Of a DNA stretch of 64,000 bases, positions 1 to 64,000 are shown in pieces (position 1 is the first letter of the stretch; every line of letters begins with the position of its first letter). Origin of the DNA: Desulfovibrio fairfieldensis (GTDB lineage Bacteria; Desulfobacterota; Desulfovibrionia; Desulfovibrionales; Desulfovibrionaceae); contig NZ_CP014229.1 of assembly GCF_001553605.1 (NCBI RefSeq), positions 2,756,501 to 2,820,500 on the forward strand, written 5' to 3'. The translations under genes were made by a program, and so were the position numbers. A model generated the notes under the pieces. It made no database searches. It saw only the letters and a list, made by a program, of their open reading frames with translations, and was not told the DNA's origin.

Positions 1-1970
1 ACGTGGCTACCTGGCCCTGCAGGGCCGGTCCTTCGAGGTTCTGGACGTTCTTGAGCTGGAGGTAGACCGGCTTTCCGGCGGCAATCTCGTCCGGCGTGAG
101 TTCCTTGCCGTCGGCGTCCGTATAGGCCACGCCCCAGTCGGCGGGCGCGGAGGCCATGGAATTGCCGTCCTTGTCCTTCCAGACAATACCCGTACCGTCT
201 TTCAGTTTTGTCAGCACATCCTTCATGGTCTGGGGAGACGTCAGGGTCAGGGTGCCGGTTTCGCCGTTATTGGTGGTGACGGTGTAGACCAGATCCGGCG
301 GCTCTTCCAGGTAGGTGCCCGTGCCGTCAGTGTAGAACAGAGAATTTCCGGCGGTATTCGTTTTGGGCACCTTGGTGCTGGCTTCAAACGTGGTCGTGAA
401 ACCGGCGGTTCCGCTGGCGCCGGTGGTCAGTTTGAAATCCTTCACGTCGTCCAGTTTCAGGACCCGGTTGCCGTCGGCGTCCGTTGTGAGCGTTCCGGGA
501 TAGGCGGCATTGATGGCGTCCAGCAACTGCTGGTTGGTCATGCCGCTTGTCAGCTGATCCACATAAACGACGCTGCCGTCCTTCTTGGTGATGGTGAAGA
601 CAAGTTCGGAGCCCGGAGGCGGCGGGGTTTCGTCGTCCTTGCCGTCAATGCGCTTGCCCAGCTTGCCCGCGGCAAAGGTCAGGGTGGCGGAGGCGGAGTC
701 CAGCGTACCGCCCAACTCGTCCCGGACGCCCTTGGCGGGCGTGTGATTGCTCTGCAGCTTGCTGGCGTCGGTGAGGTCGGCGCACGCCACATTTGTGACA
801 CCGCTCAGGTTCACGCCCCAGGAGCCGGCGCTGTTCAGGCCGATGTCCACGCTGTCGCCGCTCTGGGTGGCCTGGGCCATCTGCACCAGCAGCTCCCGCT
901 TGCTGGCCCCGGCCTTGATCTTGAATTCGCGCGTGCTGCCGTCTTCCATGGTCATGGTAAAGGTCAGGAGGTCATTGTCCCCCTTGCCCTCGGCCATGCC
1001 TCCGGCGGCATTCAATTTGTCGTCATTCAGACTGCCGCTGCCCACACCCACCCAGGTGGAGGGCGGCGTATAGGCTTCATCCGAACTCTTGCGGCGGCTG
1101 AAGGACTTGACGCCGTCCATAAGCAGGTTGCCGTCGGCGTCCAGCCGGGCATTGATGCCGCCGGCGGCGGCGTTGAGAGCCGTCACCAACTGGTCGGCGG
1201 TGGAGTTGCCCTTGACGGTCACGGATTTTTTGGCGCCGTTCCGCAACACCAGGTCATAGGTATATTCCGTGGGGTTGGTGAGGGACTGGCTGGTATCCAG
1301 GCTGCCGTTGGTCAGCCAGGTGGAGTTCGTGCCCGAGGCCCCCATCCCCTTCAGATTGTTGTTGTAGATGATCAGGTTGTTGTCCGCGCCGGTATCCTTG
1401 CCCGCCACCTGGTAGACATAGCCGGAACCGGTCTGGATCAGGCTGACCTTGATGCCCGGATTTTCCGTGGAATTGTTGACCATGCTGGCGAACGACTCCA
1501 GCGTGGTACCGGCCGGAACCTTGATGCTGTGGTCCTTGCCCGCGTAATTGAAGCGGAAGTACTGCACGTCGCCCGTGTCGTTGATGATATCGGTCTTGGA
1601 ATCGAACACACAACCGGTATTGGCCCAGATGGCGTTGCTGGCCATCTGGCTGACCTTGATGGTGTGCTGCACATCCTGGGCCGAGGCATTGGCCACCGCG
1701 GTGATGATGTTTTCGTTGCTGCTGCTGACGTTCTTGGTGACGAAGTTGTTCTTGTCGCTCAGCGCGGAGAGCATGCTGCTGGCGGCCTGCACCTGCTCGA
1801 TGATCTTGCCGAAGGCCTCATAGCGCAGGTTCCAGTCGCCTTTCCAGGCTTCAAGCCGGTTCAGCTGCGACGATTCGATCTTTTTGAGCTGCTCCAGCAC
1901 CTTGTCGAAGTTGGTGTCGTTGCCGCTCAGACCGGAAATGGCGTTGGAGCCGGAAATGCTGATTGCCATA
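1..1970 (-). CDS. fliD: Flagellar hook-associated protein 2 (filament cap), 3' end cut off by window edge
   Basis: About 656 codons are visible, open to the window edge, so the C-terminus is missing. FliD forms the cap at the tip of the flagellar filament under which flagellin folds. The N-terminus (MAISISGSNAISGLSGNDTN, then an amphipathic helix with LEAWKGDWNLRYEAFG) matches the HAP2 N-terminal domain. The middle holds repeated hook-IN-like units (for example around LDADGNLLMDGVKSF and TDADGNRVLKLDDVKDF), which make the protein longer than enterobacterial FliD. The start is the ATG at 1970, with a GAGGCG-type ribosome site just upstream and a sigma-54-like box about 80 bases upstream. Family assignment is firm; the full length cannot be judged here. 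Confidence 0.88.
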
Positions 1971-2050
1971 TGCGCCTCGCACTGCGAAAGATCTCTGCCG
2001 CGCCTTAGGCGCGGGCCCGCCACCAAAAAACAGCGGTGCGCACAAACTCA

Positions 2051-2067
2051 TGCAAAATGCGTGCAAA
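2051..2067 (-). promoter_or_regulatory. Candidate sigma-54 promoter of fliD
   Basis: On the minus strand this reads TTTGCACGCATTTTGCA, which fits YTGGCACGRNNNTTGCW except for one G of the -24 GG pair and the purine position. It lies about 80 bases upstream of the fliD start. RpoN control of flagellar genes is well known, so the context supports it. The lost G lowers confidence. Confidence 0.45.
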
Positions 2068-2177
2068 GAATTTTTTGCCGGGTGCGGACAGGCGCGCCGC
2101 CGCGCCCCCGGACACCGGGATCTTCCGTTCTCCTTTTCTAACGGCCGGAACGCAAAAAAGTTTAGAACGGGAACGCC

Positions 2178-2219
2178 GAGCGCCGCGCGGCTGCCGGAAA
2201 CAGCGGCCGCGCGGCGCTC
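2178..2219. terminator. Strong hairpin downstream of rdgB
   Basis: A perfect 14-bp inverted repeat (GAGCGCCGCGCGGC and its complement) encloses a 14-base loop. On the minus strand a run of six T follows about 15 bases after the stem. It may end the rdgB transcript. The rest of the gap between fliD and rdgB shows only the sigma-54-like box. Confidence 0.45.
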
Positions 2220-2253
2220 GAAAACAGCACGCGGGAAAAGGCCAAAGACCGCG

Positions 2254-2883
2254 TTACCCGGCCATGAACGCCCCCCAGCGCGCCAGCAAGGCTCGCAGGG
2301 CATTGCCGCGATGGCTGCGGGCGTTTTTTTCCTCTCGGGAAAGCTGGGCCGCGGTTTTGTTGATCAGGGGATCAAAAAAAATCGGATCATAGCCGAAGCC
2401 GTTCTCTCCGCGCGGCGCGGCCAGCAGGCGCCCTTCCCAGGTGCCGCGCACCACCATCTCCCCGCCGTCGGGCTTCACGGCGGCCATGCAGCTCACAAAG
2501 CAGCAGGCCCGGCGTCCCTCGGACACGGCGGCCAGCTCGTGCAGCAGCTTGCGGATATTGCGCTGGTCCCGGCTTTCGCCGGGCAGGCTTTGCCAGTCGT
2601 CGGAATAGCGGGCCGAATAGACTCCGGGCCTGCCGCCCAGGGCCTCCACCATCAAACCCGAATCGTCGGCCACGCTGATCAGGCCGGTGATCCCGGCCAC
2701 GGCGCGGGCCTTGATCAGGGCGTTTTCCTCAAAGGTCGTGCCGGTCTCCTCAATGTCCTCAATCTGGGGGAAGGCCTCCAGCCCGATGACTTCCACGCCG
2801 AAATCGGCCAGGGGCCCGGCCAGTTCGCGCACCTTGCCCGCGTTATGGGTCGCCAGGACGACGCGCTGTTTTTCTTCCGCCAT
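2254..2883 (-). CDS. rdgB: Non-canonical purine NTP pyrophosphatase (dITP/XTP, HAM1 family)
   Basis: This 209-residue protein has the usual RdgB length. It hydrolyses dITP, dXTP and ITP to the monophosphate and keeps deaminated purines out of nucleic acids. The N-terminal substrate loop (VVLATHNAGKVREL), the EETGTTFEENALIKA segment, the VADDSGLMVEALGG block and the FGYDPIFF segment are all family hallmarks. An SHRGNAL segment near the C-terminus completes it. It is a stand-alone gene on the minus strand, 22 bases downstream of the EamA transporter, so the two may be co-transcribed. Confidence 0.93.
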   Translation of the reverse strand: MAEEKQRVVLATHNAGKVRELAGPLADFGVEVIGLEAFPQIEDIEETGTTFEENALIKARAVAGITGLISVADDSGLMVEALGGRPGVYSARYSDDWQSLPGESRDQRNIRKLLHELAAVSEGRRACCFVSCMAAVKPDGGEMVVRGTWEGRLLAAPRGENGFGYDPIFFDPLINKTAAQLSREEKNARSHRGNALRALLARWGAFMAG

Positions 2884-2905
2884 ATGTCAGCTCCTTTGGA
2901 ACGCG

Positions 2906-3811
2906 TTACGCTTGCTTGCGATGATGAGGAATAACCAGCGTGGCGACCAGGATGCCGCCGATAACCAGCACGCCGCCCGCCACCTGGGCCGGGGCGATGC
3001 TTTCGCCCAGCACCAGCACCGAGGCCACGGCCGCGAAGACCGGCAGGCTGTAATACACAATGCCCGCGCGCACCGGGCCGATTCTGTCCACGGCCAGGGT
3101 CCAGAACCAGAACGAGAAAAAGGAACAGCCCACCCCGGCATACAGGATGCCCGTGACCAGGGCCGGGGAAATCTCGGGCCGGGGCAACAGGCAGGCCTCG
3201 GCCACGGTAAAGGGCAGGGAATAGAGCAGGCCCAGGCCAAAGGTCGCCACATTAAAGCCCAGGGGCGACACCTCGCCGGAGCGCTGGCGCATGAACAGCG
3301 AGTAGAGACCGAAGCAGAGCGCGCCGCCCAGGGCCCAGAAGTCGCCGCTGTTGATGCGCAGCCCGGCCAGGCGTTGCCAGTCGCCCCGGCTGACCAGAAT
3401 GATCACGCCCGCCAGCACAACCAGCATCCCGGCCAGGCGGCGCGGGGTGATGGGCTCGCCGTAGATGATACGCGAAAAAAGCAGGATCACGATAGGCGCG
3501 GTGGGCACCAGCAGGGCCATGTTCAGGCTTTCCGTGGTCTGCCCGGCCTTGTAGATCAGGGTGTTCATCAGGGTGACGCCCAGCACGGCCATGAGCGAGA
3601 GATACAGCCAGTGCCTGCGGATGCCGGGCCAGTCCCGCTTCAGGTGCCGCCAGGCAAAAGGCAAAAGCACCGCAAGAGCCACCAGCCAGCGCCAGAAATT
3701 GCACTGCCACGGGGGTATCAGGGTTGCCAGAGCCCTGGCGACCACAAAATTGCCGGACCAGATGATGGTGGCAAGCAGGGCGCTGCCGTAGCCCAAAGCG
3801 GTTTGCTGCAT
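2906..3811 (-). CDS. EamA/DMT-family membrane transporter
   Basis: The protein has about 301 residues and ten predicted hydrophobic segments arranged as two EamA repeats, each ending in the typical LGE(S/P)xxxxxxxG pattern (YGEPITPRRLAG and LGESIAPAQVAG). Members of this inner-membrane superfamily export metabolites or amino acids; the substrate cannot be told from sequence. I chose the ATG at 3811 (MQQTALGYG) because AAAGGA lies six bases upstream; the upstream in-frame ATG at 3856 lacks such a site and would add an unlikely tail. It lies just upstream of rdgB on the same strand. Confidence 0.85.
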   Translation of the reverse strand: MQQTALGYGSALLATIIWSGNFVVARALATLIPPWQCNFWRWLVALAVLLPFAWRHLKRDWPGIRRHWLYLSLMAVLGVTLMNTLIYKAGQTTESLNMALLVPTAPIVILLFSRIIYGEPITPRRLAGMLVVLAGVIILVSRGDWQRLAGLRINSGDFWALGGALCFGLYSLFMRQRSGEVSPLGFNVATFGLGLLYSLPFTVAEACLLPRPEISPALVTGILYAGVGCSFFSFWFWTLAVDRIGPVRAGIVYYSLPVFAAVASVLVLGESIAPAQVAGGVLVIGGILVATLVIPHHRKQA

Positions 3812-3901
3812 AGTCGTCCTTTGCCGGACGGCGGCCGGGGGAATGAAAGGGAACAAGCCGCCGCGCGGTCAGGCAGCATAGCCGATTCCCGGGGCAAAGG
3901 C

Positions 3902-3960
3902 AAAAACGGGCCACAGCCGAAGCGGAGCACAGCCGCCATCGACCGACGGTGCTCCGCTTC
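3902..3960 (-). terminator. Probable terminator of the MFS transporter gene
   Basis: A perfect 12-bp inverted repeat (GAAGCGGAGCAC, arms 3919-3930 and 3949-3960) has an 18-base loop. On the minus strand it is followed about a dozen bases later by a short T run. It lies just past the stop of the MFS gene. Confidence 0.5.
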
Positions 3961-3983
3961 CCGCTTTGCGCCATATGCCGCCC

Positions 3984-5147
3984 TTATGCCCGCGTTACGC
4001 TCCTGGAACCGCCCCGGAGCAGAAACGTCCCAAGGGCCAGACAGCAACAGAGCCCGAGCACCACAAGCAGCGCGTTGCCCAGCCCGACCCTGTGCGCAAG
4101 CCAGCCCAGGGTGGGCGGAAAGAACAGCAGGCCGCCGTAGGCCAGCACGGAGACGGCCGCGCTGGCCTCGCCGGGAGTGACGCCGGGATATTCCCCGGCG
4201 CGGCTGAACAGAATGGGAACAATGGGAGAAAGCCCTGCGCCCATGCAGGCATAGCCCAGAAGGCAGACGCCCGCCCTGGGAGAAAACAGGGCCAGGGCCA
4301 TGCCGCAGGCCGCGAGCAATGCCCCGCCGCAGGTCAGGGGAAAATCCCCGGCCCAGCTCCGCAGCCGGTCGGTGAAAACGCGGCAGAGCACCGTGGTTCC
4401 GGCAAAGGCGCCGTAGACCAGGGCGGCGGTCTGTTCATCGGCCCCTTTCACGCTGAAGAGCAGCAGACTGCCCCATTCCGCCACCGAGCCTTCGGCCGCG
4501 TAGGTGCACATGGCAAGCAGACCGCAGCCGATGACGAAAAGCGGCAGGGCGCGAAAGGTTCTTTTCCGCGCCGTTTGTTCCGTCGCGCCGTCCGGCTGGA
4601 GGCGGGGCACGGCCAGCGGCCGGAAGCAGGCATAGCCCCCGAGCACGCCGATAAAATTGACAAGCGGGCTGAAGCCCAGAGCGGCGAACAGCGCCCCCAT
4701 CAGCGAGCCCATGACGCCGCCGAGGCTGTAGGAGGCGTGCATGAGCGCCATGCACGGGGCATGGTAACGCCGTTCAATCTGTATCCCCTGCGTGTTCATG
4801 GCGACATCGGCCAAACCCGTGCCGCAACCGACCAGTACGCAGGCCAAGGCGAGCAACAGCGGCGTGGAGGCCAGCCCGCAGAACGGGAGGGAAAAAAGCA
4901 GCACAAGGGTGCCGAGACGGAGAACCGCGCGGCTGCCCCAGCGCGCGATGAGCCAGGCGCTGCCGAAAAGCGCGACCAGCCCGGACACGCCGAGACAGAG
5001 CAGGATAAGGCCTATCTGGGCATCGTCCGCCCCGGTCTGCGCCTTGAGCGCGGGCAGGCGCGCTGTCAGCAGGCCGTAGGCAAGGCCGGGACAGATGAAG
5101 AAATACGCACAGGCCGCGCGGGCCGTGCTGAACTCGGACCATTTCAT
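3984..5147 (-). CDS. MFS transporter under a MerR-type promoter
   Basis: This 387-residue protein has about twelve hydrophobic segments, with RWGSRAVLRLG between helices 2 and 3 in the usual MFS loop position. It resembles the YbjJ/fucose-permease branch (CGTGLADVAMNTQGIQIE). The substrate is unknown; export of a drug or metabolite is a fair inference from the divergent MerR/GyrI-type regulator. AAGGAAG lies nine bases before the ATG. The leader carries a palindrome of the TAGAGC-type family, and the promoter at 5260-5290 has the stretched spacer typical of MerR-controlled genes. Confidence 0.85.
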   Translation of the reverse strand: MKWSEFSTARAACAYFFICPGLAYGLLTARLPALKAQTGADDAQIGLILLCLGVSGLVALFGSAWLIARWGSRAVLRLGTLVLLFSLPFCGLASTPLLLALACVLVGCGTGLADVAMNTQGIQIERRYHAPCMALMHASYSLGGVMGSLMGALFAALGFSPLVNFIGVLGGYACFRPLAVPRLQPDGATEQTARKRTFRALPLFVIGCGLLAMCTYAAEGSVAEWGSLLLFSVKGADEQTAALVYGAFAGTTVLCRVFTDRLRSWAGDFPLTCGGALLAACGMALALFSPRAGVCLLGYACMGAGLSPIVPILFSRAGEYPGVTPGEASAAVSVLAYGGLLFFPPTLGWLAHRVGLGNALLVVLGLCCCLALGTFLLRGGSRSVTRA

Positions 5148-5163
5148 GACACGTCACTTCCTT

Positions 5164-5197
5164 AAAGCAGTTTGCCTTTCAAAGGAAAGCTGCTCTG
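5164..5197. repeat. Short palindrome of the TAGAGC-type family, in the MFS leader
   Basis: On the minus strand it reads AGAGCAGC, then an imperfect stem around CCTTT/AAAGG, then CTGCTTT. It would fold in the transcript between the MerR-type promoter and the MFS start. Its ends match the AGAGCA ends seen at 25735, 35480 and 41136. Confidence 0.5.
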
Positions 5198-5259
5198 AAA
5201 TACCCGGAGGATGCGGCCCGGGCGCCCTCTGCGCGCGGACTTCCCTCTTGTAATGGATC

Positions 5260-5290
5260 ACTATAAACTATGAGGTAAGGCAAGGGTCAA
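5260..5290 (-). promoter_or_regulatory. MerR-type promoter with 19-bp spacer, firing toward the MFS gene
   Basis: On the minus strand -35 is TTGACC (5285-5290) and -10 is TATAGT (5260-5265), separated by exactly 19 bases. MerR-family activators need such over-long spacers, which they correct by untwisting DNA. The -35 element touches the ribosome site of the divergent merR-type gene, so regulator binding could also affect that gene's own expression. Confidence 0.7.
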
Positions 5291-5300
5291 GGAGCATTGC

Positions 5301-6116
5301 ATGAAAAATGAAAAATTTCTGAAAACCGGGGAATTCGCCCGCTTGTGCCATACAACCAAGGAAACGCTCTTCCACTACGACCGGGAAGGCATCCTCAAGC
5401 CCAGGCACGTCTCGGGCAACGGCTATCGCCGCTACGGCCTGGAGCAGTTTTTCGATTTCGACATGATATCCCTGCTTAAAGAGACCGGCAGCACGCTTGG
5501 GGAAATCCGGGCCTGTCGGGAAATGCGCGATCCCCGCGCCTATCTGCGCCTGCTCCGCGAGCGCGCCGGAATCCTCGAGAAAGAGCGGGCGCGTCTGGCC
5601 CGGCGCGAAGCCATGCTGCGCAGGCTCATCGCCCTGACCGAAGAGACCATTGGTGCGGACTTCGACAGGCTGCTGCTTGAGGAAAAGGAGGCGGAACGCA
5701 TCATTGCCGTGCCCACGGACCCGGAAAAAATTCTCAGCGGCGCGGGCAGCGTCGAATGCTACTCCGCCTGCCTGGCGCATGATCTGGAGCGCGGCAACAG
5801 CACGGACGCCCCTCTCGGCATGATCATCCCGGCGGAACACGCCGGAAAAGGAGAATTCCGGCCCTGCTTTTTCTTTACCCGGGCGGAAGCGGGCGACGCG
5901 GGGGACGTGCGGGAAATTCCCGCCGGACGCTATGCGGCCTTTTTCCACAAGGGCGAGGTATCCAGCCAAGCCGCCGCTTTCGGGCGCATGGTCAGGGCTG
6001 TTGCCGACTCGGGGCTGCGCATGCGCGGCGACGCTTACGGTTATGATCTGATGAGCCACCTGCTGACCGGGTCGGGCGCGGTCTATGTGGCGAAATACAT
6101 TGTCCGGCTGGAATGA
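5301..6116 (+). CDS. MerR-family regulator with GyrI-like effector domain
   Basis: The 271-residue protein has an N-terminal MerR winged helix (about residues 5-75: TGEFARLCHTTKETLFHYD and GYRRYGLEQ), a long coiled coil (about 80-125), and a C-terminal GyrI/BmrR-like ligand domain (about 130-270). The layout matches BmrR-type multidrug regulators that sense bulky ligands. GGAG lies six bases before the ATG. It is divergent from the MFS transporter, whose promoter has the matching 19-bp spacer, so ligand-dependent activation of that exporter is the likely job. The ligand is unknown. Confidence 0.85.
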   Translation: MKNEKFLKTGEFARLCHTTKETLFHYDREGILKPRHVSGNGYRRYGLEQFFDFDMISLLKETGSTLGEIRACREMRDPRAYLRLLRERAGILEKERARLARREAMLRRLIALTEETIGADFDRLLLEEKEAERIIAVPTDPEKILSGAGSVECYSACLAHDLERGNSTDAPLGMIIPAEHAGKGEFRPCFFFTRAEAGDAGDVREIPAGRYAAFFHKGEVSSQAAAFGRMVRAVADSGLRMRGDAYGYDLMSHLLTGSGAVYVAKYIVRLE

Positions 6117-6183
6117 AGCACTGCCGGGCCCGTATTGCCGGGCCGCCGGGGATGCTGTACACGGGCGGATGGGAGGAAGAGCC

Positions 6184-7464
6184 ATGCCCCGAAACTTTTT
6201 TGTGGTCCTGCCCGTGGCGGAAGTGGCCCGCCGCCTGGCGGCCTTTGCCCCCCTGCCCTCCGAAACGGCGTCCCTGACCGACCCGCGCGGCCTGGAAGGC
6301 CGGGTGCTGGCGGCGGACGTCATTGCCGGGGACGACGTGCCCCTGACCAGCCGCTCCGGCATGGACGGCTATGCCGTGCAGGCGGCGGACGTTTTCGGCG
6401 CGTCCGAGGGCAATCCGGTCTATCTGGCCCTCACGGGCCGCATCGCCGTGGACCGCCCGGCCGACTTCAGTCTGGAGCCGGGCCGATGCGCGGCCATCGT
6501 CACCGGCGGCACGCTGCCGGACGGGGCCGACGCCGTGGTCATGATGGAGCACAGTGCCGAACTGGCCGACGGCCAAAATGGGGAGCCCCTGGTGGAAATC
6601 CGGCGGCCCGTGGCTCCGGGCATGCATGTGCTGCGGCGCGGCGACGACGCGCGTGAGGGCCGCCCGGCGCTCAGATCCGGCGTTCTGCTCCGCCCGCAGG
6701 AAATCGGCCTGCTGGCCGCCTGCGGCGCGCGGGGCGTGAGCGTGCGCGCCCGGCCCAGGGTGGGCATCCTTTCCACAGGCGACGAGGTCATTCCCGTCAG
6801 CGCCGATCCCCGGCCCGGCCAGGTGCGCGACGTGAACAGCCACGCCCTGGCGGCCATCTGCCGCGAAGCCGGGGCCGAGCCGCGCCTGCTGGGCATTGTG
6901 CCCGACGACCTGGAAGCCATTGCCGTTGCTCTGCGGGAACACCTGGCCGATGTGGACGTGCTGCTGCTCTCGGGCGGCAGTTCGGTGGGCGCGCGCGATT
7001 TTACCGTCGCGGCCCTGGAACGCCTGCCCGATGCGGAAATTTTCTGCCACGGCGTGGCCCTTTCGCCGGGCAAGCCGCTGATTCTGGCCCGCGTGGGGCA
7101 AAAATGCGTCTGGGGCCTGCCTGGCCAGGTGGCTTCGGCCCAGGTGGTCATGTTTGTGCTGGGCACGCCCTTTCTGCGCCATCTGGCGGGGCGGTCCGAT
7201 GCCTTTGACCAGAACCTCTGGCCCGCGCGCCGGGCCGTGCTGTCGCGCAACATGGCCTCCAAGCAGGGACGCGAGGACTATCTGCGGGTACGCCTGGAAG
7301 CTCCGGCCGACCCGGAGCCCACCGGCGGCCTGCCCCTTGCCGTGCCCGTGCCCGGCCTGTCCGGCCTGCTGCGCACCCTGCTGGACGCCCAAGGCCTGGT
7401 ACGCATTGACGCCGACCTGGAAGGGTTGGAACAGGGCAGCGTGGTGGACGTATTGTTGCTGTAG
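6184..7464 (+). CDS. moeA: Molybdopterin molybdenumtransferase
   Basis: MoeA inserts molybdate into adenylylated molybdopterin, giving active Moco. The 426-residue protein has the family blocks in order: SRSGMDGYAVQAADV, the VTGGTLPDGADAVVMMEHS region, the LSTGDEV segment of the MogA-like domain, and LLLSGGSSVGARDF. The ATG at 6184 is preferred because GGGAGGAAGAG precedes it; an upstream in-frame ATG at 6085 would overlap the end of the merR-type gene. The nitrate reductase and molybdenum hydroxylase at the other end of the window would depend on this cofactor. It stands alone here. Confidence 0.92.
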   Translation: MPRNFFVVLPVAEVARRLAAFAPLPSETASLTDPRGLEGRVLAADVIAGDDVPLTSRSGMDGYAVQAADVFGASEGNPVYLALTGRIAVDRPADFSLEPGRCAAIVTGGTLPDGADAVVMMEHSAELADGQNGEPLVEIRRPVAPGMHVLRRGDDAREGRPALRSGVLLRPQEIGLLAACGARGVSVRARPRVGILSTGDEVIPVSADPRPGQVRDVNSHALAAICREAGAEPRLLGIVPDDLEAIAVALREHLADVDVLLLSGGSSVGARDFTVAALERLPDAEIFCHGVALSPGKPLILARVGQKCVWGLPGQVASAQVVMFVLGTPFLRHLAGRSDAFDQNLWPARRAVLSRNMASKQGREDYLRVRLEAPADPEPTGGLPLAVPVPGLSGLLRTLLDAQGLVRIDADLEGLEQGSVVDVLLL

Positions 7465-7531
7465 GCCGCTCGCGGCAAATGTTAACAGCTCCTTTTGGGG
7501 CCTGACGCCCGCCACGCCGCCCTCACCATGC

Positions 7532-7560
7532 TTTTCTTTTGCGCCCCAAGCGCGTATAAT
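7532..7560 (+). promoter_or_regulatory. Candidate sigma-70 promoter of the neuB operon
   Basis: A perfect TATAAT (7555-7560) lies 35 bases upstream of the neuB start. The corresponding -35 region (TTTTCT at 7532-7537) is poor, so this would depend on an activator or be weak. Confidence 0.4.
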
Positions 7561-7595
7561 GCGCGCTTCATCCGCAAGAGAGTGAGGAAATCCGT

Positions 7596-8657
7596 ATGAA
7601 AATTACAGATATATTCGATATTCCCGCGCCGGAAAAACGCATCCCCGTGCCCTACGTCATCGCCGAGGCGGGCGTGAACCATGAGGGCAGCATGGACATC
7701 GCCCGCCGCCTCATCGACGAAGCCGCCGAGGGCGGGGCCGACGCCATCAAGTTCCAGACCTACAAGGCCGCCACCCTGGCCTCCAAGGATTCGCCCGCCT
7801 ACTGGGACACCAGCAAGGAGCCCACCAGAAGCCAGTACGAGCTGTTCAAGCGGCATGACTCCTTCTGGAAAAACGAATTCGAAGCCCTCAAGAAGCACTG
7901 CGACGCGGCGGGCATCGCCTTTCTGTCCACGCCCTTTGACGTGGAATCCGCGCATTTCCTCAACGACCTCATGGACGTGTTCAAGATTTCCTCGTCCGAT
8001 ATCACCAACAAGCCCTTCATCCGCATTCTCTGCGATTTCCGCAAGCCCATCCTGCTCTCCACGGGCGCGGCCCATCTGCACGAAATCGCCGAGGCCGTGG
8101 AATGGATCGAGGAAAAGGGCAACAAGCTGGCCCTGCTGCACTGCGTACTGAACTATCCCACAGCCGACGAAAACGCGGCCCTGGGCATGATTCCCGCGCT
8201 CAAGCGCCACTTCCCGCAACACGTCATCGGCTATTCCGACCACACCCTGCCGCAGGACATGCATATCCTCGAAACGGCCACCCTGCTGGGCGCGCGCGTG
8301 CTGGAAAAACATTTCAGCCACGACAAGGCCCTGCCCGGCAACGACCATTACCACGCCATGGACAAAGAGGATCTGAAGCGCTTTTACGCCCGGCTCCGGC
8401 GCACGCTGGACAGCGTGGGCGATCTCGACGTGCGCGCCCTGCCCGCGGAGGAACCGGCCCGGCAACACGCCCGCCGTTCCCTGGTCACGACCCGCGCCGT
8501 GCCCGCCGGCCAGGCGCTGACTCCGGCGGACCTGACCTGGAAGCGCCCGGCCCACGGCATTTCCCCGCGCAATTATGACGAAGTGCTCGGCCTGCGCGCC
8601 CGGCGCGATCTGCCGGAAGACACGGTGCTGACCTGGGCGGATCTGGACCGGGCATGA
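7596..8657 (+). CDS. neuB: NeuB-family nonulosonic acid synthase with SAF domain
   Basis: NeuB-family enzymes condense phosphoenolpyruvate with a hexose to make sialic, legionaminic or pseudaminic acid. The protein has 353 residues: a TIM barrel (YVIAEAGVNHEGSMDIA, IKFQTYKA, FKISSSDITN, the SDHT segment, LEKHFSHDKALPGNDHYHA) and a C-terminal antifreeze-like SAF domain (about 295-350, RSLVTTRAVPAGQALTPADL). Which nonulosonate is made cannot be settled without neighbouring sugar-modifying genes, and none are here. It overlaps the next gene by ATGA, so the two are translationally coupled. Confidence 0.88.
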   Translation: MKITDIFDIPAPEKRIPVPYVIAEAGVNHEGSMDIARRLIDEAAEGGADAIKFQTYKAATLASKDSPAYWDTSKEPTRSQYELFKRHDSFWKNEFEALKKHCDAAGIAFLSTPFDVESAHFLNDLMDVFKISSSDITNKPFIRILCDFRKPILLSTGAAHLHEIAEAVEWIEEKGNKLALLHCVLNYPTADENAALGMIPALKRHFPQHVIGYSDHTLPQDMHILETATLLGARVLEKHFSHDKALPGNDHYHAMDKEDLKRFYARLRRTLDSVGDLDVRALPAEEPARQHARRSLVTTRAVPAGQALTPADLTWKRPAHGISPRNYDEVLGLRARRDLPEDTVLTWADLDRA

Positions 8658-10408
8658 GCGCGCTCACGTCTGTGGATACGGCGTCCGGCGCGGTACACGG
8701 CGGCGTCAGCCTGGTGCTGGGGGCCATGCCGCGCGGAGCCGAGCCGGAAAGTCACTGGGCCGCCGGGCCTTGGTGCTTTGCCGGTGAGGAGGATTTCTTC
8801 CCGGACTGGGAAGACCGTTTCGTCTTCGCGCCGGAACCGTTACGCGACCTCAAGGTGCTGGAGCGCACAGCCAAGGAGGCCCAGGCGCTGTGCGTGGACA
8901 GCCTGCCCGCCCTGGCCGCCCGACTCTGCCCGCACAGCGCGGAACTGCCGTCCCCCTACTGGGAAACCCTGCTCACGCCTTGGGCCATCGACGTCGCCAA
9001 GCAGATTGTGGAACGCTGGCAGCGGGTCAAAGCCATGACCGAGGCCTGGGGGCATCTGCCCCTGCGCGTGCCCCTGCTGCCGGAAAACTGCACCTTCAGC
9101 TTCCACGGCGAGCACGATTTCACCCTGCACGGCGCGCTGGGCCAGACCTTCAACCACTGGCTGCTTTCCCGCCTGCTGGAGGCCCATTGGCCCCGGGCCT
9201 GGCAAAAGGAAATGCTGCCCCCGCTCAGCGAGGCTTACGGCGACGAGGCCCCTGCGGATCTGAAAAGCCGTCTGCGGCAGTGGGCCCGGCGCACGCAACT
9301 GCGCCTGCTCTTCCCGCGCCTCAAAGGCATGAGCATCCGGCAGGCCCTGCGTTTTTCCCTCTCGCTGGTGCATGTGAGCGACGGTCCGGACCGCTCCCAG
9401 CCTTTGGCCGAAACCTACGGCAGCCGGGCCACGGGCGCGCGCGCCGACCTGCCCCTGGACCCCTTGCCCCTCTTTCTGGCCGCCCTGCCGCAATCCCTGG
9501 CGCGGCTGCGCCACCCGGAACGGCTCAAGAAGCACCTCTTCCCGCCCTGCCTGCGCGTCGCCAGCGTGGCGGCCTATGAGGACGCGGCCTACCGCCAACG
9601 CCTGGCCGTCTGGCGCGCCCACGGCAACCGCCTGATGTACGTGCAGCACGGCGGCAACTACGGACAGGTGCGGGTCACCTGCGATACGGCCCTGGTGGAA
9701 TACAGCCAACATGCCTTCGGCACCTGGGGCTGGAGCGAGCACGCGGGTAGCCGGGGCAATTTCATCCCCCTGCCCTATCCCCAGATCGCGCGCATCGCCG
9801 GACGCTGGCACGGCAAAAACGGCCGCCATCTGCTCTTTGTGGGCACGGAGATGCCCGCCTACGGCTACCGCCTGGACGCCCATCCCACGCCGCTCCAGAT
9901 GATCCAGTACCGCGAGGACAAGCAGTGGTTCTTCGAGGCCTTGGGCCGCTCGCTGCAATCCCGCGCCTTTTACCGCCCCTATTTCGACGTGCCCGGCGCC
10001 CTGCAGGATGCCACATGGCTCTTGCCGCGCTTTCCCCGCGTACGCTTGAGCACCGGCCCGCTCACCCCACAGATGCTGGCCTGCCGCCTGCTGGTCCTGG
10101 ACCATCACGGCACCACCATGCTGGAAGCCCTGGCCGCCAATGTGCCCACAGTCATGTTCTGGACGCGCGAGGCCTGGCCGCTCACGCCGGAAAGCGAAGC
10201 CCTGCTGGACGTGCTGGCGCGGGCCGGAATCTGGTTCGGCACCGCCGAGGAAGCCGCCGCCAAGGTCAACCAGGTCTGGGAAGACCCGGTTTCCTGGTGG
10301 CGCAGCGCCGCCGTGCAGGCCGCGCGCCGTACCTATTGCGCCCTTCAGGCCATGATGGTCAAGGGCAGCGAAAATCCCTACTGGACCCAAACCCTGACGA
10401 AACTATGA
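8654..10408 (+). CDS. Putative transferase resembling the LIC12162 family
   Basis: The 584-residue protein is not a standard glycosyltransferase, but two features point that way. A central YVQHGGNYG segment (about residue 330) and a C-terminal LDHHGTTMLEALAANVPTVM segment (about residue 480) have the look of a GT-B nucleotide-sugar site. I recognise the arrangement from the LIC12162 putative-transferase family of surface-polysaccharide loci; this is recall, not a search. There is no signal peptide or membrane segment. It starts inside the neuB stop and its own stop overlaps the next start, so it is an operon partner. A role moving the NeuB product onto an acceptor is inference. Confidence 0.6.
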   Translation: MSALTSVDTASGAVHGGVSLVLGAMPRGAEPESHWAAGPWCFAGEEDFFPDWEDRFVFAPEPLRDLKVLERTAKEAQALCVDSLPALAARLCPHSAELPSPYWETLLTPWAIDVAKQIVERWQRVKAMTEAWGHLPLRVPLLPENCTFSFHGEHDFTLHGALGQTFNHWLLSRLLEAHWPRAWQKEMLPPLSEAYGDEAPADLKSRLRQWARRTQLRLLFPRLKGMSIRQALRFSLSLVHVSDGPDRSQPLAETYGSRATGARADLPLDPLPLFLAALPQSLARLRHPERLKKHLFPPCLRVASVAAYEDAAYRQRLAVWRAHGNRLMYVQHGGNYGQVRVTCDTALVEYSQHAFGTWGWSEHAGSRGNFIPLPYPQIARIAGRWHGKNGRHLLFVGTEMPAYGYRLDAHPTPLQMIQYREDKQWFFEALGRSLQSRAFYRPYFDVPGALQDATWLLPRFPRVRLSTGPLTPQMLACRLLVLDHHGTTMLEALAANVPTVMFWTREAWPLTPESEALLDVLARAGIWFGTAEEAAAKVNQVWEDPVSWWRSAAVQAARRTYCALQAMMVKGSENPYWTQTLTKL

Positions 10409-11466
10409 AGCTATCTTCCCGCTGTTTCCTGTTTTTCCTCCTGGCCGCCGGGCTGCTCTGCTCCCCGGCCGCGCCGGGACTGCCCTCCCTGGTACCCGCG
10501 GCTCTGGCCGACGAGGCGGGCGACCTGCGCAATGCCCAGGCCGCCATTGAAAAGGCGGATTACGGCAAGGCCGTGGCTCTGCTCAAACCCTTGGCCGACA
10601 AGGGCAATGCCGAAGCGCTCTATGTGCTGGGCCGCCTGACCCTGGACGGCAAAGGCGTCAAAAAAAGCGAGCAGCGCGCGGCCCAGCTTTTCCGCCAGGC
10701 GGCGGAAAAGGGCGACATCAGCGCCCAGAACGCCTGGGGAACGGCTCAAGCCTCGGGCCAGGGCGTACGCCGCAATTACCGCGAAGCGGCGCGCTGGTTT
10801 CGCAAGGCCGCCGAGCAAGGCCTGGCCATGGCCCAGTACAATCTGGGTTATCTTTACGCCTACGGCCGGGGCGTGCCCAAGGATGAAAACGCGGCCATCG
10901 ACTGGTACAGCCGCGCCGCCAACCAGGGTTTGGCCGACGCCCAGTATTCCCTGGGCTGGACCTATCTGAACAGCAAGGGCGAAAATCAGAGCGACACCAA
11001 GGCCGTGCACTGGTTTGAAAAGGCCGCCGAGCAGGACAACCTCAAGGCCCAGAACAACCTGGCCTATATGTATGCCGAAGGGCGCGGCTACGCCCAGGAC
11101 CCGGTCAAGGCCGTGCAATGGTACAACCGCGCCGCCGAGCGCGGCTACGCCGAGGCCCAGTACAACCTGGGCTTCATGTACGAACAGGGCCGGGGCGTGC
11201 CGCAGGACTACAACAAGGCCGTGGAATGGTACCGCAAGGCCGCCGAGCAAAATGAGCCCGCAGCCCAGTACAGCCTCGGCCTGATGTACGACCAGGGCAC
11301 CGGCGTGCCCCGCAACTTGAGCGAGGCCACCCGCTGGTACCGTTTGGCCGCCAAGAACGGCGACCCGGACGCCAAGGCCGTTCTCCGCGCGCAGGGCAAG
11401 CCCGAAACCGCGTCCAGACCCGCGGCGGCCGCCAAACAGAGCCGCAAGAAGCCCAAGCAGCAGTAA
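10405..11466 (+). CDS. Secreted Sel1-repeat protein
   Basis: The 353-residue protein begins with a signal peptide (MKLSSRCFLFFLLAAGLLCS through ALA). Seven 36-residue Sel1-like repeats follow, with the pattern A.AQYNLG.MY..GRGVP.D...A..WYRKAAEQG, and then a short Lys/Arg/Gln-rich tail. Sel1 repeats are scaffolds for protein contacts, often in the periplasm or outer membrane. The ATG overlaps the stop of the upstream transferase (ATGA), which fixes the start. A factor assembling or exporting the glycan made by the two upstream genes is possible but unproven. Confidence 0.87.
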   Translation: MKLSSRCFLFFLLAAGLLCSPAAPGLPSLVPAALADEAGDLRNAQAAIEKADYGKAVALLKPLADKGNAEALYVLGRLTLDGKGVKKSEQRAAQLFRQAAEKGDISAQNAWGTAQASGQGVRRNYREAARWFRKAAEQGLAMAQYNLGYLYAYGRGVPKDENAAIDWYSRAANQGLADAQYSLGWTYLNSKGENQSDTKAVHWFEKAAEQDNLKAQNNLAYMYAEGRGYAQDPVKAVQWYNRAAERGYAEAQYNLGFMYEQGRGVPQDYNKAVEWYRKAAEQNEPAAQYSLGLMYDQGTGVPRNLSEATRWYRLAAKNGDPDAKAVLRAQGKPETASRPAAAAKQSRKKPKQQ

Positions 11467-11482
11467 TTTCCGCCGGACAGTA

Positions 11483-11520
11483 CAGCAAAAGAGGCCGCGA
11501 TTTCGCGGCCTCTTTTGCTG
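11483..11520 (+). terminator. Terminator of the neuB operon
   Basis: An 18-bp perfect hairpin (arms 11483-11500 and 11503-11520) has a GC-rich core and AAAA/TTTT outer portions. It begins 17 bases after the Sel1 gene stop. Confidence 0.8.
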
Positions 11521-11542
11521 TTGATATCTCTGCGGGGTCTTT

Positions 11543-11691
11543 TAGGGTCTGTTAACACTATAGAATTTTTGTTCGCCTGCAAGGAAGATAAACCTGCTTT
11601 GAGGGAGTGTACTCTTCTGGTACTCGACCGAAAAAGCAGGTGAAATCTGACGCGGCAGGAGGGCAAAAAGGCATAGCGTTAACAGGCCCTA
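11543..11691 (+). repeat. Palindromic element, family 1, copy A
   Basis: This 149-bp element has about 20-bp imperfect terminal inverted repeats (TAGGGTCTGTTAACACTATA against TAGGGCCTGTTAACGCTATG). An inner 9-bp stem (ACCTGCTTT at 11592, complement at 11633) encloses a core with GGGAGTGTACT and TACTCGACCGA. Family marks are TTTTTGTTC and CAAGGAAG on the left, and TCTGACGCGGCAGGAGGGC on the right. It holds no ORF. Its right end (CCCTA) overlaps the next palindrome. Confidence 0.8.
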
Positions 11692-11818
11692 GAGCATTTT
11701 GTGCTTGAAATTATCCCTTAACGGCGAAGTAAATTCGCCTTGCGATACTTTCGCGGTGCGGGTTTTCACGGAAAATCCGCACCGAGCGTTGAGGTATTTT
11801 CAATATAAAAACGCTCTA
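11690..11818. repeat. Long TAGAGC-ended palindrome (family 2)
   Basis: The stretch is bounded by TAGAGC and its complement GCTCTA, with inverted similarity continuing inward (AGCATTTTGTGCTTGAAATTAT against AGCGTTTTTATATTGAAAATAC). Inside are two hairpins, GGCGAA/TTCGCC and GGTGCGG/CCGCACC. The right-end GCTCTA contains the TAG stop codon of the DUF302 gene on the minus strand. With the terminator and copy A, this accounts for the whole 349-base gap. Confidence 0.6.
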
Positions 11819-12331
11819 CATGCCTGCGGCGGCATTGGTCAGCTTCTCCAGCAGGCCGCGCATCTTCTTCACCACTTCCAGATCAGGATCGGCACCATAG
11901 CGGGCCGCGATCCAGGCCGGGTCGCTCCAGCTCAGCATGACGCCGTCCGGGCTTTCCCAGACCAGAATCTTCAACGGCAGGTCCAGGGCCGCTTCCGGGG
12001 CGGCCTGCATCAGGGCCGTGCCCACGGCGGGATTGCCGAAAATGACCACCCGCGCGCCGGTCATGTCCAGGCCCGCGCCCTGGGCGTTGGCCTTATGGTC
12101 CACAGTGGCGAACACCGGGGCTTTGGCCGCCGTGAGCGTGTCGAGCAGGCGCTTCCAGACCGTGTCCAGATCGCCGTGGGCCTTTTTCCGCATCAGACCA
12201 TTCTGCATATCATTCATGGGGATGTCCTTGGCTTGAGTTTCAGAGGCAATGCCTGTGTACAACAGGGCTAGCAGACAACACAGGGCCAGGCAAGGCGCGA
12301 TGCCGCCGGATTTGAATTCAGAGCTATTCAT
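11816..12331 (-). CDS. DUF302 protein with signal peptide
   Basis: The 171-residue protein has an N-terminal hydrophobic segment with a Cys pair (CLALCCLLALLYTGIA) that serves as signal peptide or anchor. A DUF302 domain follows (about 55-160: VFATVDHKANAQGAGLDM, VVIFGNPAVGTALM, PLKILVWESPDGVMLSW). The biochemical role of DUF302 is unknown. It lies 13 bases downstream of the DUF417 gene, so they form a two-gene operon. Such pairings suggest an envelope stress role, which is inference. The stop codon is supplied by the adjoining palindrome. Confidence 0.85.
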   Translation of the reverse strand: MNSSEFKSGGIAPCLALCCLLALLYTGIASETQAKDIPMNDMQNGLMRKKAHGDLDTVWKRLLDTLTAAKAPVFATVDHKANAQGAGLDMTGARVVIFGNPAVGTALMQAAPEAALDLPLKILVWESPDGVMLSWSDPAWIAARYGADPDLEVVKKMRGLLEKLTNAAAGM

Positions 12332-12344
12332 ATCATTCTCCCGC

Positions 12345-12914
12345 TCAGTTGGCCGCGACGCGGCGGCGCAGATATTTTTTTGCCGAATCGGCCATGCAGA
12401 CCAGGGCCGCGCCCATCATGACGGCATCCTTGAGCACCAGCCGCCCCCTGCCGCTCAGGTAGGGGAAACCGTGCTCCGCGTCGCCCAGGTCGGGCACCCA
12501 GACCTGGGGCGTGGTAATCAGAAAGGAAAGCGTGACCAGGGACATGCCGAAAACCAGCAGGCCGCCCACGGCCGCCACCTGCGGCAGCCAGGGTTGGAAG
12601 CAGAGCAGAATGCCCAGGCTGACGATGATCGCGCCGAGGATGTACGAAGCCGTGTAGGTGCCGTGCTCCAGGTGCCACTGGCGGTTTTCCGGCACCAGCT
12701 TGCCTTCCGGATTCATATGCGCCTTGTAGTCCGAGGGGTCGTCCATCAGAAAACTCATGAAGGGACTTTCAGCCACAAAGGGCACAATGCCGTCCGCCTC
12801 ATAGGGTGCGATTTTCAGGCCGCCGATCCAGAACAGGACCACAATGAGCCCCAGGCGGGTCAGGGAGACGGCGAAGGTTTCAGTGTCGGCCATGAGTTGA
12901 AAGACGGATGCCAT
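12345..12914 (-). CDS. DUF417 (YkgB/RclC-type) inner-membrane protein
   Basis: The 189-residue protein has four membrane segments. The family signature VLFWIGGLKIAPYEADGIVPFVAESPF is split here by nothing, and YTASYILGAIIVSLGI and SFLITTPQVWVP follow. The E. coli homologue RclC belongs to a reactive-chlorine resistance regulon, so an oxidative stress link is plausible but not shown. It is first in an operon with the DUF302 gene. A promoter with a palindromic operator-like site lies upstream at 12985-13024. Confidence 0.87.
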   Translation of the reverse strand: MASVFQLMADTETFAVSLTRLGLIVVLFWIGGLKIAPYEADGIVPFVAESPFMSFLMDDPSDYKAHMNPEGKLVPENRQWHLEHGTYTASYILGAIIVSLGILLCFQPWLPQVAAVGGLLVFGMSLVTLSFLITTPQVWVPDLGDAEHGFPYLSGRGRLVLKDAVMMGAALVCMADSAKKYLRRRVAAN

Positions 12915-12984
12915 ACGGATTTCCTCCGATTTGGTGGTGAACGGGCGGGCCGGATGCCGTGTGCGTTTTCTTGTGACGCGCTTT

Positions 12985-13024
12985 CGTTAATTAACGTTTA
13001 TTAAAAAATAGAATCAAATGTCAA
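12985..13024 (-). promoter_or_regulatory. Promoter with palindromic operator for the DUF417-DUF302 operon
   Basis: On the minus strand -35 is TTGACA (13019-13024) and, 17 bases on, a -10-like ATAAAC (12996-13001). A perfect 12-bp palindrome, CGTTAATTAACG (12985-12996), starts at the -10. A site there would suit a repressor. The stretch is markedly AT-rich against its surroundings. Confidence 0.55.
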
Positions 13025-13291
13025 GAAAAAAATACGGTGGGAATAACGTTGGCGCCGCTCCCAGCCTCGCGCGGATGTGGCCCCCAGCGATGCCGTCCTG
13101 ACCCGAGGCAGCGCCGCCTGCCTTTTAGCTACATTCAAGGCCACACGGCTTCGCCGTGAACGGCTCAAGCAAATCGCTGGCGCAACGCGCGCCAGGTCGC
13201 CCCGCCTTGCTTTATCCCAGGCCTTCGGCATATTTCCGACAGGTGCTCATCACACCATTCCAAGGCGGACCCGCCGCCGACACACGCTGAT
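13025..13291. other. Intergenic stretch before the IS, no gene supported
   Basis: Short open frames exist on both strands but none has a ribosome site or recognisable domain. The plus-strand frame is rich in Arg and looks like a decayed or spurious reading. It may be a flanking remnant of older insertions. Confidence 0.4.
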
Positions 13292-13360
13292 GGGATGGCC
13301 CCGCCCGTACAAACGGGCTATGCATAGGTTACTGTAAAACCCTTGCGAGGAGACCATCCC

Positions 13361-14389
13361 ATGAAGAGCGCTACCACCATCGGCATTGATCTGGCAAAGA
13401 ACAGCTTTTCCCTCTACGGCGTTGACGATAAAGGCAAGACGGTACTCAGCCGTACTTTGACCCGGGCCGGGGTCGTACGCTTTTTCGCCAACTTGCCGTC
13501 CTGCCTTGTCGGCATGGAAGCGTGCGCATCCTCGGATTATTGGGCCAGAACCATCGAAAGTCTTGGGCACGAAGTCCGCCGCATCCACCCCCAGTATGTG
13601 AAAGCCTATCTGCTTGGCGCGAAAAACGACACCAATGATGCGGCTGCTATCTGCGAAGCCGTGCAGCGACCCAACATGCGCTTTGTGCCGCACAAATCCC
13701 CGGAGCAGATTGACATCCAATGCATACACAGAACCCGGCAGGGATACATCAAATCGCGCACGGCTTTGGTAAATCAGGCCAGAGGGTTACTGGCCGAGTA
13801 CGGCATCATCATTCGCCAGGGTATCAGCGCTATCCGAAACCAACTGCCCTTGATTATCGCCGACGAGGAAAACGCCCTTTCGGGCCTTATGCGCCGTAAT
13901 ATAGCTTCACTGTATGAATCCATATGTTTCTTCGACAGCCAGATACTTGAGCAGGATAAGCTGCTCAAGACCGTGGCCAAAGAGAACGAAGCTTGCCAGC
14001 AGCTCATGCAGGTGCCGGGTATAGGCATCATGACCGCTACAATTCTGCTGACTGTTGCCGGTGTCGCTTCAAATTTCAAAAACGGCAGGGAATTTGCCGC
14101 TTTCTTGGGCCTTGTGCCGCGCCAAAACTCCACAGGCGGCAAGACCAGGCTTTTGAGCATTTCGAAACGGGGCGACTGCTATATCCGAACCCTGTTTATT
14201 CACGGCGCGAGGTCGGCGATTACTCGCATTCTCGCCGGACAAACGCCAAAATATCGGCCAAACCCCTGGGTTATAGAACTCATCGCCCGGCGAGGAAGAA
14301 ACAAGGCCTGTGTGGCTATGGCGAATAAAACAGCGCGGATAGCGTGGAGCATGCTTGCCCAGGGCACTGAATACAGGCATGCCGCATAA
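13361..14389 (+). CDS. IS110-family transposase (DEDD recombinase)
   Basis: The 342-residue protein is full length for the family. The N-terminal RuvC-like domain has TIGIDLAKNSF (first Asp), VGMEACASSDYW (Glu) and GAKNDTNDAAAICEAV (Asp pair). The C-terminal Tnp domain has VPGIGIMTATILLT, FAAFLGLVPRQNSTGG with the serine expected to attack DNA, and SISKRGDCYIRTL. These enzymes act with an RNA from the element's non-coding end that selects target and donor. The start at 13361 has GCGAGGAG upstream. The gene appears intact. Confidence 0.93.
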   Translation: MKSATTIGIDLAKNSFSLYGVDDKGKTVLSRTLTRAGVVRFFANLPSCLVGMEACASSDYWARTIESLGHEVRRIHPQYVKAYLLGAKNDTNDAAAICEAVQRPNMRFVPHKSPEQIDIQCIHRTRQGYIKSRTALVNQARGLLAEYGIIIRQGISAIRNQLPLIIADEENALSGLMRRNIASLYESICFFDSQILEQDKLLKTVAKENEACQQLMQVPGIGIMTATILLTVAGVASNFKNGREFAAFLGLVPRQNSTGGKTRLLSISKRGDCYIRTLFIHGARSAITRILAGQTPKYRPNPWVIELIARRGRNKACVAMANKTARIAWSMLAQGTEYRHAA

Positions 14390-14391
14390 AA

Positions 14392-14464
14392 TAGTGTTTG
14401 CCATGCCGCATGCATCCCGGCTTCTTTTTGCGTGAGCCGCGCGCATGCGGCCCGCCAAACACTA
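14392..14464 (+). ncRNA. Structured 3' flank of the IS110 element, bridge-RNA candidate
   Basis: Two bases after the transposase stop an imperfect long stem-loop begins. The outer arms are TAGTGTTTG (14392-14400) and CAAACACTA (14456-14464). The inner arms are GCCGCATGC (14405-14413) and GCATGCGGC (14443-14451). IS110-family elements are known to encode a bridge RNA in a non-coding end, and the 3' side is used in the IS1111 group. Assignment is inferred from position and fold only. The RNA may extend to about 14620. Confidence 0.4.
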
Positions 14465-14816
14465 ACGGCATAAAAGCTTTCCCAAGGTTGCCAAGAAAAA
14501 GAGATGGAAAAACGGTCGGACCGGCTTTCGGAAAACCTGAACTCCCGACTGGCGCAATGACGCCGATACGCTGTAGAGGAACGAAAGCGCGTATACCCCA
14601 TCAGGGCGCTGCCAACACAGGCTGACGCCGAATATATGTTTGCATCCGACAAAAAAACCATATCTTTTTTCTTGACTTCAGGGCGGGGCCATATATGTCG
14701 GGAGTGCGGTGAATACAACACCTCCTCGTGGGGGAATAAACCCGCTGTCCTAGGGCAGTTATCAGCTCCCGGCAATTGCTTTCGGCAATCGCCAACCAGC
14801 TACGCCGGAGAGCGCC
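14465..14816. other. Non-coding stretch between IS stem-loop and CI-type gene
   Basis: The first half (to about 14620) probably still belongs to the IS 3' flank; it has paired segments such as GGTCGGACC. The rest is AT-richer, with TTGACT near 14681 and TATATG 14 bases later, too close for a good promoter. No ORF with a ribosome site was seen. Confidence 0.35.
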
Positions 14817-15191
14817 ATGTCTGAAACGCCCGCCCCATATGGCTTCCCGCCACAAAGAGATTTTGCCTCGCAATACCGCCGCGTTTTTGAGGCCGCCGCG
14901 TGCAAGACGCGGGCGGAACTGGCTGTTGCCCTGGGCATCCGGCTATCGGCCGTTTCCGACGCCGAGCGGCGCAAGGCCGTGCCGTCCGATTGGCTCATAA
15001 CCCTTTTCGAGAAAAAACGGATCAATCCGGAATGGGTACGCATGGGGCAAGGAGGCAGGATGGTGCGGACCAGGGATGAGCCCGGCGTCAGCCCCGCTTC
15101 CGCCGCCGTCACAAGCAGACCGGCGGCGGAATGCACGACTGAAGACCTGCTGGCGGAAATTATGCGCCGTGCTTTGAAAAGCGCCGGTTAG
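14817..15191 (+). CDS. Phage CI-type helix-turn-helix protein, HTH domain only
   Basis: The 124-residue protein has a Phage_CI_repr-type HTH at about 17-70 (RVFEAAACKTRAELAVALGI, then SAVSDAERRKAVPSDWLITL, then INPEWVRMGQGG). A short flexible tail and an acidic end helix follow. The C-terminal peptidase/dimerisation part of lambda-type CI proteins is absent, so RecA-driven self-cleavage is not expected. A near-consensus ribosome site (CCGGAGAGCGCC) precedes the ATG. Single-domain CI proteins are common as stand-alone regulators in Desulfovibrio. Its TAG stop lies within the terminal TAGAGC of the next palindrome. Confidence 0.75.
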   Translation: MSETPAPYGFPPQRDFASQYRRVFEAAACKTRAELAVALGIRLSAVSDAERRKAVPSDWLITLFEKKRINPEWVRMGQGGRMVRTRDEPGVSPASAAVTSRPAAECTTEDLLAEIMRRALKSAG

Positions 15192-15237
15192 AGCGGCGTC
15201 GCCTTTGAGAATTGGCATTCTCAAAGGCGACGCCGCC
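15190..15237. repeat. TAGAGC-type palindrome, perfect 20-bp stem
   Basis: The arms are 15193-15212 and 15217-15236, with loop TGGC. The loop-proximal part (TTGAGAATTGGCATTCTCAA) closely resembles the palindrome at 41136-41180. It shares bases with the CI-type gene's stop and could act as its terminator, although no T run follows. Confidence 0.7.
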
Positions 15238-15270
15238 GGAGAGCAAAATCCGCATTTTTAAAGGCCTCCC

Positions 15271-15546
15271 CTAATCCTGGGGGGGCTTCCCTTTATTTAT
15301 TTTTCGATCTATAGATCGATTCACCACATACGTATTGATCAGGACCCCCGGCAGAACGCCCAGAGCCTGCGCCAATGCCACAATGGTGGAAAGCCCCGCC
15401 TCGCGCTTGCCGTTCTCAAGCAGGCTGATATATTGGGGATTGATATTGGAAGCCCTGCCCAAGTCCGCTTGGGTCATTCCGCATTTTCGGCGCAAGGCTG
15501 CAAGCTCCGCACCGAAAATAGAAGGGTCTACCTTATTGGCCGTCAT
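15271..15546 (-). CDS. XRE-family helix-turn-helix regulator
   Basis: The 91-residue protein is a single HTH_3 domain (about 12-66: ELAALRRKCGMTQADLGRAS, NINPQYISLLENGKREAGL, STIVALAQALGV). A basic tail (RSIDRKINKGKPPQD) is encoded across a palindrome. Two near-identical 16-base palindromes, one in the 3' coding end and one 38 bases upstream of the start, flank it, which suggests autoregulation by looping. It is convergent with the CI-type gene. Targets beyond itself are unknown. Confidence 0.85.
   Translation of the reverse strand: MTANKVDPSIFGAELAALRRKCGMTQADLGRASNINPQYISLLENGKREAGLSTIVALAQALGVLPGVLINTYVVNRSIDRKINKGKPPQD
15304..15319. promoter_or_regulatory. Palindrome TCGATCTATAGATCGA inside the XRE gene 3' end
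   Basis: This 16-base perfect palindrome differs in one central base from the one upstream of the gene at 15584-15599. It lies within the last codons of the XRE gene. Confidence 0.6.
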
Positions 15547-16077
15547 AAGCTTTCAAGTTAAACTTTTTTTTAGGGCCTGACACTCGATCTTTAGATCGAA
15601 AACGCTCAAAAAAAGAGCCCTCCCATGAGAAAAAGGAAAACACCCGGGAGCAACGAAATCACGCCGGAGGGAAAGAAGACGGCAATCGCTGTGACAGTGA
15701 CGATTTCAGCCTGCCGACGTACTGCTCAGTCGGCTATGCGGCGTATTTCCGAAAATCACCGGCGGCCGTTGCGCAATCCTTGACGGGAAGGCGCTTGTCG
15801 CATGCGGATGTTTCCGAAGTCAGGCCGGCCCGGCAAAAAAGACGGGTTGACCGGCCGGAAACAGTCAACGGGCACTCGGGCCTCTGCGGAGGAAAATGCG
15901 CGGATGCGCGCTGTATATTGTCCGTGGAAAGTAAAAATACGTTATTGTGAACAGATTCCGTAAAGTTTATTTTCTGCCGGACATCTCAATTCGTACATTT
16001 GACACAGAAAGGCTTTGTCAAATATACTGCCTCCGTAAAATGATTTTTTCTCGTATTCCTCGTAAAAAACATCCAGT
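15547..16077. other. 531-base intergenic stretch upstream of the EAL-HDOD gene
   Basis: The left end carries the XRE operator palindrome. The rest has no convincing gene. A 52-codon frame at 15625-15783 (plus) starts MRKRKTPGSN but lacks a ribosome site. A TAAAGTTT box near 15960 resembles a sigma-28 -35, but its GCCGGACA partner is only 7 bases away instead of 11, so I do not call it. Confidence 0.35.
15584..15599. promoter_or_regulatory. Operator-like palindrome TCGATCTTTAGATCGA upstream of the XRE gene
   Basis: The half sites TCGATCT and AGATCGA are separated by two bases, 38 bases upstream of the XRE start. The pairing with 15304-15319 suggests a repressor bound at both ends of its own gene. 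Confidence 0.65.
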
Positions 16078-17304
16078 ATGCTATTTTTTGCACGACAACC
16101 CATATTCACGGTACGCGGCACACTATACGGATATGAACTGCTCTTTCGGGATCAGTCCAATCTGGCCGCCGCCAATATTCAGGACGGCAGCCAGGCGACC
16201 TCGGAAATCATTGTCGACGGAATTTCGTTTGCTTCCGCCCACTCCGGCGCGCGCACGAAAGTTTTTATAAACATACCTGATGAACTGTTGCGCAGTGAGA
16301 TCCTTGAATCCCTGTCGCCGGACATGTGCATTCTCGAAATCCTGGAAACAGTTCCCTGTACGCGGGAGAATATTGCCGTCCTGCGGCATCTGAAATCCCT
16401 CGGTTACACCCTGGCCTTGGATGATTACAGGGGGCAGCGGGGAGTGGAAGGTTTCCTTGATCTTGTGGATATCGTGAAGGTGGATTTCCAGAGCGCGCCC
16501 GCCCGGCGGCTGGCGGGCATCTCGGAAGGCCTGCGCACGCGCGGCGTCACGATGCTGGCGGAAAAAGTGGAAAGCTACCAGGAGGCGGAATGGGCCGGGA
16601 ATGCGGGGTACGAGCTGCTTCAGGGCTTTTATTTTCAGCGCCCCGAGCTGATCTCCGCCAAAAGGCTGACCCCCGACGCGCACACCAAATTGCGGATATT
16701 GTACTATCTGGCCTCCGGCAGGATAGAACGGAAAGAACTGTTCGCTCTTCTTTCCTATAGCCCGCAACTGGCGTTCAGGCTGCTCAATTTTGTCAACTCG
16801 GTCGCCTTTTCTTTCCGGGAGAAAATAGACTCAATAAAACAGGCCATCGTGCTCATGGGCGTGGACCGGCTGCGCCGCTGGCTTTCGGCCATGCTCATCG
16901 CCGATCAGAGCCACACTTCCGACACCGCGCGGGAACTGTCCATACTGTGCGTCTTCCGCGCGCATTTCCTGCGCGATATAGCCGCCTCCAGCGGCTCCCC
17001 CTATGCCGAGCAGCTTTTCGCGCTGGGGCTTTTTTCCACTTTGGACGCCATGCACCGCACATCCTTCGAGAATCTTTTTGAACGGGCCTTCCTGAACGAA
17101 GCGGTGAAAAAGGCGCTCATCTCGCAGGAAGGAGATTTTTATCCCTGGCTCAAGGCCGTACTCTGTCTTGAAACAGGCAATATAGACGAGGCGGCGCGGC
17201 TCTTTGCGGCTCTGGGCGTCTTCGATCTGCGCGAGATAGTGAAAAAATACAGGACAGCCATGACGCTGGCCTCGACGTTTCACACTTTCGCCGAAACGCT
17301 CTGA
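16078..17304 (+). CDS. EAL-HDOD signalling protein (YuxH type)
   Basis: The 408-residue protein has an N-terminal EAL-like domain (about 1-205) and a C-terminal HDOD domain (about 205-400). Parts of the EAL core survive (YGYELLFRDQ, INIPDEL, ALDDYRG, IVKVDF, LAEKVES). The usual DDFGTGYSS loop is reduced to DDYRGQRG, so cyclic-di-GMP hydrolysis is doubtful and binding or protein contact more likely. The HDOD part has the IDSIKQAIVLMGVDRLRRWL helix typical of the family. Such proteins link second-messenger signalling to motility or stress. It stands alone. Confidence 0.88.
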   Translation: MLFFARQPIFTVRGTLYGYELLFRDQSNLAAANIQDGSQATSEIIVDGISFASAHSGARTKVFINIPDELLRSEILESLSPDMCILEILETVPCTRENIAVLRHLKSLGYTLALDDYRGQRGVEGFLDLVDIVKVDFQSAPARRLAGISEGLRTRGVTMLAEKVESYQEAEWAGNAGYELLQGFYFQRPELISAKRLTPDAHTKLRILYYLASGRIERKELFALLSYSPQLAFRLLNFVNSVAFSFREKIDSIKQAIVLMGVDRLRRWLSAMLIADQSHTSDTARELSILCVFRAHFLRDIAASSGSPYAEQLFALGLFSTLDAMHRTSFENLFERAFLNEAVKKALISQEGDFYPWLKAVLCLETGNIDEAARLFAALGVFDLREIVKKYRTAMTLASTFHTFAETL

Positions 17305-17394
17305 CAGCCGCCCGCTGTCGGCATATCCCCTGCCGTCGGAATCCTGTCTCCGCACGCGGCTGCAACTGATTCGCGCGCTTCGCTGCAAAGCAAA

Positions 17395-17442
17395 AATCTG
17401 ACGTAGCGAGCGGGCAAAAAGGCATAGTGCCAACAGGCCCTA
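17395..17442 (+). repeat. Palindromic element family 1, copy G (right end only)
   Basis: This is the right-hand end of the element: AATCTGACG, a GAGCGGGCAAAAAGGCATAG block and the terminus AACAGGCCCTA, very close to copy A. The left half is not recognisable. Its final CTA is the TAG stop codon of the minus-strand SprA-type gene. Confidence 0.65.
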
Positions 17443-18237
17443 GACTTGCAGGGAAATGCCCGTGCCGCCGGGGGCCAGGGCCGTGGGCATGACGCCGCGC
17501 ATGGACATGTCGGCATAGGCTCCGGCGGCGCGACGGCGCGCGGCCGAATCAACCGGGTCCGTTCCCGCAAGGGCCGCCGCTGCGGCATCAGCGGAAACAG
17601 CGGCGTCCGAGGCGGAAGTCCGCCCGGCGGAAGCGGGCTCCACAACGGTCGAAACCAGGCCGGATGCGGCCGGGCCCTCGCCGTCGTCCTCTTCTTTCCG
17701 GGCATCCCGCGCGGCACGGGCTTCCTGAGCCGCGGCGCGCGCCGCCACCTGGCGGTCCTGGCCGGAAGGCTCTCCCGGGGCCAGGGCAGCTCGGCGCACC
17801 TGTTGTGCCTTTTCCCTGCTGGCTTCCGGATCGCCCGGCACGGACGAGGCGTCAATGGAAACATGGCCGCCGATGGCGTACTGCCGCCCGTCCGGCCCTT
17901 TCTGGTAGGTATAGCCGGCCCCGCCGTTCACATGCCCGCCGCCCGCCGCCATGTGCGCGCTCTCATGGGCGCGTACCTCGGCGTCACGCAGTTTCAGCTC
18001 GCGCAACTGTTGTTGAGCTTCGGGACTCAGGCTCAGGCTGTCCGCCAGATCCGGCAGGCCCGCCGGGCCGCTCTCTTGTCCGTCGTTCTGACCCGCCCGG
18101 CTTGCCGGGGCAAAGGGACTCCGCTCCCGACCGCGTCCACCCCCGCCCACGCCGTCAGGACCGGCGGCGGGAGCCAACGGCGTCAACGGTCCCACAGGAC
18201 GGGGACTGATGCTTTCCAGAGCTTCGGACATATCCAT
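17440..18237 (-). CDS. SprA-family putative metalloprotease
   Basis: The protein has 265 residues. A Pro/Gly-rich N-terminus leads to the conserved domain: LRDAEVRAHESAHMAAGG with HESAH (His91, Glu92, His95), a GGAGYTYQKGPDGRQYAIGG block, and VPGDPEASREKAQQVRRAAL. This fits the SprA-related family, whose HExxH suggests zinc protease activity; substrates are unknown. The ATG at 18237 has AAGGA five bases before it; the longer frame lacks one. A sigma-28-like promoter lies at 18307-18333, tying it to late flagellar expression. The stop codon is part of element copy G. Confidence 0.8.
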   Translation of the reverse strand: MDMSEALESISPRPVGPLTPLAPAAGPDGVGGGGRGRERSPFAPASRAGQNDGQESGPAGLPDLADSLSLSPEAQQQLRELKLRDAEVRAHESAHMAAGGGHVNGGAGYTYQKGPDGRQYAIGGHVSIDASSVPGDPEASREKAQQVRRAALAPGEPSGQDRQVAARAAAQEARAARDARKEEDDGEGPAASGLVSTVVEPASAGRTSASDAAVSADAAAAALAGTDPVDSAARRRAAGAYADMSMRGVMPTALAPGGTGISLQV

Positions 18238-18306
18238 TTGATCCTTAACGACGAAGAACGGTCCCAAGCCCGCGCAGGGACCCCGAAAAACGCCGTTACG
18301 CTTTTC

Positions 18307-18333
18307 TTATCGGCGGATTCAATCCGGACGTTA
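18307..18333 (-). promoter_or_regulatory. Candidate sigma-28 (FliA) promoter of the SprA-type gene
   Basis: On the minus strand it reads TAACGTCC, 11 bases, GCCGATAA. The E. coli consensus is TAAAGTTT-N11-GCCGATAA, so the -10 is perfect and the spacing exact. It lies 70 bases upstream of the start. Confidence 0.65.
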
Positions 18334-18356
18334 GGGGTTGTCTCTCATTTCTGAAA

Positions 18357-19418
18357 CTACATCCGAGGTCGCACGGCGGTCACCACGGCGGACATGGTTT
18401 CAGCGGGCACGGCCAGTTCCGCCGCAGTGAAACCGGCAGCCTGCAGATCCTCCCGCACTTCCTCAAAGGTATACACCCTGCCGTCCGCGCAATGCACCAG
18501 CATGTTCAGGCCGAACAAGGCTCCGGCCGCCGGGCTGGTTCCGTCCGCGCTCATGATGAAATCGCGCACGGCCACCTTGCCGCCGGATTTCAGGGCCTGC
18601 AAGGCGTTACGGTACAGGGCGCGGCTTTGTTCTCGCCCGTGCTGGTGGATGATGGCGCTGATCCAGGCCAGATCAAAGCCCGACGGCAGGGCGTCGCTGT
18701 AGAAATCACCGGCCTGAAAATCCACCCTGCCTTCCAGGGGCGTGCCCGCAAAACGCTGTCGCGCCGCCTCAATGCCCACGGGGCGGTCGAATATCACGGC
18801 CGTCGCCGTGGGCAAACACTCCAGAAAAGCCTGGGTATAGGTGCCGGACGCGCCGCCCACGTCCAGAATCCGCGCCGGTCCTTCGCCGAAATGCAGCACC
18901 CCGGCCTCGTGCAGGGCCCTGATCATGGGGGCCGCCGTGCGCACGGCCAACGAGTTCATACCCATGATAAAGGAACGGTCGTCCTCCTCTTCGCCGAGGA
19001 TGCTGGGCCGCCGGGTTCTGGGTTTGCCGTCCCGCACCGTGCGCGCCAGCTCCGCCCAGCCCCGCTGGGCGTTGGCCATATGCCGCAGCATGGGCACATA
19101 GGAAAGGGGGTGGCGGCTGTCCAGCGCGTCCCGGTAGGCTTCGGCCACGGCATAGACCCCCGGGCCGCCCTGCTCCGGATCAGCCGATGCGCCGCCAATG
19201 CTTTTGCACAGATAACCCATGCCCGCCAGGGCGTTCAGCAGCACCGCGGCGCCGCGCTCGTCCACGCCGCATTCCCGCGCCAGGTCCCCGGCGTTCATCC
19301 GGTTGCCGTTGCGCAGAATAACTGTGAAAAAATCCAGTTCAGCCGCCGCCGTCAGCGCGCAGGAGCGCTGGTAGCCCGTGGCGTCGCGCTGCAATACGGC
19401 AAAGGGGGTTCTGTCCAT
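18357..19418 (-). CDS. SAM-dependent O-methyltransferase (family 2)
   Basis: The 353-residue protein has an N-terminal winged-helix dimerisation domain (about 15-95, AAELDFFTVILRNGNRMNAG, then DERGAAVLLNALAGMGYL). A Rossmann methyltransferase domain follows with ARILDVGGASGTYTQAFLE as SAM loop and DFYSDALPSGFDLAWIS. This is the acetylserotonin O-methyltransferase-like fold. The acceptor is unknown; a plant-like role is not implied. AGGAGG six bases before the ATG at 19418 decides the start. It is divergent from azlC. Confidence 0.85.
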   Translation of the reverse strand: MDRTPFAVLQRDATGYQRSCALTAAAELDFFTVILRNGNRMNAGDLARECGVDERGAAVLLNALAGMGYLCKSIGGASADPEQGGPGVYAVAEAYRDALDSRHPLSYVPMLRHMANAQRGWAELARTVRDGKPRTRRPSILGEEEDDRSFIMGMNSLAVRTAAPMIRALHEAGVLHFGEGPARILDVGGASGTYTQAFLECLPTATAVIFDRPVGIEAARQRFAGTPLEGRVDFQAGDFYSDALPSGFDLAWISAIIHQHGREQSRALYRNALQALKSGGKVAVRDFIMSADGTSPAAGALFGLNMLVHCADGRVYTFEEVREDLQAAGFTAAELAVPAETMSAVVTAVRPRM

Positions 19419-19496
19419 GCGAGGCCTCCTTGGCTTGCCAGACCGGGGCAAAAAGAGTAGCCCTTATTGCTTCCATTCTACGGTGAGGTTACGCCT

Positions 19497-20288
19497 ATGT
19501 CGAGTCCTTCCACCGTCTCCCCTGTGGCGGAAGGCCTGCGGCGCGCCCTGCCCATCGTGCTGGGCTATGTGCCTGTGGGCTTCGCCTTCGGCGTGCTGGC
19601 GGTCAAAAACAATATTCCCCCGTCCCTGGCCGTGGCCATGGCCGTGCTGATGTTTTCCGGCTCCGGCCAGTTCGTCTTCGCCAGCCTCTGGGGCGCGGGC
19701 GCGGGCATCCTGTCGGTCATCGCGGCGGTGTTCATCGTCAATCTGCGCTATCTGCTGATGTCCGCCGCCGAATCCCCCTGGCTGGCACGCCTGCCGCGCT
19801 GGCAGCGTTTTCTGCTGGGCCTGGGCCTCACGGACGAAACGTTCGCCGTGCATATCACAGCCCTGCAACGCGGCTGGAAGCTCTCTCTCACCACGCTTTA
19901 TCTCTGCAACAGCACCACCCATCTGGCCTGGGTGATCGGCTGCGCCGTGGGCGCTTTCTGCGGCGAACTGGTCAACGACGTGCGCCCCCTGGGCCTGGAT
20001 TACGCCCTCACCGCCATGTTTCTGGCCCTGCTGGTGCCCCAGTGCGTGAGCCGCCTGCACGTGCTGGTGGCCCTGTTCACCACGGCCCTGTCCATCGCCC
20101 TCAAGGCCGCCGGCATGAGCCAGTGGAATGTGGCCGTGGCCACAATTCTCGGCGCGAGCCTGGGCGTGCTGCTGCTCTACGCCCGGCGCGGCCCCGGCCT
20201 AGAGAATCCGGGAGCGGAACAGAACGCCGGAACGCAAGCCGAACATTCGGACAAACCTTCGGCCCAACCTTCGGAGGTCCGGCCATGA
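19497..20288 (+). CDS. azlC: Branched-chain amino acid exporter, large subunit
   Basis: AzlC with AzlD forms an inner-membrane exporter of branched-chain amino acids (and azaleucine). The 263-residue protein has the family start RRALPIVLGYVPVGFAFGVL, the LMFSGSGQFVFASLWGAGAG block and the VNLRYLLMSAA segment, with about seven membrane helices. The start at 19497 has GGTGAGG upstream. A charged tail of about 30 residues, longer than usual, precedes the stop, which overlaps azlD by ATGA. Confidence 0.9.
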   Translation: MSSPSTVSPVAEGLRRALPIVLGYVPVGFAFGVLAVKNNIPPSLAVAMAVLMFSGSGQFVFASLWGAGAGILSVIAAVFIVNLRYLLMSAAESPWLARLPRWQRFLLGLGLTDETFAVHITALQRGWKLSLTTLYLCNSTTHLAWVIGCAVGAFCGELVNDVRPLGLDYALTAMFLALLVPQCVSRLHVLVALFTTALSIALKAAGMSQWNVAVATILGASLGVLLLYARRGPGLENPGAEQNAGTQAEHSDKPSAQPSEVRP

Positions 20289-20629
20289 ACGCATGGATTG
20301 ACGCCCACAGCGCGCTGCTGCTCTGTGTTCTGGGCAGCGTGCTGGTAACCCAGCTGCCCAAGGTGCTGCCCGTGACCTTTCTCAGGGGCGACTGCCTGCC
20401 CGCCCTGCTGCGGCACTGGCTGTCCTTCGTGCCCGTGGCGGTCATGGCCGCCCTGGTGGGGCCGGACGTTTTCTTCTACGAAGGGCGTTTCAACGCGGGC
20501 ACGTCAAATCTCTTCCTGATGGTCTCCCTGCCCTCCCTGCTGGTGGCCTGGTGGGGCAAGAACTATTTTGTGACCATCGCCTTCGGCATCAGCCTGGTGA
20601 TTCTGGCCCGCTGGCTGGGCTGGTACTGA
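20285..20629 (+). CDS. azlD: Branched-chain amino acid exporter, small subunit
   Basis: The 114-residue protein has about four hydrophobic helices with LGSVLVTQLPKVLPVTFLRG and LRHWLSFVPVAVMAALVGPD, typical of AzlD. It is coupled to azlC by a 4-base overlap, and its stop overlaps the next start (TGATG), so azlC-azlD-DUF4911 form one transcript. Confidence 0.9.
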   Translation: MNAWIDAHSALLLCVLGSVLVTQLPKVLPVTFLRGDCLPALLRHWLSFVPVAVMAALVGPDVFFYEGRFNAGTSNLFLMVSLPSLLVAWWGKNYFVTIAFGISLVILARWLGWY

Positions 20630-20994
20630 TGGACGCGGACCGCCCCAATGATCCCGGCCCGGGCATGCCGCACCCGGCCCTGTACCGCATGGGCCGCGCG
20701 GGACGGCGCGCCGGACCTCCCCTGCGGCCGCCCCGCCGCAGCGGCCGCCTGCTGCTGCGCCTGACGCCGGAACACATCGCGCTTTTCCGCTTTCTGCTGG
20801 AAGCCTACGACAATCTCGCTTATTTCACCGTGCTGGAGCGGCGTACCGCTCTGCTCAAGCTGGTCTTTTCGCCCCAGCGGGAACGCGCCGTCCGCCGCGC
20901 CCTGGCGGAAATGGCCCGGAGCCTGCCCTTTACGGCGGAGGACTGGCCCCTGCCCGATCTTTCCGTCCCGCCCGAGCCCGCCGACCGCGCCTGA
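20629..20994 (+). CDS. DUF4911-type small protein
   Basis: The 121-residue cytoplasmic protein has an Arg/Pro-rich N-terminus. A C-terminal domain (about 35-100: LLLRLTPEHIALFRFLLEAYDNLAYFT split over two helices, then RRTALLKLVFSPQRERAVRRAL) matches, from memory, the DUF4911 domain found before pyrH in Desulfovibrio. The Phe-rich helix and a beta hairpin resemble ACT-like or ligand-binding folds, but the function is unknown. The start is fixed by the TGATG overlap with azlD. Confidence 0.65.
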   Translation: MDADRPNDPGPGMPHPALYRMGRAGRRAGPPLRPPRRSGRLLLRLTPEHIALFRFLLEAYDNLAYFTVLERRTALLKLVFSPQRERAVRRALAEMARSLPFTAEDWPLPDLSVPPEPADRA

Positions 20995-21034
20995 ACCGGC
21001 CCGGCCGCCGGACGCGGACCCGCGCAAAAAGGCT

Positions 21035-21062
21035 TTGAGCCGGACGCGTTTTCTGCTATGAC
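21035..21062 (+). promoter_or_regulatory. Candidate promoter of pyrH
   Basis: TTGAGC (21035-21040) and TATGAC (21057-21062) are separated by 16 bases, about 90 bases upstream of the pyrH start. It is a moderate sigma-70 match in the expected position. Confidence 0.35.
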
Positions 21063-21152
21063 ATCTCCGTTACACGGCGGCGGCCCGGCGCGCCTTTGTT
21101 CCCTTTCCGACGGCAGGCGTATCCTTTCAAAAGCTTTTACCAAGGCGGAGCC

Positions 21153-21869
21153 ATGCCCACACTCAAGTACAAGCGCGTGCTGCTCAAACTGAGCGGCGAA
21201 GCCCTGGCGGGCGAGCACAAAACCGGCATCGACCCTGAAACCGTGGCCGCCATCTGCGGCGAAATCGGCACCGTGCTCGAAATGGGCGTGGAAATGGCCC
21301 TGGTCATCGGCGGCGGCAATATTTTTCGCGGACTCTCCGGCTCGGCCAAAGGCATGGAGCGTTCCTCGGCGGACTACATGGGCATGCTGGCCACGGTGCT
21401 CAACGCCCTGGCCGTGCAGGACATGCTGGAAAAACAGGGCTATCCCACCCGCGTGCTTTCGGCCATCACCATGCAGGAAGTCTGTGAGTCCTTTATCCGC
21501 CGCCGTGCCCTGCGCCACCTGGAAAAAGGCCGGGTGGTGATCTGCGCAGCGGGCACGGGCAACCCCTATTTCACCACCGACACCACGGCGGCCCTGCGCG
21601 GCATGGAACTGAAGTGCGACGCCATCATCAAGGCCACCAAAGTGGACGGCATTTATGACAAGGATCCGGCCACGCACCCCGACGCCGTCAAGTTCGACAG
21701 CATCAGCTACGACGAGACGCTCTCGCGGCGTCTGGGCGTCATGGACGCCACGGCCTTTGCCCTGGTGCGCGACAATAACGTGCCCATCATCGTCTGCCGC
21801 ATGTTCGGGGGCGACATCCGCCGGGCCGTGCTGGGCGAAGCCGTGGGCACCATCGTACGCGAAAATTGA
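21153..21869 (+). CDS. pyrH: UMP kinase
   Basis: The 238-residue protein makes UDP from UMP and ATP. It has [15 protein letters not shown] (phosphate-binding lysine), [28 protein letters not shown] and the [10 protein letters not shown] block. The start at 21153 has AAGGCGGAG upstream; the longer frame to 21096 has no such site. It is the first gene of the pyrH-frr-uppS-cdsA-dxr-rseP run. Pairing with frr is the usual bacterial order. Confidence 0.95.
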
Positions 21870-21976
21870 GGAAGCCCGCGTGATGCGGGTTGTTGCCTTT
21901 TGCCCATGCCGGGCAAGGGACAACAAGACCCAAATGGGGTTTCCCAAGCTTTTCATCCACGCAAGGAGTAGGATTG

Positions 21977-22537
21977 ATGGATATCGACAGCACCCTTCTG
22001 GACGCTGAGGACCGCATGGAAAAGGCCCTGGCCGCGCTGGACCGCGACTTCGCCAAACTGCGCACGGGACGCGCCTCCACCGCCCTGGTGGACGGCATCA
22101 AGGCCGACTACTACGGCACGCCCACGCCCGTCAGCCAGATGGCCTCCGTGGCCGTGCCCGACAGCCGCACCCTGACCATACAGCCCTGGGACAAGGGCGG
22201 CATCGCGGCGGTGGAAAAAGCCATTCTCAAGTCCGACCTGGGACTTACCCCGGTCAACGACGGCAAGATCATCCGCATCGTCATTCCGCCGCTCACCGAG
22301 GAACGCCGCAAGGATCTCGTCAAAGTGGCCCGCAAGTACAGCGAGGAGGCCAAGGTGGCCGTGCGCAACGTGCGCCGCGACGCCAACGACGGCCTGAAGA
22401 AGCTGGAAAAGGATAAGGAAATCACCGAGGACGAGCTGAAAAAGGCCGTGGACGACGTTCAGAAGCTCACGGACAAGTTCGTGGGCGACGTGGATAAGAA
22501 ATGCGCGGCTAAGGAAAAGGAAATCATGGACATCTAG
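21977..22537 (+). CDS. frr: Ribosome recycling factor
   Basis: The 186-residue protein releases ribosomes from mRNA after termination, with EF-G. It has the family pattern: [43 protein letters not shown]-like [15 protein letters not shown], and the long C-terminal helix [33 protein letters not shown] before the ATG decides the start. The last base of its TAG stop is the first base of repeat copy B. Confidence 0.96.
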
Positions 22538-22667
22538 TAAGATTTGGATTTTTTTGCCGCTGGCGGCGTCAGACTTCGCGGCGCGCCTCGGTCTTGTAGG
22601 CAGCTACACTCCATGTCGGCGCGCCGTTCGTCTTTCTTGCCAGCGACGAAAAAATCTCAAATCTTAC
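22537..22667 (-). repeat. Palindromic element family 1, copy B
   Basis: The 131-bp element has its terminal arms (GTAAGATTTG with inverted partner) just after frr. Read on the minus strand it shows TTCGTCGCTGGCAAG, an inner stem with GGCGCGCC in both arms, GGAGTGTAG, AAGACCGA, and then TCTGACGCCGCCAGCGGC. It has no ORF and fills the frr-uppS gap. Confidence 0.78.
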
Positions 22668-22684
22668 GGTGAAACAGGCCATTC

Positions 22685-23407
22685 ATGACAGAAGAACTTG
22701 AAAAACTGCCCACGCATATCGCCATCATCATGGACGGCAACGGCCGCTGGGCCCAGGCGCGCGGGCTCCCGCGCTCGGCCGGGCACCGCGCCGGGGCCGA
22801 AGCCGTGCGCACCGTGGTCACCGAATGCCGCGGTCTGGGCATCCGTCATCTGACCCTTTACGCCTTTTCCAGCGAAAACTGGAACCGGCCCAAGTCCGAG
22901 ATCAGCGCCCTGTTCAGCCTGTTGCTGGAATTTCTGCGCCGTGAGGTGCCGCTGATGGAGGAAAAGGGCATCGCCCTCAAGGTGCTGGGCGACCTGGAAG
23001 GTCTGCCCCTGCCGCAGCGCACGGCCCTGCGCCACGCCATGGGCCGCACCGAAGCCGGGCGGGAAATGACGCTCAACCTGGCGCTCAATTACGGCGGCCG
23101 GGCCGAGCTGGTGCGCGCCGTGCGAGGCTTTCTGCGCGACAACGCGCGGCCCGAGGACGTTACCGAGGAGAGCCTGGCGCAACGCCTCTACACCGCCGGT
23201 CAGCCCGATCCGGACCTGCTCATCCGCACCAGCGGCGAGCAGCGTCTGAGCAATTATCTGCTGTACCAGTGCGCCTACAGCGAACTGTATTTCACGCCCG
23301 TGCCCTGGCCCGACTTCGGCGTCGACCAGTTGCGCGAGGCGCTGGCCGTCTATGCCGGGCGTTCGCGCCGTTTCGGCAAAACACAGGAGCAAATTGATGT
23401 CCGTTGA
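22685..23407 (+). CDS. uppS: Undecaprenyl diphosphate synthase
   Basis: The 240-residue cis-prenyltransferase makes the C55 lipid carrier for cell wall and O-antigen. HIAIIMDGNGRWAQARGLPR holds the catalytic Asp, LTLYAFSSENWNRP follows, and the C-terminal RTSGEQRLSNYLLYQCAYSE block binds the diphosphate and magnesium. Length is standard. It overlaps cdsA by 11 bases. The run continues the conserved envelope-lipid cluster. Confidence 0.95.
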   Translation: MTEELEKLPTHIAIIMDGNGRWAQARGLPRSAGHRAGAEAVRTVVTECRGLGIRHLTLYAFSSENWNRPKSEISALFSLLLEFLRREVPLMEEKGIALKVLGDLEGLPLPQRTALRHAMGRTEAGREMTLNLALNYGGRAELVRAVRGFLRDNARPEDVTEESLAQRLYTAGQPDPDLLIRTSGEQRLSNYLLYQCAYSELYFTPVPWPDFGVDQLREALAVYAGRSRRFGKTQEQIDVR

Positions 23408-24206
23408 CCATGCCGTCGATATCCGCCGCATCATCACCGGCCTGGCTCTGGCCGCCGCGCTGCTGCTGGTGCTCTGGCTGCGGGGCTGGCCCCTGCTCTT
23501 TGTGATCCTGCTGGTTGCGGCGCTGGGCCTCTGGGAATTCTATTCGCTGTTCTGGGGCCCCACGGGCCGCATTCCCAGCCGGATCTGCGCCATCGCCCTG
23601 GGCTGGGGCATGCTCTGCCTGACCTGGCTGAACCGCCCGCAGGACGCCCTGGTCTGCCTGGGCGCGGGTTTTGTGCTGGCGGCCATGACCTTTCTGTTCC
23701 GCTGGGACGTGGTGGAGGAGGAAAACGCGTTTTCCGCCAGCGGCATTTTCATGGCCGGTCTGGCCTATGTGCCCCTGCTGCTGCTTCCGGCCACCTATCT
23801 TTCCACGGTCAAGCTGATCTTTGTGCTGGCCGCCGTGGCCGTGTCCGACACCGCCGCCTATTTCGTGGGCACGCGCTTCGGCCACCACAAGCTCTGGCCG
23901 CGCGTGAGCCCCAACAAAAGTTCCGAGGGCGCTGTGGGCAGCCTGGTGGCCTGCGTGATCTTCTGCGCCGTGTACGGTGAAATTTACGGCAAAGTGGGCT
24001 GGTTCTCCTTCGCCCTGCTGGGCGTGGCGGTCAATGCCTTTGCCCAGGTGGGCGATCTGTTTGAATCCGCGCTGAAGCGTTCCGTTCACGTCAAGGATTC
24101 CGGCTCCATCCTGCCCGGCCACGGCGGCATTCTGGACCGCGCGGACAGCTTCCTGTTTGCGATGCCGATGGTGGCGGTGGTGGATCAGTGGTTCTTTTTC
24201 TTCTGA
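23397..24206 (+). CDS. cdsA: Phosphatidate cytidylyltransferase
   Basis: This 269-residue membrane protein makes CDP-diacylglycerol, precursor of all bacterial phospholipids. It has about eight hydrophobic helices and the C-terminal signature SGSILPGHGGILDRADS-like KDSGSILPGHGGILDRADSF. The start at 23397 (MSVDHAVD) has CAGGAGC upstream and lies inside the uppS end. Only one base separates its TGA from repeat copy C. Confidence 0.93.
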   Translation: MSVDHAVDIRRIITGLALAAALLLVLWLRGWPLLFVILLVAALGLWEFYSLFWGPTGRIPSRICAIALGWGMLCLTWLNRPQDALVCLGAGFVLAAMTFLFRWDVVEEENAFSASGIFMAGLAYVPLLLLPATYLSTVKLIFVLAAVAVSDTAAYFVGTRFGHHKLWPRVSPNKSSEGAVGSLVACVIFCAVYGEIYGKVGWFSFALLGVAVNAFAQVGDLFESALKRSVHVKDSGSILPGHGGILDRADSFLFAMPMVAVVDQWFFFF

Positions 24207-24207
24207 C

Positions 24208-24355
24208 GGAAGCACCCGGAAAACGCGTCTTTTGCCCCCTGGCCGCGTCGCAAGTCCAGCGCGACCCAGGTCTGTATACTAAGAATACTATCCCTGGCCC
24301 GCGCTGGACTTGCTCCTTGCCAGGAAACAAAATTCATCGTTTTCCGGGCGCTTCC
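24208..24355 (-). repeat. Palindromic element family 1, copy C
   Basis: This 148-bp copy is the clearest. The outer arms are 18 bases with one mismatch (GGAAGCACCCGGAAAACG at 24208 and its partner at 24338). The inner stem is 14 bp perfect (GCAAGTCCAGCGCG at 24250, partner at 24300). A small CCAGG/CCTGG stem surrounds a TATAC-rich loop. On the minus strand it shows CCTGGCAAGGA on the left and GACGCGGCCAGGGGGCAAAA on the right. Confidence 0.88.
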
Positions 24356-24420
24356 ATTTTTTTGTTTTTTTCCGGACGCGGCAAAGCAACGGATACGACG
24401 GTATTGATGCGGACACTCTG

Positions 24421-25752
24421 ATGGCAGAACTCTGGCCGGGCCAAGGCGGTCCGGCGATCGACTATATTTCGGGGCCGCCCTCCGAGCGCTGGCAGCGGGA
24501 ACAACCGCGCGGCCTGGTGATTCTGGGCGCCACCGGCTCCATCGGGCGCAACGCCTTGGCCGTGGTGGAGGCCAAACCGGATTTCTTTCGCGTGTGGGGT
24601 CTGGCCTGCGCCCGTAATGTGGAGCGCCTGGCGGCCCAGGCCCAACGCCACCGCCCGCCCTTCCTGGCCGTGCTGGACGAGGCCGCCGCCGAAAAACTCG
24701 CCGCCCTGCTTCCCGCCGGATACAGGCCGCGCGTTCTGGTAGGGCGCGAGGGCTATGCGCAACTGGCGGCCCTGCCCGAAGCCTCCACCGTGCTTTCGGC
24801 CCAGGTGGGCGCGGCCGGGCTGGCCGGAACCCTGGCGGCGGCCCTGGCGGGCAAGGTCGTCTGTCTGGCCAACAAGGAATCCCTGGTCCTGGCCGGTGGT
24901 CTGGTGCGCGACATCTGCGCCCGCACCGGCGCGGTCATCCTGCCCGTGGATTCGGAACACAACGCCATTTTTCAATGCCTGGCCGGGCGCGGCCAGGAGG
25001 TCGCCAACCTGGTGCTCACCGCTTCGGGCGGCCCCTTTCGCGGCAAAAGCGCGGCGGAACTGCGCCAGGTTACGGTGGAGCAAGCCCTGAAGCACCCCAA
25101 CTGGCGGATGGGCGCAAAAATCAGCATTGATTCCGCCACCCTGATGAACAAAGGGCTGGAAGTGGCCGAGGCCTTCCATCTCTACGGCGTGCCCAGCGAA
25201 CGCATCCGCGTGCTGGTGCATCCCCAGTCCGTGGTCCATTCCCTGGTGGAACTGGCCGACAATTCCATGCTGGCCCAGATGGGCCCGGCGGACATGCGCA
25301 TGGCTATCGCCCACTGCCTGCTCTGGCCCCATTGCGCGCCCGTGGGCGTGCCGCCGCTGGACCTGGTGGCCGCCGGGCAGCTCTCCTTCCATGAGCCTGA
25401 TCTGGAAGCCTTTCCCTGTCTCGGTCTGGCCCGCAAGGCCCTGGCCCGGCGGGGCGGGCTGTGCGTGGTGATGAACGCGGCCAACGAGGCCGCCGTGGAA
25501 CTTTTTCTGCAAGGGAACTGCGGCTTCGCGGATATTCCCCGGCTCATCGGCGCGGTTCTGGAGGCCCATGCGGCCACCGCGCCGGGACAGGGGCCGTTCT
25601 GTCCGCCCGTGACCACTCCGGCCGACGCGGCTGATCCCCTTGCTCTTGAACGTGAAGTACATACCTTGGTAGAGCGCATAGAGCGCCTCGACCATCACAG
25701 CCGCGCGTTGGTCCGTGAACTGACGCGTGACGTTAGAGCATTTCAAAGTTAA
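24421..25752 (+). CDS. dxr: 1-deoxy-D-xylulose 5-phosphate reductoisomerase
   Basis: This enzyme catalyses the second step of the MEP isoprenoid pathway, feeding UppS upstream in the same run. The 443-residue protein has LVILGATGSIGRNALAVVEA for NADPH, CLANKESLVLAGG, PVDSEHNAIFQCL with the metal-binding residues, GGPFRGKS, and KISIDSATLMNKGLEV. The start at 24421 has only a weak upstream site. It carries about 40 residues past the usual core. Its last codons and TAA stop lie inside a TAGAGC-type palindrome (25735-25760), so the C-terminus has been altered by that element. Confidence 0.93.
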   Translation: MAELWPGQGGPAIDYISGPPSERWQREQPRGLVILGATGSIGRNALAVVEAKPDFFRVWGLACARNVERLAAQAQRHRPPFLAVLDEAAAEKLAALLPAGYRPRVLVGREGYAQLAALPEASTVLSAQVGAAGLAGTLAAALAGKVVCLANKESLVLAGGLVRDICARTGAVILPVDSEHNAIFQCLAGRGQEVANLVLTASGGPFRGKSAAELRQVTVEQALKHPNWRMGAKISIDSATLMNKGLEVAEAFHLYGVPSERIRVLVHPQSVVHSLVELADNSMLAQMGPADMRMAIAHCLLWPHCAPVGVPPLDLVAAGQLSFHEPDLEAFPCLGLARKALARRGGLCVVMNAANEAAVELFLQGNCGFADIPRLIGAVLEAHAATAPGQGPFCPPVTTPADAADPLALEREVHTLVERIERLDHHSRALVRELTRDVRAFQS

Positions 25753-25760
25753 TCTGCTCT
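25735..25760. repeat. Short AGAGCA palindrome across the dxr stop
   Basis: It reads AGAGCA, TTTCAAAGTTAATC, TGCTCT, with perfect 6-base ends. The dxr TAA lies inside it. The inner TTTCAA matches the copies at 30790 and 35480. Confidence 0.6.
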
Positions 25761-25876
25761 AGACACACAAGACCCATAGGGTTTTGCGGCGGCGCAGCCG
25801 CCGAAAGCCGGCGAAAATTGAGAGCCCAGCTATGCTCGAAGTTTTTGCAATCAGACAATAGATACGGAGAATCCGC

Positions 25877-27031
25877 GTGCTGATGACCATTATTGCCGTA
25901 ATCATAGTTTTGGGCGGCCTGATCTTTTTCCACGAGCTGGGGCATTTCGCCGTGGCCCGTTGTCTGGGTATGGGCGTATCCACATTTTCCCTGGGCTTCG
26001 GCCCCAAAATTCTCAAACGCAAACTGGGCAAGACCGAATACGCCCTGTCCCTGGTGCCTCTGGGCGGTTATGTGGCCCTGGTGGGCGAAAGCAATGAATC
26101 CGAGATCCCGGAAGGCTTCAGCCCGAAAGAAAGTTTCGCCCTGCGCCCGGCCTGGCAGCGCCTGCTGGTGGTGATCGCCGGACCGGCAGCCAATATCCTG
26201 CTGGCTTGGCTGCTCTGCTGGATTCTGGCCTTCGGCTGGGGTACGCCCGTATTGCTGCCCGATGTGGGCGCGGTGGTTGAAAACAGCCCGGCGGCCAAGG
26301 CCGGTCTCAAAGCCGGCGACCGCATCCTGAGCATTGACGGCCAGGCCGTGGGGAGCTGGGACGCCATGTCCGCGGCCATCGCCCACAGCGACGGCAAACC
26401 CATGCAGCTGGAAGTGCTCCGGCCCGCTCCGGAGGCCGCCATGGAAACCGAACCCGCCGCCGACGGCACACGGGGTCAGGGCGCCACGGTCGAGGGTACG
26501 ACCCTGCACCTGGAAATGACGGCGGAACGCGCCGCGCGCAAGACCATTTTCGGCGAAAATGAAACCGCTTGGCTCATCGGCGTGCGCGCCGCCAACAGCG
26601 TGGATATGCAGCCGAAAGGCTTCTGGGAGGCGGCTTCGGCGGGCGCAACCGAAACCGGGCGTATGGTTTCCCTGACATGGCTGAGCTTTGTCAAGCTGGC
26701 CGAGCGGGTGGTGCCCCTGGACCAGGTGGGCGGGCCCATCATGATCGCCCAGATGGTGGGCAAACAGGTGCACGAGGGTCTGCCGGGCCTGCTGGCGCTC
26801 ACGGCCCTTATCAGCATCAACCTGGGCATCCTGAACCTGCTGCCCATTCCCATCCTGGACGGCGGCCAGGTGGTCTTCTGCCTGCTGGAAATCATCTTCC
26901 GGCGACCCGTGAACCGCAAAGTGCAGGAATATGCCATGCGCGCGGGCCTGGCCCTGCTCATCGCCCTGATGCTGCTGGCCACCTTCAACGACGTCTGGCG
27001 TCTGATCAAGTCCGCCGGGGGCGCCGGTTAA
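25877..27031 (+). CDS. rseP: Site-2 intramembrane metalloprotease
   Basis: RseP-type proteases cut anti-sigma factors and signal-peptide remnants within the inner membrane. The 384-residue protein has IFFHELGHFAVAR with the zinc HExxH, LGFGPKI and SLVPLGGYV near it. A single PDZ-like domain (about 125-215, SPAAKAGLKAGDRILSIDG) and the C-terminal NLLPIPILDGG motif follow. A GTG start at 25877 is preferred because GGAG lies seven bases before it; an ATG two codons later would be the alternative. It ends the pyrH-rseP envelope run and lies 13 bases before tsaB. Confidence 0.93.
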   Translation: MLMTIIAVIIVLGGLIFFHELGHFAVARCLGMGVSTFSLGFGPKILKRKLGKTEYALSLVPLGGYVALVGESNESEIPEGFSPKESFALRPAWQRLLVVIAGPAANILLAWLLCWILAFGWGTPVLLPDVGAVVENSPAAKAGLKAGDRILSIDGQAVGSWDAMSAAIAHSDGKPMQLEVLRPAPEAAMETEPAADGTRGQGATVEGTTLHLEMTAERAARKTIFGENETAWLIGVRAANSVDMQPKGFWEAASAGATETGRMVSLTWLSFVKLAERVVPLDQVGGPIMIAQMVGKQVHEGLPGLLALTALISINLGILNLLPIPILDGGQVVFCLLEIIFRRPVNRKVQEYAMRAGLALLIALMLLATFNDVWRLIKSAGGAG

Positions 27032-27044
27032 ACGGGAGGCCGCC

Positions 27045-27857
27045 ATGAACGCGCATTCCACGGGCCTGGAGCTGATTCTCAACGCCGCCGAGGGCGTGTT
27101 GCAGATCGCGGTTACGGACAATGAGGCCCTGCTCTGCGCCCAGCAGTGGCACCGCTCCGAACGGGCCACGGAAATCCTGGCTCCGGCCCTGCGGGATATC
27201 TGCGCGGGCTTGGAGGTGCGCCTGGCGGACTTCCGGCGTATCGCCTGCGTGCGCGGCCCCGGCTCCTTCACCGGCATCCGCCTGGTATTGACCACGGCGG
27301 CGGCCCTGCGCCGCACGGGGCGCGCCCAACTGGCCGGTCTGGACTATATGCAGGCCCTGGCCACCAGCACGGTGCTCCGGCGCGGCCTGCTCTACGGCGC
27401 GCCGCTCTGGGTGCTGACCCATGCCCGCCGCAACCTGGTACACTGCCAGCCCTTTGTGGCCTACGGCCCGCAGATTCCGGCCCAGCCCCTGGAGTCCGTG
27501 GAACTGCTCGCCCCCGCCGAAGCCCTGCAACGCCTGGCCGCGCGGCCGGGGCATGTCTGCGGCAGCGGCCTGGCCCGCAACGCGGCGCTCTTCACCCCGC
27601 TCCGGACCGGCTCGGGCCCGGCCGGGGCCCCGGACGCGGTCCTGATGCCGGACCTGACCAGCCCGGACATCGCTGCCCTCTGCCTGCTGGCCCGGCACGG
27701 GGATTACTTTCCCCAGGATCTGGAGCCGCTTTACGTGCGCCCCTGCGACGCCGTGGAAAACCTGCCCCACTTGGCTGGACGCCAGGGCCTGGATGCCGAC
27801 GAGGCCGTCAGCGCCCTGGGCAACATGCTTGCGCGTACCCCCGAAAGCGAAATCTGA
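27045..27857 (+). CDS. tsaB: tRNA N6-threonylcarbamoyladenosine factor TsaB
   Basis: The 270-residue protein is the ASKHA-fold partner of TsaD that builds t6A at position 37 of ANN-decoding tRNAs. The diagnostic CVRGPGSFTGIRLVLTTAA segment is present, and the N-terminal GLELILNAAEGVLQIAV is a diverged form of the usual LAIDTS start. It lacks the TsaD metal-binding motif, as expected. GGGAGGCCGCC precedes the ATG. It sits in the rseP operon and is followed by a terminator. Confidence 0.88.
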   Translation: MNAHSTGLELILNAAEGVLQIAVTDNEALLCAQQWHRSERATEILAPALRDICAGLEVRLADFRRIACVRGPGSFTGIRLVLTTAAALRRTGRAQLAGLDYMQALATSTVLRRGLLYGAPLWVLTHARRNLVHCQPFVAYGPQIPAQPLESVELLAPAEALQRLAARPGHVCGSGLARNAALFTPLRTGSGPAGAPDAVLMPDLTSPDIAALCLLARHGDYFPQDLEPLYVRPCDAVENLPHLAGRQGLDADEAVSALGNMLARTPESEI

Positions 27858-27948
27858 TCCCCGGCCTGCCGCCGCAGTGCCCGTGCTTCCATTCTCCGGC
27901 ACGTCCGGCTCCTGCCGACGCGCCCCTTGTATATCGCTTTTTTCCGCT

Positions 27949-27975
27949 CCGCCGTGGAGCCCACGGCGGTTCTTT
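27949..27975 (+). terminator. Rho-independent terminator after tsaB
   Basis: A 9-bp perfect stem (CCGCCGTGG and CCACGGCGG) with a three-base loop is followed by TTCTTTTT. It closes the pyrH-tsaB run about 90 bases after the tsaB stop. Confidence 0.82.
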
Positions 27976-28218
27976 TTAATAACCTCATAAAATAACATCA
28001 TATTATTTTATTTAGTAAAAGAACATTGTTCCGCACGGCGCTTTGGGATATATGTCGCTTATCCTGTCCACGGGTGATATCTCTTCCAGAGAAGCCGCTG
28101 TCCGTTTCCCGCCATGCGGGCCGGAGGGCCGTTTAGTTGCGGCCTGTTTCCGGTCCGCGCAGCGGAGCACGTCTGCGGCGTGTCGGTGTGTGCGCCGCCG
28201 CGCCCGAAAGGACAGTTG
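27976..28218. other. Intergenic stretch before the hybrid kinase
   Basis: An AT-rich tract (about 27976-28020) with AAAATAA and TTATTTT as inverted halves probably holds the kinase promoter, but no clear -35/-10 pair stands out. No small gene was seen. Confidence 0.35.
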
Positions 28219-30771
28219 ATGTTTCTGAAAAAATATCCGCTCCACAGGGTCGCTCTCTGCAACGCATGCATCGGCCTGCTGCTGTTTGTGATTGTCCTGG
28301 CTCTGCTGAACGCCATCAATCAGGCCATATGGCGGTCCACGGAAAGCACTATCCGCAGCCTGACCCAGGCCAGCGGGGAAGCCATCGCCAACGCCATCCG
28401 CCGCGACGTCCAGAGCCTTGAATCCTTCAAGGAGAGCCTGCTGGGGGCGGACGTCGTGACGCCTGTCGCGGCCATCGGCCTGATGCAGCGCTACGTGGCC
28501 ACCAGTCCCTTCAGTCAGGTCGCGGTGGTGAATGAACAGGGCAGGGGATATTTTGCCGACGGCGGCCCGGTGGACGTCAACAATGACGAAGACTGGCATA
28601 ATTTCGTCAAAGACACCTCTGTCTCGCGCACCTATCTGAACGCCCAGGGGCAGCGCCAAGTCACCATGCGGCGGCCGCTTATCGTCAACGGGCGGTACAG
28701 GGGCGCCGTCTACGGCAGCCTGTCTCTCAAAACATACGCCCAGCCCAGCGCCATGGACTTTTTTGACGGCCAGGGCTTATCCTTTATGGTTTCTGCCTGG
28801 ACCGGCGAATATCTGATCGCCTCGCCGGACGCGCCGAAACAGGGGAACAAAACCGATTTTTACGCCGTCCTGGCCGCGTCGCCGGAAAACAAGCCGGAAC
28901 GGATCGCCGCGCTGCGGCAGGCCATGAATGAGGGCAAGAGCGGCAGTGTGGTTATGAACGTTCAGGGCCGCCAGACCTATCTGTATTACACGCCCATCTT
29001 TCCCACGAACAACTGGGACATGGTTTCCATGGTCCCGGTGGACGCCATGCACCAGGCCGCCAACTACGTCAACGCGCTGGTGGCCGTCGTCTGCCTGCTC
29101 ATTCTGGCCGGCCTGCTCGTCATGTTTTCCCTGACCCGCCGCCACCGCGCCATGGCCCTGGAAATCAAGGCACGCCATTACCGCGACTTTCTGTTCCACA
29201 CGCTTTCCGGCAGCACGGACAGCGTATTCCTGATCTACAACGCCTCCCGCCGGAGCATGGAATACGTGTTCGAAAATCTGGAGCGGGTGTTCGGCATTTC
29301 CATGCGGGCCTGCCTTGAAAATCCCGCGGCCCTTTTCAAACATTGCGTCTTCAAGTCCGGCTCGCGCCTGCGCGAGGATTTTGAAACGGCCTCCATCCGC
29401 ACAGCCCGCAGCGAGGACTGCCGCATCATCAATCCCGCCACCGGGGAAAAGCGCTGGGTCAAGTTTTCCCTGACTCCCAAGGAAGACGCCGACGGCCGGG
29501 CCTATTACGTCATTTCCCTCAGCGACATCACGGAAGAAAAGGCCGTGCGCCGCCTGCTCAGAGACTCGCTGGCCGCCGCGGAACAAGCCAGCCGGGCTAA
29601 AAGCAGTTTTCTTTCGGCCATGTCCCACGACATCCGCACACCCATGAACGCCGTCATCGGCATGGCGGCCATTGCCGAACGGCACGCAGGCGACCCGGCG
29701 CGCGTGCGGAACTGCCTGGACAAGATTTCCGTGGCCTCGCGGCTGCTGCTGGGCATCATCAATGAAGTGCTGGACATGTCCAAAATCGAGAGCGGCAAGC
29801 TGCTGCTGAGCAACGCGCCCTTTAATCTCAATGACCTGATCCGCGACACCCTGGACCTGATCCGCCCCATGCTGGACAGCAAGCAGCACGAATTCGAGCT
29901 GCGCATGGACGTCGTCCATCCGGAGCTGACGGGCGACACGCAACGCATCCAGCAAATTTTGCTCAACCTGCTCACCAACGCCGTTAAATACACGCCGGAC
30001 AAGGGCCGCATCAGCCTTTTCATCAGCGAAAAACCGGCCCTCAACCCGTCCATGAGCCGGATCATCATTGTGGTCGAGGACAACGGTTTCGGCATGAGCC
30101 CGGAATTCCGGAAACGGATTTTCGACTCTTTCGCGCGCTCCGACGACGAGAGGGTGCACCGCATTCAGGGCACGGGCCTGGGCATGCCCATTGTGCGCAA
30201 TCTGGTGCGGATGATGCACGGCAGCATTGTCATTGAAAGCGAACTGAACCAGGGCAGCCGCTTTACGGTGGATCTGGCCCTCTGCCGCAGCCGGGACGAG
30301 AGCGCCTGGGCCGACGAAGCCCCGGCCGAAAAGCCCGAGCCGCCGGAACGCCTTGAGGCGGACCAGACCTTGCTGGTCATGCCGGACGACTTCAACGGCA
30401 GGCGCATTCTGCTGGTGGAGGACAACGCGCTGAATATGGAAATCGCCCTGGAACTGATCGGCTCCATGGGCGTGACCATCGACTGCGCCGAAACCGGGCA
30501 GCAGGCCGTGGAACGCTTCAAAGCTTCACCGGAAGGCTATTATGATCTGATTTTCATGGATATCCAGATGCCGGTCATGAACGGACACGACGCCACCAGG
30601 GCCATCCGCGCCCTGGAGCGGGAGGACGCCCGCCAAGTGCCCATTGTCGCCATGAGCGCCAATGTCTTTGCCGAAGACATCCAGGCCGCCGAACGGGCCG
30701 GAATGGACGGGCATCTGCCCAAGCCCATCGACCTGGCCCTGCTGCGGGACACGTTGCGCCGCTGGCTCTGA
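28219..30771 (+). CDS. Membrane hybrid sensor histidine kinase with Cache-type sensor
   Basis: The 850-residue protein has, in order: a membrane helix (about 12-33), a periplasmic Cache-like sensor domain, a second helix (about 284-306), a PAS-type region (about 325-450), and HisKA with phosphoacceptor His470 (AMSHDIRTPMNAVIG). The HATPase domain (about 565-690) has LLTNAVKYTP, DNGFGMSPE and GTGLGMPIV. A C-terminal receiver follows, with the phosphoacceptor at Asp781 (FMDIQMPVMNG). It resembles multi-step relay kinases that sense small molecules outside the cell. The start at 28219 has AAAGGA upstream; an earlier ATG would add a spurious tail. No partner regulator is adjacent. Confidence 0.92.
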   Translation: MFLKKYPLHRVALCNACIGLLLFVIVLALLNAINQAIWRSTESTIRSLTQASGEAIANAIRRDVQSLESFKESLLGADVVTPVAAIGLMQRYVATSPFSQVAVVNEQGRGYFADGGPVDVNNDEDWHNFVKDTSVSRTYLNAQGQRQVTMRRPLIVNGRYRGAVYGSLSLKTYAQPSAMDFFDGQGLSFMVSAWTGEYLIASPDAPKQGNKTDFYAVLAASPENKPERIAALRQAMNEGKSGSVVMNVQGRQTYLYYTPIFPTNNWDMVSMVPVDAMHQAANYVNALVAVVCLLILAGLLVMFSLTRRHRAMALEIKARHYRDFLFHTLSGSTDSVFLIYNASRRSMEYVFENLERVFGISMRACLENPAALFKHCVFKSGSRLREDFETASIRTARSEDCRIINPATGEKRWVKFSLTPKEDADGRAYYVISLSDITEEKAVRRLLRDSLAAAEQASRAKSSFLSAMSHDIRTPMNAVIGMAAIAERHAGDPARVRNCLDKISVASRLLLGIINEVLDMSKIESGKLLLSNAPFNLNDLIRDTLDLIRPMLDSKQHEFELRMDVVHPELTGDTQRIQQILLNLLTNAVKYTPDKGRISLFISEKPALNPSMSRIIIVVEDNGFGMSPEFRKRIFDSFARSDDERVHRIQGTGLGMPIVRNLVRMMHGSIVIESELNQGSRFTVDLALCRSRDESAWADEAPAEKPEPPERLEADQTLLVMPDDFNGRRILLVEDNALNMEIALELIGSMGVTIDCAETGQQAVERFKASPEGYYDLIFMDIQMPVMNGHDATRAIRALEREDARQVPIVAMSANVFAEDIQAAERAGMDGHLPKPIDLALLRDTLRRWL

Positions 30772-30789
30772 GAAAGGATGCCTGACGTC

Positions 30790-30815
30790 AGAGCATTTCA
30801 ACGCTCATCCTCTCT
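30790..30815. repeat. AGAGCATTTCAA palindrome fragment after the kinase gene
   Basis: It reads AGAGCATTTCAACGCTCATCC and then CTCTCT. The ends are diverged, but the left half equals the copies at 25735 and 35480. Confidence 0.4.
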
Positions 30816-30842
30816 GAACGGCATGCGCGCCGCCCGTCAGGC

Positions 30843-31670
30843 TCAAAAAGGCAGAAAACGCGGCTTGCGGTCCACAAAAATCACGCTTTGCGCATAGCCG
30901 AAAGAACGGGCGTACGCCGCCAGTCGGTCGAAACCGAAGGCCACGTCCGCCGTGGCATGGGCGTCCGAGCCGAAGCTGATGTCCACGCCCAGTTCGGCGG
31001 CCAGGCGCATAATGGGCGGGGCCGGATAGGGTTCGGCGAAGTCCTTGCGCAGGCCCGCCGAGGACACTTCCAGGGCCACGCCGGTTTCACGCATGGCGGT
31101 CAGGGTTTCGCGGATCAGGTCCAGGCTGCCCGGCATGGCCAGCCAGGCGTGGAAGCTCTCCCAGCAGCGCACCTTGATGAAGTCCGGGTGGGCCACGATG
31201 TTCATCAGGCCGCTGCGGACCATGGCCGTCATCTCCCGGTAATAGGCCGCGAAACGCCTGTAACGTTCCTCCTCGCTCTCGCCCCGGCCCCAGTTTTTGG
31301 GTGACCCCACAGCCAGCATGCCCAGAAAGTGCAGACCGCCGATCACGTAGTCAAAAGGCCAGCGCGCCGCCAGCTCCCGCATATAGGGCATGCGCGAGGG
31401 GATCCAGTCCAGCTCCATGCCCAGCAGCACGCGCGGGGCTCCCGGCAGGTGGAAAAGCTCCCGCAAGGCCAGTACGTCGTCGACATAGCCCGGAAAATCC
31501 CCGGCCAGGTCGCCATGATACAGCGGGCAGGCATAACCCGGCGGCAGGGGCGAATGCTCGGAAAAGCCGTACCAGGCCAGTCCCAGACGCCGCGCGGCCT
31601 CGTACATTTGCGCCGCCGAGGCCTCGCCGTGGGAGATGAGGGTGTGATTATGCACGTCAGCGAGAATCAT
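30843..31670 (-). CDS. PHP-domain phosphatase, probable histidinol-phosphatase
   Basis: The 275-residue PHP-superfamily protein has the metal ligands in place: DVHNHTLISHG, FSEHSP, YVIGGLHFLG, NIVAHPDFIK and FGSDAHATADVAFGF. Length and motifs match the HisK-type histidinol-phosphatases used by many bacteria lacking HisB phosphatase; hisI and hisG lie nearby in this window, which helps. Other PHP hydrolases share these motifs, so the substrate is inferred. It stands alone on the minus strand, downstream of ribF. Confidence 0.8.
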   Translation of the reverse strand: MILADVHNHTLISHGEASAAQMYEAARRLGLAWYGFSEHSPLPPGYACPLYHGDLAGDFPGYVDDVLALRELFHLPGAPRVLLGMELDWIPSRMPYMRELAARWPFDYVIGGLHFLGMLAVGSPKNWGRGESEEERYRRFAAYYREMTAMVRSGLMNIVAHPDFIKVRCWESFHAWLAMPGSLDLIRETLTAMRETGVALEVSSAGLRKDFAEPYPAPPIMRLAAELGVDISFGSDAHATADVAFGFDRLAAYARSFGYAQSVIFVDRKPRFLPF

Positions 31671-31713
31671 GCCGCGCCTCCCGTCAGGCGTCTTTCTGAT
31701 TTGGGGGAATGCT

Positions 31714-31813
31714 GATTACTGAAAATTTTTGTTCTCCGCACAACGCCTGGAGCCTGCGTCACAACGGCCAAAGCACGGCGAACTGCGGGCAGAGGGCAAA
31801 AAGACCATTAATC
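31714..31813 (+). repeat. Short palindromic element family 1, copy D
   Basis: The 100-bp form begins GATTACTGAAAATTTTTGTTC and ends GCAGAGGGCAAAAAGACCATTAATC. It keeps the left and right marks but lacks the GGAGTGTACT core. The TAA stop codon of ribF (minus strand) lies within its right end. Confidence 0.5.
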
Positions 31814-32731
31814 GGTCTTCTCCAGAATCCGTCGGGCTTCGGCCACGTCCTCGCCGATCCGACGGGTGAGCTCCTCCACCGAGGCGAAGCGGCGCTCGCC
31901 GCGCAGTCGGGCCACGAACTCCAGGCGCACGCGCCGTCCATACAGATCGGCCGAGGTATCCAGCAGAAAACTTTCCACAGTCACGTCCCGCCCCCCGAAG
32001 GTGGGCTTGCGCCCCACATTGGTCACGGCCTGATGCCAGGTTTCGTCCAGACGCACGCGGGCGGCGTAGACGCCTTCGGCGGGCAGCAGGGTTTCCGGCG
32101 GCAGCAGGTTGGCCGTGGGAAAACCCAGTCCGCCGCCACGCCCTTCGCCGTGCACCACTTCGCCGGAAAAGCCGTAGCAGCGCCCCAGCAGGCGCGCGGC
32201 CTGCCAGACGTCGCCCCGGCTGATCAGGTCGCGCAGACGGGTGGAACTGACCACCGCGTCGTCCACAATGACCGGCGGCAACTGTTCCACCGCAAAGCCC
32301 CAGTCCGCGCCCAGGCTCCGTAACACTTCGGCATGGCCGCTGCGGCCCCGGCCCAGGGAAAAATCATACCCCACCACCAGACGGCGCAGATGCATGGGCA
32401 GCAGATAGCGACGCACGAATTCCTCGGGCGTCAGGGCGGCCAGTTCCTGGGTGAAAGGCAGCTCCAGCACGTGCTCCACACCCAGGCCCGCCAGCAGTTC
32501 CAGCCGCCGTTCCCGGCTGGTCAGCGGGGCGTGGGGCTTGTGCGGGGAGACGACCAGACGCGGGTGCGGCCAGAAAGTCACCAGCACGCAGGCCAGATCA
32601 TCCTGGCGGCAGACATCTAGAGTGCGGCGGATCAGGGCTTGGTGGCCTTTATGCACGCCGTCGAAGTTGCCGATGGTGACGCCGGCGCCCGTCAGGGAGC
32701 CCAGGCCGTCCACGGAATGTACAAGTTGCAT
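31808..32731 (-). CDS. ribF: Bifunctional riboflavin kinase / FAD synthetase
   Basis: The 307-residue protein makes FMN and then FAD. The N-terminal nucleotidyltransferase has VTIGNFDGVHKGHQALIRR and LTSRERRLELLAGLGVEHV, and VGYDFSLGRGRSGH follows. The C-terminal kinase domain has GLGFPTANLLPPE and AVTNVGRKPTFGG and VESFLLDT. The ATG at 32731 (MQLVHSVDG) is preferred over a longer frame that would read into repeat copy E. The ribosome site is weak. It is separated from the next upstream gene by two tandem family 1 elements. Confidence 0.93.
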   Translation of the reverse strand: MQLVHSVDGLGSLTGAGVTIGNFDGVHKGHQALIRRTLDVCRQDDLACVLVTFWPHPRLVVSPHKPHAPLTSRERRLELLAGLGVEHVLELPFTQELAALTPEEFVRRYLLPMHLRRLVVGYDFSLGRGRSGHAEVLRSLGADWGFAVEQLPPVIVDDAVVSSTRLRDLISRGDVWQAARLLGRCYGFSGEVVHGEGRGGGLGFPTANLLPPETLLPAEGVYAARVRLDETWHQAVTNVGRKPTFGGRDVTVESFLLDTSADLYGRRVRLEFVARLRGERRFASVEELTRRIGEDVAEARRILEKTD

Positions 32732-32782
32732 AGGTCGCGTCAGTTCCGAGCGTTGGAGGAAGGGAACGAGTCTCTCGGGAGC

Positions 32783-32934
32783 AGAGCCCGTTTTCCCAGC
32801 AGAATGAATCTTATTCCCTGGCAAGAAAACAGCCGATTACTGACTGGAGAGAATCCTCTTACAATACAGCCCTGGCCCATAATCGGCCGTTGGCGCAGAC
32901 CAGGAGGCAAAAGCCGCTGTTGAAAACGGGCTCT
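32783..32934 (+). repeat. Palindromic element family 1, copy E
   Basis: The 152-bp element has perfect 13-base outer arms (AGAGCCCGTTTTC at 32783, partner 32922-32934). The inner stem is GCCGATTA/TAATCGGC (32832 and 32880), with TTCCCTGGCAAG on the left, a TCTTACAATAC core, and GCGCAGACCAGGAGGCAAAA on the right. It abuts copy F, sharing one base. Confidence 0.85.
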
Positions 32935-33081
32935 AGGGGCAGTTTCTAAATGAGGATTTTCGTTCTCTGCCAAGGAAGGCGAGTCTTGGGCGGAGGGAGT
33001 ATATTCAAACATATTCGACCTTCGCACGGGGCGAGCCTGACGCTGGCAGAGGGGGAAAGGACAATTTAGAAACTGCCCCTA
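32934..33081 (+). repeat. Palindromic element family 1, copy F
   Basis: The 148-bp element has perfect 18-base outer arms (TAGGGGCAGTTTCTAAAT and its complement). Internal marks are TTTTCGTTCTCTGCCAAGG, GGAGGGAGTATATTC, ATATTCGACC and CTGACGCTGGCAGAGGGG. The terminal CTA supplies the TAG stop codon of the minus-strand gene at 33079. E and F in tandem fill the gap between that gene and ribF. Confidence 0.87.
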
Positions 33082-33552
33082 AATCAATCTGTCGAAAATA
33101 ATTTTGTACGCCCTGCGAATATGCAGCACCAGCCTGAGGGTCAGGCTGCGGGCCTGCTTTTCATCCTGCACGGAAAAAGAGCCCAGATGCCGGGCCACAT
33201 CACTGAAATCCGCGTCGCCCTTGGGCTGAAGCATGCCCCAGTACTGCTGGGCGCGCTCCATGATCCGGGCGCTGAGCTTGTCCGGATGGGCAATACGGTA
33301 GGCATGCAAAAACGTGGCGAAAATATGTTCCGCATCCTGCGGGAAGGAACTGGACAGGGCCAGACGCCAGAGGGCCATGTACAGGCCGCGCCATTCCACC
33401 AGCATCTGGCGGCGGCGCATGAACTGCATGCGGCCGATGCCCATGAGCTCCAGCTCGGCCGTGAAGTCAGCGTCCTCCAACAGGGCCGCGAAATTCTCCA
33501 GAGCCTCCTGCACAACGCTCTTGTCGTCAAACACTTCCGCAACGTTTTGCAT
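33079..33552 (-). CDS. Conserved-looking protein of unknown function
   Basis: I do not recognise a family. The 157-residue protein is helical and cytoplasmic, with no signal peptide, membrane segment or cysteine pairs. It contains the stretches MQFMRRRQMLVEWRGLYMAL, FATFLHAYRIAHPDKL and SLTLRLVLHIRRAYKIIFDR, which have regular helix periodicity. It lies 11 bases downstream of the DEAD-box helicase gene, so it is probably co-translated with it. The operon context hints at an RNA-related accessory role, but that is only context. The stop is provided by copy F. Confidence 0.7.
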   Translation of the reverse strand: MQNVAEVFDDKSVVQEALENFAALLEDADFTAELELMGIGRMQFMRRRQMLVEWRGLYMALWRLALSSSFPQDAEHIFATFLHAYRIAHPDKLSARIMERAQQYWGMLQPKGDADFSDVARHLGSFSVQDEKQARSLTLRLVLHIRRAYKIIFDRLI

Positions 33553-33563
33553 AGGCCTTCCGT

Positions 33564-35189
33564 TCAGCTTTCCGTCCCGGCGTCGCTGTCGCCGCCGTCC
33601 TTGCGCCTGCGCGGCGAACGCCGACGGCGTTTGCGGCTGCCGTCATGCGGCTCGGCCTCACTGCGGCCGGCGGCATCGACGCGGGAACGCGGGGCATCCC
33701 CGGCATCATTCTTTCGCCTGGCGGGCACGGGCTCGCTGTCGGGAAAGCGGTTTTCGTGCAGGCTCTGCTGATGGCAGGCGTCCAGCAGCATGGCCAGCAG
33801 CTGGACATCGTCCTCTTCCTCGCTCTGTTGGGCGAGTTCGCGCGCCAGGGCCGCGTAGCGGGCCACGCGCACGCGTTCCAGGCCGGTGAGCGTGCGGAAG
33901 CGCGCCTCCAAAATGGCGGTCAGGCGCGTGCCCGCCACCTTGGCCACGTCTTCGTCCGTGGGCAGGGGCAGTTCCATGAGCCCGATCTTGTAATGCTTGG
34001 CGATGCGCTCCAGCTCCATGCGCTGCATCACGTCCACCAGGGAAATCACCGTACCCGCGGCCCCGGCGCGCCCCGTGCGCCCGGCGCGGTGGATGTAGCT
34101 TTCATGGTCCTCCGGCGGCTCATAAAGAAAGACGTGCGACAGGGCCGGAATATCAATGCCCCGCGCGGCCACGTCCGTAGCCACCAGATATTGCAGGCGG
34201 CCCTTGCGGATTTTGTCCAGCACGGCCTCGCGCCTGTTCTGCGAAAGATCCGCCGAAAGCTCGTCGGCGCTGTAGCCGAAGCCCTGGAGCACGCCGGTCA
34301 CATAGTGCACATTGGCCTTGGTGTTGCAGAAAATAATGGCTGAAGCCGGATTTTCCGTTTCCAGCAGGCGTACCAGGGCCCTGTCCTTGTCCATTGGCTT
34401 GACCTCGCAGAAGAGGTGCTGAACCTCGGCCACATGGACCTCTTTCTGGGACAGGGAAAGCAGGGCCGGTTCCGACATGAACTCGGCGGCCAGCTTGAGC
34501 ACGTGCGGCGGATACGTGGCGGAAAACAGGCAGGTGTGGATGCGCTTTTTGGGCAGATAGCGCTGCACTTCCTTCATGTCCGGGTAAAAACCGATGGACA
34601 GCATGCGGTCGGCCTCGTCAAAGACCAGCACACGCAAGTCCTTGAGGTCCAGCGTGCGGCGCAGCAGGTGGTCCAGCACGCGGCCCGGCGTGCCCACAAT
34701 GACCTGGGCCCCCTCGCGCAGGGCGTCCATCTGTTTTTTGTAGCCCACGCCGCCGTACACGGCCACGGTCCGGATGCCGGTATCCGCGAAAATCACGGCG
34801 GCCTCGCGTTCCACCTGCACGGCCAGCTCACGCGTGGGAGCGAGCACCAGGGCCTGCGGGGCCTTGAGTTCCGGATCCAGGCGGGGCAGCATGGGCAGCA
34901 GATAGCAGCCGGTCTTGCCGCTGCCCGTGCGCGACTGGACCATGATGTCCCGCCCTTCCAGCAGATAGGGCAAAGCCAGGGATTGCACCGGCATCAGGCT
35001 CTGCCAGCCCGCGCGGGCACAAGCCGCGCGCATGGCTTCAGGCAGGTCGGCCAAGCCGACTTTGGGCAGGGCGTTTTCCGGCTCACTGACGGAGAGTTCC
35101 TCCGTGGCGAGGGGAGCGGCGTCTTCCGCCGGTTCCGGGGCGGAAACGTCCGCGCCGGGCATTGTGGTATCGGAGAGATCTTCTGACAT
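33564..35189 (-). CDS. DEAD-box RNA helicase with basic C-terminal tail
   Basis: The 541-residue protein has all core motifs in order: a Q-motif region (RAGWQSLMPVQSLALPYLL), SRTGSGKT, APTRELA, GTPGRVLDHLL, VFDEADRML, SAT, ATDVAARGID and HRAGRTGRAG. The last 70 residues are Arg/Lys-rich (RKRRRRSPRRRKDGGDSDAG) and probably bind RNA. It resembles RhlE/SrmB-type helicases active in ribosome assembly or cold adaptation. It lies upstream of the unknown 157-residue protein gene in one operon. Confidence 0.92.
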   Translation of the reverse strand: MSEDLSDTTMPGADVSAPEPAEDAAPLATEELSVSEPENALPKVGLADLPEAMRAACARAGWQSLMPVQSLALPYLLEGRDIMVQSRTGSGKTGCYLLPMLPRLDPELKAPQALVLAPTRELAVQVEREAAVIFADTGIRTVAVYGGVGYKKQMDALREGAQVIVGTPGRVLDHLLRRTLDLKDLRVLVFDEADRMLSIGFYPDMKEVQRYLPKKRIHTCLFSATYPPHVLKLAAEFMSEPALLSLSQKEVHVAEVQHLFCEVKPMDKDRALVRLLETENPASAIIFCNTKANVHYVTGVLQGFGYSADELSADLSQNRREAVLDKIRKGRLQYLVATDVAARGIDIPALSHVFLYEPPEDHESYIHRAGRTGRAGAAGTVISLVDVMQRMELERIAKHYKIGLMELPLPTDEDVAKVAGTRLTAILEARFRTLTGLERVRVARYAALARELAQQSEEEDDVQLLAMLLDACHQQSLHENRFPDSEPVPARRKNDAGDAPRSRVDAAGRSEAEPHDGSRKRRRRSPRRRKDGGDSDAGTES

Positions 35190-35517
35190 ATGTCATCCCG
35201 GCGGAATAAAACCGCCTTAGTATAAAGGTATTGTCAACAAGTTATAATGCCATAAACCACACTTTTCCGCAAGGTTCACCATGCGGACGGCAAAAGGGCG
35301 CATCCCCGCCGGGGAGGAGAGGCGCGCGAATAAGACGCGCGGCTTGCCTCCGCCGTCGATTGCGGATAAATTCAGCCCGCCGCGCGGGTGGGCACATCAT
35401 GTGCCGTAGCCGCTCCGCAAGGATTTGTCCGCAAATCCTCGCCGCGAAATGCGAGCGGACGGGCTTTGCCGTCGTGAACGAGCATTTCAAGTGTTACATG
35501 CTCCAAGGAGAACATCC
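35190..35517. other. Intergenic stretch between the helicase and hisI
   Basis: Apart from an AGAGCA-type palindrome at 35480-35503 (GAGCATTTCAAGTGTTACATGCTC with perfect five-base ends) just before the hisI ribosome site, I see only GC-rich sequence with short inverted stretches (around 35431-35450). Promoters for both divergent genes should lie here, but no convincing pair was found. Confidence 0.4.
35480..35503. repeat. GAGCA palindrome in the hisI leader
   Basis: GAGCATTTCAA on the left and TGCTC on the right. It ends two bases before the AAGGAGAA ribosome site, so its fold could affect hisI translation. Confidence 0.45.
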
Positions 35518-35949
35518 ATGTCCAGTCAGCAGTCTTGCCGGCACGGGGAAGATGCCCCGGCTGACTTCGCGCCCGACTTCAGCAAGGGCCTTGTGCCCGC
35601 CATCGCCCAGGACCAGGCCACGGGCGAGGTGCTCATGCTGGCCTATATGAACGAGGAGGCCTGGCGCAAGACCTTGGAGACCGGCGAGGCCCACTACTGG
35701 AGCCGCAGCCGCAAAGAACTCTGGCACAAGGGCGGCACGTCCGGCCATGTCCAGAAGGTGCGCTCCCTGCGTCTGGACTGCGACAGCGACACCGTGCTGC
35801 TGCTCATCGAGCAGGTGGGCGGCGCGGCCTGCCACAGCGGGCGGCGCTCCTGCTTTTACCGGGAATGGGAGGACGGAGCCGTGACCGTCTGTTCGCCCCA
35901 GGTGTTCGATCCCCAAAAAGTTTACGGCGGAGAAAGGAAATCCTCATGA
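35518..35949 (+). CDS. hisI: Phosphoribosyl-AMP cyclohydrolase
   Basis: This enzyme catalyses the third step of histidine synthesis, opening the adenine ring. The 143-residue single-domain form lacks the HisE pyrophosphatase half. It has [26 protein letters not shown], and the metal-binding [20 protein letters not shown], then [24 protein letters not shown] precedes the ATG at 35518. It overlaps hisG by four bases. Confidence 0.94.
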
Positions 35950-36839
35950 GCGCGCAGACGCAGCCGATCATCAAACTGGGCGTGCCCAAGGGCTCGCTGG
36001 AAGAAGCCACCATCAATCTTTTCGAACGCGCGGGCTGGAAAATCCGCAAGCACACCCGCAACTATTTCCCGGACATCAACGATCCGGAAATCGCGGCCTC
36101 GCTCTGCCGCGTGCAGGAAATCGGCGGCTATATCGAAGCCGGGGTGCTGGATGTGGGCATTACCGGCCTGGACTGGCTGTCCGAGCGCGGGCATGAGGAC
36201 AAGGTGGCGCGCATCGCGGACCTGGTCTATTCCAAAACCTCCAACCGGCCCTGCCGCTGGGTGCTGGCCGTGGCCGGGGATTCGCCCTATACCCGCGCCG
36301 CCGACCTGGCCGGAAAACGCATCGCCACGGAGCTGGAAGGCCTGACCCGCCGTTATTTCGCCAAAGCGGGCGTGGATGTGGATGTCTTCTACTCCTGGGG
36401 GGCCACCGAGGCCAAGGTGGTGGGAGGCCTGGCCGACGGCATTGTGGAAGTGACCGAGACCGGCACCACCATCCGCGCGCACGGGCTCAGGATCATCGAC
36501 GAGGTCATGGTCTCCTACCCGGTGCTCATTGCCAACAAGGAGGCCTGGGAGGACCCGCGCAAGCGGGCCAAGATCGAACAGCTCACCCTGCTTTTGCAGG
36601 GCGCGCTGCGCGCCGAAAACCTGGTGGCCATCAAGATGAACGCCCCCGCGGCCCATCTGGACGCCATCCTGGAAATGCTGCCCTCGCTCAATTCGCCCAC
36701 GGTATCGCCTCTGCGCGACGGGCGCTGGCTGTCCGTGGAAACAGTGGTGGAGATCGGCATTGTGCGCGATCTCATCCCGCGCCTGCGCGAAGCCGGGGCC
36801 GAGGGCATTATTGAATACGCGTTGAACAAGGTCATCTAG
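35946..36839 (+). CDS. hisG: ATP phosphoribosyltransferase, long form
   Basis: This is the first, feedback-regulated step of histidine synthesis. The 297-residue protein is the long form: catalytic domains (about 1-215, [20 protein letters not shown] and the PRPP loop [15 protein letters not shown]) and a C-terminal PII-like regulatory domain (about 216-297) that binds histidine. Long HisG does not need HisZ. The ATGAG start lies inside the hisI end, so both are coupled. hisI before hisG is unusual compared with classical his operons. Confidence 0.94.
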
Positions 36840-36850
36840 GGTAAAATCAC

Positions 36851-36901
36851 TTCTCAACGTCAATCTGCTCCAGAGACTGTTAACGCTATGCCTTTTTGCC
36901 C
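36851..36901. repeat. Adjoining fragments of both palindrome families after hisG
   Basis: The first 20 bases (TTCTCAACGTCAATCTGCTC, 36851-36870) match the arm of the TAGAGC-type element at 41136. Bases 36877-36901 are a 25-base exact reverse-complement match to the right end of copy A (copy H). Both are broken: neither has a partner arm here. Confidence 0.6.
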
Positions 36902-37006
36902 GGCCCACGACTGAAGCAAAGCCGGTTTTTCCGGAAAATCCCGCCGGACGCAATGCCGGACACTGCGAAGAAGATGCGCCCGCCTTGAGCGCGCAAAGGA
37001 GATTTC

Positions 37007-37780
37007 ATGGAGACCGATGAAAGCCGCGAACTTCTGGAAAGCCTGCCCGAGCTCCAGGCGGACGAAACCTTCTGTTTTGACTGCAATCCACAGGTGCCCT
37101 GTTTCAACCGCTGCTGCGCGGAGCTGACCCTGCCGCTCACGCCGTATGACGTACTGCGCCTGCGCCGCCACATGGGCATTACCAGCGAGGAGTTCCTGAA
37201 TACCTTCGCCACCATGCGCTCCTTTCCGGACACGGGCTTTCCCCTGCCCATGCTGCGCATGCTCCAGGGCCCCGGCGAGCCCTGCCCCTTTGTGGGCCCG
37301 GCGGGCTGTTCGATCTATGAGGACCGGCCCGGCGCCTGCCGCTGCTACCCGCTGGGGCGCGGCACCAAGATGGCCGAGAACGGGGTGGCCGAACGCTTTT
37401 TCGTGGTGCGCGAGCCCCATTGCCACGGCTTTGACCAGGGCACGCAGCGCACGGCGCGCCAGTGGTTCGAGGACCAGGGCCTTTCGGAATACAACGCGGC
37501 CAACGATCGCTACATGCGGCTCATGGCCCTGGTGCGGGCCACCGGCAAGCCGCTGGAAGCGCGCCTGGCGACCATGAGCGTGCTCTGCCTCTACCAGTTG
37601 GACAAATTCCGCGAGCTCATCACCCATATGCGCATTTTTGAACATGTGGACATTGACGCTGCGCGCCGGGCCGCCATCATGGAGGACAGCCAGGCCGGCG
37701 ACGTGGCCGCTCTGAACTTCGGCCTGGACTGGATGGAGCTGATAATCTTCGGCAAAAGCCAGGGCCTGAACAAAAAATAG
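37007..37780 (+). CDS. YkgJ-type Cys-cluster protein
   Basis: The 257-residue protein has the cysteine pattern of the YkgJ/UPF0153 family: CFDCNPQVPCFNRCCAELTL near residue 25, CPFVGPAGCSIYEDRPGACRCYPLG at about 95, and a later CHGF. These probably bind zinc or an iron-sulfur centre; activity is unknown. Family members occur near flagellar or metal genes, but nothing in the neighbourhood points to a partner here. A strong terminator follows. Confidence 0.8.
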   Translation: METDESRELLESLPELQADETFCFDCNPQVPCFNRCCAELTLPLTPYDVLRLRRHMGITSEEFLNTFATMRSFPDTGFPLPMLRMLQGPGEPCPFVGPAGCSIYEDRPGACRCYPLGRGTKMAENGVAERFFVVREPHCHGFDQGTQRTARQWFEDQGLSEYNAANDRYMRLMALVRATGKPLEARLATMSVLCLYQLDKFRELITHMRIFEHVDIDAARRAAIMEDSQAGDVAALNFGLDWMELIIFGKSQGLNKK

Positions 37781-37809
37781 CTACGCCGGTTTCAACGCGG
37801 CAAACGCTT

Positions 37810-37849
37810 GCGAAAAACCGCCGGGCCTTGTGTCCCGGCGGTTTTTCGC
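37810..37849 (+). terminator. Terminator after the YkgJ-type gene
   Basis: A 16-bp perfect stem (GCGAAAAACCGCCGGG and partner) with an eight-base loop. The outer A/T tracts supply U residues on either strand. Confidence 0.82.
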
Positions 37850-38127
37850 GTTTCCGGGCCCGGCCCCCGCCCGCCCGGCAACGGCTTTGTTTATCGCGCT
37901 CGTGACAAATTTCTTTTACAAGATAAAAAAAATCTGCTAATCGGAAGTTGTGCGGACCAATCCATGCCGTTCTTTTTTATATTATTTATAATAATTTTAA
38001 ATAGTTATGGCATGAGAAACTCAAAAACACGCGCTTGAGGCGGCGCTGTTTTTCCGTTCCGCGCGGCCCTGTTGTCTGTGCCCATATCCCCGGCCGCCCA
38101 CCGGCCACAATCGCACGGGAGGAGCGT
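37850..38127. other. AT-rich promoter region of the TauE/SafE gene
   Basis: Around 37960-38010 the sequence drops sharply in GC. It contains a perfect TATAAT (37987-37992) but no -35 at the right distance. No ORF with a ribosome site was found. Confidence 0.4.
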
Positions 38128-39393
38128 ATGAGTTTTGGCAGGCAAGTGTATGATTTTCTATTGAGCGGTTCACAGGCATACGCCAAATGGGATTTGGAGG
38201 TTTCAACCTCCATTCTCAGAAACCGCAAAAAACTGCTCATTCTGCTGGCGCTGGCCGTGCCCATTCTGGCCGGTTGCCTGGCTGAAGCCTACGAGTACCA
38301 CGAGATGCTCGGCGGCAAGAGCGCGTATGCTCCGGCCTTTTACACCACCACCATCTTTCTGGCCTCCATCGCCGTGGGTCTGGCCGCGGGCCTGATCACC
38401 GGCTGTATCGGCGCGGGCGGCGGCTTCATCATCACCCCGGCCCTGATGGCCGTGGGCGTCAAGGGCATTCTGGCTGTGGGCACGGACCTGTTTCACATTT
38501 TCGCCAAGGCCATCATGGGCACCACGGTGCACAAAAAGCTGGGCAACGTCTCGGGCAAACTGGCCATCGCCTTCCTGGTGGGCTCCATTGTGGGCACGTT
38601 CATCGGCGGCGCCATCAACAAAGGCCTGTACAACGCCGATCCCCTGCTCTCCGAGCTGTTCATCAGCACCATTTACGCCGTGCTGCTGGGCTTCCTGGGC
38701 TTCTACGCCCTGTTCGACTTTCTGAAAGCCACGCGCGGCGGCAGCAAAGCGGCCAGCCAGAGCGCCCACGGCGGCAGCGCGGGCCTGACCAGCCTGTCCG
38801 TCAGAATGCAGAGCCTGACCGTGCCGCCCATGATCTCCTTCGACGAGGATCTGGTGCCCGGCGGGCGGCGCATCTCCGGCTGGATCGTGGCCGCCGGCGG
38901 CATGGTGGTGGGCCTGCTGGCCGCCATCATGGGCGTGGGCGGCGGTTTCGTGACCTTCCCCATGTTCGTCTACATTTTCGGCGTGTCCTCCATGACCACG
39001 GTGGGCACGGACATTCTGCAGATCATCTTCACCGCCGGTTTCGCCGCCGTGGGCCAGTACGCCATTTACGGCTACGTGTTCTACACCCTGGCCATCGGCA
39101 TGCTGCTGGGCTCGCTGCTGGGCATCCAGGTCGGCGCGCTGACCACCAAGGTGGTCAAGGGCATCCATATCCGGGGCTTTTACGCCATTTCGATCATTGC
39201 CGGTTTCATCAACCGCGCGGCCACGCTGCCCAAAAAGCTTGTGGAGATGGAGGTGCTCCACTGGTCGCCCAGTGTGTGCAACATCATCCAGGACGTGGGC
39301 AATGTGGTCTTCTGGGTTGTGGTGGCCTTTTTCGGCATCTGGGTCTTCAGCAAATTCTTCCTTAATCTCGGCAAACTCAGAGGGGAGGCCTGA
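38128..39393 (+). CDS. TauE/SafE-family permease
   Basis: The 421-residue protein has about eight to nine membrane helices in two halves with the family repeats GLITGCIGAGGGFIITPALM and IMGVGGGFVTFPMFVYIFG. The second half has TVGTDILQIIFTAGF. Such permeases move sulfite, sulfoacetate or related anions across the inner membrane; in a sulfate reducer a sulfur oxyanion is plausible. CGGGAGGAGCG before the ATG sets the start. It is followed three bases later by a small membrane protein gene in the same operon. Confidence 0.88.
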   Translation: MSFGRQVYDFLLSGSQAYAKWDLEVSTSILRNRKKLLILLALAVPILAGCLAEAYEYHEMLGGKSAYAPAFYTTTIFLASIAVGLAAGLITGCIGAGGGFIITPALMAVGVKGILAVGTDLFHIFAKAIMGTTVHKKLGNVSGKLAIAFLVGSIVGTFIGGAINKGLYNADPLLSELFISTIYAVLLGFLGFYALFDFLKATRGGSKAASQSAHGGSAGLTSLSVRMQSLTVPPMISFDEDLVPGGRRISGWIVAAGGMVVGLLAAIMGVGGGFVTFPMFVYIFGVSSMTTVGTDILQIIFTAGFAAVGQYAIYGYVFYTLAIGMLLGSLLGIQVGALTTKVVKGIHIRGFYAISIIAGFINRAATLPKKLVEMEVLHWSPSVCNIIQDVGNVVFWVVVAFFGIWVFSKFFLNLGKLRGEA

Positions 39394-39395
39394 TA

Positions 39396-40127
39396 ATGCT
39401 TATTCACGAAAAAGGCCCCTTTATCCGGGGCAGCCTGTTGCTGATCTCTTTCCTTGTGCTTTTCGCCGTGCTGCTCACGCCCATCATGCGTGACGAGAAC
39501 GGCAATCATATGACCGGCCTGCAATACGCGGACAATGTCTTTAACGAACTCTCCAAGGGTTCGTCCTACTTCATTCCCGGCGTGCGCGAGAGCGTCAAGA
39601 GCGTGGACGGCAAGATGGTCCAGATGACGGTGACCATGAAAAAAGCCGCCCTTGCCCCCCTGGCCGTGGCCCTGCTGCAAAAGTCCGGCGCCACCGAGGC
39701 CGTGGCCGACGGCGGCAAGGTGAGCTTCAAGGGCGACCTGGGCCTGATCCTGACTTCCGCTACGGACGACGCGGACGCGCTGTACCACAACAACGCCGAC
39801 GCCGTGAGCCAGAAATACGGCGGCGAACCGGCCCTCAAAGTCGCGGCCGCCTGGTGGTACCTGCTGTCGCCGAGCATCAAGGAGCTCCAGAAGCAGCGCC
39901 TGTTCGGCGAGGCCCAGGTGGTGGATCACGTCCTGCGCCGCGCCGTGGAACCGGGCAATAACTTCTACAGCGTGGTTCCGGCCAAGGTTTCCGAGCACGT
40001 CTGGCTGATGAGCGGCATGCTGATCTTCTACGTGCTGTACACCCTCTGGTACGGTTTCTCCATCTTCGAGCTCTTCGAGGGCATCGGCCTGGCCATGACC
40101 AAGTCCAAGGTCAAGCAGGAAAGCTGA
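39396..40127 (+). CDS. Membrane-anchored protein of unknown function, TauE/SafE partner
   Basis: I do not recognise a named family. The 243-residue protein has a membrane helix at about 12-31 and one at about 203-228. A hydrophilic domain of roughly 170 residues between them is placed on the outer face. It contains TGLQYADNVFNELSKGSSYF and GGEPALKVAAAWWYLLSPSIK. GGGGAGGCC precedes the ATG. Its tight coupling to the permease gene suggests a dedicated subunit or substrate-handling partner. Confidence 0.75.
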   Translation: MLIHEKGPFIRGSLLLISFLVLFAVLLTPIMRDENGNHMTGLQYADNVFNELSKGSSYFIPGVRESVKSVDGKMVQMTVTMKKAALAPLAVALLQKSGATEAVADGGKVSFKGDLGLILTSATDDADALYHNNADAVSQKYGGEPALKVAAAWWYLLSPSIKELQKQRLFGEAQVVDHVLRRAVEPGNNFYSVVPAKVSEHVWLMSGMLIFYVLYTLWYGFSIFELFEGIGLAMTKSKVKQES

Positions 40128-40154
40128 TCAGCCCTGTTTCCCAGCTCTTTTGCC

Positions 40155-40188
40155 GGCCGCAACGCACTGCCGTTGCGGCCGCTTTTAT
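40155..40188 (+). terminator. Terminator after the TauE/SafE operon
   Basis: A 10-bp perfect stem (GGCCGCAACG, CGTTGCGGCC) with loop CACTGC is followed by GCTTTTATT. Confidence 0.82.
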
Positions 40189-40246
40189 TGACGAGGGCCG
40201 CGCCGCTGCCTATTATCAACCGCAGAGGGAACGGTGCGGAAAAACT

Positions 40247-41137
40247 ATGAACACTAACGAGATGGAATCATACAGCCTGTGGCGGCCCAACAGCTTCGAA
40301 GTTTTTCAGGAAGCCCGCCGCCAGGGCGCGCGGATCAGACTCGGCTGCCATATGCGCATGGGCGGCGGCACAACCGACGTTCTGCTGAAAGGCCAGTTCC
40401 TGGAGGTCACCGGCAGTGTCGCGCTGTTTGAAATCAAGTCGCATGAAACCCTGCCCGGCAAGAGCAAGCCCGTTGATCCCGCCTGCGAGTTCTCTTTCAG
40501 CCTTGATCAGGACGCGCCCTCCGGAATCACTGAAAAAATGGGCTATTCCGGCCGGGCCACCATTCTGGAAAACCGGACGGACGAGGACGGCATGCCGCGG
40601 AGAATGCTGCTGCGCCTCTCCCGGCAGTATGTCACCCGCCGCCTGCGGCGGGACAAGCGCCTGGACTGGAATGCGGAGAACACCGGCCTGCTCGGCCTGC
40701 TGGTGATTGCCGACCCGCCCTCCAGCCGACAGGAACTGAGCGCCCGGATCAAAGACTATTACAAGCTGCACGGCGGAAAAAATCCGGGCCTGATCAATAT
40801 CTCGGCGGGCGGCGCCTGCCTGTGCGTGGAGGGAGACTTGGCGCGCAGGCCGCTCATGGCGCACGAGCTGTATCTTTTTCTTCTCGCGTCCAAAACCGCT
40901 GACCAGGGCGAGCCGCCCTACATTTTTACGGGCAAAAAAGTGGGCCTCAGTCGCGACGTCTGCGAACAGGGCGCCGCACTGCGCATGCGCTTTCTCTATG
41001 AGCTGGATTGGACCAAAAGCCCGTCCGCCCTGCACTGGACGGATATCGAATCTTCCGGCTCGGAGCGTCTGCGCCACCTCATCCGCGATCTGAACGATAC
41101 CGTCGCCCCGGCGCAGGACCAGGCTGTGGGCCTTTAG
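40247..41137 (+). CDS. PilZ-like protein
   Basis: The 296-residue cytoplasmic protein carries the two motifs of cyclic-di-GMP-binding PilZ domains: an RxxxR box (SRQYVTRRLRRDKRLDW) near residue 135 and an (N/D)xSxxG box (LINISAGGACLCVEG) near residue 185. The preceding domain (about 20-125) resembles a YcgR-type N-terminal domain in size, but I cannot place it. A motility role would fit, since the next gene has a sigma-54-type promoter. Its TAG stop is the start of a TAGAGC palindrome. Confidence 0.68.
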   Translation: MNTNEMESYSLWRPNSFEVFQEARRQGARIRLGCHMRMGGGTTDVLLKGQFLEVTGSVALFEIKSHETLPGKSKPVDPACEFSFSLDQDAPSGITEKMGYSGRATILENRTDEDGMPRRMLLRLSRQYVTRRLRRDKRLDWNAENTGLLGLLVIADPPSSRQELSARIKDYYKLHGGKNPGLINISAGGACLCVEGDLARRPLMAHELYLFLLASKTADQGEPPYIFTGKKVGLSRDVCEQGAALRMRFLYELDWTKSPSALHWTDIESSGSERLRHLIRDLNDTVAPAQDQAVGL

Positions 41138-41180
41138 AGCAGATTGACGTTGAGCATTGACATTCTCAACGTTGACGTTT
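41136..41180. repeat. TAGAGC-type palindrome after the PilZ-like gene
   Basis: It starts AGAGCAGATTGACGTTGAG within the stop codon. The stem is ACGTTGAG (41147-41154) and CTCAACGT (41165-41172). The loop-side CATTGACATTCTC resembles the palindrome at 15190. Confidence 0.6.
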
Positions 41181-41303
41181 CCGCCGCCCCGCGTTCCAGC
41201 GGTACACGCCGTCGAGCCGCCTCCCGGCCCGACGGCGTTACATACCTTCCATGCGCTCAGCGCTCCATCCCCCCGCCCGCTCCCGACGTTGCTGTAAACC
41301 CTC

Positions 41304-41320
41304 CTGGCACCGGATTTGCA
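41304..41320 (+). promoter_or_regulatory. Sigma-54 promoter of the 82-residue gene
   Basis: CTGGCACCGGATTTGCA matches YTGGCACGRNNNTTGCW at every fixed position but one, including both GG and GC. It lies 75 bases upstream of the start codon on the same strand. Confidence 0.72.
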
Positions 41321-41395
41321 TATTTCAGTGCGGCCGCCCGTGCGGGCGGAAAATTTGACCCCTGACCGCTGCGGCGGATATCTGGAGGATACGTC

Positions 41396-41644
41396 ATGGA
41401 AATTTCCGGCATCAACTCTTCACTGCCCTTTGCGTTCACCATGCCCGACAAGGACGACTCCGGCTCCACCCCCGCCGCCGTGCAGGATACCGTGGACATC
41501 CGCGCGCCCCAGCTGCTGGAGGACGACGAAGTGGACGGCGTGCTGGACGATACCCTGAACATGATCGCCCAGGACAATGTGGGCGCCCTGTCCGTGCATG
41601 GGGGATTGAGCCAGAGTCGCGTGTTCGCGCTTCTCGGCCTGTAG
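41396..41644 (+). CDS. Small acidic protein with a sigma-54-type promoter
   Basis: The 82-residue protein is unrecognised. It starts MEISGINSSLPFAFTMPDKD, has an acidic middle (LLEDDEVDGVLDDTLNMI), and ends LSQSRVFALLGL. It has no signal peptide. CTGGAGGATACGTC before the ATG is a good ribosome site, so the gene is probably real despite its size. The MEISG start resembles short flagellar-associated proteins and the promoter is RpoN-type, so a motility or c-di-GMP link with the PilZ-like neighbour is a guess worth testing. Confidence 0.65.
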   Translation: MEISGINSSLPFAFTMPDKDDSGSTPAAVQDTVDIRAPQLLEDDEVDGVLDDTLNMIAQDNVGALSVHGGLSQSRVFALLGL

Positions 41645-41834
41645 AATTCCCTCTCCGCCACCCGCGTCGAACAAAATTCCTACAGTGGCGGCGGATTCTC
41701 ACCATAGCTTCCGGTTTCCGTGAATTTGACACCGCCGCAGCCAAAAGGGTATCAGATTCCGTCTCCGCGCACGCGCCGCCGCTTTGGCGGCGCGTCCGGC
41801 ATTTTTTACCGCAGCTTGCAATAAGGATACGGCG

Positions 41835-43031
41835 ATGACGGATATTGATCGGCAGATGGCCCTTATCAAACGCGGCGTGGCTGAACTGATCGACGAGGGC
41901 GAACTGCGCAAAAAGCTGGCGCGCGGCGTGCCCTTGCGCGTCAAGGTGGGCTTTGACCCCACGGCTCCGGACCTGCACCTCGGGCATACTGTGGTGATGC
42001 ACAAGATGCGTCATTTCCAGGAGCTGGGGCACACGGTCATTTTTCTGATCGGCGATTTCACCGGCCGCATCGGCGACCCTTCGGGCCGTTCGGAAACCCG
42101 CCCCCCGCTGACGGAGGAACAGGTTCTGGCCAATGCCGAAACCTACAAGAAGCAGGTTTTCAAAATCCTGGACCCGAAAAAGACCCAGGTGGAATTCAAC
42201 TCCCGCTGGCTGAGCAAGCTGGACGCCACGGGCTTCATCAAGCTGGCCTCCAGCTATACTGTGGCCCGCATGATGGAGCGCGACGACTTTGAAAAGCGCT
42301 TCCGCGAGCAGCGCCCCATTTCCATCCACGAATTTCTCTATCCGCTCTGCCAGGGCTTTGACTCGGTTTCGCTGAAAACCGACGTGGAAATGGGCGGCAC
42401 GGACCAGAAGTTCAACCTGCTGGTGGGCCGCAACCTCCAGGCCCATTACGGGCAGGAAAGCCAGTGCATTTTGACCATGCCCCTGCTGGAAGGCACGGAC
42501 GGCGTGCGCAAGATGTCCAAGTCCTACGGCAACTACATCGGCATTGATGAGCCGCCGGCGGAAATTTTCGGCAAAGTCATGGGCGTGTCCGACGAGCTCA
42601 TGTGGCGCTATTACGAGCTGCTTTCAGCCAAAAGCCTGGAAGAGATCGCGGCCCTGAAGCGGGATGTGGCCGAAGGCCGCGTGCATCCCAAGGCCGCCAA
42701 GGAAGCCCTGGCCCATGAAATGGTCAGCCGCTACCACAGCGGGAAGGACGCCGATGAGGCCCGCCAGGGCTTCAACGCGGTGTTCGCGGACGGCGGCGTG
42801 CCCGCCGACGCGCCCTCCCACTCCTGCCAACACGGCGAGGACAGCACGCCCCCGGCCTTTCTGGAGGCCGCCGGGCTGGTCAAGAGCCGGGGCGAGGCCA
42901 AGCGTCTGATCAAGGAAGGCGCGCTCTCGGTGGACGGCCAGCGTTGCGACGACGCGCTGGCCCCGCTGCCCGCCGGGGATTATGTGATCAAACTGGGCAA
43001 AAAGCGCTTTCTGAAACTCAACGTGCGCTGA
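41835..43031 (+). CDS. tyrS: Tyrosine-tRNA ligase
   Basis: The 398-residue protein has class I motifs: [16 protein letters not shown] (HIGH), the [13 protein letters not shown] tyrosine-binding block, and [13 protein letters not shown]-terminal S4 RNA-binding domain (about 335-395, [20 protein letters not shown]) follows. The start at 41835 is favoured by the ATAAGGATACGGCG before it and by alignment length. It is a housekeeping enzyme standing alone. Confidence 0.95.
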
Positions 43032-43059
43032 ATCGCAGCACTGCTCCATATTTTCAACG

Positions 43060-43081
43060 GGCGGCCCCTCGGGGCCGCCCG
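43060..43081 (+). terminator. GC-rich hairpin after tyrS
   Basis: A perfect 10-bp stem (GGGCGGCCCC with partner), two-base loop, 28 bases past the tyrS stop. No T run follows, so it may only slow RNA polymerase. Confidence 0.5.
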
Positions 43082-43104
43082 CATTGCTCTATAAAGGAGA
43101 CGGC

Positions 43105-44844
43105 ATGCGCGCTGCCTTTGTTGCGATCGGGTTGGCTTTGCTGGCCTGCCTGCTGCCCTTCGGCATGCACCCCCTGGCCGCCGGGCCGGGTGCTCTCCCA
43201 CAAAAGACGGACGTAACCGCCCTGACCTGCCGCGATCTGGACGCGAACGGACGCCCGCCGCTGCCGCCGCTCTGGCTGGACGGCTACGTCAGCGCGCAGA
43301 TCGACACTGACGATGTCCATCTGACATGGGATGCCGGGCGCTGGCGTATGGAAACGCCGCCTGAACTGAGCGCCCAGTGCCGCCGCACGCCGGATATGGC
43401 CCTGACCGAAGCCTGGAAAACGGCCATGTTGCACTTCCGTTCCCCGAACGAGCCGGGGAACATCCGTGACGCTCTGAATCTCGGGTACGCCACCTGGAAA
43501 GACGCGCGTTCGCTGATCCGCAAGAAAGCTGCCCGGCCGGAGGCTATCGCGGCTGTCCAGGAAAGCCTGTTTGCCGCCCTGCTCCTCTGGGGGGACGGTC
43601 ACCGGGCCTTTAAGCACGGCGGAGGGCGCCCGCCCGACGTGGCTGAGCTCCGTCCGATGGCCCGTGAACTCGCAGCCCTGTCCGCGCGCCTGCCCATTCT
43701 CGCATTGGGAGAGGCCCTTTACCTTGTGCGGGAATGGCCGGTGGAGCTGGCTGCCCTGACCTGCCGGGACACCGGCGGCGCGGCGGGCCGCGGCCGTTTT
43801 TTCTTTATGACAGGCAGATGGCTGAGCGGCTGGGCCGCCGCATGGCGGGAACGCGAACCCAACCCCGCTGCGGAGCGCGAAAAAACCGACGCGGACGCCA
43901 CGGAACCGGAAGCCGGCAGCGCGTTTATTGACGCCTACTGCGCGCGGCATCCCGCAGTCCCGGTAACGAGGGCCTGGCGGGATGCCGACGATGAAATCTG
44001 GCGCGCCGCCGAGGTCGGCAAGCGTTCCTGCGCGGATATTTTCCGTTACGGCCATGACGCCGTGGGCTGGCTGCTGTGGTGGGACGGCTACCAAAGCCAC
44101 CCCTCCACGCGTCTACCCGCGCCTGAAACGTTCGTGGCGCGAAGCGCGGCCATCCGTGCCTTTTGCGCGGCACATCCCCGAATGCCGTTTTCGGATGCGG
44201 CCCGCAAGGCCCTCGCGGCCTTGCCCCCAAGCACTACTCCGCCGGACCCGCTTCCCGCGCCCGGGATCGCCGCGTATGCGGATATAACAGAAAATACGGC
44301 CTTCCACGCGGACGCGCCGCAGCGGTACACGGGCATGGCGGCTCTGACCTGCCGGGAATGGGCGGAGGCGGAGACTGCCGCGAAATCCGTCCTGCCGCCC
44401 AAAATCTGGCTGGACGGCTACGTCAGCGCGCAGATGAATCTGGACTATGCGCCCGTGGGCTTGTGGAGCACCAAATACTTTGTCGCGGAACTGCCTCTTA
44501 TTCTGGCCTCGCAGTGCCGCCGCACGCCGGACATGACCATCACCGAGGCCTGGAAAACAGTCAAAATGTACGAGAAGCAAGACGATAAGGTCTATCTGGG
44601 CGCACCTTGCTCGGATCTGCTCAGATTGAACAAGAAACATGGCGTGGATTTTACGAGCCTGGCTCTCTGGTGGGACGGCTGGCGCGGATGGCTGGAACGC
44701 GGGACATACCAAGAGGAACCGCAAGAAGCCGTAACGGATCGGGGCAGAGCCTTGGAAGCGGCCTGCAAAGCCAACCCCCGGAAGCCGCTCGTGCAAATTC
44801 TTACCGGACTGCGGGGCCACGCCGCGCGGCCGAACGCGGAATAG
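43105..44844 (+). CDS. Secreted protein of six tandem HdeA/HdeB-like modules
   Basis: The 579-residue protein has a signal peptide (about 1-26). Six modules share a first conserved position with T/S/P-C-x-(D/E), an LWxDGY-type Trp core, then a second Cys before R/K/A and P. Cysteines fall at 42/92, 220/279, 309/353, 416/471 and 502/554. The second unit (about 128-206) keeps the WGDGHRAF core but has no Cys. Modules 1 and 5 are nearly identical around LDGYVSAQ and QCRRTPDM. Single-module HdeA/HdeB proteins are acid-activated periplasmic chaperones with one disulfide. The fold match is by pattern, not search. AAAGGAGACGGC decides the start. Confidence 0.62.
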   Translation: MRAAFVAIGLALLACLLPFGMHPLAAGPGALPQKTDVTALTCRDLDANGRPPLPPLWLDGYVSAQIDTDDVHLTWDAGRWRMETPPELSAQCRRTPDMALTEAWKTAMLHFRSPNEPGNIRDALNLGYATWKDARSLIRKKAARPEAIAAVQESLFAALLLWGDGHRAFKHGGGRPPDVAELRPMARELAALSARLPILALGEALYLVREWPVELAALTCRDTGGAAGRGRFFFMTGRWLSGWAAAWREREPNPAAEREKTDADATEPEAGSAFIDAYCARHPAVPVTRAWRDADDEIWRAAEVGKRSCADIFRYGHDAVGWLLWWDGYQSHPSTRLPAPETFVARSAAIRAFCAAHPRMPFSDAARKALAALPPSTTPPDPLPAPGIAAYADITENTAFHADAPQRYTGMAALTCREWAEAETAAKSVLPPKIWLDGYVSAQMNLDYAPVGLWSTKYFVAELPLILASQCRRTPDMTITEAWKTVKMYEKQDDKVYLGAPCSDLLRLNKKHGVDFTSLALWWDGWRGWLERGTYQEEPQEAVTDRGRALEAACKANPRKPLVQILTGLRGHAARPNAE

Positions 44845-44871
44845 CGCCGCCCCTTTTGGGAAAAGTTTGCC

Positions 44872-45564
44872 TCAGCTTTCCAGGGCCAGATTCGCGGCGG
44901 CGGTGGCGTGCAGCACGGTGGTGTCGAAAAGAGGCAGTTCGGCGTCCTCGGGTCGCAGCAGCAGGCCGATTTCCGTGCAGCCCAGAATGACGCCACGCGC
45001 GCCACGCCCGGCCAGTCCGGCCATGGCCGCCTGAAACTTTTTCCGGGAATCCTCGCGAATCACGCCCAGGCAGAGCTCCTCGAAAATGACCTTGTTGATC
45101 ATGTCGCGTTCCGGCGCGTCCGGAATCAGCACCTCAAGACCCTGCCGACGCAGCCTGCCGCAGTAAAAATCCTCTTCCATGGTGTAACGCGTGCCCAGCA
45201 GGCCCACCGAGCGCAGGCCGCGCCCCAGGATTTCGGCGGCCGTGACGTCCGCGATGTGCAGCAGGGGAATGGAGACCGCCTCCTGAATCCGGGGGGCCAC
45301 CTTGTGCATGGTGTTGGTGCAGATGACGATGAAATCCGCGCCGCCCTTCTCCAGATTTTGCGCCGCCGCGCCCAGCAGCAGCGCGCTCCTGTCCCAGTCC
45401 CCGGCGGACTGGCAAGCCTCGATTTCCTGAAAATCCACGCTGTAGAGCAGGCAGCGGGCCGAATGCAGGCCGCCCAGGCGTTCCTTCACCACAGTGTTGA
45501 CGATCCGGTAATAACTGACCGTGCTTTCCCAGCTCATGCCGCCCAACAGGCCGATGGTCTTCAT
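44872..45564 (-). CDS. Aspartate/glutamate racemase family protein
   Basis: The 230-residue protein has the two-Cys site of cofactor-independent racemases: CTNTMHKVA in the N-half and VILGCTEIGLLLRPED in the C-half, each in the usual loop. KTIGLLGGMSWESTVSYYRI is the typical start. It would interconvert L- and D-Asp (or Glu) for the cell wall or signalling; broad-specificity members exist, so substrate is open. AGGAGG six bases before the ATG at 45564 decides the start over a longer frame. Confidence 0.88.
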   Translation of the reverse strand: MKTIGLLGGMSWESTVSYYRIVNTVVKERLGGLHSARCLLYSVDFQEIEACQSAGDWDRSALLLGAAAQNLEKGGADFIVICTNTMHKVAPRIQEAVSIPLLHIADVTAAEILGRGLRSVGLLGTRYTMEEDFYCGRLRRQGLEVLIPDAPERDMINKVIFEELCLGVIREDSRKKFQAAMAGLAGRGARGVILGCTEIGLLLRPEDAELPLFDTTVLHATAAANLALES

Positions 45565-45623
45565 GCGCGCCTCCTTCCGTTTCCGGGGCTTTTCCCCTAC
45601 CATGATCCACAGCGGAGGGGAAT

Positions 45624-46844
45624 ATGCGGAAACTGTACGTGGCGATGGTGGGCCTGCCCGCGCGCGGCAAGTCCACGCTGGCGCGGCGCATCCGCCAGGG
45701 CCTGCTGGCCGAGGGCATCCGGGCGCAGATCTTCAACAACGGCGACATGCGCCGGGCCCTGGTGGGCGCGGAATCCACGGAGCCGGATTTCTACAATCCG
45801 GAAAACAGCGCTGGCCGCGAAATCCGCGAGCAGATCTGCCTCCGCAACATGGCCCGGGCCCGGGCCTGGCTGGCCGAGCAGGGCGAGGTGGCCATTCTGG
45901 ACGCCACCAACGCCAGCCGCGCCCGGCGGATTCTCATCGAACAGACCCTCACCGACCACCCCGTGCTCTTTGTGGAGTGCGTCAACGAAGACCCGCTGCT
46001 GCTCAACGCCTGCATCCGCCGCAAAACCACCCTGCCCGAATACGCGTCCTACAGCGAGGCCGACGCCCTGGACAGTTTCATGAAGCGCATCGGCTATTAT
46101 GAATCCATCTACAGCCCGCTTCAGGATGAAAAATTCTGGCTCTGCGTGGATTCCACGGCCAACCGCATTCTGGACGAACGCCCTTGTGAAGGCTCGCCCT
46201 ATTATCCGGCCATCCGCGAGATTGTGGTCAGCGTCTGGGTGCACAGCCTCTATCTGGCCCGCCACGGCCAGACGGAATTCAACGTGCAGGGCCGCATCGG
46301 CGGCGATCCCCCGCTCACGGCCCTGGGCCGCTCCCAGGCCGAAGCCCTGGCCCGGCACATGCGCGACCGGCGCATCGACTGGGTGTTCACCTCCACCCGC
46401 CTGCGCTCCCACGAAACAGCGGCCCCGCTGCTGGTTGAACGCCCCGGCGCGCACGCCATGGCTCTCAAGGAGTTTGACGAAATCTGGGCCGGAGACTGCG
46501 AAGGCATGCTCTATTCGGAAATCCGCCGGAGCATGCCCGACGTCACGGCGGGCCGCAACGCGGACAAATACGGCTACGCCTATCCCAACGGCGAAAGCTA
46601 CGCCATCCTGCGCGAACGCGTGCAGCGCGGCCTCAGGCGCGCGCTCTTTCTGGCCGGGGACGCGCCCCTGCTCATCGTGGGGCATCAGGCCATCAACCGG
46701 GTGCTGCTCTCGCTCTTTCTGCGCCAGCGCAGCGAGGACGTGCCCTATATCTACATTCCCCAGAACCAGTATTACCACATTTCCCTGACCCCGCACCGCA
46801 AAGTCTTCGAGCGCGTCCCCTACGAACGGACGGGGCGGGACTGA
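45624..46844 (+). CDS. 6-phosphofructo-2-kinase/fructose-2,6-bisphosphatase-like fusion
   Basis: The 406-residue protein has an N-terminal P-loop kinase (about 1-200: VGLPARGKSTLAR, then FNNGDMRR and AILDATNASRARR) and a C-terminal histidine-phosphatase domain (about 206-400). The phosphatase part has LARHGQTEFNVQGRIGG, with His214 as nucleophile, DEIWAGDCEGMLYSEI as proton-donor segment and VGHQAINR as second His (354). This is the eukaryote-type PFK-2/FBPase-2 layout, rare in bacteria. It would make and destroy fructose 2,6-bisphosphate if the kinase is active. Standing alone, it is divergent from the racemase gene. Confidence 0.8.
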   Translation: MRKLYVAMVGLPARGKSTLARRIRQGLLAEGIRAQIFNNGDMRRALVGAESTEPDFYNPENSAGREIREQICLRNMARARAWLAEQGEVAILDATNASRARRILIEQTLTDHPVLFVECVNEDPLLLNACIRRKTTLPEYASYSEADALDSFMKRIGYYESIYSPLQDEKFWLCVDSTANRILDERPCEGSPYYPAIREIVVSVWVHSLYLARHGQTEFNVQGRIGGDPPLTALGRSQAEALARHMRDRRIDWVFTSTRLRSHETAAPLLVERPGAHAMALKEFDEIWAGDCEGMLYSEIRRSMPDVTAGRNADKYGYAYPNGESYAILRERVQRGLRRALFLAGDAPLLIVGHQAINRVLLSLFLRQRSEDVPYIYIPQNQYYHISLTPHRKVFERVPYERTGRD

Positions 46845-46862
46845 AGCCGGGGCCCCGCCGCT

Positions 46863-48449
46863 TTATGCCGCGCCGCGCTCCTTTTTCCGCCCGCTCTCCG
46901 GCAGCTTGACGGCGCGCACCTCGTCGATGCGCTGGCGGTCCATGCGAGTGATCTCCAGTTCCCAGCCCTGGAGGCGCAATCGCTCGCCCGTCACCGGAAT
47001 GTGTCCCAGGCGCTCCAGAATCAGCCCGGCCAGGGTGGCGCTGGCGGAACGCGGCGGCAGGCTGATGCCCAGCCAGGCCGTGACCGCGTCCACGGAAAGC
47101 CTGCCCGGCATGCGCCAACTGCCGTCGGGCAGGCGGCAGGATTCGGGCCCGGCGGGCAAATCCCCCACCTGACCGGCCAGCACGCTGAGCAGCTCGGCGG
47201 GCGTGATCATGCCCACCACGCTGCCGTATTCGTCGCGTACAAAGGAGAGCGGCGCGGGATGCGCGCGAAAATCGTCCAGAATGTCCGCCAGGGCCGTGTG
47301 CTCGAAAATGGTCGGCGCGGAACGGATGTAGTCCGTCAATTTCCAGGGCGCATCCTTGGAGACGTCCGGCGCGGGCAGCAGCAGTTCGCCCGTGCGCACC
47401 ACGCCCAGCACGTCGTCCGTTTCGCGGCGCAGCACCGGCAGCCAGGGCAGGGCGGCCGCCGCCGCGAAGCGGTAGACAGTCTCGCGGTCGGCGCGGCTGT
47501 CCAGCCAGTTCACGCGCTGACGCGGAATCATGATAAAGCGGGCCGTGCGCCCGCTCAGGCGGATGACGCGGGCCACCATGTCCCGCTCTTCCGGGGCGAA
47601 CAGCGCGCCCCGGCTCTCCCCGGCCAGAGCCGCCGCGTCAAGCTGGGCGTCGCCGTGGCCGGACCGCCCGCCCAGCAGGCCCAGCACCACGCGGGCCGTG
47701 GACTCGCGCATGTCGCGCATGCTGATGCGCTTGCGCCGGTTGCGCAGCGCCCACTGATTGCAGGCCTCCACCAGCACGGCGAAAATAATGGCCGCATACA
47801 GATAGCCCTTGGGAATGTGGTAGCCCAGGCCGTCGGTCAGCAGCCCCAGGCCGATCATCAGCAGAAAGCCCAGACAGAGCACAATGACCGAGGGATGGCG
47901 CTCCACAAAGCGGAGCAGCGGCGCGGCGGCCAGGGCCATGACCAGCATGGCCGCGACCACGGCCAGCATCATCACCGAGACATGGTCCACCATGCCCACG
48001 GAGGTGATGATGGAATCCAGGGAAAAGACGGCGTCCAGGACGATGATCTGCGCGATCACCCGCCAGAAGCCCGCGTGACGGCCCGCGTCCGCGGGACCGG
48101 ACATATGGCCTTCCAGGCGTTCGTGCAGCTCCAGCGTGCCCTTGAGAAGCAGGAACAGGCCGCCGCCTATCAGGATCAGATCCCGCGCGGAAAAGGCGCG
48201 CCCGCCCAGGGTGAACAGGGGCGCGGTGAGCCCGATGATCCAGGCGATGGCCGCCAGCAGGACCAGGCGCATGAGCAGGGCCAGCCCCAGGCCGGTGAGA
48301 AAGGCATGACGCTTCTGCTCGGCGGGCAGCCGCCCCACCAGAATGGAGATGAATACCAGGTTGTCCACGCCCAGCACCACTTCCAGCAGTACCAGCGTGC
48401 CCAGACCGGCCCAGGCCGAAAGCTCCGTAATCCACGAAAAATCCCACAT
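46863..48449 (-). CDS. TerC-family membrane protein with CBS and CorC/HlyC domains
   Basis: The 528-residue protein has an N-terminal TerC domain with about seven membrane helices (LVLLEVVLGVDNLVFISILV, VLDAVFSLDSIITSVGMVDH with conserved Asp residues). A CBS pair (about 310-425) and a CorC_HlyC transporter-associated domain (about 440-520) follow. E. coli YoaE and YegH share this layout. TerC proteins help extrude manganese or supply metal during protein export; the function of this branch is uncertain. GGAAAGGAT just before the ATG at 48449 sets the start. Confidence 0.88.
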   Translation of the reverse strand: MWDFSWITELSAWAGLGTLVLLEVVLGVDNLVFISILVGRLPAEQKRHAFLTGLGLALLMRLVLLAAIAWIIGLTAPLFTLGGRAFSARDLILIGGGLFLLLKGTLELHERLEGHMSGPADAGRHAGFWRVIAQIIVLDAVFSLDSIITSVGMVDHVSVMMLAVVAAMLVMALAAAPLLRFVERHPSVIVLCLGFLLMIGLGLLTDGLGYHIPKGYLYAAIIFAVLVEACNQWALRNRRKRISMRDMRESTARVVLGLLGGRSGHGDAQLDAAALAGESRGALFAPEERDMVARVIRLSGRTARFIMIPRQRVNWLDSRADRETVYRFAAAAALPWLPVLRRETDDVLGVVRTGELLLPAPDVSKDAPWKLTDYIRSAPTIFEHTALADILDDFRAHPAPLSFVRDEYGSVVGMITPAELLSVLAGQVGDLPAGPESCRLPDGSWRMPGRLSVDAVTAWLGISLPPRSASATLAGLILERLGHIPVTGERLRLQGWELEITRMDRQRIDEVRAVKLPESGRKKERGAA

Positions 48450-48493
48450 ATCCTTTCCGCTGTTTATCGCGGGCCGCAAGGGCCCTGGAAAAT

Positions 48494-48519
48494 AAAAAAA
48501 GGGGGCCGAAGCCCCCTTT
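48494..48519 (-). terminator. Terminator of the rpsB-tsf operon
   Basis: AAAGGGGGC, CGAA, GCCCCCTTT forms a tight hairpin that on the minus strand is followed by an unbroken T tract (48494-48500). It stands about 70 bases past the tsf stop. Confidence 0.88.
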
Positions 48520-48589
48520 CAGGTTCAATCAACAACGAGACTACTCTGCATGCGCGCCGCATGACGCGCAATTCCGTCTGCCGGCATGC

Positions 48590-49447
48590 TTATTCCGCGG
48601 CCAGTTGGATGCGGGTAAAGCCCGTCACCGTGATGGTGTCGCCCACGGCCTTGCCGGCTTCGCGCACGATATCGCTCACGCTCTTCTTGTCGTCGCGGAT
48701 AAAGGGCTGTTCCATCAGGCAGACTTCCTTCTGGAACTTCTTCACCGCGCCGTCGGCGATCTTGTCCACGATATTGGCGGGCTTGCCTTCTTCCAGGGCC
48801 TTCTGGCGATAGACTTCGCGCTCGCGTTCCACGGCGGCCTGGTCCAGGCTTCCGGCGTCCAGAGCCATGGGACTGGCGGCGGCCACCTGCATGGCCAAGT
48901 TCTTGGCAAGCTCCTTGACTTCGGGCGCGTTCACGCTCTCGGCCTTGCCGCAGGTCAGGAAGACCAGCACGCCGATCTTGCCGTTGGCGTGGATGTACTG
49001 CCCGATAACTTCATTGTCGGACTGGCGGGTATGGCGCGCGAACTTGCCGAGCTGCATGTTTTCGCCCACCGAGGCGATGAGCTGCTTGACCTCGTCGCCC
49101 ACCACGCCGTCCAGGGCGGTGGGGTCAGCCGGATTGTGCTCCAGCACGGCCTGGGCCACGCGGGCGGCCATGTTCTGGAACTGGTCGCCGCGGGCCACGA
49201 AGTCGGTTTCGCACATCAGCGAAGCCATGGCCACATGCTTGCCGTCAGGGCTGGTCACGGCGGTAACCACGCCTTCGCAGGTGGCGCGGCCGGATTTTTT
49301 AGCGGCCTTGGCCATGCCCTTCTGGCGCAGCCAGTCCACAGCCTTTTCCAGGTCGCCGTTCACTTCCACCAGGGCTTTTTTGCAGTCCATCATGCCCGCG
49401 CCGGTTTTCTCGCGCAGTTCTTTGACCATTTGAGCGCTGATTGCCAT
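48590..49447 (-). CDS. tsf: Elongation factor Ts
   Basis: The 285-residue protein is the nucleotide-exchange factor for EF-Tu. It has AQMVKELREKTGAGMMDCKKAL, the SLMCETDFVARGDQF segment and the C-terminal LMEQPFIRDDKKSVSDIV region. The start at 49447 (MAISAQMV) is at the domain edge and preceded by GGAGACGACA. It is co-transcribed with rpsB, 119 bases upstream. Confidence 0.97.
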   Translation of the reverse strand: MAISAQMVKELREKTGAGMMDCKKALVEVNGDLEKAVDWLRQKGMAKAAKKSGRATCEGVVTAVTSPDGKHVAMASLMCETDFVARGDQFQNMAARVAQAVLEHNPADPTALDGVVGDEVKQLIASVGENMQLGKFARHTRQSDNEVIGQYIHANGKIGVLVFLTCGKAESVNAPEVKELAKNLAMQVAAASPMALDAGSLDQAAVEREREVYRQKALEEGKPANIVDKIADGAVKKFQKEVCLMEQPFIRDDKKSVSDIVREAGKAVGDTITVTGFTRIQLAAE

Positions 49448-49566
49448 TGTCGTCTCCAGATGCGTCCGGCCAATGCGCCGGAGTTGCTGCGTAAAAAATT
49501 TCAAGAAGGGCAGCGCAGACCCGTAACGATCGCGCTGCCCTGAAAATACGAAATCGCGGACCCCGA

Positions 49567-50364
<798 letters not shown>

Positions 50365-50392
50365 TGTGATCCTCCAATGGGTTGGTTTCCTC

Positions 50393-50480
50393 CACTCCGG
50401 TTTGTACTGTTCTCTTCACCCGCCGTGGGTCGGACGCGACGCGCGTCCGCGGAACGGGCACCCCGAGAACCGCCGGAGTG
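50393..50480 (-). promoter_or_regulatory. Structured leader of rpsB
   Basis: CACTCCGG (50393-50400) pairs with CCGGAGTG (50473-50480), closing a domain of about 90 bases in the transcript leader. Inside is a GGACGCGACGCGCGTCC-like stem. Autoregulation of rpsB by S2 binding to such leaders is known in other bacteria; here it is inferred only from pairing and position. Confidence 0.4.
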
Positions 50481-50497
50481 TGTGTAATGGAGCAGCT

Positions 50498-50526
50498 TCT
50501 ATAGCCCAAAGCCGTATGGATGGCAA
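50498..50526 (-). promoter_or_regulatory. Sigma-70 promoter of rpsB-tsf
   Basis: On the minus strand TTGCCA (50521-50526) and TATAGA (50498-50503) are separated by exactly 17 bases. The transcript would start about 125 bases before rpsB. Confidence 0.72.
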
Positions 50527-51113
<587 letters not shown>

Positions 51114-51143
51114 TTGACAGCGCGCATGTAAAAATCGTATGAA
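51114..51143 (+). promoter_or_regulatory. Sigma-70 promoter of the nar operon
   Basis: TTGACA (51114-51119), an 18-base spacer, TATGAA (51138-51143). This gives a leader of about 260 bases before narG. Confidence 0.55.
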
Positions 51144-51254
51144 ATCAACAAGTATGCTTGCCAACCTTGTTTTGCGGATTCCCCCCACCTTCCGTCCCAA
51201 CGTCCGGCCTTAGTCCCCTCTCTTTTTTTATAGTTCCTATACAAAACGAGATTC

Positions 51255-51381
51255 AGTTGGTCACCCGGTGATGAAACAAGCCGCAAGCTTTGTCGCCAGG
51301 GCCTGTCTTTTCCGGCGTCCGCCGGTTTCAGCCGTTCCGTAAGATCGCCCGCTTTCAGGCCGTGGCGCATATACACCAACT
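51255..51381 (+). promoter_or_regulatory. Structured narG leader, candidate Moco riboswitch
   Basis: AGTTGGT (51255-51261) pairs perfectly with ACCAACT (51375-51381) and closes a 127-base domain. The domain ends about 20 bases before the AGGAGG ribosome site. Inside are stems such as ACAAGC with GCTTTGT and CCGGCG with CGCCGG, plus GCCAGGGC. The Moco riboswitch sits before molybdoenzyme and Moco genes and shares a GCCACCAGGGC-like segment. The match is partial and from memory. Confidence 0.35.
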
Positions 51382-51408
51382 ACAGCTCAATTCTCCGCAG
51401 GAGGATTT

Positions 51409-54400
51409 ATGCGTCCTACGCTATTTCCCAAGCTCCGATACTTCAAAGAACGCCTCAGCGAAATGGGAGGCGAATTATTCTCCGGTTCCGAATACAGCGA
51501 ACGCCAAGGCGGGCGCTCCTGGGAAGATTATTACCGCCGCCGCTGGCAGTACGACAAGGTGGCCCGCTCCACCCACGGCGTCAACTGCACCGGCTCCTGT
51601 TCCTTTGACGTGTTCGTCAAGGACGGCATCATCGTCTGGGAAGCCCAGAAAACCGATTATCCCACGCCGCATCCGGATTTCCCCGATTACGAACCCCGAG
51701 GCTGCCCGCGCGGCACATCAGCCTCATGGTATGTATACAGCCCGCTGCGGGTGCGCCATCCGCTCATCCGGGGCAAGCTGCTTGAGTTCTGGCGCGCGGC
51801 GCTGCAAGAGCACGGCGATCCGGTGGAAGCCTGGGCTTCCATCGTCAACGACCCCGTGAAACGGGGGGCCTACCAGCGGGCGCGCGGCAAGGGCGGTTTT
51901 GTGCGCTGGACCTGGGACGAGGCCGCCGAGATGTTCGCCGCCTCCATGGTGCACACCATCCGCCGCTACGGACCGGACCGCATCTTCGGCTTCACGCCCC
52001 TGCCCGCCATGTCCATGGTCAGCTTCGCCTCGGGCGCGCGCTTTTTCAGTCTCATCGGCGGCAGCATGATCAGCTTTTACGACTGGTACTGCGACCTGCC
52101 CCCGGCATCGCCGCAGATCTGGGGCGAACAGACCGACGTGCCCGAAAGCGCGGACTGGTACAACGCGGGCTATATCATCGCCTGGGGCTCCAACCTGCCC
52201 CAGACGCGCACGCCCGACGCCCATTTCTTTACCGAGGCCCGCTACCGGGGCACGAAAATCGCCGCCGTGTCGCCGGACTACGCGGACTTCACCAAGTTCG
52301 CGGACCACTGGCTCACAGTGAAGCCCGGCACGGACGCGGCCCTGGGCATGGCCATGACCCACGTGGTGTTCAAGGAATATTTCCTGGACCGCCGCGTTCC
52401 CTATTTCGAGGATTACGCCCGGCGCTTCACCGACCTGCCCTGCCTTGTCCTCCTGGACGGCGCGGACAATCAGCATACTCCCGGCCGTTTTGTGCGTGCT
52501 TCGGACATCGGGCGCGAGGGCAACAATCCGGAATGGAAAACCGTGGTCTACGACGCCGCGCGCAACGGCCCGGCCGTGCCCATGGGCAGCGTGGGCGCGC
52601 GCTACGGCGAGGACGGCCGCTGGAATCTGCACATGCGCGACGAGGCCGACGAGGCCGAACTGACGCCGCTGCTGCGCATGGAGGAAGCCCCCGGAGCCCA
52701 ATGGACCATGGCGGCCTTTCCTGTTTTCGACGCCGGAAAGCCCTCCGTCAAACTGCGTCCCGTGCCGTACGTCACCTTGCGCACGACCGAGGGGCCGCGC
52801 CGCGTGACCACGGTCTTTGAGCTGCTGGCCGGAAGCCTGGGCGTGGACCGGGGGCACGGCGGCGACGTGGCCCGCGATTACGACGCCGCCGGGGTCAACG
52901 GCACCCCGGCCTGGCAGGAAGCGCTGACCGGCGTGCCGCGCGAACAGGTCATCCAGGTGGCCCGCGGCTTCGCGGACAATGCCGCCGCCACGAACGGCCG
53001 CTCCATGATCGTCATGGGCGCGGGCATCAACCACTGGTACAACAACGACGTCATCTACCGCAGCATTCTTTCCCTGACCACGCTCTGCGGCTGCCAGGGC
53101 GTCAACGGCGGCGGCTGGGCCCACTATGTGGGCCAGGAAAAGGTGCGCCCGCTCTCCGGCTGGACCACGGTGACCATGGCCGGGGACTGGACCGGGCCGC
53201 CGCGCCTGCAGAACGGCACCTCCTTCTACTATTTCGCCATTGACGCCTGGCGCTACGAACTGCTGAACATGGGGCGCATGTGCCCGCCCGGCCAGGAAGG
53301 CGTCCTGCCCGACCACCCGGCGGACTGCAACGCCGTGGCCGCGCGCCTGGGCTGGCTGCCGTTTTACCCGCAGTTCCAGGAGAACTCCCTGGAGATCTGC
53401 CGCAAGGCCGAAGCCGACGGCGCGGCCAGCGACGAGGAGATCATCAGGCACGCCGTGGCGCGCCTGAAGTCCGGCGACCTGCGCATGGCCGTCGAGGCCC
53501 CTTCGCACGAAGACAACGTGCCGCGCATCATGTGTTTCTGGCGCACCAATCCGCTGGGCTCCAACGTCAAGGGGCACGAGTACTTCCTGCGCCACCTTCT
53601 GGGCACGGAAAACGCCGTGCGCGGCGGGGAATCCCCGGTGCAGCCGAGTGAATTCCAGTGCGATCCGCCCATGGAACAGGGCAAGCTGGACCTCATGGTG
53701 GTGTCGGAATTCCGCATGAGCACGTCCTGCGTCTATGCCGACATGGTGCTGCCCGCGGCTCACTGGTATGAAATCAACGATCTGTCCTCCACGGACATGC
53801 ATCCCTTCATCCATCCCTTTACCCCGGCGGCCGACCCGCCGTGGGAAGCCCGCAACAACTGGGAGCAGTTCCGTACCGTGGCCGAGGTCTTCTCCCGGCT
53901 GGCGGAAAAGCATTTGGGCACGCGCAAGGACCTGGTGGCCACGCCCCTGCTGCACGACAGCCCCGGCGAAATCGCCCAGCCCCTGGGCCAGGTGCGCGAC
54001 TGGCGCACGGGCGAGGTGGAACCCGTGCCCGGCAAGACCATGCCCGGCCTGCATGTGGTGGAGCGCCGCTATGCCGACGTGCTCAAGATGTACACCTCCC
54101 TCGGCCCCAACATCCGGCGGCCGGAAGGCATGGGCGTCAAGGGGGCCAAGTGGTCCGGAGCGGTCGAACATGACCTGCTCAAGGCCCGCCTGGGCACGGT
54201 GCGGGAGGAAGGCGTCAGCAAGGGCATGCCCCGTCTGGACACGGACCGCGCCGCCTGCGACGCCATTCTCTGCCTCTCGCCGGAATCCAACGGCACCGTC
54301 TCGGTGCGCTCCTGGACCAGCGTGGAAAAACGCACCGGCCTGTCCCTCAAGGACATCTCCGCGCCCTCCGAGGGCATCGACCATACTTTTGAATCCATCA

Positions 54401-55113
54401 CGGCGCGGCCGGGACGGGCGCTGAACAGCCCCAACTGGAGCGGCCTCAAGGGCGAACAGGTGACCTACACCCGCTTTGCCCAGAACGTGCAGCGGCTGCT
54501 GCCCTTCCACACCCTGTCGGGCCGCCAGCACTTCTATCTGGACCACCAGTGGATGCGCGGCCTGGGCGAAAGCCTGCCCGTGTTCCGCCCGCCCCTGCCC
54601 CTGGCAACCCTGGGCGAGGTGACCGGGGACGCCGTTCCCCGCAAGGACACGGACCTGGTGCTCAACCTGCTGACCCCGCACAGCAAGTGGTCCATTCACT
54701 CCACCTACTCAGACAACCTGATCATGCGCACGCTCTCGCGCGGCGGCGGCGAAATCTGGCTCAACGACGAGGACGCCGCCCAGGCGGGCATTGCGGACAA
54801 CGAATGGCTGGAATGTTTCAACGCCAACGGCGTGTTCATGGGCCGGGCCCTGGTGAGCTACCGCATCCCCAAGGGCCGGGCCTTCATCTACCACGCCCAG
54901 GAACGTCACGTGGACACGCCGCTTTCGCCCCTTTCGGGCCAGCGCGGCGGCACGCACAACAGCCTGACGCGCCCCTTCATCAAGCCCACGCAGATGATCG
55001 GCGGCTACGGCCAGCTCAGCTATTCCTTCAACTACTACGGACCCACGGGTTGCCAGCGCGATGAATACATCGTGGTGCGCAAGGCCGGGGAGGTGATATT
55101 CCATGAAGATTAA
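51409..55113 (+). CDS. narG: Respiratory nitrate reductase, alpha (catalytic) subunit
   Basis: NarG reduces nitrate to nitrite at a bis-MGD molybdenum centre on the cytoplasmic face. The 1234-residue protein closely follows E. coli NarG: HGVNCTGSC (His56, Cys60, Cys64) for the [4Fe-4S] FS0 cluster, PRGCPRG for the fourth ligand, and YDWYCDLPPASPQIWGEQTD with the Mo-ligand Asp (about 225). It has no Tat leader, consistent with membrane-bound cytoplasm-facing NarGHI. AGGAGG precedes the ATG. It overlaps narH by 11 bases. Nar-type reductase is unexpected in a sulfate reducer, where periplasmic Nap is the usual enzyme. Confidence 0.96.
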   Translation: MRPTLFPKLRYFKERLSEMGGELFSGSEYSERQGGRSWEDYYRRRWQYDKVARSTHGVNCTGSCSFDVFVKDGIIVWEAQKTDYPTPHPDFPDYEPRGCPRGTSASWYVYSPLRVRHPLIRGKLLEFWRAALQEHGDPVEAWASIVNDPVKRGAYQRARGKGGFVRWTWDEAAEMFAASMVHTIRRYGPDRIFGFTPLPAMSMVSFASGARFFSLIGGSMISFYDWYCDLPPASPQIWGEQTDVPESADWYNAGYIIAWGSNLPQTRTPDAHFFTEARYRGTKIAAVSPDYADFTKFADHWLTVKPGTDAALGMAMTHVVFKEYFLDRRVPYFEDYARRFTDLPCLVLLDGADNQHTPGRFVRASDIGREGNNPEWKTVVYDAARNGPAVPMGSVGARYGEDGRWNLHMRDEADEAELTPLLRMEEAPGAQWTMAAFPVFDAGKPSVKLRPVPYVTLRTTEGPRRVTTVFELLAGSLGVDRGHGGDVARDYDAAGVNGTPAWQEALTGVPREQVIQVARGFADNAAATNGRSMIVMGAGINHWYNNDVIYRSILSLTTLCGCQGVNGGGWAHYVGQEKVRPLSGWTTVTMAGDWTGPPRLQNGTSFYYFAIDAWRYELLNMGRMCPPGQEGVLPDHPADCNAVAARLGWLPFYPQFQENSLEICRKAEADGAASDEEIIRHAVARLKSGDLRMAVEAPSHEDNVPRIMCFWRTNPLGSNVKGHEYFLRHLLGTENAVRGGESPVQPSEFQCDPPMEQGKLDLMVVSEFRMSTSCVYADMVLPAAHWYEINDLSSTDMHPFIHPFTPAADPPWEARNNWEQFRTVAEVFSRLAEKHLGTRKDLVATPLLHDSPGEIAQPLGQVRDWRTGEVEPVPGKTMPGLHVVERRYADVLKMYTSLGPNIRRPEGMGVKGAKWSGAVEHDLLKARLGTVREEGVSKGMPRLDTDRAACDAILCLSPESNGTVSVRSWTSVEKRTGLSLKDISAPSEGIDHTFESITARPGRALNSPNWSGLKGEQVTYTRFAQNVQRLLPFHTLSGRQHFYLDHQWMRGLGESLPVFRPPLPLATLGEVTGDAVPRKDTDLVLNLLTPHSKWSIHSTYSDNLIMRTLSRGGGEIWLNDEDAAQAGIADNEWLECFNANGVFMGRALVSYRIPKGRAFIYHAQERHVDTPLSPLSGQRGGTHNSLTRPFIKPTQMIGGYGQLSYSFNYYGPTGCQRDEYIVVRKAGEVIFHED

Positions 55114-56563
55114 AGCGCAGATGAGCATGGTGCTCAACCTGGACAAGTGTCTGGGTTGCCACACCTGCAGCATCCCCTGCAAGAATGCCTGGACCACGGA
55201 TCCGGGCAGCGAATATATGTGGTTCAACAATGTGGAAACCAAGCCCGGCATCGGCTATCCCCGCCTGTGGGAAAACCAGGACATCCACAAGGGCGGCTGG
55301 GAAGTGGAGAACGGCAAACTCCGCCTCAGGGCCGGAGGCAAGCTGCGCAAGGCCGCGCAGATTTTCGGCAATCCGAACCTTCCGGGCATGGATCAGTATT
55401 ACGAGCCCTGGAACTACGACTACCAGAACCTGACCACCTCCCCGGAGCAGAAGCATCAGCCCATAGCCCGGGCCTATTCCAGCGTCACGGGCCGTCCCAT
55501 GACCCCGCAGGCCGGCCCCAACTGGGACGACGACCTGGCCGGAACCCAGGTCACCGGCCTGGACGACCCCGATTTCGCGGGCCTGGACGCCCAGGCCCTG
55601 CTGCAATTCCAGCGGGTGTTCATGCTGCATCTGCCGCGCCTGTGCGAGCACTGCCTGAACCCGGCCTGCGTGGCCTCCTGCCCTTCTGGAGCCATTTATA
55701 AGCGGGACGAGGACGGCATTGTGCTCACGGACCAGACGCGCTGCCGCTCCTGGCGCTTCTGCATGTCCGGCTGCCCATACAAAAAGGTGTATTTCAACTG
55801 GAAAAACCACCACTCCCAGAAGTGCATTTTCTGTTATCCCCGCGTGGAATCGGGTCAGCCCACACTCTGCGCGCAGTCCTGCACCGGGCGCATCCGCTAC
55901 ATCGGCGTCATGCTCTACGATGCCGACGCCGTGCATGAGCTGGCCGCCACGCCCGACCCGGCCGCCCTCTATGAGGCGCAGTTGCGGGTCTTTCTCGACC
56001 CCCGCGACCCCGCCGTCATCCGGCAGGCGGAAAAGGACGGCATCCCCCATCAGTTCCTCACGGCGGCCCGGAACTCGCCCGTATACACGCTGATCAGCGA
56101 CTGGAAACTGGCGCTGCCCCTGCATCCGGAATTCCGCACCATGCCCATGGTCTGGTACATTCCGCCCGCCAGCCCGCTCACCAATGAGACGGACATCGAC
56201 ATTGACACGCAGCTGGACGCCATGCGCATCCCCGTGCGCTATCTGGCAAATCTCTTCACCGTCGGCCGGGAAGAGCCGGTGCGGGACGCCCTGCGCAAGA
56301 TTCTGGCCCTGCGCCGCTTCATGCGGGAGAAGACCTTCAGCGGCCCGGACGCGGCCCAGGCTCTGGAAACGGCGGGCATGACCCCGGAAAGCGCCGCCGC
56401 CATGTACCGCCTGCTGGCCGTGGCCCGCTATGAGGACCGTTTCGTCATTCCCACGGTACGGCGCGAAGACGCCCCCGGCGAGGATGTGGAAGCCCTCAAG
56501 GGCCATACCGGCTACCCGGACCGCGACCCCGTGGCTCCGGAGTTCAAGGGGGTGCACGCATGA
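55103..56563 (+). CDS. narH: Respiratory nitrate reductase, beta (iron-sulfur) subunit
   Basis: The 486-residue protein relays electrons through four clusters. It has CLGCHTCSIPCKN, then CEHCLNPACVASCPSGAIYKR, CRSWRFCMSGCPYKK (Trp replacing a Cys, marking the [3Fe-4S] cluster), and CIFCYPRVESGQPTLCAQSC. The rest matches E. coli NarH, with a slightly shorter C-terminus. It overlaps narG by 11 bases and narJ by four. Confidence 0.96.
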   Translation: MKIKAQMSMVLNLDKCLGCHTCSIPCKNAWTTDPGSEYMWFNNVETKPGIGYPRLWENQDIHKGGWEVENGKLRLRAGGKLRKAAQIFGNPNLPGMDQYYEPWNYDYQNLTTSPEQKHQPIARAYSSVTGRPMTPQAGPNWDDDLAGTQVTGLDDPDFAGLDAQALLQFQRVFMLHLPRLCEHCLNPACVASCPSGAIYKRDEDGIVLTDQTRCRSWRFCMSGCPYKKVYFNWKNHHSQKCIFCYPRVESGQPTLCAQSCTGRIRYIGVMLYDADAVHELAATPDPAALYEAQLRVFLDPRDPAVIRQAEKDGIPHQFLTAARNSPVYTLISDWKLALPLHPEFRTMPMVWYIPPASPLTNETDIDIDTQLDAMRIPVRYLANLFTVGREEPVRDALRKILALRRFMREKTFSGPDAAQALETAGMTPESAAAMYRLLAVARYEDRFVIPTVRREDAPGEDVEALKGHTGYPDRDPVAPEFKGVHA

Positions 56564-57150
56564 CCCGCGCCGAAACCTTCTTGTGGGCGGCGCAGCTTCT
56601 GCGCTACCCGGACGAGGAGCTGGCCGCCCTGGCGCGCGAGGCGCGCCGGGAGCCCGCGCCCGCCTGGGCCGTCGCCTTTCTGGACCATGCGGCGGCCACG
56701 CCGCTGCTGGATCTGCAGGCGGCCTTCGTGCAGACCTTTGATCTCAACCGCGCCGCCTGCCTGTATCTGACCACGCACGCCTACGGCGACTCCCCCTTGC
56801 AGGGGCGCGCCCTGGCCGCGCTGACGGAACTGTACCGCGACAGCGGGTGCACGCCTTCCGGCGGGGAACTGCCGGACTATCTGCCGCTGGTGTTGGAATT
56901 CCTGGCAATGTCTCCGGCCTGGGCCGCCGCCTGCCTGTGCGAAAAATTCGCCACGGCGGCACAGGGCATCGCCGCGCATCTCGCGGCGGAAAACAGCCCC
57001 TGGGCGCCCATGCTGCGCGCCGCCGCCGACGCCATGCGGGAGTGCGCTCCCGACGCCGACCCCGATCCCGCGTCCCCCGACGACCATCCCGCAATCCGGG
57101 GCGGCAGCCGTGCGGCGCGGAACATTTCCCCCCGGGAGGTATGCATATGA
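56560..57150 (+). CDS. narJ: Nitrate reductase assembly chaperone
   Basis: The 196-residue helical TorD/DmsD-family chaperone inserts the Moco into NarG and holds the apo-complex. It has LRYPDEELAALA near the N-terminus, YGDSPLQGRALAALTELYR (the family PQGRA-like patch), and PLVLEFLAM. The ATGA overlap with narH fixes the start, and its stop overlaps the narI start. Confidence 0.9.
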   Translation: MTRAETFLWAAQLLRYPDEELAALAREARREPAPAWAVAFLDHAAATPLLDLQAAFVQTFDLNRAACLYLTTHAYGDSPLQGRALAALTELYRDSGCTPSGGELPDYLPLVLEFLAMSPAWAAACLCEKFATAAQGIAAHLAAENSPWAPMLRAAADAMRECAPDADPDPASPDDHPAIRGGSRAARNISPREVCI

Positions 57151-57830
57151 CTCCGCTCATGAAGCTGTTCATCGCCGCTTTCGCGGTGTACCCCTATATC
57201 TGTCTGACCCTGCTGACCGGCGGCCTGCTGCTGCGCTACACCTACGCCCAGGAAGAGTGGAACGCCCGTTCCAGCCAGTTCCTGGAAAGCCGGATGCTGC
57301 GTTGCGGCAGTCTCATCTTCCACATCGGCATCCTGCTCTCTCTGGGCGGGCATATCGTGGGCCTGGTGCTGCCGCCCGAAGCCCTGCGCGCCGTGGGCGT
57401 CTCCGCCCAGGCCCACGCCCAAATAGCCGGGCTGGCGGGCATGCTCATCGCGCCCATGGTGCTGCTGGGCGTGGGCATTCTGCTGCTGCGCCGGATAATC
57501 TGCCTGCCCGTGCGCCTTACCACGCGCCGGACGGACATCATCGTGCTCCTGCTCATCGGCTTCAACGCCGCCACGGGCATGTACCAGGCCTATGCGGCGC
57601 ACTTTGACGCCTTCACCACCATCGGCCCCTGGGTGCGCGGCATTCTCACGCTCGCGCCCGCGCCCGGACGCATGATCTACGTGCCGCTCTTCCTGCAACT
57701 GCACGTGCTGAGCGGCCTGACCATCTTCGCCCTGCTGCCGTTCACCCGGCTGGTGCACATCTTCAGCGTGCCGCTGAGCTATGTGACCTTCCCCTTCACC
57801 ATCTACCGCCGCCGCTGGGGAGGCGTGTGA
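57147..57830 (+). CDS. narI: Respiratory nitrate reductase, gamma (cytochrome b) subunit
   Basis: The 227-residue protein has five membrane helices carrying two b haems; it takes electrons from quinol. Histidines in the expected helices occur at FHIGILLSLGGHIVGL and LHVLSGLTIFALLPFTRLVHIF. The ATG at 57147 has CGGGAGG upstream, and the narJ stop overlaps it. The last base of its TGA is the first base of the next start codon. Confidence 0.94.
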   Translation: MTPLMKLFIAAFAVYPYICLTLLTGGLLLRYTYAQEEWNARSSQFLESRMLRCGSLIFHIGILLSLGGHIVGLVLPPEALRAVGVSAQAHAQIAGLAGMLIAPMVLLGVGILLLRRIICLPVRLTTRRTDIIVLLLIGFNAATGMYQAYAAHFDAFTTIGPWVRGILTLAPAPGRMIYVPLFLQLHVLSGLTIFALLPFTRLVHIFSVPLSYVTFPFTIYRRRWGGV

Positions 57831-58870
57831 TGGGCGGCCCGCTCACGGCAAGGGCCCTTGCGCTGGTCAGAAGCGCCGCCCCGGCCAACTTCGGCATGGT
57901 CATGGCCACGGGCATCGTGTCCATTGCCCTGCACCTGCTGGGCATGGAGGCCGGGGCGCTGGCGCTCTTTTATGTGAACATCGGCATGTTCTGCTGCCTG
58001 TGGGCGGTGTACATCCTGCGCCTGGGCCTTTATCCCCGGGACTTCTTCGGCGATATGGCCGATCACGCGCGCGGCCCCGGCTACCTGACCATGGTGGCGG
58101 GCACGGGCCTGCTGGCAAATCAGTGCGCCCTGCTGCTGGGGCGCTATGACCTGGCCTGCGGCCTCTTCTGGCTGGCCCTGGCCGTGTGGTGCTTCTTCAT
58201 CTGGGCGGACTTTCTGGCCCTTTTCACCACGGACCGGAAACCGCCCATTGAAAAGGGCATCAACGGCGCGTGGCTCCTGAACACCGTGAGCTGCCAGGCC
58301 CTGGTCATTCTCGGCTGCGTGATCATCGACCACACGAGCTGGGACCACGAGACGGCCTTCCTCCTGCTCACGGCGCTCTTCGGCACGGGCTTCATGCTCT
58401 ATGCCATCGTCATCACCCTCATCGTCTACCGGCTGTGCTACAAACCGCTGGCTCCCGAGGCCCTGGACCCGACCTTCTGGGTCAACGCCGGGGCCGTGGC
58501 CATCACCACCCTGGCGGGCAGCGAGCTCATCCTGCGCGCCGGGGAATCGCCCTTCCTCCAGTCCGTTCTGCCCTTTCTCAAGGGCATGACCCTCATGGCC
58601 TGGGGCTTCGCGGCCTGGTGGGTGGTCATGCTGTTCATCCTCGGGTTCTGGCGGCACGCGGCGCGGCGCTTTCCCTTTGTCTACACGCCCGGCTACTGGA
58701 GCATGGTCTTCCCCATGGGCATGTTCACGGCCTGCACCATCATGTGCAGCAAGGCCCTGGGCGTGGCCTCGCTTATGGCGGTGCCGGGTCTGTTCATCTA
58801 CGTGTCCGTGCTGAGCTGGCTGTGCACCTTCTGGGGCCTGGGGCGCTTTCTGTGGCGCTCGCTGCGGTAA
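57830..58870 (+). CDS. TehA/SLAC1-type (TDT family) channel or transporter in the nar operon
   Basis: The 346-residue protein has ten membrane helices of the tellurite-resistance/dicarboxylate transporter family: PANFGMVMATGIVSIALHLL at the start, then SCQALVILGCVII, and CTIMCSKALGVASLM late. Family members include HiTehA and plant SLAC1, anion channels that conduct nitrate and chloride. As the fifth gene of the nar operon, where narK often sits, it is a good candidate for nitrate or nitrite movement; this is inferred from context. The TGATG overlap with narI sets the ATG. Confidence 0.85.
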   Translation: MGGPLTARALALVRSAAPANFGMVMATGIVSIALHLLGMEAGALALFYVNIGMFCCLWAVYILRLGLYPRDFFGDMADHARGPGYLTMVAGTGLLANQCALLLGRYDLACGLFWLALAVWCFFIWADFLALFTTDRKPPIEKGINGAWLLNTVSCQALVILGCVIIDHTSWDHETAFLLLTALFGTGFMLYAIVITLIVYRLCYKPLAPEALDPTFWVNAGAVAITTLAGSELILRAGESPFLQSVLPFLKGMTLMAWGFAAWWVVMLFILGFWRHAARRFPFVYTPGYWSMVFPMGMFTACTIMCSKALGVASLMAVPGLFIYVSVLSWLCTFWGLGRFLWRSLR

Positions 58871-58936
58871 AAAACCGGTTAAAACCGTCCACGCGTACAC
58901 TACGCCGACGCTTCCGGAGCTTCCCCTCATTCCATT

Positions 58937-58984
58937 GTAATAAAGAAGTCCTGAGCCCGGTCGGGCTCAGGACTTCTTTATTAC
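58937..58984. terminator. Bidirectional terminator between nar and molybdenum-hydroxylase operons
   Basis: A perfect 23-bp inverted repeat (arms 58937-58959 and 58962-58984) with a two-base loop has a GC core (CTGAGCCCG) and A/T-rich outer ends on each side. It serves the convergent nar and hydroxylase genes. Confidence 0.9.
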
Positions 58985-59046
58985 CACTTCCTATCGCGAG
59001 CCAAACGGCTCCGCGTGCTCCTCACCCGCGAGGGTTCGACACGTCG

Positions 59047-61980
59047 TTACAGGCCCAGAGCCTTTTTGATCTTTTCCGAAGTCACGGGCAACCGGTAGAA
59101 ACGCTTGCCGACGGCATGGGTGACGGCATTGCCGATGGCGGCGACCACCGGGACCATCACCACTTCCCCGATTCCTTTGGGCGGCGCGGTTTCGGATTCC
59201 GGCTCAAGATAATCGGCGGTCTGATTCCAGACCGCGACATCCGTGGCCCGAGGCAGCGTGTACCGGTTGAAGTTCCACGTTCCGTTGCCCGGCCCGTCTT
59301 CATAAAGCGGCAATTCCTCCATCAGGGCATGCCCGATGCCCATGGCCAGGCCGCCCTGCAACTGGCCGGATACGAGTTCCGGCACAATCATTTTACCGGT
59401 GCCGAGCAGGCTGTGATGGCGCATGATTTCTATCTCGCCGGTGAAGGTATTGACGTTGAGCTCAACGATGCAGGCAGCGGGCGCGTAGGTCGTCACACCG
59501 GCGTTATTGCGCTGAACCGGAGGGAATTTCACCCTGCTTCTCTTGATGAAGTCATAGCCGCCGCTGGTCATGCGCCGCTTGAGTTCCGGCGCGGCCCCGT
59601 CGCCGTAACGCACGGAGAGAACGTCGGCCGCCACTTCGATGGAACCGATGGTCGGAACATCGAATGTCGCGGTCGTCCATTCCCAGCGGCTGAAGCAGTG
59701 CAGGGCAACCCCGGTCACCAGCCCCAGCTCGTGGGCTTTTTTGGCGACCCGTTCAAACGGCAGGATTTCCATGCCGCCCCCGCCGATGCCGCCCTCGACC
59801 ACGCGCAGGTCATTCACGGTCATGAAGCCGCTGGAGATCTGGCCGCCGGCCGGTCCCTCGCTCCAGATGGCGCGCGCCGCCGGCCAGAGCGTGTTTTCAA
59901 ACAGAAACTTCGCCGCCTGCCGCGTGCCGAAGCCGATGAAATAGGCGCTGTTGGAGGCGCTCATGGCCGGCAGCATGAACGGCACCCAGTAGGGATTCTT
60001 CTGCAGGTCGTCCTGCTGTTTCTGCGTCGTCGTGTAGGGCGACCAGTTGCTGACCATCGGCAGTTCGGCGAATTCCGCGACGCCGAACTCGACGGAATCG
60101 GGCGTCTTGCCCAGCATGTCACGGACAATGACCTGCTGCGCGGTGGTCGCGCCGGTACCGATCTCCTGCACGCAGTGGCGCATCCGCACCTTGCCGTCGG
60201 CATCGAATTCCAGCGCCAGCGCGGTGGTATCCGCGCCGGTGCCGTAATCCTTCTGCGCCTGCGCGAAGCCGACGCCGTACAGCCTGCCGGGGTTGGCCCT
60301 GTCGAACTCGGCCTTGGCTTTGTGCCGGTTCGCCCACAACGGATGCTTTGCCGCGATGTCGAGCATTTCAATATTGCCCGGCTCGCCGAGCGGCTGAGCA
60401 CCCTGGGTGTTTTCGAAACCGGCCCGCATCGCATTGCGGCGGCGCAGTTCGATCTGATCAATGCCCAGTTCGGCGGCGACTTCATCGACCATCAGCTCCG
60501 TGATGCTCATGGCCTGAAGGGTGCCGTAGCCGCGCATGGACCCCGCCTCCACCGCGGGCGATGCCAGCGCGATGGCCGCAAGATCGGATTTCGGGAAATA
60601 ATAGATGGACTGCGCGGCGGTGGCGGCCACCTGCGCGACCGAGAAGGAGAAGTTGGCGCGGCCGCCGCCATTGAGGTTATAGAAGCCCTTGAGGATCTCG
60701 AACTTGCCGCTCTTGCGGTCGGCCACGATGGTCACATCCATTTCGACGGAGTGGCGCTTGATGCCGAGCTGGAACTGCTCATAGCGGTTGTTGGCAAGCC
60801 GTACCGGCAGGCCGTTCCCATAGAAACACGCCGCGATGACATAGAACGGGAAGATCGAATGGTCCTTGGCCCCGTACCCCACGGTGGTGCCCGTGAGCAG
60901 CTTGATCGTCTTGACCGGGAAGCGCTTGTTGTCCTTGACCATCAGCGCCGCGACGCGGGCGACCTCATACGGCGACTGTGCCGACGCGACCAGGTGCAGG
61001 GTGCGCGTTTCGGCATCATACCAGGCGTTGCCGTTGTCCGCCTCCAGCGCGCACGAGTCGATCGACTGCGAGAAGCCCTGCCGCTCCAGCACCAGTTTGC
61101 TTTCATCCTTGCGCGCCGCTTCAATGGCCTTTTCGATGTCCGCGGCCGCGTTCATGCCGCGCCGCATCGGCTCATAGGTTTCGCGCGCCACCGTGAGCGG
61201 GTCGCGCACGCCGCCGCCGCCACGATGCCGCGTCATCACCGAGGCGGGCACGAAAAGTCCGGACGGGCTTTCCGGCGGCCAGACCGGGTTATTGCCGTCG
61301 AAAGCGCCCCAAATGACGGCGTCCTGCATCGGCGAATACACGGATGAGGCTGTCGGACTGTCGCCCCCGATGCGGACATAGCGTGCCGCGCCGTAGTTGG
61401 GCGGCGTGTTCGGGCCGGTGGCGGCGCCGTATTTCACGACATTTTCGGCAAAGCGCAGTCTGCGCTTCGCCGCCTCGAACGTATCAAAGTCACGATAAAT
61501 CAGCAGGGCCACCGGGTGGCCGAGCAGCGGCGGGGTCTGCCCTTTGGGAACCAGAAAGTTTTTGCCGTAGAAGTCGGCGGCCAAACCCTCGGCCTGCGGC
61601 ATGGTCACGCCGTCACCGGCCAAATTTTCATGCAGGACAAGGCGTTCGGGCTGCAATTCCGGCCCCAGAATGCTCAGGTCCACACCCTCAAAGGTCCGGT
61701 CGGCCCGCGTCGCCTTGATGAAGAAGGCGTGGGCCTGCTCCCTGGGCCAGCCGGGCAGATCCCGCGCACGAAAGTCCCGCGCGAAGTCCTTTTGCCCGGC
61801 CACCTTGCGCACGGCATCCCACCGATAGCGAACCTTGCCGTCCGGCGACATCCAGTCTGTGGGGCCGGGGCCCGAATTTATTTCCACTGCAAAGGCATCC
61901 GGCAAGCGTCCGATCATGACGGAAATGCCGAACACTGTTCCGAGTTTGATAAAATTGCGTCGCGAAATATCAATAGTCAT
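59047..61980 (-). CDS. Molybdenum hydroxylase large subunit, Tat-exported (xanthine dehydrogenase family)
   Basis: The 977-residue protein has a Tat signal (DISRRNFIKLGTVFGISV) and the aldehyde-oxidase/xanthine-dehydrogenase layout. RGYGTLQAMSITELMVDEVA stands at the substrate/MPT region, QEIGTGATTAQQVI binds the cofactor, and KGIGEVVMVPVVAAIGNAV carries the catalytic Glu. It looks like the IorB (isoquinoline 1-oxidoreductase beta) branch, which is periplasmic and uses molybdopterin cytosine dinucleotide. The substrate is unknown; an aldehyde or N-heterocycle is likely. It is last in the operon and lacks a FAD subunit, so electrons should go to the co-encoded cytochrome. Confidence 0.88.
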   Translation of the reverse strand: MTIDISRRNFIKLGTVFGISVMIGRLPDAFAVEINSGPGPTDWMSPDGKVRYRWDAVRKVAGQKDFARDFRARDLPGWPREQAHAFFIKATRADRTFEGVDLSILGPELQPERLVLHENLAGDGVTMPQAEGLAADFYGKNFLVPKGQTPPLLGHPVALLIYRDFDTFEAAKRRLRFAENVVKYGAATGPNTPPNYGAARYVRIGGDSPTASSVYSPMQDAVIWGAFDGNNPVWPPESPSGLFVPASVMTRHRGGGGVRDPLTVARETYEPMRRGMNAAADIEKAIEAARKDESKLVLERQGFSQSIDSCALEADNGNAWYDAETRTLHLVASAQSPYEVARVAALMVKDNKRFPVKTIKLLTGTTVGYGAKDHSIFPFYVIAACFYGNGLPVRLANNRYEQFQLGIKRHSVEMDVTIVADRKSGKFEILKGFYNLNGGGRANFSFSVAQVAATAAQSIYYFPKSDLAAIALASPAVEAGSMRGYGTLQAMSITELMVDEVAAELGIDQIELRRRNAMRAGFENTQGAQPLGEPGNIEMLDIAAKHPLWANRHKAKAEFDRANPGRLYGVGFAQAQKDYGTGADTTALALEFDADGKVRMRHCVQEIGTGATTAQQVIVRDMLGKTPDSVEFGVAEFAELPMVSNWSPYTTTQKQQDDLQKNPYWVPFMLPAMSASNSAYFIGFGTRQAAKFLFENTLWPAARAIWSEGPAGGQISSGFMTVNDLRVVEGGIGGGGMEILPFERVAKKAHELGLVTGVALHCFSRWEWTTATFDVPTIGSIEVAADVLSVRYGDGAAPELKRRMTSGGYDFIKRSRVKFPPVQRNNAGVTTYAPAACIVELNVNTFTGEIEIMRHHSLLGTGKMIVPELVSGQLQGGLAMGIGHALMEELPLYEDGPGNGTWNFNRYTLPRATDVAVWNQTADYLEPESETAPPKGIGEVVMVPVVAAIGNAVTHAVGKRFYRLPVTSEKIKKALGL

Positions 61981-62076
61981 GGTTTTTTTCCTATTCGGGA
62001 TCCGCTTGCGTCGCAGACTGCAAGCGGCATAAAAGAAGACAGGCAGGCCTTGCGACAGGCCAGTCCGTTATTGCAT

Positions 62077-63384
62077 TCATTTTACCGCGGTTTCCTGGGC
62101 ACTCACCTGACCGGCGCTCACCGGCACGGCCTGGCCGCCCCATTCCGCCCTGATCCAGGTCACGAGTTCAGCGATCTCGGCGTCGCTCATGCGGTGCGCG
62201 AAGGGCGGCATGGCGTACATCCGCTCGCCGTTCTTGAAGATCTGGGTGGGAATGCCGTTGAGAACGGCTTTGATGAGCGTCTGCGGGTCGTCCATGGCCA
62301 GCGTCGCATTGCCCTTCATGGCCGGGCCGACATTGGGGATGCCCTGGCCGTTCATGCCGTGACAGCCCGCGCAGGACGCCATATAGGCCAACCGGCCGGC
62401 TGCCATGGGCGTGCCGGATTCCGGGGCGACGGCTTGCGGCAGCGGCGCGGGGGGCGCGGACGGCGGCACCAGCTTGCCGTCCTTGGCGGTGAGCAGATAG
62501 GTGGCTACCGCCTTGACGTCCTCCGGTTCCATCGCGCCGGTCGAGAAATGCGTGACGGTGTACATCCCGTCGAACGCGGTGCCCTGGGGAGCGATGCCGG
62601 TGGCCAGATAGGCGCTCAGCGCGGGAACGTCGAAGCCGTGTTTGGCAAGCGCCGCGGCGGTAATAGCGGGAACCGCCACGCCGTCCACTTCGCCGCCCTG
62701 CAAGGCCCGGGAGAATTCGAGGCCCATCATGAAGTTGCGCGGCGAATGGCAGGCGCCGCAATGCGCCAGCCCTTCGACAAGATAGGCCCCCCGGTTCCAT
62801 GCGGCGGAGCGTTGTTCGTTCCGCGGCAGCTTGCGGTCCGGGAAGTTCAACAGGGTCCAGAAGTTCATGAACGGGCGCACCGGCAGCACGAAAGCGCCGG
62901 TATTGGCCTTGTTGGCGACCGGCATGGCCGGAATGCTCATATTGTAGGCGTAGAGCGCGTCAATGTCGTCAGGCGTCGTGAGCTGCGTGAAGACAAAGGG
63001 CATTGCCGGATAGAGATTGCGGTTGCCCGGCGCGATGCCGTCGCGCATCACGCGATGAAAATCGGCGCGCGTATAGTTGCCGATGCCGTATTGTTTGTCC
63101 GGCGTGATGTTGGTCGAATACAGCGTGCCGAACGGCGTCCCTATGGCCAGGCCTCCGGCGCCCATCGGCCCTTGCGGCAGCGAGTGGCAGCCGAAGCAGT
63201 CGCCGGCCAGGGCCAGTTCGCGCCCGCGCGGAATCAGGGCTTTCATCTGTTCGGGCGAAAGGGCCCGCTCCGCCTGCGGGGCCACGCCCGACGTCCGGAA
63301 CAGCCCGAACAAGACGGCAAGCGCCGCCACGATAACGACAGCGATGACGACAAAAATTGAATTGCGCAATGCATGGCTTTTCAT
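62077..63384 (-). CDS. Three-haem cytochrome c subunit
   Basis: The 435-residue protein has one N-terminal membrane helix (about 9-30) as anchor or uncleaved signal. Three CxxCH sites follow: CFGCH (63-67), CGACH (209-213) and CAGCH (338-342), each in its own class I c domain. This matches the cytochrome subunit of acetic-acid-bacterium alcohol and aldehyde dehydrogenases. It would carry electrons from the hydroxylase to the quinone pool or other cytochromes. It lies nine bases after the small subunit gene. Confidence 0.9.
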   Translation of the reverse strand: MKSHALRNSIFVVIAVVIVAALAVLFGLFRTSGVAPQAERALSPEQMKALIPRGRELALAGDCFGCHSLPQGPMGAGGLAIGTPFGTLYSTNITPDKQYGIGNYTRADFHRVMRDGIAPGNRNLYPAMPFVFTQLTTPDDIDALYAYNMSIPAMPVANKANTGAFVLPVRPFMNFWTLLNFPDRKLPRNEQRSAAWNRGAYLVEGLAHCGACHSPRNFMMGLEFSRALQGGEVDGVAVPAITAAALAKHGFDVPALSAYLATGIAPQGTAFDGMYTVTHFSTGAMEPEDVKAVATYLLTAKDGKLVPPSAPPAPLPQAVAPESGTPMAAGRLAYMASCAGCHGMNGQGIPNVGPAMKGNATLAMDDPQTLIKAVLNGIPTQIFKNGERMYAMPPFAHRMSDAEIAELVTWIRAEWGGQAVPVSAGQVSAQETAVK

Positions 63385-63393
63385 GGCAGCCCC

Positions 63394-63960
63394 CTACCCG
63401 ATCACACAGCCGGGAGTGGCAAGCGCCACATCGCGCACGGCTTCGTAATACCGCACATAGCCCGTGCAGCGGCAAATATGCTCGTTGAGCGCTTCCTCGA
63501 TTGCGCCCTCCAGTTCGGCGCGCCTGATCGGCTTGCGCTTCAGGCCGTCGATGAAGGCGGTCGCGCCCGCGACAAAGCCGGGCGTGCAGTAGCCGCACTG
63601 GAACGCGAATTTTTCAATGAAAGCTCTCTGGATCGGCGTCAGTTCGGTAATGTTGCCGTCAGCGTCCGTTTTGGCCTGGCCTTCGATCGTGATGATCGTC
63701 TTGCCGTCAAAGGCATGCGCATTGGCAATGCAGGTCCGGGTGTCGACCAGGCTGCCGTCCGGCCGCACTTCCACGACGGTGCAGGCATGGCAGACGCCTT
63801 GCCCGCAGCCGAAATGCGTGCCGGTCAAGTTAAGATAATGATGTAAAAAGTCGATCATCGGCATCCCGACCGGCACCTCGAGAGGGCCGACCTTCTTGCC
63901 GTTTACAATCATGCTCAATGGTTTTTTCTCAATTCCGGGAGCTATATTTTCGTTGCCCAT
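63394..63960 (-). CDS. Molybdenum hydroxylase [2Fe-2S] small subunit
   Basis: The 188-residue protein has two clusters: a plant-ferredoxin type (GTHFGCGQGVCHACTVV, with CIAN later) and the helical C-terminal type (QCGYCTPGFV and HICRCTGYVRYYEAV). It has no signal of its own and would be carried out with the Tat-bearing large subunit. The ATG at 63960 is favoured over 63966 because AAAGG then sits seven bases upstream. It is first in the three-gene operon. Confidence 0.92.
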   Translation of the reverse strand: MGNENIAPGIEKKPLSMIVNGKKVGPLEVPVGMPMIDFLHHYLNLTGTHFGCGQGVCHACTVVEVRPDGSLVDTRTCIANAHAFDGKTIITIEGQAKTDADGNITELTPIQRAFIEKFAFQCGYCTPGFVAGATAFIDGLKRKPIRRAELEGAIEEALNEHICRCTGYVRYYEAVRDVALATPGCVIG

Positions 63961-64000
63961 GCTCATGCCTTTCTTATTTTTTGATCTGGTTGGAAATCCA

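Follow-up and report, generated by a model that had tools for sequence, protein, structure and literature searches.

A six-module HdeA-type protein encoded beside tyrS in Desulfovibrio fairfieldensis

Introduction

HdeA of E. coli has a small fold that works singly and protects proteins from acid. Together with HdeB it serves as a textbook example of a chaperone that acts by partial unfolding, with a switch that is tied to its dimer contacts. Within the window considered here, which is the whole 64,000-nucleotide stretch of the Desulfovibrio fairfieldensis genome that was analyzed, a gene adjoining tyrS appears to encode six modules of this kind in one chain. It may be asked whether the modules are genuinely of the HdeA type, what the repeating unit is, from where such a chain arose, and what it might do in the cell envelope.

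Gene and module layout

The ORF translation gives an open frame of 579 aa at 43105-44841 on the plus strand, or 43105-44844 for the whole gene with its stop codon. The gene starts 73 bases after the stop codon of tyrS, with a ribosome-site-like AAAGGAG upstream of its ATG. A search of 42900-45000 for sigma-70-like promoters gave no match. The mature chain consists of 553 residues, and the features in window coordinates are as follows:

41835-43031, plus strand: tyrS, the anchor for site comparison between genomes
43059-43080, plus strand: G+C-rich inverted repeat in the gap between tyrS and the six-module gene, not followed by a T run (by eye)
43105-44844, plus strand: whole gene, 579 aa and stop; signal-like N-terminus followed by three A-B pairs, or six HdeA-type modules
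43105-43182, plus strand: signal-peptide-like N-terminus, residues 1-26 (by eye from the sequence)
43213-43434, plus strand: module A1, residues 37-110, Cys 42 and 92
43271-43301, plus strand: 31-nt stretch of A1, repeated without change in A3 (44405-44435)
43453-43743, plus strand: module B1, residues 117-213, both cysteines lost; predicted fold against HdeA Z 4.6 over 77 residues, 3.0 Å
43744-44004, plus strand: module A2, residues 214-300, Cys 220 and 279
44008-44220, plus strand: module B2, residues 302-372, Cys 309 and 354
44221-44328, plus strand: linker between the second and third pairs, residues 373-408, with a Pro-rich start
44329-44580, plus strand: module A3, residues 409-492, Cys 416 and 471; 49% identity to A1
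44405-44435, plus strand: 31-nt stretch of A3, the exact copy of that in A1 (43271-43301)
44587-44817, plus strand: module B3, residues 495-571, Cys 502 and 554; its model aligns with HdeA at Z 5.8 over 78 residues, 2.6 Å

At the position of the inverted repeat, terminator-like repeats that do carry T runs are present in two other genomes, G175 and G184.

The cysteines are found at positions 15, 42, 92, 220, 279, 309, 354, 416, 471, 502 and 554. The first of these belongs to the signal-like N-terminus, and a lipoprotein reading of it was set aside as, judged by eye, the hydrophobic run continues after Cys 15. The remaining ten are distributed two to a module in five of the six modules with none in B1; thus, the two conserved cysteines that flank the module core in the HdeA/HdeB domain family are present in 5/6 modules. 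Spacing within a module is 45-59 residues. The precursors of E. coli HdeA and HdeB have cysteines at positions 39 and 87, 48 residues apart.

Modules A1 and A3, the first and fifth, are 49% identical over 74 aligned residues and have the motifs WLDGYVSAQ and QCRRTPDM in common. At the DNA level, the two share the exact 31-nt stretch listed above and a further stretch of 77 nt at 77% identity. A first-pass annotation of this DNA had proposed both the cysteine pattern, including its loss in the second module, and an internal duplication of units 1 and 5; each proposal agrees with these observations.

The modules resemble HdeA and HdeB in sequence

A module profile was built from 15 modules of other proteins, leaving out the modules of the six-module protein itself; one source protein, which supplied two of the 15, had itself been found with the six-module protein, and the module limits were set by eye. 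This profile matched at residues 38-105, 157-192, 216-293, 306-368, 411-486 and 501-567 with scores of 29.5, 6.6, 18.1, 32.9, 32.9 and 30.2 bits, respectively, for a sum of 146.3 bits. The weak match is the cysteine-less B1. When the mature chain was shuffled 2000 times and scored with the same profile, the best result was 16.3 bits and the next 8.1. With the module score so far above the shuffles, the six-module feature is confirmed at the level of sequence, as the first-pass annotation had read it: six HdeA-like modules in one secreted-looking chain, all six of which are recovered by the profile.

The link to HdeA and HdeB themselves was approached from both directions. The Pfam HdeA model (PF06411), searched against the whole chain, matched the last module at 27.3 bits versus a cut-off of 22, so that the protein passes the curated cut-off by virtue of B3 alone. 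With the six modules submitted singly to Pfam, 0/6 scored above the HdeA cut-off. In the other direction, the module profile gave 14.5 bits for E. coli HdeA and 14.8 bits for HdeB, where the best of 2000 shuffles reached 10.3. A profile-profile comparison with PF06411 returned a probability of 84% and an E value of 7.5e-6, the latter applying to that single comparison. The assignment to the HdeA family that had been put forward for checking by profile is in keeping with this comparison and with the whole-chain match from B3. A sequence search of the PDB identified four weak, unrelated matches, the best of which (E 0.0005) was an aminotransferase. The best reading of the protein is as a probably secreted and periplasmic member of the HdeA/HdeB domain family.

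Predicted fold

Because the two-module relatives were each stretched singly across several pairs in a whole-chain alignment, the first and third pairs were modeled separately instead of the whole chain. The model of pair 1 had a mean pLDDT of 78.7 and a pTM of 0.77, and that of pair 3 a mean pLDDT of 86.5 and a pTM of 0.82. Foldseek gave no significant match for either model; HdeA, the most plausible of the rows, was returned at E 2.0 for pair 1 (1dj8, TM 0.54 by target length) and at E 2.1 for pair 3 (1bg8, TM 0.58), neither being significant.

VIA-align was run on the candidates from Foldseek. For pair 3, HdeA ranked first and was placed on B3 (Z 5.8, 2.6 Å, 78/79 residues). Three rows had Z ≥5, all of them HdeA, and these were followed by YmgD and HdeB. 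For pair 1, HdeA again ranked first and was placed on the cysteine-less B1 (Z 4.6, 3.0 Å, 77/79 residues), followed by HdeB at Z 3.8 and serum albumin at Z 3.5. Z values of this size can arise by chance among helical proteins. As the HdeA match of pair 1 lies within about 1 Z of serum albumin, it does not appear to be clear of chance, and the modeled fold of B1 supports membership in the HdeA family without proving it. The HdeA rows fall on the B modules (B1 and B3) with none covering A1 or A3; the models of A1 and A3 each present four helices in the same order. As to the HdeA-like fold that had been suggested earlier, the models of both pairs match E. coli HdeA best, to a moderate degree.

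The repeating unit is an A-B pair

The collected loci encode 67 distinct two-module proteins, whose first modules were made into an A profile and whose second modules into a B profile. Both profiles put all 67 of their own members in the right class; these members had been part of the build, and a large share of them belong to a single canonical group. For modules 1-6 of the six-module protein, the A/B scores were 30.8/21.1, -0.4/4.4, 15.3/11.8, 10.0/30.2, 39.0/27.4 and 14.1/18.5 bits. Thus, the profile expected from the class order A-B-A-B-A-B scored higher in 6/6 modules, with small margins for A2 (3.5 bits), B1 (4.8 bits) and B3 (4.4 bits). A four-module chain in the genome G175 was classed as A-B-A-B, 4/4 as expected and with wider margins. 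A tree of the modules agrees with this classing in outline and has weak support.

By these profiles, the six-module chain is an extension of the already known two-module form. The earlier reading of the architecture was therefore right as to six HdeA-type modules and is amended as to the repeat, which is a two-module pair taken three times and not a single module. The contrast that had been drawn with single-module HdeA and HdeB, making a longer chain a new architecture, is amended likewise, since two-module HdeA-type proteins are widespread in Desulfovibrio and a four-module one exists.

The A modules have pI values of 4.8, 5.1 and 6.1 (acidic to near neutral) and the B modules 10.0, 9.3 and 9.1 (basic). 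Alternating module charge was considered as an ancestral design and rejected, the combination of a negative A and a positive B being present in just 1/67 two-module relatives.

Distribution of HdeA-type chains

The module profile matched in 75/79 Desulfovibrio genomes at E 0.01, including 55/55 of the more complete ones. Across Desulfovibrionaceae, there were matches in 98/288 genomes at E 0.001, and in a sample of the phylum in 11/297 genomes, 9 of these in Desulfovibrionaceae. Among the matches listed, the chains have one or two modules except for the six of this genome and the four of G175, and the six-module frame was found in this genome only among those listed from the 79 genus genomes. 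It is thus the longest HdeA-type chain among the matches listed. The survey of multi-module chains that had been proposed yields, among those same matches, a widespread two-module form and one four-module chain. A separate scan of named genomes, with two-module proteins as the queries, found a two-module frame in 50/50 loci (one cut by a contig end); its records are assigned to Desulfovibrio or Desulfovibrionaceae, with one from Deltaproteobacteria.

When the six-module protein was itself used as the query against the 79 genus genomes, matches were obtained in 20 at E 0.01. The best four other matches (G232, G264, G265 and G006) have 30-34% identity over about residues 409-577, corresponding to one pair, and the remaining matches are weak. 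Two of these genomes, G232 and G265, encode a further two-module HdeA-type protein (L035 and L083) that by eye has a lipoprotein-like N-terminus and that forms a long separate branch in the tree of pair units described below.

A mobile or defense origin was considered and found no support: a tblastn search of plasmids with the six-module protein and a PADLOC analysis gave no match, and PHROGs returned none for the six-module protein; its relatives had two weak matches there (E 0.036 and 0.17), both of unknown function. In a literature search of mostly open-access papers, neither multi-module HdeA chains nor a Desulfovibrio HdeA appeared in the titles and opening abstract lines of the matches listed.

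The tyrS site and the origin of the chain

In the genomes G006, G232 and G265, a two-module gene directly adjoins a tyrS that is 87.5% identical to that of this genome. In G264, tyrS and the two-module gene are located at the ends of two contigs, as would be expected if the assembly broke between them. From 75 genomes with a tyrS match, 30 tyrS loci were scanned, and HdeA modules were found beside tyrS in four of them, namely this genome, G006, G232 and G265. The nearest relative by tyrS is G175 (96%); at its site, tyrS leads straight to a racemase gene with no HdeA gene between them.

The four-module gene of G175 (L079, 4758-6029, minus strand; its first Met opens a chain of about 402 aa) is instead part of a row of three HdeA-type genes, sitting between genes of the P0003 and P0004 types. 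At the corresponding site, the D. fairfieldensis genome has the P0003- and P0004-type genes only. Since this site differs from the tyrS site, the two near relatives have their long chains at different places.

A tree built on 22 pair units grouped the three units of the six-module protein with the tyrS-side units (82/86, not starred). Pairs 1 and 3 were sisters (88/84), pair 2 was on a long branch, and the G175 units fell in the other half of the tree (97/93). A joint clade of the long-chain units of this genome and those of G175 was rejected with a p-AU of 0.0007, in a test that was chosen after the tree had been seen and that involves long branches; a single clade of the three own units was not rejected (p-AU 0.30). 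The simplest account of the sequences would be that this lineage had a two-module gene next to tyrS and expanded it to three pairs, and that G175 doubled another two-module gene. Multiplication at the tyrS side requires repeated loss of the tyrS-side gene in relatives, and an independent arrival of HdeA-type genes at the tyrS site is a possible alternative.

The six neighbors of the six-module gene that were scanned are tyrS, an Asp/Glu racemase gene, a 6PF2K/phosphatase gene, a TerC/CorC-type gene and two without a match; no effector gene was seen among them. The gene at 45624-46844 joins a 6-phosphofructo-2-kinase domain to a histidine-phosphatase domain in the manner of the eukaryotic bifunctional enzyme. 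Elsewhere in the genome (3003000-3016000; L080, 234-7541), two two-module HdeA-type genes follow an electron-transfer cluster with HdrA-like and AsrA/AsrB- or hydrogenase-gamma-like members, and relatives of this cluster lie within about 6 kb of a canonical HdeA gene in 18/50 named loci.

Proposed function

The most likely function, to which about an even chance may be given, is that of a periplasmic, ATP-independent holdase made of three tethered pairs. A two-module A-B protein would have been tandemly multiplied to three pairs, and each intact module would hold an internal disulfide. In excerpts of the published work, HdeB is described as having four helices and a Cys10-Cys58 disulfide (PMC4655364), HdeA and HdeB as latent dimers that open in acid (PMC8144458), and HdeB as active as a dimer at pH 4 (PMC8144458, PMC4655364). 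One A-B pair would be the counterpart of such a dimer, joined within a single chain, and the three pairs together would provide several client sites. Hydrophobic faces may then open under acid or a similar envelope stress, and several linked sites may bind one client.

The multivalent role as chaperone or scaffold that the first-pass annotation proposed is plausible. A fuller version of the chaperone reading holds that tethered A-B pairs replace the HdeA dimer, that activation is an opening of the pair within the chain and not a dissociation, that several opened pairs grip one client, and that such a protein evolved at least twice in one genus, one species having two pairs and a near relative three. 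With all of its parts taken together, this version is speculative and unlikely.

The foremost alternative to a holdase, though a doubtful one, is a loosely constrained expansion where unequal duplication and drift gave rise to the additional pairs, leaving a chain that is no better than its two-module ancestor or is decaying. The loss of both cysteines from B1 and the absence of the gene from the tyrS site of G175, the relative closest by tyrS, would be in keeping with this, as would the rate of change. The units are 30-34% identical to their tyrS-side relatives, while tyrS is 87.5% identical, so by this comparison the six-module gene changes much faster than its neighbor. Between A1 and A3, dS is 0.65 and dN is 0.44 for a dN/dS of about 0.68, a fast change such as a loosely constrained protein might show. 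However, the rate does not separate loose constraint or a partner that changes from a chaperone, and the 579-aa frame is intact, with cysteine pairs kept in five modules, the class order kept in six, and a four-module chain present elsewhere in the genus.

Fast sequence change and patchy presence could also be produced by a secreted inhibitor or immunity-type binder, in which a helical disulfide scaffold blocks a periplasmic enzyme or toxin and several modules confer several specificities. The Tai4 and Rap immunity proteins are likewise exported, helical, disulfide-bonded and dimeric according to excerpts of PMC3852654 and PMC3695027, but the layout of helices and cysteines given in those excerpts is other than that found here. 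No Tai4/Rap model appeared in the Pfam scans made up to E 10 (P0001 and the single modules), where the filters of HMMER drop most weak matches. The VIA-align rows of pairs 1 and 3, drawn from the Foldseek candidates, do not list the Tai4/Rap fold but have little bearing on it. With neither a PADLOC match nor an effector among the six neighbors scanned, this role is improbable. Least probable of all is a protein that serves in the periplasm as a scaffold or in metal/redox-related binding and has no chaperone action, its modules being mere binding blocks, since the acidic A and basic B modules and the two-module paralogues near an electron-transfer cluster in 18/50 loci are countered by the alternation of charge in just 1/67 two-module relatives and by a six-module gene that adjoins tyrS and not such a cluster.

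Comparison with known systems

The holdase proposal may be placed among the relatives of the chain. The two-module proteins of Desulfovibrio (P0003 and P0004 of this genome, and the tyrS-side proteins of G006, G232 and G265) share its A-B order and signal-like start. The tyrS-side genes also share its site and, with moderate support, its group in the tree, but their products have one pair versus three and are 30-34% identical to the third pair. The four-module chain of G175 is similar in having tandem A-B pairs in one secreted-looking chain; it differs in having two pairs, at another site, with units from the other half of the unit tree. With its chains of one, two, four and six modules, the genus offers a natural series on what tethering does. 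From this series, it could be asked if a linked pair is still dependent on acid for opening, and if more linked sites hold clients better. The cysteine-less B1 similarly asks how far the HdeA fold depends on its disulfide.

Compared to E. coli HdeA and HdeB (PF06411), the protein has in common a helical module, as predicted here for pairs 1 and 3, two cysteines about 48 residues apart, and putative export, judged here by eye from the signal-like N-terminus. The E. coli proteins have one module per chain and form homodimers, as stated in the excerpts of PMC8144458, whereas here there are six modules, one of which is without cysteines. HdeA and HdeB proper are single-module chains of about 110 aa; with six modules in 579 aa, the Desulfovibrio protein is not filed as either.
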